DNA from: a virus
Virus record (IMG/VR): IMGVR_UViG_3300050821_002142
Location: 1-34,781 of that record
DNA: 34,781 nucleotides
Strand: one strand, 5' to 3'
Part shown: piece after piece, positions 1 to 34,781 of the stretch
Position numbering within the stretch: the stretch's first letter is position 1
Layout: the number at the start of each line of letters is the position of its first letter
The notes under the pieces: model-generated
Told to the model about the DNA's origin: nothing
The model's input: the letters and a program-made list of their open reading frames with translations, nothing else
Databases searched by the model: none
Position numbers and translations under genes: made by a program

Positions 1-1
1 A

Positions 2-31
2 TTTAGAAAAATGGGGAGATTTGTCGCTTGA
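2..31 (+). CDS. 3' end of an upstream gene (partial)
   Basis: The window opens inside a gene. One frame ends with residues FRKMGRFVA and a TGA at 29-31 that overlaps the TTG start of the next gene in a TTGA arrangement, the same junction style seen at 2359. A second frame (3-41, ending LECK then TAA) is also open, so the frame of the upstream gene is not certain. Nothing about function can be said. Confidence 0.3.
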   Translation, partial: FRKMGRFVA

Positions 32-774
32 GTGTAAATAAATTTTTGTTAGCAATAATTTGTTGCCATCACAGAGCTAAACACACAGACGCAATTCGTC
101 AGTGTTGGGTTCCAGATATTAAAGGACAGTTTGACTATAGGTTCTTTTACGGAGCAGGTTCTCACGAACCTTTATTAAGCGATGAAGTTGTTCTTGGTGG
201 CGATGATGCATACAGAGGTTTGGCTTGCAAGGTACAGGCGGCTGTAAAATGGGCGCTTGAAAACGGTTACGACGGATTTTTTAAGGTTGATGACGACACC
301 GCATGGATCGCAGATAGGCTTGCAAACGCAGTTAAGAAAGATTGGGCTAATCACGATTATGTTGGCCGCATAAACGCAAAAACTGATCGTTATCATGAAT
401 GCACATACGGGCGTGGCGGGGTAGGTTACTACCTAAGTAAACGAGCAATGGAACATATTGCGGCGCAGCCAACTCCCGACCCCGAGATTCCTCGGGATTA
501 TGCTGAAGATAGTTTTATTGGTTCGCGATTGGAAGAAGGTGGATTCGTTGCAGTCAACGACAATCGATTACGATGTGCTGCTGGTAGCGGACCTAATCGC
601 ACGCCAAGACCGAACGGTTTCACCGGATGGAAGGCGGATTGTCCCGTTAAGAGCAACGATTTTATTACGACATGCGAGTTCCTCGGTTCGGAAATGATCC
701 AAGGGCCGCACAGAGAATGGCTCATGAGTATCGATTCTCATAGTGCTGTGATGGGTCGATTGAGGTTGCGATGA
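28..774 (+). CDS. GT31-like (galactosyltransferase/Fringe type) glycosyltransferase
   Basis: A 248-residue protein that probably transfers a sugar from a nucleotide-sugar donor. The N-terminal part contains CHHRAKHTDAIRQCW, which resembles the R..A.R.TW region of GT31 enzymes. A KVDDDT motif near residue 88 gives the metal-binding DDD/DxD signature, and an EDSFIG motif near residue 161 matches the conserved ED.. acid region. The TTG start at 28 is chosen because GGGGAGA lies about 9 nt upstream and no ATG or GTG fits. It overlaps the next gene by ATGA (771-774) and leads a sugar cassette with two more transferases and an epimerase. No signal peptide or membrane segment is visible, so it should act in the cytoplasm, on virion protein or a host glycan. 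Donor and acceptor are unknown. Confidence 0.75.
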   Translation: MSVNKFLLAIICCHHRAKHTDAIRQCWVPDIKGQFDYRFFYGAGSHEPLLSDEVVLGGDDAYRGLACKVQAAVKWALENGYDGFFKVDDDTAWIADRLANAVKKDWANHDYVGRINAKTDRYHECTYGRGGVGYYLSKRAMEHIAAQPTPDPEIPRDYAEDSFIGSRLEEGGFVAVNDNRLRCAAGSGPNRTPRPNGFTGWKADCPVKSNDFITTCEFLGSEMIQGPHREWLMSIDSHSAVMGRLRLR

Positions 775-1466
775 TTGACTATCGTGACGTGCCGATTTAT
801 GTGACGAATAAAAACAGGTTAGATGTAGGTTTTCGAGCGCAGATTAACTGGTGGCTCGATACCGGAATGCGCGATATTACTGTATTGGACAATGGATCAA
901 CATATCCGTCGCTGTTAAAGTTTTACGAGGAAATAAAAGATCGAATATTTATAACAACTATTTCTAATGTTGGAGAACGAGCACCATGGGCCTTTTGGGA
1001 TTTAGGTTTTAAAGATAAATATCCCGATTCAATGGTTATTGTAAATGACTCAGATTGCCCGCCTGACGAGAGTTGTCCAAAAGATTTAGTTCAGCAGCTT
1101 ATTAATATTCTGACTGAGTACCCTGAATGCAAGAAAGTTTCAGCAGGTTTACGAATTGATGATATTCCAGATCATTATGCTGGCAAGAAAAAAGTTTTAG
1201 ATGCAGAGTGCCATTATTGGAAAGATCGGGTCATTCCTGAAATTCTCGGACTACCAAAACTATTTAACGCACATACTGATACAACGCTAACTCTTTATCG
1301 TAATGGGAATCTTGTAGGGTGGAATGACCAACAATTCAGGACTGATTTTCCTTATGTGTGCAAACACCATCCTTGGTATTCAAATAATAATTTGATGGGT
1401 CAAACGCCCGAAGAAATATATTATGTAAAGCATTTAGGCGATGGATGGAAAGGTTGGCAGCAGTAG
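771..1466 (+). CDS. GT-A fold glycosyltransferase
   Basis: A 231-residue protein starting in an ATGA overlap with the preceding transferase. Its N-terminus (VPIYVTNKNR, then ITVLDNGSTYPSLLKF) resembles the first strands of GT2-like GT-A enzymes, where the nucleotide sugar binds. VNDSDCPPDE near residues 91-100 supplies a DSD metal-binding motif. A C-terminal W/H/Y-rich part (CKHHPWYSNNNL) may form the acceptor site. The protein looks complete and soluble. It probably acts together with the neighbouring GT31-like and GT2-like enzymes. Family assignment is inferred from motifs; the sugar transferred is unknown. Confidence 0.65.
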   Translation: MIDYRDVPIYVTNKNRLDVGFRAQINWWLDTGMRDITVLDNGSTYPSLLKFYEEIKDRIFITTISNVGERAPWAFWDLGFKDKYPDSMVIVNDSDCPPDESCPKDLVQQLINILTEYPECKKVSAGLRIDDIPDHYAGKKKVLDAECHYWKDRVIPEILGLPKLFNAHTDTTLTLYRNGNLVGWNDQQFRTDFPYVCKHHPWYSNNNLMGQTPEEIYYVKHLGDGWKGWQQ

Positions 1467-1489
1467 AATAAAAGCTCGGAGGAAGCGTT

Positions 1490-2362
1490 GTGAGAATTTT
1501 AGTGACTGGCGGCGCGGGCTTTATCGGAAGTCATCTTGTTGAACGATTGATAGCACAAAATCATGAAGTTGTTGTTCTTGATGATTTGAGTACAGGTAAA
1601 CGAGAAAATGTCAAAGATGTAGAATTCTGGGAAGCAGATTGTAGAAATACAAAAAAGTTGCGCGAAGCCGCTTACGGATGTGAATTTGTTTATCATCTTG
1701 CGGCAACGGTTGGTGTTGAAAAAGTTCTTAAGAACCCAAAAGAGTGCATAGAAAATATTATCAGATCGACGCAATCGATTTTGAGTCTAGGAATTCCCGG
1801 AATGGATTTTTCCACTTCGGAAGTTTATGGTAAGAACACAAACATTCTTTCTGAATCTTCTGATCTTGTGTATTCCGGAAAAACACGGTGGTCATACGCC
1901 GCTTCAAAGCTAATTGGTGAATGGTTAGCTTTTTCCGCAGGCTGGAAAACGGTTCGATTATTCAATATTGTAGGTCCGCGCCAAATACCCGGCTATGTAT
2001 TTTCAAATTTTGTAAAGCAAGCGCGAGCGAACGAGCCGATAACTCTTTATGGAACAGGAGAGCAAGTCCGAACCTTTATTGATGTTCGTGACACAGTTAA
2101 CATTCTTGATCAATTACGGGATAAAAATTTTGACGTAGTAAATGTTGGCGCGGCGCATACACTATCAATGCGGGAGCTTGCGAAGACAATAAAACGAGTG
2201 CTTAATTCGTCATCTGAAATTGTACAAGTACCATATGAAAAAGCATATTCAATTGGATTTGAGGAGTGCCCGAGCCGTATTCCCGATTTGACAAAATTAC
2301 ATAGCATTATCGGTGATTACGAATACATGGCGATTGAGAAAACTATTCAGGATACATTTTGA
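1490..2362 (+). CDS. NAD-dependent sugar epimerase/dehydratase (extended SDR)
   Basis: A 290-residue extended short-chain dehydrogenase/reductase. The N-terminus MRILVTGGAGFIGSHLVERL carries the Rossmann GxxGxxG motif; an LDDLSTG segment follows near residue 32 as in GalE-like enzymes. The catalytic set is visible as STSEVYG near residue 107 and YAASK near residues 135-139. RLFNIVGPRQ and RTFIDVRD are the usual substrate-side motifs. It would interconvert a nucleotide sugar (UDP-glucose 4-epimerase or UDP-glucuronate decarboxylase-like; the substrate cannot be decided) and could supply donor to the neighbouring transferases. Start is GTG with GGAGGAAGC upstream. Slightly shorter than typical GalE (about 330). 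It ends in a TTGA overlap with the next gene. Confidence 0.9.
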   Translation: MRILVTGGAGFIGSHLVERLIAQNHEVVVLDDLSTGKRENVKDVEFWEADCRNTKKLREAAYGCEFVYHLAATVGVEKVLKNPKECIENIIRSTQSILSLGIPGMDFSTSEVYGKNTNILSESSDLVYSGKTRWSYAASKLIGEWLAFSAGWKTVRLFNIVGPRQIPGYVFSNFVKQARANEPITLYGTGEQVRTFIDVRDTVNILDQLRDKNFDVVNVGAAHTLSMRELAKTIKRVLNSSSEIVQVPYEKAYSIGFEECPSRIPDLTKLHSIIGDYEYMAIEKTIQDTF

Positions 2363-2934
2363 GATACTCAATTATCATGCCGACACTAGTTCGCTCGACA
2401 TTGACTCGTGCAGTCAATTCGATTATCAGTCAAACGAATAAAGATTGGGAATTACTTCTTTGCGTTGATACACCGTTAATCTTTAATAAAGAAAAAACTG
2501 ATAGATTAAACGGTTTGCCGAAAGACGACAGAATAAAGATTTATCGTTGTGGAAAACAACACGGCGATTACGGAAATCATTGTCGTCATCAAGCGCACGA
2601 CCGCGCTAAGGGCGATTATGTACTTTTTTTAGACGATGATGACTACTTAGCGGATGATCGTATTTTAGAAACGCTTGAACAAGTTACTAAGCTATGGGCA
2701 GTATTTCCGATTATGAGATGTGGAAATCTTTGGTTTTGTGATCCACCCGGTCTGTGTAAAACGGGTAATGGGATGTACATATATCGAAGATTTCTTGGAT
2801 TGAAATATCCTGACACATCAGACTATACAGCAGATGGCGCGTTAGTCGAACAGTTAAAAGCATTTCCGTATCAGTCGTTAGGACATGAAAGACCGCTGAT
2901 GATCTATGAACAGCGCGGACTCGGGAAGGAATAA
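2359..2934 (+). CDS. Family 2 glycosyltransferase
   Basis: A 191-residue GT2-type enzyme. The N-terminus RYSIIMPTLVR..LTRAVNSIISQT is the classic start of the family, and LFLDDDDYLADD near residues 91-102 is the DxD-containing metal/nucleotide site. The C-terminal acceptor part is short compared with usual GT2 enzymes (about 250-300), ending with HERPLMIYEQRGLGKE. The TTG start overlaps the epimerase stop (TTGA). Last gene of the four-gene sugar cassette; likely to modify virion proteins or mimic host surface sugars. Acceptor unknown. Confidence 0.85.
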   Translation: MRYSIIMPTLVRSTLTRAVNSIISQTNKDWELLLCVDTPLIFNKEKTDRLNGLPKDDRIKIYRCGKQHGDYGNHCRHQAHDRAKGDYVLFLDDDDYLADDRILETLEQVTKLWAVFPIMRCGNLWFCDPPGLCKTGNGMYIYRRFLGLKYPDTSDYTADGALVEQLKAFPYQSLGHERPLMIYEQRGLGKE

Positions 2935-2936
2935 TT

Positions 2937-3080
2937 ATGATTATTGAAATCGGCGCAATCGCAGCCGCATATGTTGCGGGCTGTGTTTCGCCTGCTGTGG
3001 GCCGCAAACTCAAGGCCGCGCTTGCTAAAGGCGAAGCAACGGTTAAGGCCGATGTTCAGGCCGCAGAAAAGAAACTGTAA
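2937..3080 (+). CDS. Small Ala/Lys-rich protein (47 aa)
   Basis: A short ORF starting 2 nt after the preceding stop with GGAAGGA upstream. Residues 1-20 (MIIEIGAIAAAYVAGCVSPA) are hydrophobic and could be a membrane anchor or signal segment with a Cys at 16; residues 21-47 are a charged, probably helical Ala/Lys/Glu stretch. Size and shape recall small phage membrane proteins, but there is no family I can name. Its tight packing between two genes and proper ribosome binding site argue that it is real. Confidence 0.65.
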   Translation: MIIEIGAIAAAYVAGCVSPAVGRKLKAALAKGEATVKADVQAAEKKL

Positions 3081-3098
3081 CGAGAAAAGGATAATATT

Positions 3099-3479
3099 AT
3101 GGCAGTCGTGAATGTCGCCGGAACACAAACCGGAGTAAATACAACTTCAGGCGTAAAAGGAATTACGCAGCAGTATCAATTGTCCGGTAAACAGTCAGCG
3201 ACTATTGTGCCCGGAAACGGTCTTGGTTCTGGCGTTATTGGAACAGTTCCTCCGGGCAAAGCCGGAATTGTCCAGATTGATAACACGATTCAGAATTCAA
3301 CTGATCCTCTTGTTTCCGGCCAATTGCCACTGAATCAGGCAGATAATTTTGCCGCGAGTACAGCGTCAATGGGTCCGAACGGACCTTCGGGCGTGCCGTA
3401 TTCAACAGGCGTGCCTCCGACACCGAACGCGGCGCAATCGCAATCAGCCGGAAAATCGATGTCGCCCCAAACAGAGTAA
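3099..3479 (+). CDS. Hypothetical Gly/Ser/Thr/Pro-rich protein
   Basis: A 126-residue protein starting after AGAAAAGGATAATATT. It is rich in G, S, T, P and Q, with few charged residues and no Cys, and the second half (MGPNGPSGVPYSTGVPPTPN) looks disordered. No motif is recognised. It sits among small proteins between the sugar cassette and the packaging genes, and is followed by a terminator-like hairpin. It could be a minor virion or decoration protein, which is only a guess from composition. Confidence 0.6.
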   Translation: MAVVNVAGTQTGVNTTSGVKGITQQYQLSGKQSATIVPGNGLGSGVIGTVPPGKAGIVQIDNTIQNSTDPLVSGQLPLNQADNFAASTASMGPNGPSGVPYSTGVPPTPNAAQSQSAGKSMSPQTE

Positions 3480-3488
3480 TCGAGATTG

Positions 3489-3528
3489 GGTCTTCGCAAT
3501 CGCGCCTTTGGCTACGTGCGCGAAGACC
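3489..3528 (+). terminator. Hairpin, possible rho-independent terminator
   Basis: GGTCTTCGC at 3489-3497 pairs perfectly with GCGAAGACC at 3520-3528, with a 22-nt loop, followed by TTTAGAATT. The stem is 9 bp and GC-rich but the T-run is only three, so termination would be weak. It lies in the 75-nt gap between two genes. Confidence 0.45.
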
Positions 3529-3554
3529 TTTAGAATTGGGAATGGAGACGAATT

Positions 3555-3929
3555 GTGCGGTCTGATCCAGTTCTTCGGAAATATTACCGGATTATAAACA
3601 AGAAGTTTTTCAATGAGGAACTTCCTAACAATGTGTGTGTAAGATATGTGACTGACGAAGATACTGACGAAGAAGCTGAGTGCGAGCGCAAGTATTACGG
3701 ATGGACTTCGACAGGATTAGAGAAGCGGCACAAATATATTATCGTAATCAGTCGCGTAAAAAACCCCGGCTGGCCTGCGAAGTTAAGTACGCTCGCACAC
3801 GAGATGGTTCATTGTGCTACGGGCCTACGCGATGGGCACGGAAAAGCATTTTCTGATTGGCACGAAATATTGACTTCTCGCGGATTATTTCGCAAGGGTG
3901 CGATTTTGCGCGGGTTAACGATCTTCTGA
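3555..3929 (+). CDS. SprT-like zinc metallopeptidase
   Basis: A 124-residue SprT/Spartan-like protein. The pattern YYRIINKKFFNEELP near residues 10-24 is the usual SprT start (finding a substrate-like protein edge), and LAHEMVHCATG near residues 79-89 gives the HExxH zinc/catalytic motif, followed by a third ligand in DGHGKAF. Cellular relatives cleave DNA-bound proteins; small phage versions are common but their role is not known to me. Start is GTG at 3555; the context GAATGGAGACGAATTGTG gives a GGAG about 8 nt upstream. No C-terminal zinc ribbon is present, so it is the minimal catalytic form. Confidence 0.8.
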   Translation: MRSDPVLRKYYRIINKKFFNEELPNNVCVRYVTDEDTDEEAECERKYYGWTSTGLEKRHKYIIVISRVKNPGWPAKLSTLAHEMVHCATGLRDGHGKAFSDWHEILTSRGLFRKGAILRGLTIF

Positions 3930-3938
3930 GGAGGAGAT

Positions 3939-4223
3939 ATGAAGCGCGAGCGCGAAGACAAACCGACACGCTTTCTGAAAAACTTTATCCGAACTTATCT
4001 GAAGAAGAATCGCGATATTCCGCCTTCGATTGTTGTAATGTTGTTAGACCGATTGGCGCTTCTTGATGGAGTATACAAAGTAGAATTGACTCCGCGCCGG
4101 ACAACTTCCGGACCGCTCGGGAAATTAGAAACCGAGCAAATACCTGAAGTTGAAATAGACATCGACAAAATGCTTGAGCGAGGAGAAGCCAATGCAGCAG
4201 ATAATTCAGAAGCCAATGGTTGA
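3939..4223 (+). CDS. Hypothetical basic-N-terminal protein (94 aa)
   Basis: Starts at ATG after a strong GAGGAG ribosome site 9 nt downstream of the SprT-like stop. The N-terminal half is basic (MKREREDKPTRFLKNF, YLKKN) and predicted helical; the C-terminal half is acidic (EVEIDIDKMLERGE). The 3' end overlaps the start of the next gene. No family recognised. Confidence 0.6.
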   Translation: MKREREDKPTRFLKNFIRTYLKKNRDIPPSIVVMLLDRLALLDGVYKVELTPRRTTSGPLGKLETEQIPEVEIDIDKMLERGEANAADNSEANG

Positions 4224-4395
4224 TGGATTCGCAAAAGTTTGGACGCATAAAGGTTTGGCGATTTTTCTTGACGAAGTCCACAAACAATTTGCCTTAGACT
4301 TCAGTAACGTAATGCTTAATAATTTCATTCAGCAACAAGCGCAAGCTGCGGCGAAAGCGGCAGAATTGAAGAAGATTGTTATTGCGGAGGATTAA
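4192..4395 (+). CDS. Small hypothetical helical protein (67 aa)
   Basis: The ATG at 4192 is preferred over an in-frame TTG at 4174 because GAGGAG lies just upstream at about 4180. It overlaps the end of the preceding gene by 32 nt. The protein reads MQQIIQKPMVDGFAKVW and ends in an Ala/Gln/Lys helix (QQQAQAAAKAAELKKI). No function assigned. Confidence 0.6.
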   Translation: MQQIIQKPMVDGFAKVWTHKGLAIFLDEVHKQFALDFSNVMLNNFIQQQAQAAAKAAELKKIVIAED

Positions 4396-4545
4396 ATGAA
4401 TAAAACTCAGTATGCGCAAAGAACGTTTACTTATCCGGCATCAGAAAAAACTTCGCAACTTCAGTGGGATTTCGCATTTCTTGAACGCGAGGAATTCGAA
4501 GAGAAGTGGGGCCAAAAGAAATTTACTGAAATGAGTAAACAATAA
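4396..4545 (+). CDS. Small hypothetical acidic protein (49 aa)
   Basis: Begins directly after the preceding TAA with GCGGAGG upstream, and ends in a TAATG overlap with the next start. Sequence is charged and aromatic (FAFLEREEFEEKWGQKKF). Perfect tiling between neighbours and a good ribosome binding site support it although it is short. No family recognised. Confidence 0.6.
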   Translation: MNKTQYAQRTFTYPASEKTSQLQWDFAFLEREEFEEKWGQKKFTEMSKQ

Positions 4546-4835
4546 TGCTACCGGATCAGATTAACGTTGCCGCGCAAGAAAAACAAGCGTCTCAAGAAGG
4601 TTATATTCATCGTGTTCTCGTCGCGTTAGATCAATTTGTCAATGTCTTATTTCGCGGACGACCTGATGAGACAATATCTGATCGTTCTTATCGCGCTGCG
4701 CTTGAAGGTAAACTTTGGGGCCGAGCGATGAATGCGTTTCTTAATGTATTCCAGAGTAATCACGGCGCGAAAGCTGCCGCAGGAGATTTGTATCGGTCAC
4801 AATCAATCGACGCAACCGAAACGAAAATATTGTAA
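4545..4835 (+). CDS. Conserved-looking phage hypothetical protein (96 aa)
   Basis: A 96-residue protein with a compact helical look: LVALDQFVNVLFRGRPDETI, then LEGKLWGRAMNAFLNVFQ and SNHGAKAAAGDLYR. I recall similar DETIS...G..WG....LD.F...HG..A patterns in small proteins of other tailed phages, usually in the packaging/head region, but do not know a function. It overlaps both neighbours by one to a few bases, consistent with translational coupling. Confidence 0.65.
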   Translation: MLPDQINVAAQEKQASQEGYIHRVLVALDQFVNVLFRGRPDETISDRSYRAALEGKLWGRAMNAFLNVFQSNHGAKAAAGDLYRSQSIDATETKIL

Positions 4836-5350
4836 TGGCGTACAAGATAATTTTACATGAGATTATAGATCGTCTTTATGTCGGTGATGAAGAAGCTATC
4901 GATCTTGCCGAAAAGCGCGGCTATTCGATTCTTGCAGCGTGTAAAGATGGCAGTCCTGATTGTCATCGTGCCGTTCTCGGATACACGACACTTGCAGCGC
5001 CAAAAGATAAGAATTATTACTTTATACAAAGTGATAAAGATCATATGGCGCTTAATTTGATCGACGTAGATGACCCTGATCTTATCCCTGATGCTGTTAT
5101 TGATGTAGGATTGAAGTTCATGAAAGACCGATATGACGCAGGTAAAACGATTTTAGTACATTGTATCGCTGGTCATTCGCGCAGTCCTTCAATGATGCTC
5201 ATGTTTTTAAGATCAATAGGCGAAATGCCCGAAGGTTTTATTCGTGCCGAAAAAAAATTCCGCACGCTTTATCCGCCTTATGATCCCGGCGTCGGAATGC
5301 GGGCACATGCAAGAACGCGATGGGATGAATTGAAAGATAAATATTTATGA
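4835..5350 (+). CDS. Dual-specificity phosphatase-like protein
   Basis: A 171-residue protein with the Cys-phosphatase signature HCIAGHSRS near residues 109-117 (HCxxxxxR, catalytic Cys and phosphate-binding Arg) and an upstream acidic segment NLIDVDDPDL near residues 70-79 that can supply the general acid. The N-terminus IILHEIIDRLYVGDEEAI resembles the start of DSP domains. It would remove phosphate from protein Ser/Thr/Tyr or a small molecule. Start overlaps the preceding stop (TAATGG) and the end overlaps the next start (ATGA). No targeting signal. A phosphatase in a phage late cluster could act on host signalling or on phosphorylated nucleotides; nothing here decides that. Confidence 0.8.
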   Translation: MAYKIILHEIIDRLYVGDEEAIDLAEKRGYSILAACKDGSPDCHRAVLGYTTLAAPKDKNYYFIQSDKDHMALNLIDVDDPDLIPDAVIDVGLKFMKDRYDAGKTILVHCIAGHSRSPSMMLMFLRSIGEMPEGFIRAEKKFRTLYPPYDPGVGMRAHARTRWDELKDKYL

Positions 5351-6003
5351 GCGTACTTGATAAACTAGCTGACGCAGCAACTAAGATGGGGCAGAAAGTC
5401 GCAACAGCGCCTTCGAATGAAGCTGCCGCGATTAAAAATAAGACAGACGCAGTAAAAGAATATCAAGATGCAGTTGCTGATAAGCCGATAATTCCGAAAG
5501 CTACGCCGCCTTCTGTCAATCCGAATAAAGTTGATCCGAAATCACAATATGGAACGCGACCGGGTGAGCAGCGAATTAGCGATTCTGAAATTAAAGATAT
5601 GTCACGACCGCTCGGATCGTTTAAGAAAGGTACGAATTACGTACCGCATACAGGTGTAGCGCTCCTTCACAAAGGAGAAGCAGTAATTCCGGCGAAGGAG
5701 AATAAAATGGCAGACATGGATAAGACTTACGAAATGGTTAAGGGCATGAGTAAAGAGGAAAAGCCTAAGAAAGAGATTGCCCATATTAAGACGAGTAAAG
5801 CAAAGTCCGGTGGGTATGTTCATGAACATCATCACACACGTCCTGAACATCATCCGATGGAAACGCATGTTTCTTCGACTCAGGATGCAATGGCGGATCA
5901 CATGATGCAGCATATGGGCGAACCGAATCCCGGCGAAGCGGAAGCTGATGCCGGACAGAGTGGTGTGCCAGCAGCCGGAGCCGCGCCAACTCCCGGAATG
6001 TAA
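5347..6003 (+). CDS. Hypothetical protein with GT.YVP.TG..LLHKGE motif (copy 1)
   Basis: A 218-residue hydrophilic protein. The N-terminus is Ala/Lys-rich and probably helical; residues about 95-118 contain SFKKGTNYVPHTGVALLHKG followed by EAVIPAKENK, a motif I associate with the C-termini of phage tape-measure and related virion proteins. A His-rich run (HEHHHTRPEHHPMETH) near residues 159-174 and a Gly/Ala/Pro tail follow. The next gene carries the same motif, so the two are probably divergent duplicates. The start overlaps the phosphatase stop (ATGA). Function unknown; a virion role is inferred. Confidence 0.65.
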   Translation: MSVLDKLADAATKMGQKVATAPSNEAAAIKNKTDAVKEYQDAVADKPIIPKATPPSVNPNKVDPKSQYGTRPGEQRISDSEIKDMSRPLGSFKKGTNYVPHTGVALLHKGEAVIPAKENKMADMDKTYEMVKGMSKEEKPKKEIAHIKTSKAKSGGYVHEHHHTRPEHHPMETHVSSTQDAMADHMMQHMGEPNPGEAEADAGQSGVPAAGAAPTPGM

Positions 6004-6004
6004 T

Positions 6005-6544
6005 ATGGCAGATCACACTCGTGGCGCACCAGCCGATTTTAGCGGCAGAGTAATCCCGAATCCGAAGAATATTAAACCTGTTCTTGATACAGATATAAAA
6101 GCGAATCCGAAAGATAAGTCGGACCCTAAACCGCCACACGGATTTGCGTATTTTGCCGAGCCATATCATCCTAAAGACGAGCTGATAAAGAAAAATATTG
6201 ATAACGCGCCGCTCGATAATCATATAACGCCCGATGTTGTCCGATCTTTTAAACATGGAACTGATTACGTTCCCGAAACAGGTTTGGCGATTCTTCATAA
6301 AGGCGAGAAAGTAGTTACTGCGAAGGATAATATGGCGGAAAAGAAACATGATGTAAGTCTTTATCGTGCGATGCATCACCTTAATAAAGGTGGATTGCAT
6401 CGCGCACTCGGCGTTAAAGAAGGCGAGAAAATTCCCGCCGATAAATTGGCGGCTGCAAAGAATAGTAAATCAGAGCACGTTCGTCACATGGCTAACTTCG
6501 CCGCGACAATGAGCGGATTTAGTCACAAAAAAGAAAAGGAATAA
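6005..6544 (+). CDS. Hypothetical protein with GT.YVP.TG..LLHKGE motif (copy 2)
   Basis: The ATG at 6005, one base after the previous stop (TAATATG), is preferred over an in-frame ATG at 5948 that would overlap the neighbour by 56 nt. The 179-residue product has SFKHGTDYVPETGLAILHKG then EKVVTAKDN near residues 79-107, matching the motif of the gene before it, followed by a basic helical tail (HHLNKGGLHRALGVKEGEKI). The central part is Pro/Lys/Asp-rich and likely flexible. Function unknown. Confidence 0.65.
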   Translation: MADHTRGAPADFSGRVIPNPKNIKPVLDTDIKANPKDKSDPKPPHGFAYFAEPYHPKDELIKKNIDNAPLDNHITPDVVRSFKHGTDYVPETGLAILHKGEKVVTAKDNMAEKKHDVSLYRAMHHLNKGGLHRALGVKEGEKIPADKLAAAKNSKSEHVRHMANFAATMSGFSHKKEKE

Positions 6545-6548
6545 TTAT

Positions 6549-6824
6549 ATGGCAGATAGAGAAACTTGCGCCGGATCGTATCCGGGCGCGAAGAATATGG
6601 GATTGAGTTTGAAACGCGCTGGAAGTTCTTACGTTGAAGCGACAGGCGAAATGGGCGCAGCGGGCGAAAGTCCGAGCAAGCCAAAAGGACATAAGTTTAG
6701 TCCGTCTGGTACTTCGCGTAAGGGAAGCACAGCCGGAGCGAGTTATTCCCCGTATGCGCCGACAGCACCAGAAGCATATCGTGGGGGCGTCGGAACCGGA
6801 CAAAATGGCGGAAAACAGGGCTAA
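6549..6824 (+). CDS. Hypothetical Gly/Ser-rich protein (91 aa)
   Basis: A basic, low-complexity 91-residue protein (SPSKPKGHKFSPSGTSRKGS) with many Gly, Ser and Ala, probably disordered. Preceded by AAGGAATAATTAT, which gives a usable ribosome site, and followed 18 nt later by the terminase. The position directly before the large terminase invites a small-terminase or accessory idea, but there is no DNA-binding fold visible, so I do not assign it. Confidence 0.55.
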   Translation: MADRETCAGSYPGAKNMGLSLKRAGSSYVEATGEMGAAGESPSKPKGHKFSPSGTSRKGSTAGASYSPYAPTAPEAYRGGVGTGQNGGKQG

Positions 6825-6842
6825 TTTAGTGTTGGGGGAGAA

Positions 6843-8864
6843 GTGAAAGTAACAGAGTTAGAAGCGTTAGTTAAGTTTGCAAGAACAGAACATCCTAACT
6901 ATCAATTCAAGAATATGTCAGACGAAGAGTTTGATAAGCTAGCAAAACAGAGTTGGGATAGACTTTCTCCGGACCATAAGAAGAAAGTTTCTGCGACTTG
7001 TCATGCTGCCAAAGTATTGATTGATGATCAACCGGAAACAGCAATTCTTGTAAGGCGTGCGCGATTTCTTGCACAAACTAATTTATTTTTTCTCTGTCAT
7101 CTTCTTGAGCGCTATAAAGACGCTTCGCTGAAGACGTATACATGGATCGATGGTTCGATCCATAATACACACGAAGAAATTTGTAATGAATTCTTTGTGC
7201 GTAAAGACCCGACTAAAGTTTCATTCAAATCTTTTGCTAAAGACTATATCGATAAGAAAGAACGATTGTTACTTGTCCCACGAGGCGGCTTTAAGTCTTC
7301 GATGGACATGGCAGATGTTATCCAGTACATAATCTGCTTCCCCGAGGTAACGATCATGATTTTGACTGGAGTTCTTGATCTAGCAAAAGACTTCGTAAAA
7401 GAGATTAAAGGACATTTTACTCTTGAAGACGGCGAAATGGAACAAGAGAATTTGTTCCAAACAAAGAAAGCAATTAAGCCGAAGCAAATGGCTGACGGTT
7501 CTTATAATCTTTTTCAAGTCTTGTTTCCCGAGCATTGCATTCCCGCAGAAGACGGTAAATCGTGCGAGTATCAAACTCCCGCCGTTTCAATGGTCGAGAA
7601 AGAATGTACAGTTTTCGCGGCGTCGATTGATCAGAACTTATCCGGCTGGCACGTTGGTGTCTTGAAGCTCGATGACGTTGTAACGAACGAGAATAGTCGA
7701 ACTGTCGAACGAATTAAGAACGTCAATCGCCAAGTCAGTATTCATAACGCCATGCTTCATCCGTATGGATTTTACGATAAGATTGGCACTTGGTACGATT
7801 CTGAAGATACTTACGGTCAGACTATAAGATATGTTGCGAAGTGCGAAAAAGATGGCGAAGACGTAAAGACGAAAGTTTATATTCGCGCCGCTTGGTGGCC
7901 GAACGAAGCCGCTCGCAAAGCAGGTAAAGTCGAAGAAGAGATGGTCGAGTCGGATTGGGACTTCTGGTTTAACGAAGAAGGTCAACTGACTTACAAATTT
8001 CTTCGCGGCAAGAAATTAGAAGATGCCGAAGGTTTTGCGATCAAATATTTAAATGATCCGACTCAGGCGCATCGAATTAAATTTCCTCGCGAACTTCTTA
8101 TACGTCGTACAATTCCTTCAAATATGCTTCCGCAACAAGGAATGATCGTAACCACAGTAGATACGGCGTATTCAACGAAGAGTTGGGCCGACTATACGGT
8201 CATTCTGACTTCGCTTATTTACGGCGGGCGTTTTTATATTATCGACATTAAACGTGGGCGATATAACGAATACGAACTTCCCGGACTAATCGCGGCAAAT
8301 GCTTTGCAGTGGAAGCCGAAACGAATTTGCATCGAAGATTCTGTCGGTGTGAAATGGCTCGGACGTGAAGTTTATCGCGAAATGGACCGATTGAAGATTC
8401 GTGTTCCGATTGAATTTGTTCCGCTCGGTCAAGGCAATAAATCGAACGCTAAGAATATGAAAGCGAAACCTGTTCTTAGACTCTTAGGCGATGAACGATT
8501 ATTATTCGCGAATCAATGCGTCGGACTTGAAGAACTTTATAACGAACTTGAGAAATTTGACACAGCCGCTTCGACTCACGACGACATAGTTTCTGCATTA
8601 TCGATTCTTGTAGATCAGTTTTCGAGTTATGCAGAAATGGAAGGAAAGATGTCGTCTGTTGCTCCAGACTTTTGTACAGATATAAAAATGAAGCAACAGT
8701 ACGATCATATTTACGGCGCGGGTGTATTCGAAAAGATGGTAGCGCAAAAGAATTTTGAATCGTCGTTAGATCATTCGGATTTATCTGGGGGCGAAGCGAT
8801 GAAAGCCGCGCAGCAAGAAGCGGCGCAAGATTACGATCCGTTACAAGAAGCAGGATTGTGGTAA
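6843..8864 (+). CDS. terL: Terminase large subunit
   Basis: The packaging motor ATPase and nuclease, 673 residues. The ATPase has a Walker A-like LLLVPRGGFKSS near residues 142-153 and a Walker B-like HVGVLKLDDVV near 270-280. The RNase H-like nuclease shows its first acidic residue in TTVDTAYS near 438, a second in CIEDSVG near 497, and a third region in THDDIVSALS near 577-586. This order (P-loop, Walker B, three acidic clusters) fits TerL proteins. The N-terminal about 100 residues are extra, and the C-terminus ends in an Ala/Gln/Glu-rich tail. Start is GTG after GGGGGAGAA. The portal gene follows 19 nt later. No small terminase was recognised. Confidence 0.93.
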   Translation: MKVTELEALVKFARTEHPNYQFKNMSDEEFDKLAKQSWDRLSPDHKKKVSATCHAAKVLIDDQPETAILVRRARFLAQTNLFFLCHLLERYKDASLKTYTWIDGSIHNTHEEICNEFFVRKDPTKVSFKSFAKDYIDKKERLLLVPRGGFKSSMDMADVIQYIICFPEVTIMILTGVLDLAKDFVKEIKGHFTLEDGEMEQENLFQTKKAIKPKQMADGSYNLFQVLFPEHCIPAEDGKSCEYQTPAVSMVEKECTVFAASIDQNLSGWHVGVLKLDDVVTNENSRTVERIKNVNRQVSIHNAMLHPYGFYDKIGTWYDSEDTYGQTIRYVAKCEKDGEDVKTKVYIRAAWWPNEAARKAGKVEEEMVESDWDFWFNEEGQLTYKFLRGKKLEDAEGFAIKYLNDPTQAHRIKFPRELLIRRTIPSNMLPQQGMIVTTVDTAYSTKSWADYTVILTSLIYGGRFYIIDIKRGRYNEYELPGLIAANALQWKPKRICIEDSVGVKWLGREVYREMDRLKIRVPIEFVPLGQGNKSNAKNMKAKPVLRLLGDERLLFANQCVGLEELYNELEKFDTAASTHDDIVSALSILVDQFSSYAEMEGKMSSVAPDFCTDIKMKQQYDHIYGAGVFEKMVAQKNFESSLDHSDLSGGEAMKAAQQEAAQDYDPLQEAGLW

Positions 8865-8883
8865 GTGGTAGGAAGGACGACCA

Positions 8884-11013
8884 GTGGCAGACGAACAAAT
8901 TGATGGAATGGCAATCGACTCTACTGGATTTGTAAGTGACGGAAATCCAAACGCGCCGTTAGTTGCAGCAGACTTTACACAAACTGGCGACATAAAAACA
9001 GTAAGCGGCGATTTAAGTTTAGTAAACGGGTGCGCACAAGCAGCGCGAGATTATCTGACAAATAATCAGTGGAATCTTCTTCATCGTGACGCCGATCTTT
9101 TGTTTCAATCGCCGCGACCTTTAAGCGTATATGAAAATACATACGTAATGGAGCCGAACGTTCAACGGTTTACCGTCGCGAAAATTGTAAACGCGATTAT
9201 TCCTCAATTATATAAAGGTCTTTTTTACGACGATCCGCCGATGCTTATGCGCCCGCGACCGGGAACGCCGCAAGCAATCGTTGATGCGAAACAAGCTCTC
9301 TTTTCTTACATTCTTGATGAATGTGACTTCAAACAACAGACGAAGTGGGGCATGGAAACAATGGCTACTTTCGGAACTGGTATTTGGAAGTGGGGCATTG
9401 ATTGGAAAGATATAACGACTTGGAAAAGAACTGCTTCGAGCCTGAATATTGAAACAGGATTAGATCAATCGAAACAAGTCATCCCAATTATCACAGACGA
9501 AGCGCCGAAAGTAACGCCGACAACTAAGACAATGCGACTGCCGTTCTTCGAACACAGACCATTAGATAAAGTCCTTGTTGATCCGCATCTTGATGTCAGT
9601 GATATTCGTAAGGCCGATTGGGTTGTAGATGTTCATTATATGGACTTTTACCAACTCGAAGAAATTCGCAAGGCAATCGAAGATTCTTCAGATAAGAAAG
9701 CGACCGAAGGATGGTCAATCCCGTCTAATCTTCGCGATACGTGGATCAAGACTACAAGTACAGTCACGAATCTTCAATCTGAACAAAACGTTTACGCTAC
9801 AGGTGCAGTTCATCATTCGAAAGATATGCCGATTCAGGCCGGACCTGATCCGTTGCGTAAAAAGTTAGAAGTTCTCGAATATTGGGATAAGAAACGCAAG
9901 ATCATTGTCATTAACGGCGAAAAAGTACTTTTTACAGGTACAAACGAATTCGATCAATTGCCGTTTCTTTCGTGTAATTGGTGGAGTCGGCCAAAAGCAT
10001 TTTTAGGAATGGGTTTAGGCTTAGTAATCGGCCAAAATCAACGTGTCGATCAAGGCGCGATTAATGCAATTCTAAAAATTCTTAGCTTCGGAGTTAATCC
10101 GATTTATCTTCAGAAACGCGAAGCAAATACCGCGACACAAATGATCCGAACCGGACTCGGTAAGATCATGAAAGTTGACGGAGATGCCGATAAAGCATTT
10201 CACTTACTTGAGCAGCCAAGAGTTCCACCAGATGTTTGGTCTGCATTAAAAGAATCACAAGATAGTTCAGAATCTGCTTCGGGGGCCGATCAACAACTCG
10301 TACAAGGGTCAACTGCTGGTCCTCGGTCTGGCATGGGTCGAACGTCAGGTGGCGCGGCGATTCAGGCATCGGCGTCAGCTACTCGTCTAGACGGCCCGCT
10401 AGACAATTTTATCGAACAAGTATTCAAGCCGTTTCTGTCGATTCTTGATATGCTCGTTTTCCGGTTTATGCACGATGAATGGATTTTGCATATTCTTGGC
10501 GAATTACTTGGCAAAACTTTGACTCAATCGTTTCCGATGCAAGAATATTGGGATTCGAATATTCAGTTTGAAATTCTTGCAGGCGCATCGATGTCGGCCC
10601 GAAGAACGATGGCGCAGTCGATGGTTATGCTTACGCAAATTTTGGAGAATCCGCAGTTGCTAGAAATGTTAGCAGTAGATGGTAAGAAAATTAAAGTCGA
10701 GCCAATCATTTCGATGTGGATGGAAGCTTCAGAATGGAAAAATGGCAATGATATTGTTGTTGATATGACGGAAGAAGAAAAAGCTGAGCGCAAGGCGAAT
10801 TCTAAAGCCGCGATGCAACAAATGCAAGTTCAAGCGAAACAACAAGATAGTCAAACGAAATTCCAACAAAAAGCGCAGTTGGAAGACGAATCGTCTAATA
10901 ACAGAATCAAGCGCGATTTAGTAATCGCTGCGGCCAAGGCTAGCGGATTGTCAGAGACGGTTTCGGGCGAACCAAGTTTAGGCGGACTTGAGGGGCAATT
11001 GCCGAACGTATAA
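8884..11013 (+). CDS. Portal protein
   Basis: A 709-residue protein directly after the terminase, with the features of podovirus-type portals: an N-terminal region with RFTVAKIVNAIIPQLYKGLF, a middle domain with HRPLDKVLVDPHLDVSDIR and VLEYWDKKRKIIVINGEKVL (the typical beta wing), FLGMGLGLVIGQNQRVDQGA in the long helix region, and a Gln/Lys-rich coiled C-terminal tail (AAMQQMQVQAKQQDSQTKFQ). It forms the dodecameric DNA channel at one vertex. The GTG start at 8884 follows AGGAAGGACGACCA. A hairpin lies just after the gene. Confidence 0.9.
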   Translation: MADEQIDGMAIDSTGFVSDGNPNAPLVAADFTQTGDIKTVSGDLSLVNGCAQAARDYLTNNQWNLLHRDADLLFQSPRPLSVYENTYVMEPNVQRFTVAKIVNAIIPQLYKGLFYDDPPMLMRPRPGTPQAIVDAKQALFSYILDECDFKQQTKWGMETMATFGTGIWKWGIDWKDITTWKRTASSLNIETGLDQSKQVIPIITDEAPKVTPTTKTMRLPFFEHRPLDKVLVDPHLDVSDIRKADWVVDVHYMDFYQLEEIRKAIEDSSDKKATEGWSIPSNLRDTWIKTTSTVTNLQSEQNVYATGAVHHSKDMPIQAGPDPLRKKLEVLEYWDKKRKIIVINGEKVLFTGTNEFDQLPFLSCNWWSRPKAFLGMGLGLVIGQNQRVDQGAINAILKILSFGVNPIYLQKREANTATQMIRTGLGKIMKVDGDADKAFHLLEQPRVPPDVWSALKESQDSSESASGADQQLVQGSTAGPRSGMGRTSGGAAIQASASATRLDGPLDNFIEQVFKPFLSILDMLVFRFMHDEWILHILGELLGKTLTQSFPMQEYWDSNIQFEILAGASMSARRTMAQSMVMLTQILENPQLLEMLAVDGKKIKVEPIISMWMEASEWKNGNDIVVDMTEEEKAERKANSKAAMQQMQVQAKQQDSQTKFQQKAQLEDESSNNRIKRDLVIAAAKASGLSETVSGEPSLGGLEGQLPNV

Positions 11014-11045
11014 TAGTTGATTAGCACTTTGTTAGTCCGTGATTA

Positions 11046-11069
11046 GGGCGGCACGAAACAAAACCGCCC
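11046..11069 (+). terminator. GC hairpin after the portal gene
   Basis: GGGCGG (11046-11051) pairs with CCGCCC (11064-11069) across a 12-nt A-rich loop, followed by AACTTATTCTGG. The T-tract is poor, so it may be a weak terminator or an RNA processing/pausing site. It separates the packaging genes from the following glycosyltransferase. Confidence 0.4.
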
Positions 11070-11098
11070 AACTTATTCTGGCCTGAATGCAGGAGATA

Positions 11099-12079
11099 AT
11101 GAAAGTCTTATTTGTTCTGAAGAAAAGCGGATACGGTTGTAATTATAATTATGGCACAAGTGGATTACTAAACTCTGCGAAATTTGTTGTCGATATGTTG
11201 AATCATAACGGCGTCGAAGCGAAGTTAGTTGTAGTAGACGACAATAACGATATTGATCGGGAAGTTTTTTACTTCCTGCCGGATACAGTCATAATCGAAG
11301 CACTTTGGGTCGTTCCGGAGAAGTTCGAAGTCTTGAAGACGCTATATCCGAATATCAAATGGATTGTACGTATACACAGCGATTTGCCGTTTCTTGCGTC
11401 AGATTCAATCGCAATGTCTTGGACATTTGATTATCTGAAACGCGGAGTCGCAGTCGCATTTAATGACATGCGGGCGTTTAGTAATATTAAAGACATTTCA
11501 CATGATGATAATGTTTTATTTCTTCCGAATTTTTATCCATTTTGTGAGATTCTGAATCAAAAGCCAAGTCCGAGCCTTAATATTGGCTGTTTTGGGGCGA
11601 TTAGACCGTTAAAGAATCAATTAATTCAGGCAGTCGCGGCGATTCGATATGCCGATTCGGTCAATCAACAGTTGAATTTTTATGTCAACGGAACTCGTTG
11701 CGAAGATGGCGGCGAGAGCGTTCTTAGAAATCTTCGTTCGCTATTCGCGAATACAAAACATAAGTTAGTCGAAATAACTTGGCTCGACCGGGCCGAATTT
11801 TTACAAATAATGTCGCGAATGAATCTGGCGATGTGTATTTCTTTTACAGAGACATTTTGCATTGTCGCCGCAGATGCTGTGACTGTCGGAACGCCGTTAA
11901 TCTGTTCTTCACAAGTACCGTGGGCGGATGGTATGTCAATTGTTCCTGCGACAAACGCTTCGCATATCGCGAATCGAATCGGCCATTTACTTGATTCGAA
12001 AGAAACTATCGAGCACAATCATAAGAAATTGAGTGAGTATTCGAAACGCAGTCAAGATATTTGGTTAGAGACTCTGTAG
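11099..12079 (+). CDS. GT4/GT-B-like glycosyltransferase
   Basis: A 326-residue GT-B-like transferase. N-terminal MKVLFVLKKSGYGCNYNYGT is the usual Gly-containing first strand; WIVRIHSDLPFLA lies in the N-domain; LNIGCFGAIRPLKNQLIQA near residues 155-173 is the start of the C-terminal nucleotide-sugar domain (G...P.KN), and FTETFCIVAADAVTVGTPLI near 251-270 matches the E-x7-E helix region (E at 253, A/D replacing the second acid), followed by SSQVPWAD. ATG 11099 is chosen because AGGAG is directly upstream; an in-frame ATG at 11087 has no ribosome site. It is isolated from the sugar cassette at the left end and sits between portal and scaffold, suggesting an independent insertion, perhaps for virion glycosylation. 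Confidence 0.8.
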   Translation: MKVLFVLKKSGYGCNYNYGTSGLLNSAKFVVDMLNHNGVEAKLVVVDDNNDIDREVFYFLPDTVIIEALWVVPEKFEVLKTLYPNIKWIVRIHSDLPFLASDSIAMSWTFDYLKRGVAVAFNDMRAFSNIKDISHDDNVLFLPNFYPFCEILNQKPSPSLNIGCFGAIRPLKNQLIQAVAAIRYADSVNQQLNFYVNGTRCEDGGESVLRNLRSLFANTKHKLVEITWLDRAEFLQIMSRMNLAMCISFTETFCIVAADAVTVGTPLICSSQVPWADGMSIVPATNASHIANRIGHLLDSKETIEHNHKKLSEYSKRSQDIWLETL

Positions 12080-12087
12080 GAGGAGAA

Positions 12088-12426
12088 ATGCTCGCAGTTA
12101 ACGACGCGGTTAAAGGAATTGATGTTGATATTGTATTGACCAAAATCGAACGATCTTTACTTGCAGCGTATGTTAAAACTGAAGCATTTGATGTTCTTCA
12201 GCGACTGATGGAAGATTCGGTCAAATCATATAATGTCAGATTGACAAATACCGATCCGACAGATACAGAAGCAGTTCTTGTAAATCATCGGATGGCGAAT
12301 GCGGTCGGCGGATTTTATACGTCGTTGATTTCACGATTGAAAGAAGAACTCGCAGTAGAAAATTATAATAATCGGGCAAGAAATGTAGAGCCTGAAAATA
12401 ATATGCAGTTAGATGGATTAAGATAG
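12088..12426 (+). CDS. Hypothetical helical protein (112 aa)
   Basis: The ATG at 12088 follows a strong AGGAGGAGAA site. The protein is predominantly helical (IVLTKIERSLLAAYVKTEAF, then ALVNHRMANAVGGFY-like and LISRLKEELAVENYNN segments). No motif recognised. It lies between a glycosyltransferase and the scaffold candidate, in the head gene cluster. Confidence 0.65.
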   Translation: MLAVNDAVKGIDVDIVLTKIERSLLAAYVKTEAFDVLQRLMEDSVKSYNVRLTNTDPTDTEAVLVNHRMANAVGGFYTSLISRLKEELAVENYNNRARNVEPENNMQLDGLR

Positions 12427-12435
12427 GAGGAAAAC

Positions 12436-12696
12436 ATGCACTACGCAAATGGACGCGAAGCGAAGAACGGAGACAAGATCGTGTATTTTGGTTACGGAGG
12501 TCCGGTTATAGGCATTCTCTATGACGCAACGGCGGGAAATGACTACTGTAACGGCAAGATTGCCGTGACGAAGCCGAACGACTCTTGCCCAAACCTGAAA
12601 GAGTGTCTATCTCTTGAAGATGTATTGGCGACCTTACCTGCTGCCGATACGATTTTCAGTAGAGTCGCACAGGTGCTCGATAGCTCAAAGAATTAA
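12436..12696 (+). CDS. Small hypothetical beta-rich protein (86 aa)
   Basis: Starts after AGGAGGAAAAC. The N-terminus MHYANGREAKNGDKIVYFG has the look of small phage proteins with an SH3-like barrel (A.NGD.V), followed by GGPVIGILYDATAGND and two Cys at 37 and 51. Function unknown. The strong ribosome site and spacing support it. Confidence 0.65.
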   Translation: MHYANGREAKNGDKIVYFGYGGPVIGILYDATAGNDYCNGKIAVTKPNDSCPNLKECLSLEDVLATLPAADTIFSRVAQVLDSSKN

Positions 12697-12714
12697 GTAA
12701 ATATTAGGAGGAGT

Positions 12715-13668
12715 ATGACAGAAGAAGTTATTGTACAAGATACAATTGAACCGGAAATTCCGGCAGACGTTGAAGTGCCAGTACCTGAATTGCGATATGA
12801 GTATCAGCCGACTGATGCGGAAGGTCGATCAATCGGCGGAAAACAGGTAATTCTTTATCGCACGCCGGATGAACTTGCAGAGAAACTACGTGACCAAAAC
12901 ATTAGTCTCGTGCGCAAATTGCGCCAAGTTACGAAAGAAGCAAGACTTGGTCGAGGTGAAGATTCAATTCCTGATGACGCAGAACGTTTTGCACAGCCTG
13001 TAGATTTTCAGCCAAAACCTTTAAGCGCTGGCGAACGTTATGCGATTTCACAAGATTTGAACGACCCAGAGAAGTTCGAAGCGGCCCGAGACAGACTGTT
13101 AGAGTCGGCAATTGGCGCTTCGCCCGAAGATTTACGTAAGACATTAAATCAGCAACAGATTACAACGATGCAGCTTTTGGCCCGTCAAAACGCGGCGATC
13201 TTTATGGAAAAGCATCCCGAGTTTTATTCTGTGACTGAGAATTTAGAAGTTTTGACGAATTGGATGATCAAGAATAGGCTATCACCAACCGTCGCGAATT
13301 TTGAACGAGCCAATTCAACGATGACAGAAGCCGGATTGCTTTTGTCACCACCTATCGTGCGTGAGGTTGCTCCAGTGGTTAACGCCCCGGAGAACACGGT
13401 TCCAAATGCGGAACCAGTCGCACCAGTCACTCGGATTAGTGATTCGGCGCAACCGCAACAACCAAGTCAACCTGCAAGAGTGCCTTCGGGCCTGAATTCT
13501 CGTGTTGCTTCTAACACTGGAGTCCAGTCGAATACGGGCGCACTTACATTGGCTGATATCGACCGCATGTCTTCTGACGAGTACAAGCGGCGATTATTGA
13601 CAGACCCGAAGTTTAGTGAGAATGTCGATAAGCTCGAAGCTACTCGTCCACAGAAAGCGCGTCGATAG
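12715..13668 (+). CDS. Probable capsid scaffold protein
   Basis: A 317-residue acidic N-terminus, helical middle and disordered Pro/Ala/Gln-rich late part, with a short helical C-terminal segment (LADIDRMSSDEYKRRLLTDP) near residues 280-300. This architecture and the position 12 nt before the major capsid gene fit phage scaffold proteins, whose C-terminal helices bind the capsid protein. The middle has a conserved-looking stretch FMEKHPEFYSVTENLEVLTN. Start ATG follows AGGAGGAGT. No protease motif is seen, so it is not a protease-scaffold fusion. Assignment is from context and composition. Confidence 0.7.
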   Translation: MTEEVIVQDTIEPEIPADVEVPVPELRYEYQPTDAEGRSIGGKQVILYRTPDELAEKLRDQNISLVRKLRQVTKEARLGRGEDSIPDDAERFAQPVDFQPKPLSAGERYAISQDLNDPEKFEAARDRLLESAIGASPEDLRKTLNQQQITTMQLLARQNAAIFMEKHPEFYSVTENLEVLTNWMIKNRLSPTVANFERANSTMTEAGLLLSPPIVREVAPVVNAPENTVPNAEPVAPVTRISDSAQPQQPSQPARVPSGLNSRVASNTGVQSNTGALTLADIDRMSSDEYKRRLLTDPKFSENVDKLEATRPQKARR

Positions 13669-13680
13669 TTGGATTAAATA

Positions 13681-16120
13681 ATGTCCTTCTCGCCTAGCGG
13701 GAACCAATTATCTAACCTGCCTCAGAGCACCGTGAAATTTTATGACAAGAAATTTCGCGAGAACCTCAAGGCTCAAACCCCGTTCGTTGCTTGCGCAGAG
13801 CGTTTGAATCTGCCTACCAATAGCGGTAACCAATACGAGATTATGTAACATGAATGTCTCGTAAGTTTAAGTCGAGTACATTGATTGGTTCATGTATGTA
13901 CCGTTGGCGGCTAACACCAACCAAACGACTGAAGGAACTGTTGGTTCCTCACTGTCGGTTAGCGTGCTGACAACGACCGCGACTATCGGAGAATTAATTG
14001 CTAGTTCTCCGTATAAACCTAATCTGATTGACTCGGACGCCTGAAATGGTTACGAGGCGGAACTTTATACAGTGTATAAAGACCGTGAACGACTAAGCGA
14101 TTGGGCACATGAAAGTGTGATGCAATAGTCTGAACTCATATGGAATAAAACTATGAGAGACGGGCAGAAATGACCCGCCCTATATTAGCTGCCGGACAGA
14201 AGTTGTTACCCGGAGTAATATTAGTAACAAATTTGATGCCGATTACGCCAACTTCTCTTCGCTTTCGCTTGCAACAGCTATCGATAATACGGTAGAAAAT
14301 GTCGCAAAAGAGATGAGTTATCGCCTTGGCGAAAGCCTGTCCGCTCTCGTTCGTGCAACTTGCGACGGCGCGAACAGCATCGATTCTAGCGTGCTGACTC
14401 AGTTGGCCGCGACTTCGACTTCGAGCTTTACCGCCCTGTCGTTGTCCCAGATTCGAAATAGCGTCCAGTCACTCGCTGGCCGCAGTGTCCGTCCGTTCGA
14501 TGAAGCTTCAAAGAGCTTTATCGGAGTCATCCATTTTTAATTAGGGTGGATGTAAAATTTAGCTATATCGGGGAACCTCTTATACAGTGTATAAGACAAT
14601 CCCGAGGAAAGACACTTATGAGTTTTAACTGGTCGTATTTATCTGGCCTAATCGATGGTGAAGGAACTATAACAATCAACAGAACCGGAAAAGGTTCTTA
14701 CGAATGCAGAGCAAAGATCGGAAATACTGATCTCCGGCTAATGAAATGGCTGATCTCTAAGTTCGGCGGCGTTTATTACACCGAAACGAATAGAAACCCA
14801 CTGAAACACAGAACACTGTATCAGTGGAGAATAAAAGGGCGTAAAAACACCGAAGATTTGTTATTGGGTATCCTGCCACATCTTGTTTTGAAAGCAGAAC
14901 AGGCCAAAATCGCGCTAACTTATCTCAGAGCAGAAACAACTGAGGAACGAGAAAAGTGCTTTTTAGCAATTCAGCCTTTGAACAAGAGAGGTGTATCCGT
15001 AACGACTAATACGCTAGAGTCTTCGCAAGAAGATATGATAGAGTCTGACCTCATGAGTGATCATGAGAGCGTACCTGATGTGAATCAGGGTTCTGATATT
15101 TGCAAAATACCACCGGAAGGTTGGTGGTGTTCGCGTGAAAGTGGTCATGATGGCCCTTGCGCAGCAAGACAGATTTAACCTAAACACAAGTACCTTTCGC
15201 CCTTGGCGACGTGTTGGCTGACAATAGCAACGATTCGCCTATCGATATCCTGAAGCACACACCGGTGGGTCAGGCAAAGATGGACGAACTCGTTTCGGTT
15301 GATCTGACTGAAGTAATCGAACTGCCGAGTTCTGGCGTTCAGTTCTTCCAGACCAACCTCGTCACTCAGTCTAACAACTATAAGTCAGTTGCCGGACTAG
15401 TCGGTCTTCGGACGTACATTTTTGGCCGCGATGGAGTATTTGCCATCAATTTGGGAGCCAAAGGTGATACAGGCTATGGTGACGGCGAATGGCGTAAACG
15501 TTAAGATATTGCGCCAATAAAATCCCTCCTGATTGACTTGGAAGCTGAAACGCTAACAAGGCGGAAGTCAAGTTTTTCTGTTATAAAACTTGACACCGTG
15601 AGAGACTAAGCGGAGAGACGCAGAAATGCGATGCGATAGTCCGAACTTATACGAATAAAAGTATAAGAGGTAGGCAGAAATGTCTTACCCTGTGAAAACA
15701 GTAACAAGATTGAATATCGAATGTAATATCATGCAGAACGTTAATTAGGTGTGACGTTCTTTAGATGTGAAACGGATTGGCACCGACCGTTGCAGACCCC
15801 GAGGGTTTGATTCCGGGATGGACTTCTTATCGAGTCCATTTCACCACATCGCTCGGCCCTAAACTGTATTGGGGCGAGTAATAAACCGACTCTGATTGAC
15901 TTGGAAGCTGAAATGGCTAACAGGGCGCAAGCCGCAAGGCAGCGTGAGAGACTAAGTGAGACGGCGCTCAAGAAATTGAGCGATGCGATAGTCCGAACTG
16001 CACAGAATAGGGAATGTGCAGAGGTTAGCAGAAATGACTAACCCCGCCGTAAGGCGAGTAACAATTTTGGATACTACGATTCGGCAGAGACAAATTGATG
16101 CTGCGTCGGCCATAAGCTAA
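13681..16120 (+). CDS. Major capsid protein, N4 gp56-like, in seven exon pieces
   Basis: Read straight through, the gene stops after 55 codons, but one 343-344 residue protein is recovered by joining 13681-13841, 13888-13994, 14236-14535, 15191-15495, 15713-15742, 15780-15860 and 16070-16120. It starts MSFSPSGNQLSNLPQSTVKF and has NSGNQ near residue 46, FMYVPLAANTNQTTEGTVG, GEYADYANFS, GVIH.PFALGDV, RTYIFGRDGVFAI, GDGEWRNIE and finally GWTSYRVHFTTS and IDAASAIS. These agree with what I remember of N4 gp56-type capsids, where the same blocks follow each other without gaps. Four interruptions are group I introns and two are unexplained short insertions. Exon 3/4 is ambiguous: VIHLPF if the intron ends in G at 15190, VIHPF if it is 14535-15192. 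The gene follows the scaffold and has a TAAATA start context. Confidence 0.85.
13842..13887 (+). other. 46-nt insertion in the capsid gene with group I-like borders
   Basis: This segment introduces TAA in frame at 13846-13848 and shifts the frame. Removing 13842-13887 restores NSGNQYE-M-FMYVPLAANT. The upstream exon UACGAGAU (13834-13841) pairs with GUCUCGUA (13856-13863) over 8 bp, with the last exon U opposite G, as in a group I P1. The segment ends in G. Its 3' end CGAGTACATTGATTG resembles the end of intron D, CGAGTAACAATTTTG. No catalytic core fits in 46 nt. Additional pairing CATGAA/TTCATG (13849-13854 with 13889-13894) and CTCG/CGAG would bring the two borders together. Confidence 0.7.
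13995..14235 (+). ncRNA. Group I intron A (no ORF, 241 nt)
   Basis: Upstream exon GGAGAAU (13988-13994) pairs with GUUCUCC (14004-14010), giving a 7-bp P1 with U.G at the splice site. The conserved CTGATTGACT segment, ACGACTAAGCG and ATAGTCTGAACT (14125-14136) are shared with introns C and D and match group I core strands (P3/P7/P8). A hairpin CTTTATAC-AGT-GTATAAAG lies at 14063-14081 and a P9-like GGGC/GCCC stem near the 3' part. The intron ends AACAAATTTG. Splicing joins GAA-T to AT-GCC, giving GEYADYANFS. Confidence 0.85.
14536..15190 (+). ncRNA. Group I intron B with LAGLIDADG ORF (about 655 nt)
   Basis: Exon CAUCCAU (14528-14534) pairs with GUGGAUG (14546-14552), 7 bp with U.G. The next two U also face G, so the splice site may be at 14534 or 14535. 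Near the 5' end is TCTTATAC-AGT-GTATAAGA (14578-14596), the same hairpin and loop as in intron A. Core strands AACGACTAATACG (from 15001) and ATAGAGTCTGACCTCATG (from about 15038) lie inside the 3' part of the endonuclease ORF. A 3' end at G15190 fits the group I rule and gives VIHLPF; ending at 15192 gives VIHPF but no terminal G. Confidence 0.8.
14618..15178 (+). CDS. Intron-encoded LAGLIDADG homing endonuclease
   Basis: A 186-residue protein with a single LAGLIDADG motif, LSGLIDGEGTI near residues 8-18 (catalytic acid in the GEG), followed by the usual alternating strands and helices (LRLMKWLISKFGG, LYQWRIKGRKNTEDLL, LPHLVLKAEQAKIALTYL). One motif means it should work as a homodimer, cutting the uninterrupted capsid gene and spreading the intron. 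ATG 14618 is chosen because CGAGGAAAG lies 7-10 nt upstream; an in-frame ATG at 14546 sits inside the P1 stem. From about residue 128 the reading frame runs through the ribozyme core, and the last 26 residues contain a Cys-rich GWWCSRESGHDGPC motif that is not part of the nuclease fold. Confidence 0.88.
   Translation: MSFNWSYLSGLIDGEGTITINRTGKGSYECRAKIGNTDLRLMKWLISKFGGVYYTETNRNPLKHRTLYQWRIKGRKNTEDLLLGILPHLVLKAEQAKIALTYLRAETTEEREKCFLAIQPLNKRGVSVTTNTLESSQEDMIESDLMSDHESVPDVNQGSDICKIPPEGWWCSRESGHDGPCAARQI
15496..15712 (+). ncRNA. Group I intron C (no ORF, 217 nt)
   Basis: Exon UGGCGU (15490-15495) pairs with GCGCCA (15511-15516), 6 bp with U.G at the site. Core elements CTGATTGACTTGGAAGCTGAAA, GACTAAG (15604-15610) and ATAGTCCGAACT (from 15636) are nearly identical to intron D. 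A 10-bp GTCAAGTTTT/AAAACTTGAC stem replaces the short hairpin of intron A. P9 is GGTAGG..CTTACC. The end AACAAGATTG at 15703-15712 joins TGG-CGT to AAT-ATC, giving GEWRNIEC. Confidence 0.85.
15743..15779 (+). other. 37-nt insertion in the capsid gene with group I-like borders
   Basis: Lies 30 coding bases after intron C. It places TAG in frame at 15746 and changes frame. Removing it gives ECNIMQNV-APTVADPEG, which has the spacing I remember for this capsid region. Upstream exon GAACGUU (15736-15742) pairs with GACGUUC (15753-15759): 7 bp with U.G exactly at the border and a 10-nt loop. The last base is G. The 3' part TGTGAAACGGATTG resembles a shortened end of intron C (TGTGAAAACAG then AAGATTG). 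There is no room for a ribozyme core. Confidence 0.7.
15861..16069 (+). ncRNA. Group I intron D (no ORF, 209 nt)
   Basis: Exon CUCGGCCCU (15852-15860) pairs with GGGGCGAG (15871-15878) with one bulged G and U.G at the splice site. It shares CTGATTGACTTGGAAGCTGAAA, AGAGACTAAG and GATGCGATAGTCCGAACT with intron C, and has a P9 stem GGTTAG/CTAACC. It ends AACAATTTTG at 16069. Splicing joins GGC-CCT to GAT-ACT, giving SLGPDTTIRQRQIDAASAIS and the stop at 16118-16120. Confidence 0.85.
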
Positions 16121-16144
16121 ACAAAATAAAGGACTTAAATGTTC

Positions 16145-16173
16145 TTGACTTGTTTGTTGCTGTGTGGTATAGT
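16145..16173 (+). promoter_or_regulatory. Sigma70-type promoter upstream of the HNH gene
   Basis: TTGACT (16145-16150) and TATAGT (16168-16173) with a 17-bp spacer. It lies in the gap between the capsid stop and the HNH gene. Few other genes in the window have such a promoter, so it probably serves the HNH gene specifically, with read-through to the genes beyond it. Confidence 0.7.
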
Positions 16174-16196
16174 AGTACAGATGTAAAATTTCGATA

Positions 16197-16223
16197 GGGG
16201 CGGATGCCGTAATCATTCGCCCC
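16197..16223 (+). promoter_or_regulatory. GC-rich leader hairpin before the HNH gene
   Basis: GGGGCGGATG (16197-16206) pairs with CATTCGCCCC (16214-16223), 10 bp with one G.T pair and a 7-nt loop, between the promoter and the ribosome site. It has no U-tract, and the ribosome site at about 16242-16247 is outside it, so it is more likely a 5' leader structure than a terminator. Confidence 0.6.
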
Positions 16224-16254
16224 GATTCGATTCTCTATTACGGAGAGAAAAAAA

Positions 16255-16779
16255 ATGAGAAAACTTGATTTAGTAGGACAGAAATTTGGAAGACTAACAG
16301 TTTTAGAAGTTTGCGGACGAAATCATAATGTAAGAGTTTGGAAATGTCAATGCGATTGTGGTAAACAGCATGAAGTTGAGCAAAACCATTTATCGTCAGG
16401 CCGAACAACTAGCTGCGGTTGTTACCACAAAGAAAAAGTTACTACGCACGGTTTAAGCAATAGCCCGGAAGAACGAGCCTACGATCATGCTCGACAACGA
16501 TGTAAACCAAATCACAATAAGCATGCACATTATTTTGATCGCGGTATTAGGTTTGAATTTACGTCTTTTGAGCAGTTTTATGCTGAAGTTGGGCCTAAGC
16601 CAACGCCTAAACACTCATTAGATCGTATTGATAACGATGGAAATTACGCTCCCGGTAACATTCGATGGGCAACTAAGAGTGAGCAAGAGCGAAATAAGAG
16701 ATGTAACAATTGTGATGCATTGAAAGCCCGCATCAAAGAATTAGAAGTACAAATCGCGTCATTGACGCAGAAGGAATAA
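16255..16779 (+). CDS. Free-standing HNH endonuclease with AP2-like DNA-binding part
   Basis: A 174-residue endonuclease of the phage HNH family. Residues 1-60 (VGQKFGRLTVLEVCGRNHN, then C.C.CG.......L.SG.TTSCGC) form a Cys-rich DNA-binding module. The nuclease part has SLDRIDNDGNYAPGNIRWAT near residues 122-141 and SEQERNKR, the typical variant in which D.ID..G.Y.P.N.RW replaces a canonical HNH. A short coiled tail (CDALKARIKELEVQIASLTQ) follows. Strong ribosome site GGAGAG. Preceded by its own promoter and hairpin; inserted directly behind the intron-bearing capsid gene, 4 nt before the next gene. It may promote spread of itself or act with core-less introns as a collaborating endonuclease. 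Confidence 0.88.
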   Translation: MRKLDLVGQKFGRLTVLEVCGRNHNVRVWKCQCDCGKQHEVEQNHLSSGRTTSCGCYHKEKVTTHGLSNSPEERAYDHARQRCKPNHNKHAHYFDRGIRFEFTSFEQFYAEVGPKPTPKHSLDRIDNDGNYAPGNIRWATKSEQERNKRCNNCDALKARIKELEVQIASLTQKE

Positions 16780-16783
16780 CAAC

Positions 16784-18007
16784 ATGCCTATCCCCGCACA
16801 AACAACGGGTCTTGGAACCGCCGTCGCAGTCACGTTGGCGGGAACTGGAGTCACACAGGAAAAAACACCTGTCAGTGGAACTCAAGGAATTTCGCACTAT
16901 AATGTAACTCTGTCTTTGTCCGGGACCGGATTTCCGAGTACTGTCGCGGTCAGTGCGTCAACGATTGACGTTGCCGGAAACGTCGTTAGTAATGGTGGCG
17001 CTTCAGGATCGACGCAATTGGGCGCAGCCGCCGCAGCTTATGCTATTCTTGCCGCTGCTGGAATTACTAATACTGGCGCGACTGTCATTTCTGGCGGAAA
17101 TATCGGTTCGTATCCGACTGCAACTGAAACCGGATTTACCGGGGCAAATTTTGTTCCTCCGGCGACGACTGATAACGCCGATGCACAAGCAGGACTCGCC
17201 GCCGCTTTGGTAACATATAACGCGCTATCGGCTTTGACTTTTACGTCTTTGTCCGCGTCTTCGGCTAATTTAAGCACTCTTGGTAACGGAAGCACAGCTT
17301 CGACTTATACCGCAGGTAATTATTCTGCTGGCACAAGCATGGACATTCCGACGAGCATTACATTAGATGCTCAAGGCAACCCCGGCGCGGTATTTATATT
17401 TAAAGCCGGATCGACACTGACTCTCGAATCTAACGCGTCTGTTGTTCTTGTCAACGGCGCTCAAGCCGCGAACGTTTATTGGCTGGTCGGTAGTTCATTT
17501 ACTTCGATCTTTGGAACTGTGTCCGTCATGAACGGAAATATTCTTGCCAATACAAGTATTACTCTTGGCGGTGGCGTCCTGAATGGCCGAGCATTGGCCG
17601 GAATCGTGACTTCATCTGGCGCAGTTACAATTGCGACTGCCGAAGCAATTACAGTTCCCGGATTTTCACAAAGCACAGCTTCAGGAATGAATGCAGTTAG
17701 TTATAATGCATGGCCGCGTTTGGTTGGCGGCGTTACACAGACTCGCGATGGTGTGACTCGTAATGCGCAAGATGTCACTGTTTCTTATCCGGCTCCGACT
17801 TCAGGTCCGGGCGGCGTTGCTGATGTGTCAGATGTCAATAATCCATTTCTTGTGACCGCGTATCGTGTCGGTCAAGCGTGGGTGGAATTTTTCGCGCCTA
17901 CTTTTGGAAATTCTGAGCCATTAGCGACAGATATTGAGTCGAATTTGACCGAAGGTTTTCCGACCGATAAAATCCAAGCACAGCTTTTAGTTAACGTCGT
18001 GAAGTAG
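16784..18007 (+). CDS. Ig-like capsid surface protein with inserted ice-binding (DUF3494) domain
   Basis: A 407-residue protein in three parts. Residues 1-72 form an Ig-like segment (GISHYNVTLSLSGTGFPSTV) like that of the next gene. Residues about 75-292 are an ice-binding-protein-type domain of the DUF3494 family: AAYAILAAAGITNTGATVIS, GGNIGSYP, GSTASTYTAGNY, GAVFIFKAGSTLTL, ANVYWLVGSS, ITLGGGVLNGRALAGI. Residues 295-407 continue the Ig-like protein (RNAQDVTVSYPAP and EPLATDIESN). The protein likely decorates the head or another virion surface. Family members bind ice; here a role in binding ice or carbohydrate is inference. ATG 4 nt after the HNH stop, ribosome site AAGGAATAAC. Confidence 0.85.
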   Translation: MPIPAQTTGLGTAVAVTLAGTGVTQEKTPVSGTQGISHYNVTLSLSGTGFPSTVAVSASTIDVAGNVVSNGGASGSTQLGAAAAAYAILAAAGITNTGATVISGGNIGSYPTATETGFTGANFVPPATTDNADAQAGLAAALVTYNALSALTFTSLSASSANLSTLGNGSTASTYTAGNYSAGTSMDIPTSITLDAQGNPGAVFIFKAGSTLTLESNASVVLVNGAQAANVYWLVGSSFTSIFGTVSVMNGNILANTSITLGGGVLNGRALAGIVTSSGAVTIATAEAITVPGFSQSTASGMNAVSYNAWPRLVGGVTQTRDGVTRNAQDVTVSYPAPTSGPGGVADVSDVNNPFLVTAYRVGQAWVEFFAPTFGNSEPLATDIESNLTEGFPTDKIQAQLLVNVVK

Positions 18008-18026
18008 TTTAAAGAAAAGAGAAATC

Positions 18027-18578
18027 ATGTCTAATCCAGTTCCTCCCCACAACCCTACTGACGGACTTTTATCCGCGTGTTACGTGCAACTTTCTGGCAC
18101 AGGCGTTACTATTCCGCCTAAAGAACCGCCTGTTTCCGCGAATCACCCAAGTGCTGGACATTACGAAGTTACTTTGAGCGCGTCTGGTACTGGTTTTCCG
18201 TCTTCTGTCGTCATAACACCATCACTTGTTGATGTGTCTAATACGGCGTATGCTTCGACTGCTGCATCTTGGGTTTATCGTTCTTATAACGATCCTCAAG
18301 TAATCGAAGCAAGTCTTCCAACAGGACCGGGAAATCCGACTAATCTTGCGCCGAAGCCGACGCAGACTGCGAAACTTGCGTCTGTTAGCGCATCTGGAAC
18401 ATCAACAGTAACCGTCACTGCGCTGTCTCCGGGCAAAGCAATTGTATCCGCAATTTACCCCACCTTCGATAACGCAGAAGGAAATGTTACAGTTGGCAAT
18501 CTTGGCGGACCCTTGGCCGGAACTACAGTGCCGAAAGATTATATTTTCGCCCTTATTGATGTAAAGATTTTCGCGTAG
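18027..18578 (+). CDS. Ig-like virion surface protein
   Basis: A 183-residue protein with SAGHYEVTLSASGTGFPSSV near residues 44-63, matching the N-terminal part of the preceding gene (HYNVTLSLSGTGFPSTV), and ending with VTVTALSPGKAIVSAIYPTF, a pattern of bacterial Ig-like (BIG2-type) domains. It lacks the ice-binding insertion, so it shows what the uninterrupted form looks like. Probably a decoration protein. Ribosome site is AAAGAGAAATC. No signal peptide. Confidence 0.7.
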   Translation: MSNPVPPHNPTDGLLSACYVQLSGTGVTIPPKEPPVSANHPSAGHYEVTLSASGTGFPSSVVITPSLVDVSNTAYASTAASWVYRSYNDPQVIEASLPTGPGNPTNLAPKPTQTAKLASVSASGTSTVTVTALSPGKAIVSAIYPTFDNAEGNVTVGNLGGPLAGTTVPKDYIFALIDVKIFA

Positions 18579-18587
18579 AAAGGTTTT

Positions 18588-19175
18588 ATGCCACCTCTAT
18601 TTCCTACAAATCCGCTACAATTAAATTACAGTTCTGGCATCGGCATACCTGCGCGAGTTGTTTTATCTGGAACGGCTGCTGGCGGCAATAGTGTAACGCA
18701 GCAGCAATCGGCAACGATTGATGGGACGAGCTATGTCGTATTGCAAATGCGCGGCCCGGAATATTATCTTTTGATGACTAGTCTGTCTGATACTTGTCAA
18801 TTGACTGCGAGCATAGTTGATGTTAATGGTAACGCTAGTACGGTCGATTCGGGTAATACGTTTACTTATACATCATGGAACGCTAGTCCGGTTGTTCTTT
18901 CAATGTCTAATACTGGAAGCGCGTCAGGAAGTGAATTCGTTTCATTTTCATCCGCAAATATGGGCGCAAATTGGCAACCGACTGATTTAGATTGGGATAG
19001 TAAAGTTGTTACTGTGTCTTCGTCTGGTTTGATCACTGCAAATCAAGAAGGCCATGCGGTAGTTGAAGTTCGATATCCGCTATCTCGGGCCGCGAATAAT
19101 CCGGCTGTAAACGGTTTAAACACTACTGACAATCCACAATTTATCGCTGCGTTACTCGTAATTCGAGTCAATTAA
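18588..19175 (+). CDS. Virion protein with BIG2-like fold
   Basis: A 195-residue Ser/Thr/Asn-rich beta protein. Residues near 140-175 (SKVVTVSSSGLITANQEGHA then VVEVRYP) are typical of BIG2 Ig-like domains, where a V..G.I.A...G.A...V pattern recurs. It completes a group of three Ig-like genes behind the capsid gene. ATG follows AGAAAGGTTTT. Likely a surface or tail-associated protein; no enzyme motif. Confidence 0.65.
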   Translation: MPPLFPTNPLQLNYSSGIGIPARVVLSGTAAGGNSVTQQQSATIDGTSYVVLQMRGPEYYLLMTSLSDTCQLTASIVDVNGNASTVDSGNTFTYTSWNASPVVLSMSNTGSASGSEFVSFSSANMGANWQPTDLDWDSKVVTVSSSGLITANQEGHAVVEVRYPLSRAANNPAVNGLNTTDNPQFIAALLVIRVN

Positions 19176-19187
19176 TTATACACGATA
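19176..19187 (+). repeat. TTATACACGATA motif (copy 1)
   Basis: The 12-nt motif TTATACACGATA occurs about 15 nt before the start of the 19202 gene and again at 21767-21778 before a leader ORF. It contains TATACA, which could serve as a -10 element, but no convincing -35 is visible at either place. Confidence 0.35.
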
Positions 19188-19201
19188 TAATAGGAGGAAC
19201 T

Positions 19202-19519
19202 ATGTCTGATGATCGGAACTATATTGCTAGTTTAGAAGAGGCGATTGAAGATATCACTGAAGATAATCTTAGATTGAGAAATACGAATCGAATTCTTCGG
19301 GCTGTAAATTCAGGACTTCGGTCGAAACTTGAAATCGCGCATAAAAATGATGAAGAATTTGTTTCGGCGTGTCAATGGGATGAAGAAATCGACGCTCGCG
19401 CCGCGCAAATTGATTCAGAATCTGATTCGACCGGATATGTCGAGTATGTCGAAGAGAAATCTGACTATCCGCAAGGATTTCAAGAATATTGGGGAATTGG
19501 CAACACAAGTTATACGTAA
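19202..19519 (+). CDS. Small acidic coiled-coil protein (105 aa)
   Basis: Residues 5-45 form a likely coiled coil (YIASLEEAIEDITEDNLRLR then NTNRILRAVN), followed by an acidic stretch ending in QEYWGIGNTSYT. Strong AGGAGGAACT ribosome site. A TTATACACGATA motif precedes it. Function unknown. Confidence 0.6.
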   Translation: MSDDRNYIASLEEAIEDITEDNLRLRNTNRILRAVNSGLRSKLEIAHKNDEEFVSACQWDEEIDARAAQIDSESDSTGYVEYVEEKSDYPQGFQEYWGIGNTSYT

Positions 19520-19543
19520 TTAAGTGAACGTGGTTAAGAAATT

Positions 19544-19939
19544 ATGAATACTAACGAATATATGCGGGATTACATGCGAAAACAATATGCTGAAAAGCCC
19601 GCAATTCGCGAAGCTCAGATTGCCCGCTCTTTGGCCAGATATTATAATTCAACTCGTACGAGTGTTCAACAAGAGAATTTAGATCGTAAAATTGATGTTT
19701 TGACTCATTATGGTCTTAATAGTATGTTGCAATGTTGCGGCGAAGACTGCAAAATTATTGATCATGATATGTTAACTCTTGATCATATTAACAATGATGG
19801 CGCTGTGCATCGTAAAACAATCACGACCGGAATATACCGATGGATACAAAGTCACGACTATCCTGCCGGATTTCAAACACTTTGTTGGAATCATCAAATG
19901 AAGAAAGAACTCGCCCGCAGGCGAATTGAAAATATGTGA
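19544..19939 (+). CDS. HNH endonuclease-like protein
   Basis: A 131-residue protein with the compact phage HNH pattern: CCGEDCKII near residues 65-73, then LTLDHINNDGAVHRKTI near 78-94 (D-H of the metal finger), and FQTLCWNHQMKKEL near 112-125 (Asn and His). The N-terminus (YMRDYMRKQYAEKP) is a basic helix seen in related phage nucleases. It nicks or cuts DNA. The ribosome site (AAGAAATT) is weak and no own promoter is visible, unlike the two other HNH-type genes. Followed by a 186-nt gap. Probably a mobile free-standing gene. Confidence 0.8.
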   Translation: MNTNEYMRDYMRKQYAEKPAIREAQIARSLARYYNSTRTSVQQENLDRKIDVLTHYGLNSMLQCCGEDCKIIDHDMLTLDHINNDGAVHRKTITTGIYRWIQSHDYPAGFQTLCWNHQMKKELARRRIENM

Positions 19940-19945
19940 ACGTGT

Positions 19946-20004
19946 GTCCGATGAGATGGATTATCAAATCGGGCGCTAATCGGACGGACGGTCTAGAACG
20001 ACCG
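19946..20004 (+). other. Structured intergenic segment
   Basis: In the gap behind the HNH gene GTCCGAT (19946-19952) pairs with ATCGGAC (19979-19985), and CGGTC (19989-19993) with GACCG (20000-20004). There is no T-tract, so neither is a clear terminator. The geometry does not make a tRNA. It may be an RNA structure or the remains of the HNH insertion. Confidence 0.35.
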
Positions 20005-20008
20005 CGAG

Positions 20009-20128
20009 ATGTTAGTCGTTGTTGCGCCTGATCCGCGCAAAGAGACGCTGATTTCACTGATGTGCGGCTCCTCTAATCTAATGGAGTGGGCAAGCCTGAG
20101 CCTTAAACAAACAATTGGAGGAGCATGA
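20009..20128 (+). CDS. Possible small ORF (39 aa)
   Basis: An open frame reading MLVVVAPDPRKETLISLMCG, ending in a TGA that overlaps the next ATG (GCATGAGC). The overlap fits the local operon style, but the ribosome site is weak (CCGCGAG) and no family is recognised. The next gene has its own strong GGAGGAG, which lies inside this frame. Could equally be untranslated leader. Confidence 0.3.
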   Translation: MLVVVAPDPRKETLISLMCGSSNLMEWASLSLKQTIGGA

Positions 20129-20781
20129 GCACACCAACTCAAGCTGAGATAATGAAAAGTCAGGGCACCCGTCTTGATCAAACTCGGGCACCTTGGGAAA
20201 CATATTCAGAAGAACTTGACGTTAAAATGACGCCCGAACTTGCCGCCGATGTCGCGGATTATGCGACACGATATCATGACACGAGTTCAAATCAGAATAA
20301 AGAAGAACTTGCTCGATGGCAAGAACAGAATTATGACGCAATGGGTGAATATCGATGGTGTTCACCTGAAGAGTATGCCGATATTGAAGCTCGAATCGGG
20401 CGAATTATGCATCACAGCGAATTCGTGACGCGACTTCGAAAGATTGGCGTTCGCTGTGCGTTACGCGAGCATCCGCAAACAGACAAATTAACGTTACTTG
20501 TACAACGCGGAAATGATGTTTTAAAGTCATATGAAGTCGGATGTTGGATAAAGAACGGATTCGCGCCCGAATTTTCAGTCATGGGATTTGACGAACATGG
20601 AGTTCCGTTAGCAGAGCGTTACAGGGGTTGGCGCACCGCGATCCTTCAACTTATTCTTAAACAAGTATTGACGGAAGAACAAGCGCATAAAGAATTTGGA
20701 AGTACAGATCGATGTTGTGCCGGGAGATATAATTCAATACTTCACGGTATAAGAAACACAGTTGACAAAGAGGAGGAGTAA
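20125..20781 (+). CDS. Hypothetical protein (218 aa)
   Basis: A soluble mixed-charge protein with a helical middle (DIEARIGRIMHHSEFVTRLR) followed by beta-rich segments (LTLLVQRGNDVLKSYEVGCW) and YRGWRTAILQLILKQVLTEE. Starts after TTGGAGGAGC; the end overlaps the next start in a TAATG. I do not recognise a family; the position between head and tail genes suggests a virion or assembly role. Confidence 0.65.
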   Translation: MSTPTQAEIMKSQGTRLDQTRAPWETYSEELDVKMTPELAADVADYATRYHDTSSNQNKEELARWQEQNYDAMGEYRWCSPEEYADIEARIGRIMHHSEFVTRLRKIGVRCALREHPQTDKLTLLVQRGNDVLKSYEVGCWIKNGFAPEFSVMGFDEHGVPLAERYRGWRTAILQLILKQVLTEEQAHKEFGSTDRCCAGRYNSILHGIRNTVDKEEE

Positions 20782-21017
20782 TGCAAGAGGGAATTTCCGA
20801 TCAATTTACATCTCGCATGGAAGGGATTATTAATCGGCGCGTTTGTAATGGCGACGAATTCCCTGGCGCAGAGCAACTTCATAATTACTGTACTGACGAA
20901 ATTATTGGTCATTATGAATATAAATTTAAAGGCGAATTAGGGCAATTGCCAATTAAGCAATTGATTGAAGATTTACAGCTTTTACAGAAAGTGTATGAAG
21001 CTGCTGGTATTGAATAA
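20781..21017 (+). CDS. Small hypothetical protein (78 aa)
   Basis: Begins at a TAATG overlap with GAGGAGG immediately upstream. Helical C-terminus with LGQLPIKQLIEDLQLLQKVY. No motif recognised. Followed by another AGGAGG-led gene, so the three genes 20125-21674 look like a coupled set. Confidence 0.6.
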   Translation: MQEGISDQFTSRMEGIINRRVCNGDEFPGAEQLHNYCTDEIIGHYEYKFKGELGQLPIKQLIEDLQLLQKVYEAAGIE

Positions 21018-21032
21018 TTAAATAGGAGGAGT

Positions 21033-21674
21033 ATGTCAGACGAAGTAAAGAAACATTCTGCGACAGAAGAACTTGTGCAGTTAGACTTACAGATTAAGCG
21101 CGAAGAACTTGAACAGTTAAAGCTGTCAAGACAAGAGCGCGAGTATTCGATCAAAGATTTGAAAGGCCGATTAGCCGAGCGCGATGTAAAAGAACTTCAG
21201 AAGAAAGAAGATCGCGAAGCGCAAGGCCGGACTTTCGCGCAACAGAGAGGGACTGACGAAGCTCGTTGGAAGATTTGTACGCATAAAAAGGGCGGAAATG
21301 TTAGTCAACGTGATATGCGCGTACTTAGTACAGGCGGAAATGCCGCGCAATACGCGGTTATGAAGCACCAGATGATTAACGGCGATATTTGGGTCCGTTG
21401 TCTGCGTTGCGGTAAGACTTGGTCGCCGCCACTAAAGTCGAAGTTTTATTTCGACAATCGTGGTAAGCAAGTTCCGGCACATTCGGGCGAATTTAACAAA
21501 GAACGTTTTGACGCAGCAGTTCTTGATTATCAACGCGCAGTTGCATTCGAAACGAATAATACGATGTCCGGATCGGTCCAAGTTCGATTTTCGCGATGGG
21601 ATGAAAAATCACAGCAATTAGTTGACGCATCGAAGGACTACGCTGAAAGTATCGCGGACACAACGCTTCGTTAG
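21033..21674 (+). CDS. Coiled-coil protein with zinc-ribbon-like motif
   Basis: A 213-residue protein. Residues 8-70 are a long charged coiled coil (LDLQIKREELEQLKLSRQER). Residues about 82-140 contain ICTHKKGG and, after about 45 residues, WVRCLRCGKTWSPP: a C..H ... C..C pattern that could bind zinc. The last part is a basic/acidic mix with no motif. Strong AGGAGG start. Strong terminator follows. It may be an assembly or DNA/RNA-contacting protein; function not known. Confidence 0.65.
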   Translation: MSDEVKKHSATEELVQLDLQIKREELEQLKLSRQEREYSIKDLKGRLAERDVKELQKKEDREAQGRTFAQQRGTDEARWKICTHKKGGNVSQRDMRVLSTGGNAAQYAVMKHQMINGDIWVRCLRCGKTWSPPLKSKFYFDNRGKQVPAHSGEFNKERFDAAVLDYQRAVAFETNNTMSGSVQVRFSRWDEKSQQLVDASKDYAESIADTTLR

Positions 21675-21726
21675 AATTAAAGTCGCCGCTGAGTGCGGTT
21701 TGCGCCCCTAAAACGGGAACACTCTT

Positions 21727-21769
21727 CGGGCGGGTTTGATTAAAGATCGCCCGCCCGATTTTTATTTTA
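21727..21769 (+). terminator. Strong rho-independent terminator
   Basis: CGGGCGGG (21727-21734) pairs with CCCGCCCG (21750-21757), a perfect 8-bp GC stem, followed by ATTTTTATTTTAT. The clearest terminator in the window; it closes the transcription unit containing the 20125-21674 genes. Confidence 0.85.
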
Positions 21770-21778
21770 TACACGATA
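21767..21778 (+). repeat. TTATACACGATA motif (copy 2)
   Basis: Second copy of the 12-nt motif at 19176-19187, again about 15 nt before a start codon (the leader ORF at 21794). It directly follows the terminator, so a promoter role is plausible. Confidence 0.35.
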
Positions 21779-21793
21779 CAAAGAAAGGATATT

Positions 21794-21808
21794 ATGAAAT
21801 TTCGTTAG
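21794..21808 (+). promoter_or_regulatory. Four-codon leader ORF (MKFR) overlapping a start-site hairpin
   Basis: AAAGGATATT precedes ATG AAA TTT CGT TAG. ATGAAATT (21794-21801) is complementary to AATTTCAT (21820-21827), which directly precedes the ATG of the next gene. Thus the next gene's start region can pair with the leader ORF. The gene's own site is AGAAAGG at about 21813-21819, in the loop. A translational coupling or attenuation device is possible but unproven. Confidence 0.4.
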
Positions 21809-21827
21809 TTTAAGAAAGGAATTTCAT

Positions 21828-22178
21828 ATGTCAAGAAGCAGGAAGCGTCAGCCGTTTATGTCCGTTTGCGGAAGTAATAGTTCTGCAAAACGTGATAAGA
21901 TGCTCGCTCATCGTGGCGAGCGCCGAGCATGTCAATTAGTAATCAGACGAGCAATAAAAGAACAAGAATACGATATCGTTTTACCGCATCGTCGCGAATG
22001 TTGTCATAATAATGTGTATGGATGGATTCGTGATGGTAAACAAACATATCAAGGTTTAAATGCACGCAATTGGTTTGATTGTCATATGGCAAATTTTGAA
22101 CCGGGCAATATTTGGTATAAAGACGAAGATAGTATGACTTGGCCCCCTTCGTGGTACGTAGAAATGATGAGAAAGTAA
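21828..22178 (+). CDS. Hypothetical Cys/Trp-rich basic protein (116 aa)
   Basis: A basic N-terminus (MSRSRKRQPFMSVCGSNSSA, KRDKMLAHRGERRACQLVIR) is followed by a region rich in aromatic residues (NNVYGWIRDGKQTYQGL, WPPSWYVEMM) and five Cys in all. It has the shape of small phage proteins found next to free-standing endonucleases, but has no nuclease signature. Its stop is directly followed by the next ATG (TAAATG). Confidence 0.6.
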   Translation: MSRSRKRQPFMSVCGSNSSAKRDKMLAHRGERRACQLVIRRAIKEQEYDIVLPHRRECCHNNVYGWIRDGKQTYQGLNARNWFDCHMANFEPGNIWYKDEDSMTWPPSWYVEMMRK

Positions 22179-23264
22179 ATGGCGACTTCCAACAGCACGA
22201 TTACCCTTCAGGAATTAACCGACGATTGTAAATCAATGGCCGATCTTGCGCCCGCGTTAGCGACGGGCGGATATTCTGATCAGCCCGCGCTTTCAATCGC
22301 GAACGACGTGATGCAAAATATGGTCGCGGGCGGGCCTGAAGGTCAGCCGTTTAATTGGAAATGGAATCGCATGGTCGAAACTCCATTTTTTATTAATTCT
22401 TGGCAACAGGATTATTTCATCCCGAATCAAGTTACTCTCGGCTGGCTTGAAAGTTGTACCGCATCTTGTTTTTCTACGACACAGTTTCCTAAGCCGATTT
22501 TACCGATTGAAGTAAAACGAGATTTGTTGATTGTGAGTTTACAGACTTCACAAACTGCGAAAATCTGCTGGATGCAAAATGACACTATGTTGGCAGGAAC
22601 TTGGGGACAAACAGAACAAGCATCAGCAACAGGACTGGCGAATCCGGGTCCGGGCGCTGTTATCACGAATCCGGCGAATCAGCCGTCAATGCCGATTAAT
22701 CCTACGACACAAGTAAAAGACGCTTTTGGTAATTTGTGGGTTGTGACGACTTACGGGACTTGCGGCAGTTCGAATCCATTTGCGACGAATCTCGCGCCGA
22801 CATTCCCGACACTACAGAATCAAAGCATTGTATCGACTACCGTAAACGACGGAACTGTTGTTTGGACCGCAATTAATCCGAAAGGTCAAGGATTTCGAAT
22901 CAATCCACGTCCCGGCCAAACCGGACCAGTTTGGTTAATTCAACCAGTCGGCCAGAACCGAGTTCAAAGACTGACAAGTTACGGACAATTTCTTGATCCG
23001 ATTCCCGATGATTATTATACATTTTTCAAACAAGGATTTTTCGCCCAATGTTATCGACGTTCGCCCGATCCTAAAGTCCGGGCGAAGTTTGAAATGGAAT
23101 ATCAGCTATGGCAAAAAGCATTAGTCAATGCCGTCAGACAAGGCGCACGAGAAATCGATGATTGGGGCTTTTATCCAACATCGAATGTCATGGATGGAAC
23201 TGGATACGGAGGTTGGGTTGGTGCAACTCCAAGTCTGCCGTATGGCCCTTGGAGTGGGTACTAA
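22179..23264 (+). CDS. Virion adaptor/tail-tube-like protein
   Basis: A 361-residue structural protein: a helical N-terminus (ITLQELTDDCKSMADLAPAL), a VAGGPEGQPFNWKWNRMVE segment and a C-terminal FMEYQ-like helix ending in DDWGFYP. Residues about 180-245 hold a W..T..G..G....P.....V.DGTVVWT module (ALFKD-like GNLWVVTTYGTCGSSNPFAT, then VVWTAINP) that recurs in the giant protein at 26702. The next structural gene at 24011 has a similar opening with a WWWN motif, so the two may be paralogues. Likely in the neck/tail, by context. A function cannot be proven from sequence. Starts at TAAATG with the previous gene. Confidence 0.65.
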   Translation: MATSNSTITLQELTDDCKSMADLAPALATGGYSDQPALSIANDVMQNMVAGGPEGQPFNWKWNRMVETPFFINSWQQDYFIPNQVTLGWLESCTASCFSTTQFPKPILPIEVKRDLLIVSLQTSQTAKICWMQNDTMLAGTWGQTEQASATGLANPGPGAVITNPANQPSMPINPTTQVKDAFGNLWVVTTYGTCGSSNPFATNLAPTFPTLQNQSIVSTTVNDGTVVWTAINPKGQGFRINPRPGQTGPVWLIQPVGQNRVQRLTSYGQFLDPIPDDYYTFFKQGFFAQCYRRSPDPKVRAKFEMEYQLWQKALVNAVRQGAREIDDWGFYPTSNVMDGTGYGGWVGATPSLPYGPWSGY

Positions 23265-23304
23265 GTCCTTTATTATCAATAACTTGTAGACAATAAAATA
23301 GTTG

Positions 23305-23334
23305 TTGACAAGTAATGACGTATTGTGATATTAT
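23305..23334 (+). promoter_or_regulatory. Sigma70-type promoter upstream of the endonuclease VII-like gene
   Basis: TTGACA (23305-23310) and TATTAT (23329-23334), spacer 18 bp (17 bp to ATATTA). It is in the gap after the 22179 gene and points to the endonuclease gene. Confidence 0.7.
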
Positions 23335-23373
23335 TTAAATGGTTATAACCTCGCAGATTAATTACCTGTGAGC

Positions 23374-23395
23374 GGGGGCTGCTATCTCAGCCCCC
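23374..23395 (+). promoter_or_regulatory. GC-rich leader hairpin before the endonuclease gene
   Basis: GGGGGCTG (23374-23381) pairs with CAGCCCCC (23388-23395) with a 6-nt loop, about 20 nt before the ribosome site TAGGAGA. Followed by CATTCTTAG, not a real T-tract. Same order (promoter, hairpin, ribosome site) as before the 16255 gene. Confidence 0.6.
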
Positions 23396-23418
23396 CATTC
23401 TTAGATAGGAGAATATTA

Positions 23419-23853
23419 ATGCAATTTAATTTGACAAAGACGCATTGTCCGCAAGGCCACGAATATACCGAAGAAAATGTGTACATTAATCCGACTACCG
23501 GATGGCGGCAATGTATTACATGTAATCGCGGCTGGAACAAACAACACGCCAAAGAAGATAAAACAGGATGTCACTATCGCGGGCGAATAGTTCATCAGAT
23601 GCGCCAACGGTACAACATACAAAGTTTGGAAGAACGCGATGCTTTGCTCGAATCTCAAGGTTCGGCTTGTGGTATTTGTGGCCGAACCGGATTGAAGTGG
23701 GGCAAAGGATTTAACGACGTTTGGCACATTGATCATGAACATGACAAACCCGGTACGCATCGGGGCATTTTATGCGCTTACTGCAATACTGCGCTCGGTC
23801 GTCTTGAGCCGCACATGGACAAAGTATTGGCTTATCTCGCTAAATACAAATAA
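23419..23853 (+). CDS. Endonuclease VII-like HNH endonuclease
   Basis: A 144-residue nuclease. The N-terminal part has CPQGHEYTEENVYINP and CITCNRG, a zinc-ribbon with two Cys pairs. The nuclease part has ACGICGRTG near residues 76-84, WHIDHEHDKPGTHRGILC near 97-114 and AYCNTALGRLEPHMDKVLAY: the treble-clef H..DH.H...G..RG.LC..CN..LG signature of T4 endonuclease VII-type enzymes. These cut branched or recombining DNA and are often mobile in phages. Start ATG 23419 after TAGGAGA, with its own promoter and leader hairpin. An in-frame ATG at 23368 would start inside the hairpin and is rejected. Confidence 0.88.
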   Translation: MQFNLTKTHCPQGHEYTEENVYINPTTGWRQCITCNRGWNKQHAKEDKTGCHYRGRIVHQMRQRYNIQSLEERDALLESQGSACGICGRTGLKWGKGFNDVWHIDHEHDKPGTHRGILCAYCNTALGRLEPHMDKVLAYLAKYK

Positions 23854-23872
23854 CTTATTGATGTCGGTAACT

Positions 23873-23927
23873 ATCCGTGACTCACGCACGGCTCTGGTGA
23901 GGTTAAGAGTACACCTCAATCACGGAT
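23873..23927 (+). other. Inverted repeat that competes with the tRNA-like fold
   Basis: ATCCGTGA (23873-23880) pairs with TCACGGAT (23920-23927), 8 bp, enclosing CTCAC/GTGAG and GAGGT/ACCTC hairpins. Its 3' strand overlaps the acceptor strand of the tRNA-like sequence, so the two structures exclude each other. Confidence 0.45.
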
Positions 23928-23986
23928 GTAGCTCAAATTAGAGCACTCGGTATTTAATCGAGAGGTTGCGATTAATCGCTATCCGC
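23922..23986 (+). tRNA. Degenerate tRNA-like cloverleaf (Lys-like)
   Basis: Parts in order: acceptor ACGGATG (23922-23928) with TATCCGC (23980-23986), six of seven paired; TA; D stem GCTC/GAGC with a 6-nt loop lacking GG; anticodon stem CTCGG/TCGAG with loop TATTTAA (UUU central, but base 33 is A instead of U); AGGTT; and GCGATTAATCGC in place of a T arm. At 65 nt it is 10 or more short, with no TTCGA loop. No CCA. It looks like a decayed tRNA or a tRNA mimic rather than a working one. Confidence 0.4.
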
Positions 23987-24010
23987 GCCTTTTAGATGTA
24001 GAAAGAGAAC

Positions 24011-24979
24011 ATGGCAATTTCGACAGTTGCGATTGAAAACACGATGGATTTTTGCAAGAGACTTAGCTTTAATCGTAATTTTGGAATTGGCAATTCTCTT
24101 GAACCTGCACTCACAGCCGCAAATCTGACTGCTCAGATCATTCTTTCTCCTCCGTTCGATTGGTGGTGGAATTCGCAAGAGATTAGTTTTACATGTTCGA
24201 CAGTTCCTCCGGTCGCGAATATTACAAACGTCGCGATTACAAGTAAGATTGTAACTTTGTTGATGACGAATACGTTTGTTCAAAATGATCAAGTTCTTAT
24301 CGCCGGATTAACTGGCGCAGCATTTCTTAATGGCGCGGTTTTGACCGTTTTGACATCATCCGGGTCACAGATTACAGCTTTTTTTAATCATGCCGATTAT
24401 GTGTCAACTGCCGATACAGGAACTGCAACAAAGGGCACGATACAAGATTATACGATCAATATTCCTCAGTTTTCTCATATTGAACACGCGTCTGTATATG
24501 ATATATTTACGAAAAGTACTTCGACAGGCGCGACTAGCAGTAAATGGTTTGAGTTGACTGTTGAAGACAATCTTTCTCTCGATTCTACTCTTGGTCGGCC
24601 TCAGTTTATCAATCCTCAGTTCGAAGATACAAACGGAAATGTGACATTTCGTGTTATGCCCGCGCCAAGTAATAACTATCCAATTTCAATCCACTGCCAA
24701 CTCGCGCCGCCGTTGTTTACGAGTTTGAATCAAACATGGTCGCCACTTCCAGATTTTATGCAGCATATTTATACTTGGGGCTTCATGTCGTTAATGTGGT
24801 TCTTTGCTGATGACCCGCGAGCGGCTTATGCAGGACAAAAGTTTACTGCCGGATTGCTTGGACGCGCCGAAGGACTGACGGAAGAAGACAGAAATATTTT
24901 TCTTAATAATTGGAATATGCTGACAGGACAACAGCAGTCAAAGATGCAACAAGGAGCGCAAGCTCGTGCCGCGCAATAG
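24011..24979 (+). CDS. Virion adaptor/tail-type protein with inserted beta module
   Basis: A 322-residue protein whose start (STVAIENTMDFCKRLSFNRN, PPFDWWWNSQEISF) recalls the protein at 22179. Residues about 62-150 are an added beta module: ITNVAITSKIVTLLMTN, VLIAGLTGAAFLNGAVLTVL, YVSTADTGTA. Versions of this module recur in the protein at 26702. The second half (WSPLPDFMQHIYTWGFMSLM, FADDPRAAYAGQKFTAGLLG) resembles adaptor or tail-tube proteins with a helical bundle end. Starts after AGAAAGAGAAC. Position before the fibre-like genes fits a neck/tail role. Confidence 0.65.
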   Translation: MAISTVAIENTMDFCKRLSFNRNFGIGNSLEPALTAANLTAQIILSPPFDWWWNSQEISFTCSTVPPVANITNVAITSKIVTLLMTNTFVQNDQVLIAGLTGAAFLNGAVLTVLTSSGSQITAFFNHADYVSTADTGTATKGTIQDYTINIPQFSHIEHASVYDIFTKSTSTGATSSKWFELTVEDNLSLDSTLGRPQFINPQFEDTNGNVTFRVMPAPSNNYPISIHCQLAPPLFTSLNQTWSPLPDFMQHIYTWGFMSLMWFFADDPRAAYAGQKFTAGLLGRAEGLTEEDRNIFLNNWNMLTGQQQSKMQQGAQARAAQ

Positions 24980-24985
24980 AGACTT

Positions 24986-25306
24986 ATGGCTCAACGACAG
25001 ATCACAGGAACATGGCAACTAGCTAACGGATCGCCGCTCGCACTCGGCTATCTTAAAGTAAGACTGAGTACAGATGCGGCTGTCCTCGGTGTTGGCGGCG
25101 ATCAAATAACAGCCGGAAAAATCGTTACAGTTAATCTTGATAGTTCAGGAACCATTTCCGGCACAATTTTATTTTGGCCGAACGATCAGTTAACTCCTAC
25201 GAATACAGTTTATATTATACAAGCATTTAGCGCATCCGGACAAAAGTGTTGGCAAAGTGAAGTAATGATTCCAAGCGGCGCAGGTTCGTTTTCATTGAAT
25301 GGGTAA
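24986..25306 (+). CDS. Small fibre-like or fibre-assembly beta protein (106 aa)
   Basis: Starts MAQRQITGTWQLANGSPLAL and runs as a single beta-rich domain to the end. The order Q.TG...L.NG..L..GYL...LS.D..V.GVG..I..G..V...LDS.G is shared with the first 110 residues of the next gene, so the two are tandem paralogues, one short and one extended. Likely tail-fibre related. Confidence 0.65.
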   Translation: MAQRQITGTWQLANGSPLALGYLKVRLSTDAAVLGVGGDQITAGKIVTVNLDSSGTISGTILFWPNDQLTPTNTVYIIQAFSASGQKCWQSEVMIPSGAGSFSLNG

Positions 25307-25316
25307 AGGATAAAGC

Positions 25317-26651
25317 ATGTCGGCAGCGAAAACGCAACTTATTGGCGGGAAGTTTCAGGACAGCGAAGGCAATTTATTAATTAACGGCTATCTCCGAATG
25401 TTTCTTAGCGCGGATGAAGTTGTTACTGGTGTAGGAAGTATTTGTAGTGGTATATTTGTACAAATACAACTAGATTCGAACGGAAGTGTTGCGAGTTCAT
25501 CTTCAACTCCTCCGGCGAGTAATCAGTTTATTTGGTCGAACGACGTAATGACGCCCGTTAATAGCTATTACAGAGTGTTTGGATATGCTGCGAACGGGCA
25601 ATTAGCTTGGGGGCCAAATAATCAGCAAGTTATATTCGGTTCAGGCATTTTCGATGTCGGTACTTGGATACCAAATTCTGTCATAAGTTGGCAACCGCCG
25701 ATTCAGCCTGTTACATTACAGACAAATGAAGTAAATAATGGAAGTCAGACTATTCTTGATTTGCACGCAGGATCAGGAATAACTTTGACCGATAATGGAT
25801 CGGGCCAAGTTACCGTTGCGTCATCTGTCGCTTCTCTTGTACTCGAAACAAATGGAACGCCGAATTCGTCTCAAACGCTATTGAATTTAGCCGCAGGTAC
25901 AGGTGTAACTTTATCGAACACAGCCGGAACAACGACTATTAATTCTACACAAAGCGGACCCCGTCCAAGTCGTGGAAATTGGCATGGTTGGTCATGGATT
26001 GGCGGGAATAGCGCGACACTAACAGGTGCGAGTGTTAATGCTTATAGCGATTCTCCGACTACAGCGGGTGCGTCAGATACGAATACTTCTATTAATCCAA
26101 CATCTACAGAGCCTGCTTATTTTCAGACAACGACAAACGCGTCTTCAGGACTTGGAACTTCAGGTGTTTATTCTGGCGGCGGTTCAAACGAAGCGGGCGG
26201 ATTTACAGTCGGCATTCTTACCGACTTCCAAGAGCGAGTAAAAGTTTCTGATACTGTTGGTGTTCGATATTGGATAGGTGCAATTGATGTAACTGTAAGC
26301 GCACCTATTGGAGCGAATACTCTTCTTACGAACACTCCATTGAGTAGCTTTATAGGTTTTCGTTATTCATCTTTATTGGATGCGCATTGGCAGTGTGTAA
26401 CGAATACGAGCGGAACGCAGACAGTTGTGGATTCCGGAGTAAGCGTTGATACAGCCGCAGGACATATTTTTGAATTTCAGTCTGTTGGTAATGGCGCGGT
26501 TATAACTTTTTATATCGATTCAGTTTTAGTTGCAACGATATCAACAAATATTCCGGTCACGAATTTACGAGCGATTACGACAGTCGATAATTCTGTCGCT
26601 GCAACTAAGTCGATAAGTGTTGCTTATGTTTATTGGGAAACACGAGTTTAG
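25317..26651 (+). CDS. Tail fibre-like protein
   Basis: A 444-residue protein. Residues 1-115 match the preceding small protein (INGYLRMFLSADEVVTGVGS). Two consecutive repeats follow: LQTNEVNNGSQTILDLHAGSG and LETNGTPNSSQTLLNLAAGTG type (about 142-205), a spiral-repeat pattern frequent in fibres. A C-terminal globular domain (about 215-444) has YSGGGSNEAGGFTVGILTDF and FIGFRYSSLLDAHWQCVTNT, which suggests a receptor-binding jelly-roll, by inference. Start follows AAAGGATAAAGC. No enzyme motif. Confidence 0.7.
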   Translation: MSAAKTQLIGGKFQDSEGNLLINGYLRMFLSADEVVTGVGSICSGIFVQIQLDSNGSVASSSSTPPASNQFIWSNDVMTPVNSYYRVFGYAANGQLAWGPNNQQVIFGSGIFDVGTWIPNSVISWQPPIQPVTLQTNEVNNGSQTILDLHAGSGITLTDNGSGQVTVASSVASLVLETNGTPNSSQTLLNLAAGTGVTLSNTAGTTTINSTQSGPRPSRGNWHGWSWIGGNSATLTGASVNAYSDSPTTAGASDTNTSINPTSTEPAYFQTTTNASSGLGTSGVYSGGGSNEAGGFTVGILTDFQERVKVSDTVGVRYWIGAIDVTVSAPIGANTLLTNTPLSSFIGFRYSSLLDAHWQCVTNTSGTQTVVDSGVSVDTAAGHIFEFQSVGNGAVITFYIDSVLVATISTNIPVTNLRAITTVDNSVAATKSISVAYVYWETRV

Positions 26652-26656
26652 GTTAG

Positions 26657-26689
26657 TCTAAGTTAGGTTTAAGTTAGGTCTAAGTTAAT
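26657..26689 (+). repeat. 11-nt tandem repeat before the giant gene
   Basis: TCTAAGTTAGG, TTTAAGTTAGG and TCTAAGTTAAT follow each other at 26657, 26668 and 26679, with a partial earlier unit. They fill the 50-nt gap between two genes. Low complexity and simple expansion is the likely origin; a promoter or binding-site role is possible. Confidence 0.6.
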
Positions 26690-26701
26690 CAAGGAAAGTA
26701 A

Positions 26702-29700
26702 ATGTCGAACGCCCTTCAAGCCGCTGGCGCTCAGCCGGATAAACAAACCAGATTCACAAATTTATATACGGGCCGTTTCTTCTCAGGAATCTGGACAAAT
26801 CGTTCTCCGTTACGCGACGCCGCTTCGACTCGAATAGAAGAGAAGTTTTACGGGCCGCGTGGCGATGCAATGATCGCGGGATCGAACGTCGAAATTACGA
26901 ATAGGCTGACTTTAGGTCGTAGACCCGGAAATCCAGTTTATGACAACGTTAATACGTTTACAAACGTATTGAGTTTTGATGATTTTCGTATCAGTAAGGG
27001 CTTGTCTGACATTTTCGGAACTGTGACCGAACAAGTCGATACAATGATCGACACAAGCGCGGCTTTATTTGCTGAGAACAGTTCTTTCGCTCTTCAAGGC
27101 GGCGTTAATCCGACGACGGTATTTACGAAATCTCCCGGCGCGGGACAGAGTTATGGAATTCAAGTAGGAAATGAATGGTATTTTGGCAACGGCGCAGACA
27201 ATAAGAAGTGGCTACAATCTCTTTTTGTTCGATCAAGCGCGAGTAACAACGCGACGTTGAATCTTAACTCATATCCGTTCATGGATACGTTCTTAATTAG
27301 TAATCCAACGACGAATCCGCAGATTCAGCAATTAATTGGTGCCGCTGTTCAATCCGGTGCGTCAAGTTCAGTCAACAATATTAACGTCACGAACGTCGTT
27401 CTGACGAATGAAGTGTTGACACTTACAACTTCAGCAGCCCCGTTTACGACACAACCTATTGGCACGCAATTTATGCTATGGGGATTTACAAATCCTGCTA
27501 CGACATTTTTGAATGGCTCGACTATCACTTTGACTGTTGCTTGGTCAGGAACGACAATTACTGCGACTTGGACCGGAACGCACGCGAACATGTCGCAGGC
27601 TGATACGGCGGTCATTCAAATTGAAAACGGCGGTACGAATTCTGTTACAAATACACTTGTACTCGGGCCTACGGTTCCGACATGGGGAACAGTTGCGCCA
27701 AGTGCCGCCAACGATTTCATGGGCAGCGTAACGATTGACGGACAAGCAATTTGGGTCAATCGTGGAATTACTGTCGAAAATTGGGGATTAGCAGCACCAA
27801 CTGAAGATTTGATTTCAGGTCCGGGCGGAATTTCGTTGACTGGCGCGGCTTCCGGATTTTCTCCAAATACGTTTTTTGCGCCCGCGAGTGTTTTTATTGA
27901 CCCGAACGGGAATTTATGGGAAGTCACGACCGGAGGTAAATCTGGCGCAACTCAACCCGCTTGGCCCGCTTCGCCTACGTTTAGTGTAAAGCATGATATT
28001 TTTGCAGTCTCAGTCGCAGCTAACGTCGCGACTATATATTGTACGACTTTGCCTAGTCCGGGTCAAAGTGTGCAACTTTTCGGATTACAACAAGCGAACG
28101 GAAATGGAGGAGCGCCAAATCTTAACGGCGTGACTTTGACCGTTGCGACGACCGGAGCAAATTTCTTTACTGCGCCTTTTACGTTCTCAGGAACTTATCC
28201 TGCGACTGGCGATGGCGCGGATCAAGGATATGCTATAAAATATGGCACGACTCAAGCAGACGGAAGCGTAGTCTGGACAAGTCTGCAAAGCGCCGCATCG
28301 ATGGTTTGGGCCGCGCATACGCATTATCATCAAGATGATTTTTTAGTCGCCCCTACAGGGTCGAGTACGTCATTATTTCGGTTAAGCAAGAATACACAAC
28401 CGTTTATTCAGTCTGACGGGGCGCTATTAAGCACGCTTTATCCAACATATAACTCCAGTCCGATAACCGGATCGTTTAACGCGATTGCAAATCCGATAAC
28501 TATTAATTCATGGGCCGACAATTCTAATCCCGCCCGAGGGTTTAACGGCGCATTTAGTCAGTCGTATTTATCGGTTCCGACATCCGGATCAGCCGCTGTT
28601 TCCACGCCTGTTCCGGGGTCTTTATACGCAGTAACGAATTCGACAGCAGGCGGCGGTCCTGAACAAAGCGGGCCTAATGTCTACTTCTTTGCCGTCAACG
28701 GCGCGGGCGAAATAGGTGCGTCAACAGACAGCGGGCAACGTGAGAATTGGGAAGCTTCATTTATTTGTAAAATTTATATTCCCGCCCCCGGTACTTATAC
28801 GTTTTCTCTTTTACATGATGATGGCGCTTTCTTTTCATTCGATAATATTACTACTTCGGCGTTTTTGACTATAGGTAATCAGATAAACGTTCCGCCTACT
28901 TTCTCAGGTTCAGGCGGCAAAACCGCCATTCAAGGTTATACCGGAGTTGTTGGAAATAATAATTCTGGCATTACTACAGATTCAGCGACTTGGAGATTTC
29001 CGACAGCAGGCGATTATACTCTTGAAATCAATTGGAAAGCTTGGCAAAACGCAGAAGAGATGATTTTTACTTGCCAGAGTTTTAATCTTGCAAGCAATCC
29101 CGACGAATCGGGAACAAATCAACCTGCTTGGCCCGCTTTTACGACTACTGGAGCGACCGCGAGTACGACGACTGGAATTACGTTTGGTACAGGCGACGTT
29201 ATCAAAGAAGCAGGCGGTCAGTATACGTGGAGCAATCTAGGTCCGACGAGCGCATATAATGTCTGGTTTGCAAATACGACTTATACCGTGTCAGGAACGC
29301 CGATTGTTGATACGAATGGAAATGAACAGCTTCCAATTCAACCCGGCGTAACTGGATCGACTGCGCCTGTATTTAACGGGACGCTGAACGGGATTACTAC
29401 GATATCCGGATCAACGTTACAATTTATCAACGCCGGAAGTGTGCCGATTCAGCCGAACACTCCGGGAAAGATTACCGCTACGAGCGCACAAGGTTGGATT
29501 TATGGGATTGCACTTGTCAATACGTTAGATAATACTGTTTCGAATATCGGACCTATTGGTCCGCCGAATAGCGCGGGCGGCGTAGGAACAGGCCCACTGA
29601 TAAGCGGGCAAGTTACGTTCTCTCCGGGAGCCGGATTGCCAACTGATCTGACTCAAATTGACACTCAAGCTGATTACGTAGCTATTTTTAGAACGACGGA

Positions 29701-31609
29701 CGGCTTTTCGACGTTGTTACTTATACCGAGCAATGGAAATACCGACTATACTGTTCCGTTGACTCAATATTTACAAAGTGGCTATGTCGATACGACGCCC
29801 GATACAGGTTTAGATACGTTGATTCAAGCTGCCGCAGCAGGAGAAAATACTCCTCCGCTACCCGGCGCGGTTAATTTGACGTATCATCTTAACCGTATTT
29901 GGTACTCAATCGGCAATACTGTATATTATACAACCGGGCCTTTAGCGCCAGTAGGAAATGGAATTAACGGAACTTCGCCATTAAACTTTGATGGTGTGAC
30001 TTCTTTGATTACTCGATTAGTTCCGTCTTCTATCGGAATGTTAGTATTCACCGTTTCGGATATTTATATAATCCCGAATCAGGGCGGAACGATTCTTCCG
30101 AGCCTTCCGTATGTTCCGGGTGTCGGATTAAGTAGCTATAACGCTCTTGATATATCAGGGCCATTAGTCGGCTTCTTTTCGACCGATCATCAATTTATTA
30201 ACTTTAATCCAAGCGCGGGCGTCAACATCGTTTCGATGCCAATTGGTGATCAGTTTCGCAAGAATACAGGACAACCGGGAACGGCTTGGAATCCAAAGAA
30301 TGTCTACGTCGCTTGGTATGTAAACGGTGAAGACATGGGTTGGTTTGTTGCGGACGGCGTTAACGGCTGGTATAGGCTGATTAATAATCCCGCGCCCGAT
30401 TTCGGGCAAAGCTGGAGTCCGTTTGCGACGATTGCAAACGGCGTGAAAGCGATCAAATCTGTTGAAACGTCTCCGGGAGTACATAATTTACTTCTAGGTC
30501 CGTCTTCTTCAGCGCCTATTAATCCTTCTCAGTTAGGGTCAGCAGCGAATTATGCGTTACTCGCGTATTCTGGAATTACAAATACTGGAACGAGTGTCAT
30601 AAGCGGCGGAAATATTGGTTCTTTTCCGACAACGACGATTACTGGATTTCCTCCGGGAATGTTTGTTTCTCCCGCAATGGTTGATAATACTGACGCATCT
30701 GCGGCGCAAACTGCCGCTCTTGCGGCGTATACTTATTACGCAGCATTGACGCCAACGAAATCCGGGCTGTCAAATCTTTCGACAGGCGGCAATGGAAGTA
30801 CAGCTTCGACTTATACAGCCGGAGTTTACGCCGGAGCGTCGAGTTTGTCGATGCCGACAGGAATTATTCTTGACGGTCAAGGCAATACAAATTCTATATT
30901 CGTATTTCAAGCCGGATCGACTGTAAATCTAGCTTCAGGACAATCGGTCAATCTTATTAACGGCGCACAAGCAAGCAACGTATTTTGGGTCGTCGGCACT
31001 TCGCTAACGACTGTTGCAACAAGTACAATGGTCGGAACAATTCTTGCTCAAGTATCTGTCACATTAGGCGGCGGCATATTGAACGGGCGTGCGATTGCCG
31101 GAATCGGCGGATCGAGCGGGGCAGTAACTATTTCTGCTGCAACAGCCGTGACAGCATCTGCCGGATTGCCGACAGGTTCTGGATTTATTCGATTTCGAAA
31201 TCTTGATGCTTCTTCCGATGGCGGAACAGGATTGACAAACGGCCTGACTTATCCTGCGTTTGGGGTATTTGGTTCATACGTACTCGCGCAACCCGGTCAA
31301 GTCGCGCAAGTTGCATTCGTTACGACTGACTCAGTCAATACGGGAAGTCCATTAATTCTAGGGCTTTTGATAGACGAAGCTTTGCCTTATTTTACCGGAA
31401 GTTTTGAAATGTTGAAGAACTGGACGACTGATCCTCCGGGATTACCCGCCAGTAAATCAATTCTCGGACAACGCTTTTATTTGTCTGAGCTTCCCAATTC
31501 CGCAGCGGCATTACGCCATATGCAAATCATGGTTCAATGGCCTAGCGAGGCTGCGCTGAATGAATTGCAGAGCTTTACAGTATTTGGCGATTATGTTCAG
31601 GAGCAGTAA
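26702..31609 (+). CDS. Giant multidomain virion protein with PA14-like and ice-binding domains
   Basis: A 1635-residue virion protein. Visible parts: an N-terminal structural region (TGRFFSGIWTNRSPLRDAAS); a beta module about 225-305 (ITNV-like NINVTNVVLTNEVLTL, FLNGSTITLTV) as in the 24011 protein; a second about 430-520 with GNLWEVTTGGKSG and DGSVVWTSLQS; a PA14-like domain about 675-795 (GTYTFSLLHDDGAFFSFD, WKAWQNAEEMIF); further beta segments; a body about 1090-1265 (YHLNRIWYSIGNTVYYTTGP, YIIPNQGGTILPSLP, GWFVADGVNGWYRLINNP) that looks like an intact propeller-like tail protein; a DUF3494 ice-binding domain about 1271-1487; and a C-terminal continuation (GFIRFRNLDASSDGGTG). Probably tail hub or fibre-like protein contacting polymers. 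Starts after TCAAGGAAAGTAA. Confidence 0.8.
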   Translation: MSNALQAAGAQPDKQTRFTNLYTGRFFSGIWTNRSPLRDAASTRIEEKFYGPRGDAMIAGSNVEITNRLTLGRRPGNPVYDNVNTFTNVLSFDDFRISKGLSDIFGTVTEQVDTMIDTSAALFAENSSFALQGGVNPTTVFTKSPGAGQSYGIQVGNEWYFGNGADNKKWLQSLFVRSSASNNATLNLNSYPFMDTFLISNPTTNPQIQQLIGAAVQSGASSSVNNINVTNVVLTNEVLTLTTSAAPFTTQPIGTQFMLWGFTNPATTFLNGSTITLTVAWSGTTITATWTGTHANMSQADTAVIQIENGGTNSVTNTLVLGPTVPTWGTVAPSAANDFMGSVTIDGQAIWVNRGITVENWGLAAPTEDLISGPGGISLTGAASGFSPNTFFAPASVFIDPNGNLWEVTTGGKSGATQPAWPASPTFSVKHDIFAVSVAANVATIYCTTLPSPGQSVQLFGLQQANGNGGAPNLNGVTLTVATTGANFFTAPFTFSGTYPATGDGADQGYAIKYGTTQADGSVVWTSLQSAASMVWAAHTHYHQDDFLVAPTGSSTSLFRLSKNTQPFIQSDGALLSTLYPTYNSSPITGSFNAIANPITINSWADNSNPARGFNGAFSQSYLSVPTSGSAAVSTPVPGSLYAVTNSTAGGGPEQSGPNVYFFAVNGAGEIGASTDSGQRENWEASFICKIYIPAPGTYTFSLLHDDGAFFSFDNITTSAFLTIGNQINVPPTFSGSGGKTAIQGYTGVVGNNNSGITTDSATWRFPTAGDYTLEINWKAWQNAEEMIFTCQSFNLASNPDESGTNQPAWPAFTTTGATASTTTGITFGTGDVIKEAGGQYTWSNLGPTSAYNVWFANTTYTVSGTPIVDTNGNEQLPIQPGVTGSTAPVFNGTLNGITTISGSTLQFINAGSVPIQPNTPGKITATSAQGWIYGIALVNTLDNTVSNIGPIGPPNSAGGVGTGPLISGQVTFSPGAGLPTDLTQIDTQADYVAIFRTTDGFSTLLLIPSNGNTDYTVPLTQYLQSGYVDTTPDTGLDTLIQAAAAGENTPPLPGAVNLTYHLNRIWYSIGNTVYYTTGPLAPVGNGINGTSPLNFDGVTSLITRLVPSSIGMLVFTVSDIYIIPNQGGTILPSLPYVPGVGLSSYNALDISGPLVGFFSTDHQFINFNPSAGVNIVSMPIGDQFRKNTGQPGTAWNPKNVYVAWYVNGEDMGWFVADGVNGWYRLINNPAPDFGQSWSPFATIANGVKAIKSVETSPGVHNLLLGPSSSAPINPSQLGSAANYALLAYSGITNTGTSVISGGNIGSFPTTTITGFPPGMFVSPAMVDNTDASAAQTAALAAYTYYAALTPTKSGLSNLSTGGNGSTASTYTAGVYAGASSLSMPTGIILDGQGNTNSIFVFQAGSTVNLASGQSVNLINGAQASNVFWVVGTSLTTVATSTMVGTILAQVSVTLGGGILNGRAIAGIGGSSGAVTISAATAVTASAGLPTGSGFIRFRNLDASSDGGTGLTNGLTYPAFGVFGSYVLAQPGQVAQVAFVTTDSVNTGSPLILGLLIDEALPYFTGSFEMLKNWTTDPPGLPASKSILGQRFYLSELPNSAAALRHMQIMVQWPSEAALNELQSFTVFGDYVQEQ

Positions 31610-31612
31610 CCT

Positions 31613-32332
31613 ATGCCTAGTATTGCCGAAGCCGTAAATTCTAATCTCGAAGGGTATGCGCCAGCAGCAAAATTGCCTGTCACATACGAGATGATCAATA
31701 ACGATAAGCCAAGGGCCAACCCCGCAATTCGTTGTCCCTTACCGCCGTTTAATCTTGATCCTGATACGTTACGTCAATTTGAAACAGGAAATTCATCGCC
31801 GCAAATTCGTGTTCTTCCTGTTCCGATTCAAACCGGAAATACGACAACGATTATTAAATCAGGCGGATTTATTGGCAGTATTGGAACTTCGAGTTCTAGT
31901 TCCGGATCGGGTTCAGGCGGCTCGGGCGGTTCCGGATCGAGTAATCTGACACTCAAGAATGTTGTTCTTACGACCGGATCGATTGCAGTCGGAGGAAGTT
32001 TTCTTGGCACAGCATTAATGGCGAAGTCATTTCAATTAATTTCTTTGACGACGAATCAGCCTTGCGATGTGAGAATATACGGCGCAGCCGCAATTCAGTC
32101 TTTTGACGCGACTCGGGCGGTTGATGCGCCTGTTCCGGCAGAAGTGTCAGATAATATTATTGCTGATGTAATCTTTGACACATTGCCGTTTACGTGGGGC
32201 TTCCAAAACGCCGCAGGCGCAAACCAAGACCTTCCGCAGAGCACGAATGTTTATGTGACTGTCCTTAACACAGGAAATACGACGCTATCGCCTGTACAAG
32301 TAACTATCAGCTACGTGGCCTTAGAATCTTAG
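31613..32332 (+). CDS. Structural protein with Gly/Ser linker
   Basis: A 239-residue protein. Residues about 85-110 are a low-complexity linker (SSSSSGSGSGGSGGSGSS) joining an N-terminal part (Pro-rich, INNDKPRANPAIRCPLPPF) to a C-terminal beta domain (LTLKNVVLTTGSIAVGGSFL, VTVLNTGNTTLSPVQVTISY). The beta part has an Ig/fibronectin-like look. Starts 3 nt after the giant gene ends with GGAGCAGTAACC as ribosome site. Likely a virion accessory; no motif assigned. Confidence 0.65.
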   Translation: MPSIAEAVNSNLEGYAPAAKLPVTYEMINNDKPRANPAIRCPLPPFNLDPDTLRQFETGNSSPQIRVLPVPIQTGNTTTIIKSGGFIGSIGTSSSSSGSGSGGSGGSGSSNLTLKNVVLTTGSIAVGGSFLGTALMAKSFQLISLTTNQPCDVRIYGAAAIQSFDATRAVDAPVPAEVSDNIIADVIFDTLPFTWGFQNAAGANQDLPQSTNVYVTVLNTGNTTLSPVQVTISYVALES

Positions 32333-32343
32333 GAGAAACAATC

Positions 32344-32907
32344 GTGGGAAATCGCCAAGTCTGGCCTTCGAGCCTGTTTCCTCTTCGTGGAGATTTGAGT
32401 GCCGAAGCAGGCGCAACGACAGTCAAAGTTACCGGAATCCAAGGTGTGCCTGTCTCTAATGTCGCGCCGACTACGACGAATCAGACATTAGTTTTTAATA
32501 GCGTGACAAATCAATACGCGCCGGGAATTCTTTTACCCGAACTCGTAGCGTCTGTCGATCTAACTCGATTACATGCAAACGCGTCAGGAACACTTTATGC
32601 GAATGCGGCTGTTTCGGGCCAATACGATATCGGCGCTTATGTCGTTTGTACTCAATCGTCATCTGTTGGTGATATTCCGGGAATTCTTATTACATGGACC
32701 GACGCGGATACAGGTGTAGTTATAACGAACGAGATAACAAGTCCGACAGATGGAACTGTAGTCGGCAATTATAATAGCGGGCTAATGCGAGTCAGTGCAG
32801 AAATTGCAACGAATATTAATTGGTCAACGACAGGCTATGTTGGCTATGTCGCTTATGGCGATGTATTTTATTCGCTTCATCTTAGTTGTGTGTTGGTATC
32901 TGTATAA
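32344..32907 (+). CDS. Hypothetical beta-rich virion protein
   Basis: A 187-residue protein starting at GTG after TAGGAGAAACAATC. It has LFPLRGDLSAEAGATTVKVT, then NQTLVFNSVTNQYAPG, the repeat-like start of phage fibre/attachment domains, followed by a beta domain (ASGTLYANAAVSGQYDIGAY). Probably part of the tail or a fibre; no enzymatic motif. Confidence 0.65.
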   Translation: MGNRQVWPSSLFPLRGDLSAEAGATTVKVTGIQGVPVSNVAPTTTNQTLVFNSVTNQYAPGILLPELVASVDLTRLHANASGTLYANAAVSGQYDIGAYVVCTQSSSVGDIPGILITWTDADTGVVITNEITSPTDGTVVGNYNSGLMRVSAEIATNINWSTTGYVGYVAYGDVFYSLHLSCVLVSV

Positions 32908-32917
32908 TTGGGGGATT

Positions 32918-33160
32918 GTGAAACGATATTTGATTGTATTAGTATTACTTGGAACTTTGTTTGCGCAAGGGCATAATAAGTCGCAAGAAGTTCACGCGAA
33001 TTGCTGTCTTTGCGCCTGCTTTGCAAAAGATGAAACGAAATGTTCTGCACTATGTATTCGATTGCAACACAGTAAGCATATCATTGAAGAACCTCAGATA
33101 AATGCCTGCACAAAAAGCTGTGAACGAATTCATGTCAAACAGGTTGATTATGGTAAGTAG
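32918..33160 (+). CDS. Small secreted Cys-rich protein (80 aa)
   Basis: The GTG at 32918 (GGGGGATT upstream) gives MKRYLIVLVLLGTLFAQGHN, a clean signal peptide with a possible cleavage after LFA. The mature part has eight Cys in two clusters: ANCCLCACFAKDETKCSALC and ACTKSCERIH. The arrangement suggests disulfides or metal binding after export. It overlaps the next gene by 11 nt. I do not recognise a family; a periplasmic role such as lysis or superinfection exclusion is only a guess. An upstream frame from 32795 overlaps the previous gene and is rejected. Confidence 0.6.
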   Translation: MKRYLIVLVLLGTLFAQGHNKSQEVHANCCLCACFAKDETKCSALCIRLQHSKHIIEEPQINACTKSCERIHVKQVDYGK

Positions 33161-33530
33161 CCGCCCGCTTGTTGAAGACGATTTGCCGACATTGCAATCG
33201 GCACTTGAAAAATCTCCGCATCCAGATCAAAAAGTTGAACATTACGTTGGTGATAACAAGTATTGCGAAGTTTACGAAGATTCGTCCGGGCCAATAGGTG
33301 TTTTACGGTATACAAAAACGTTAAGATTATGCGCGACTTGGGTAAATAACGAAGATCGGGCGAGAAACGCTCAATCGATTATTCAAGCAGTCAAAGATGC
33401 AATCGTAAAGGCAAAAGCAAACGGATTTTCAGAGATTATTTTTCAGACCGATTCTCCTTCTTATGCAAAGTTTTGCACTGATAAGTTAGGTTTTTTAGAG
33501 AGTCACGGCGAATTTATAAAATTTATATAG
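33150..33530 (+). CDS. GNAT-like acyltransferase
   Basis: A 126-residue protein: SSRPLVEDDLPTLQSALEKS, then GDNKYCEVYEDSSGPIGVLR and RLCATWVNNEDRARNAQSII followed by a helix and IIFQTDSPSYAKFCTDKLGF. The GPIGVLRY and RARNAQ...AI......A...G segments match the GNAT strand and pyrophosphate loop region, and TDKLGFLES the last strand, though the acetyl-CoA R/Q-x-x-G-x-G/A loop is imperfect. Start ATG 33150 gives the usual opening; an in-frame ATG at 33102 would overlap the preceding gene further. Substrate unknown. Confidence 0.65.
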   Translation: MVSSRPLVEDDLPTLQSALEKSPHPDQKVEHYVGDNKYCEVYEDSSGPIGVLRYTKTLRLCATWVNNEDRARNAQSIIQAVKDAIVKAKANGFSEIIFQTDSPSYAKFCTDKLGFLESHGEFIKFI

Positions 33531-33609
33531 GAAGCAGGGTAGCTATATTTGCGACGCCTCTAGTCAGCAAAAATCAGCAGCGGGAACATTAAATACGCTC
33601 ACAAATAGT

Positions 33610-34215
33610 ATGATGAATCAAGTTTCCCAAGTGTTCGGCAACGATCAATCAGTTTTTAATAATCTGATGAGCGCGAATCAAGGGATTGTCGCGGGCGGAC
33701 CCGGACAACAAGGATTTAGTCAAGCTGAGTTAAATTCTATGAATGCGCAAGCGATTACGAATAACGCGAATCAATATCGTAATGTTGCTGGTGCTGCGAA
33801 AGCCGGACAAGCCGCAGTCGGCGGCGGAAATACAGCATTAGCGTCTGGCGCGACTACTGCGGCAAACGAGAGTATTGCCGAACAAGCCGCTGCGAATACG
33901 TCAAATCAATTAGCCGGGATAACACAAGCGGATTATGCGCAAGGAAATCAAAACTTCTGGCGAGCGCAACAAGGCGAACAAGGCGCTGCCGGAACGTTCA
34001 ATAACATGGCGTCTCTTGATAGCGCGGCTTCGAATACAGCAAATCAAAATTTACAAGCGCAGACACAGATTGGTAATGCTGCAAATTGGTGGCAAAAACC
34101 TGTTATGGGATTAGTTGCTGCGGGAGCAAATCTTGCTTCAGGCGGTGTTAGTGGCTCTGCCGGAACTGCTTTAGACATGACTTCGAATATGGCTTCGAAC
34201 ATGGCAGGAGAATAG
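33610..34215 (+). CDS. Minor virion protein, possible internal/ejection protein
   Basis: A 201-residue Ala/Gln/Asn-rich helical protein, with AGGPGQQGFSQAELNSMNAQ and then GAAKAGQAAVGGGNTALASG, ending in a hydrophobic helix with LVAAGANLASGGVSGSAGTA. The composition recalls internal virion proteins that form an ejection conduit. The frame stays open upstream: from 33547 it reads ICDASSQQKSAAGTLNTLTN before the ATG at 33610, which looks coding, but its only candidate start is ATT 33547 after CAGGG. The ATG is kept as a conservative start. The next gene follows with TAGGAG. Confidence 0.6.
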   Translation: MMNQVSQVFGNDQSVFNNLMSANQGIVAGGPGQQGFSQAELNSMNAQAITNNANQYRNVAGAAKAGQAAVGGGNTALASGATTAANESIAEQAAANTSNQLAGITQADYAQGNQNFWRAQQGEQGAAGTFNNMASLDSAASNTANQNLQAQTQIGNAANWWQKPVMGLVAAGANLASGGVSGSAGTALDMTSNMASNMAGE

Positions 34216-34221
34216 GAGTTT

Positions 34222-34781
34222 ATGGACGAAGTAAGCAATATTCCCGATCAAAGCGCGAGTAGCGGCGCGAATCCTAATACTCAACAACAAGCACAGCAAG
34301 ATCAGGCTGCGAGTCCGGCTAATTCGACTGCTTCATCTGTTCAGAATCCAGCCCAAGTGCAGCCCGCAGCCCAAGCACAGCCGCCTCAAGGCCAAAGTCA
34401 AGCTGCGCCTAAGCCAACACCACAAGCGCCAAAGCCGAATCCACAGCAAAGCGCCTATCGTGGTATTCTTGAGATGCTTGGTGGCGGACCAGTTAAATTT
34501 AATCATACTGATCCCGAAACGGGAAAAGTTTCGCAAGTCATTGAACATCGGCCCGCGAAAGCCGTAGGAATGGGCATTCTTTCTGCCGCGTTAGCTGGAA
34601 TGTTTGCAGGCGCAGGACAAACTAGCCTTGCCGGGGCCGCGCAAGCCGGATCAGCAGTAGGACAAGCAGCGGCGCAGAAGCCGAGTCAGCAAGCGCAACA
34701 GAGAGACGATAAAGCTTATGCGAGTCAAATTGGTACGACCGATCATAATCTTAAAGTTCATCAGATGATGCTTGCGAATAC
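34222..34781 (+). CDS. Pro/Gln-rich virion protein (partial, runs off the right edge)
   Basis: Starts at ATG 34222 after AATAGGAGTTT and is open to the end of the window (186 codons). Residues 1-80 are Pro/Gln/Ala/Ser-rich and disordered (AQAQPPQGQSQAAPKPTPQA). A short ordered segment follows (SAYRGILEMLGGGPVKFNHT, then KVSQVIEHRPAKAVG), then MGILSAALAGMFAGAGQTSL, a glycine-alanine hydrophobic helix. It resembles the gene before it in style and is likely another internal virion protein. The end is missing. Confidence 0.65.
   Translation, partial: MDEVSNIPDQSASSGANPNTQQQAQQDQAASPANSTASSVQNPAQVQPAAQAQPPQGQSQAAPKPTPQAPKPNPQQSAYRGILEMLGGGPVKFNHTDPETGKVSQVIEHRPAKAVGMGILSAALAGMFAGAGQTSLAGAAQAGSAVGQAAAQKPSQQAQQRDDKAYASQIGTTDHNLKVHQMMLAN

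Follow-up and report, generated by a model that had tools for sequence, protein, structure and literature searches.

A phage-restricted lineage of DUF3494 domains inserted in predicted virion proteins of tailed phages

Tailed phages contain promiscuous Ig-like modules, plug-in display modules that are common to unrelated virion proteins. The DUF3494 inserts described here would be plug-in display modules of a similar kind, but with a different fold. The DUF3494 family (PF11999) has been described as holding both substrate-binding and ice-binding proteins (PMC12337378), and two structurally solved members serve as references. In IBPv (PDB 5uyt), a two-domain protein of a Flavobacteriaceae bacterium, the ice-binding row has been mapped by mutagenesis, and enlarging the residues A364, A391, A410 and G429 lowers activity (PMC5673226). 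EfcIBP (PDB 6eio), from an Antarctic bacterial consortium, has serine, threonine and alanine at the site and is less effective than an alanine-rich relative; sequences originating from frozen sediment, rock and subsurface more often have serine and threonine at the site (PMC12337378). PF11999 genes have been reported earlier in Arctic viral contigs and interpreted as host-cryoprotection genes (PMC11515562); these share the Pfam family with the inserts described here, which are instead hopping inserts in predicted virion proteins.

The window analyzed is the whole 34,781-nucleotide stretch of IMG/VR record IMGVR_UViG_3300050821_002142, a 34.8 kb part of a tailed-phage genome that encodes a portal and an adaptor of the SU10 type (by Pfam) and a phrog_38 terminase (Table 1). 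The nearest cultured phage is Tunturi_3 (PP885686), a podovirus that infects the Arctic acidobacterium Tunturiibacter psychrotolerans (PMC11924767), and from this kinship the host of the window phage is probably a member of the Acidobacteriota. The two phages share the terminase, the structural gene order and the capsid protein (pieces 72–88% identical, mostly 74–82%), and Tunturi_3 has homologues of both window proteins with a DUF3494 insert, gp7 for the first (carrier 1) and gp19 for the second (carrier 2). Tunturi_3 differs in that no DUF3494 domain was found in it; gp19 represents an empty site and gp7 has another insert.

Table 1. Positions of the features discussed, in window coordinates
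Feature	Position	Strand	Basis
Terminase large subunit	6843..8864	+	phrog_38 E 1.6e-41; 49.5% identity to Tunturi_3 gp1
SU10-type portal protein	8884..11013	+	PF23899 E 2e-17
Carrier 1, 407 aa, homologue of Tunturi_3 gp7	16784..18007	+	ORF; flank comparisons
Carrier 1 N-terminal flank, residues 1-76	16784..17011	+	homologous to neighbours
Inserted DUF3494 domain 1, about residues 77-290	17012..17653	+	PF11999; AF2; Foldseek
Five x-hydrophobic-T steps, predicted ice-binding face of domain 1	17354..17629	+	alignment to IBPv
Carrier 1 C-terminal flank, residues 291-407	17654..18004	+	flank comparison
Uninterrupted paralogous neighbour 1	18027..18578	+	flank comparison
Uninterrupted neighbour 2, orthologue in L044	18588..19175	+	sequence comparison
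SU10-type adaptor, insert-free in the window	24011..24979	+	PF24175 E 9e-7
Carrier 2, 1635 aa, homologue of Tunturi_3 gp19	26702..31609	+	sequence comparison (E 2.7e-257)
Inserted DUF3494 domain 2 with linkers, residues 1266-1489	30497..31168	+	PF11999; empty sites

The major capsid gene (13681-16117, a homologue of Tunturi_3 gp6) is in six pieces separated by five intervening sequences. One of these holds a LAGLIDADG-type ORF (14546-15178), and three others (13994-14237, 15493-15743 and 15861-16069) are alike and have the appearance of small group I introns, but Rfam found no such intron in the capsid-gene intervening sequences. The interruption sites vary among relatives, and in L049 and L062 the gene is uninterrupted. 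Compared with L041, the gene also has a 46-nt out-of-frame insertion at about 13841-13887, which begins with an in-frame AUG-UAA and is immediately followed by an AUG in the frame that resumes. Possible readings are a translational-bypass element of the T4 gene 60 type, a very small intron or an error of assembly. Capsid genes of relatives have other short insertions, each some tens of bases long (L047:12144-12215, L093:13861-13918 and L068:15309-15354); those of L047 and L093 are at the same codon, have similar starts and contain promoter-like sequences (TTGACA...TAATAT or TAAAGT). By eye from the translations, there are HNH-like ORFs among the structural genes at 16255-16779, 19544-19939 and 23368-23853.

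Carrier 1 is directly downstream of the split capsid gene, with one of the HNH-like ORFs between. The original prediction, that a DUF3494 domain interrupts this protein, is borne out by a complete PF11999 match at residues 88-283 (17045-17632; E 2.4e-35, 122.5 bits against a cut-off of 28.7), and the proposed bounds of 17006-17659 (residues 75-292) frame the insert well; we place it at about 17012-17653, a length of ~214 residues. The neighbouring genes are uninterrupted, as had been claimed. A further claim, that both flanks resemble these neighbours, held strongly for the N-terminal flank, which matches the ORF at 18027 with a local score of 142 (shuffles 29.5 ± 5.5, none of 1000 as high), and in part for the C-terminal flank, which matches the same ORF weakly (score 48; 13 of 1000 shuffles as high) and its orthologue in L044 clearly (score 74; 0 of 1000). 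The flanks also match Tunturi_3 gp7 (N-terminal score 84, 0 of 1000 shuffles as high; C-terminal score 50, 7 of 1000), which at the corresponding place has a different, repeat-type insert. The description of the carrier as Ig-like was not confirmed: the window carrier has no Ig-type Pfam match, and in a model of the whole protein the flanks are of low confidence, mostly with pLDDT < 50.

The domain itself is modelled with a mean pLDDT of 96.2 by AlphaFold (AF2) from an alignment of 35 phage domains, and consists of a helix (56-71) and about 20 short strands arranged in a solenoid. This is the discontinuous beta-solenoid braced by a long alpha-helix that is typical of DUF3494, and thus the fold that had been proposed as a check of the assignment is present. 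All 31 Foldseek matches in the PDB with E < 0.001 are DUF3494 ice-binding proteins. The best is EfcIBP (E 2.6e-12, TM 0.80), in which the four columns verified by mutagenesis in IBPv are T, S, S and A as in domain 1; it is otherwise a free-standing cellular protein, 31% identical, with D rather than S in the first step. IBPv is the best PDB match by sequence (E 5.3e-27 with the whole carrier 1 ORF) and has the same fold, but it too is a cellular protein, and its row is A, A, A, G where the phage has T, S, S, A. We found no match to PF20597, the ice-binding-like adhesive domain, at E 0.01 in the window and 29 carriers.

A second DUF3494 copy, missed in the original prediction, is located in carrier 2, with a PF11999 match at residues 1287-1480 (30560-31141; E 2.4e-36, 125.8 bits, cut-off 28.7) and a domain extent of residues 1281-1484. 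The two window copies are ~60% identical to each other. From its sequence and gene order carrier 2 is probably a tail-nozzle-like protein; no PDB sequence homologue was matched. Natural empty sites identify domain 2 as an insertion, because the relatives of carrier 2 in L125 and L123 are continuous across the insertion point, and residues 1011 and 1012 of Tunturi_3 gp19 are contiguous where carrier 2 has residues 1281-1509 in addition. When domain 2 is compared with that of L121 at the DNA level it is mosaic, with codons about 1290-1330 (30567-30690, the head or cap part) being 55-77% identical and the flanking parts mostly ~90% or more, a pattern that points to recombination inside the domain.

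The phage domain alignment, used to scan viral contigs, identified 162 relatives, and the best 80 of these together with loci found earlier give 76 distinct carrier proteins. These fall into at least 23 flank clusters under a coverage rule, used because plain single-linkage joins unrelated proteins through Thr-rich repeats; the number of families varies with the clustering rule, and 23 is a low count since at least four kinds of carrier are still combined in the largest cluster. A role can be recognised for some carriers, namely homologues of gp19, the SU10-type adaptor (the L005 and L007 homologues of the window adaptor bear the domain) and a tail sheath protein (L265). In L010 there is a carrier 2 homologue with the domain at a site other than that in the window. 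At least 13 contigs, the window included, have two or more copies, and 13 of 14 portal relatives picked without a known copy have no domain; the module is common but patchy among these phages.

Three comparisons bear on how the domains came to be in so many proteins. First, a quick tree built from 171 domains groups 69 of those from phages in one set without any bacterial member (SH-aLRT 99), and among the best 80 of the 162 viral matches identity to domain 1 is at least 50%, whereas full-length bacterial matches reach at most ~46%. Second, the tree does not follow the carriers: a single clade of the nine carrier-1 domains is rejected (AU p 0.003), and the domains closest to domain 1, those of its own carrier aside, belong to an adaptor, a nozzle-like protein and a small protein. 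Third, the closely related carrier-1 proteins of L047 and L048 have flanks that are 91% and 78% identical and a domain that is only 56% identical, and therefore the module has been exchanged. These comparisons show a phage-restricted DUF3494 lineage that hops among genes for predicted virion proteins.

In the sheath protein of L265 (L265:1-4341), the DUF3494 domain occupies residues 290-489, and the match to tail sheath (phrog_2839, E 8.2e-24) covers residues 1112-1442; if assembled, this protein would give a tail bearing a dense DUF3494 array. We also note a repeat of about 70-80 residues (TYTGTITGGASN...GFTNAGNN...TTLVGTTTTQVNETHAATA) that is common to different virion-type proteins, often beside DUF3494, and is present in L286:7573-8511 (Tunturi_3 gp7), L007, L008, L013, L016 and L021. 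It is apparently a second promiscuous module.

The suggestion that DUF3494 is absent from described phage proteins agrees with our searches. PHROGs has no match for the domain, and tblastn with five different queries gave none in 50,697 phage records, although SEG filtering may hide weak ones; a terminase control in the same search of cultured phages found 110 records. In a viral structure library, three Hyperionvirus proteins are the only matches to the fold. Neither the DUF3494 fold nor the use of plug-in display modules by phages is new in itself, but we found no account, in the open-access literature searched, of a DUF3494 lineage that belongs to phages and hops among their virion proteins.

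The predicted ice-binding face of domain 1 is a row of five steps (SIT 191-193, TLT 211-213, SFT 238-240, SIT 258-260 and AVT 280-282). The first residues of the last four, T211, S238, S258 and A280, align with IBPv A364, A391, A410 and G429, and each is followed two residues later by a threonine. The verified-site residues are small, as in EfcIBP, in all 29 of the closest phage domains, with bulky residues at 0 of 116 positions compared with 19 of 352 in bacterial homologues (Fisher p 0.006, uncorrected for relatedness). The alanine trough of strongly active ice-binding proteins is absent from the phage domains. We considered the site residues as proof of ice binding and rejected this, because the same residues dominate the bacterial homologues, many of them from mesophilic Actinobacteria (a label judged from organism names in record titles), and so they are not diagnostic for ice. 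Ice binding is plausible, in that the sequence permits it without proving it.

Neither window domain is a free-standing gene with a signal peptide, both being embedded in longer proteins. For some relatives the carrier is structural by direct homology, the SU10 adaptor and the tail sheath being examples; the window carriers are structural only by homology to gp7 and gp19, which are annotated as structural in Tunturi_3, and with the gene order this predicts that they are virion proteins. The explanation we favour, and consider probable, is a phage-restricted, hopping DUF3494 virion module that most likely acts in adsorption. The beta-solenoid lineage would spread by recombination between virion-protein genes, as a plug-in in loops or at termini. 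With the domain in two predicted virion proteins, one encoded beside the major capsid gene and one tail-nozzle-like, many copies would therefore be displayed per particle, and a flat, regular Ser/Thr/Ala face would stick weakly to an extended surface, with avidity arising from the many copies. If the module does act in adsorption, ice is the single most likely ligand, a choice we make tentatively and just short of an even balance; other solids or host-surface glycans are also possible. Binding to ice would keep virions at the boundary between ice and water, or reduce the damage they suffer when soils freeze.

A serious contender, though short of probable, is a virion adhesin for a target other than ice, such as a host capsule or extracellular polysaccharide, cellulose, a mineral or another solid, with a family name that misleads. 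Substrate-binding proteins are included in the description of the family (PMC12337378), DUF3494 relatives with the same surface residues are abundant in mesophilic bacteria (Actinobacteria and soil and plant bacteria), insertion is as promiscuous as that of general adhesive modules, and Tunturi_3 gp7 has a different module in the matching loop. However, the phage domains have no carbohydrate-binding signature, they match PF11999 and not the adhesive PF20597 at E 0.01, and every solved structure near theirs is that of a protein described as ice-binding or antifreeze, or of a DUF3494 domain. The domain might instead be a passive spacer or a bulk decoration with no ligand, retained because it is a good folder that loops can accommodate. 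This would account for the very many carriers and positions, but it is unlikely given that the domains are under purifying selection (dN/dS about 0.08-0.20) and that the verified-site columns of 29 phage domains have no bulky residue. We regard as very improbable a secreted auxiliary protein that shields the infected host from freezing, as three Arctic viral contigs with PF11999 have been interpreted (PMC11515562), since the window domains are embedded in structural-type genes (of 407 and 1635 aa), an adaptor and a tail sheath are among the carriers, and by a simple heuristic only 4 of 76 phage carriers have signal-peptide-like starts compared with 43 of 86 bacterial homologues (three of the four being internal stretches of the nozzle-like protein), which argues against host cryoprotection at least for these phages.

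Returning to the adsorption module, ice as the natural ligand of the domain overall is a possibility that we hold with some doubt. Similarly doubtful is the fuller proposal that tailed phages of freezing soils own an ice-binding solenoid lineage on the capsid, tail base or sheath that gives the virion an affinity for ice, an ice-attached reservoir and protection during freezing and thawing; the absence of the domain from Tunturi_3, which is from Arctic tundra, and from most portal relatives searched counts against the favoured explanation. Viral PF11999 genes, hitherto regarded as host-cryoprotection genes, become the basis of a hypothesis about the particle itself. If ice binding is true, freezing would sort phages by affinity, which would affect how viruses survive and spread in seasonally frozen soils. 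Without ice binding, this would still be a phage-owned adhesion module that occurs across unrelated virion proteins and has been missed by phage annotation libraries.
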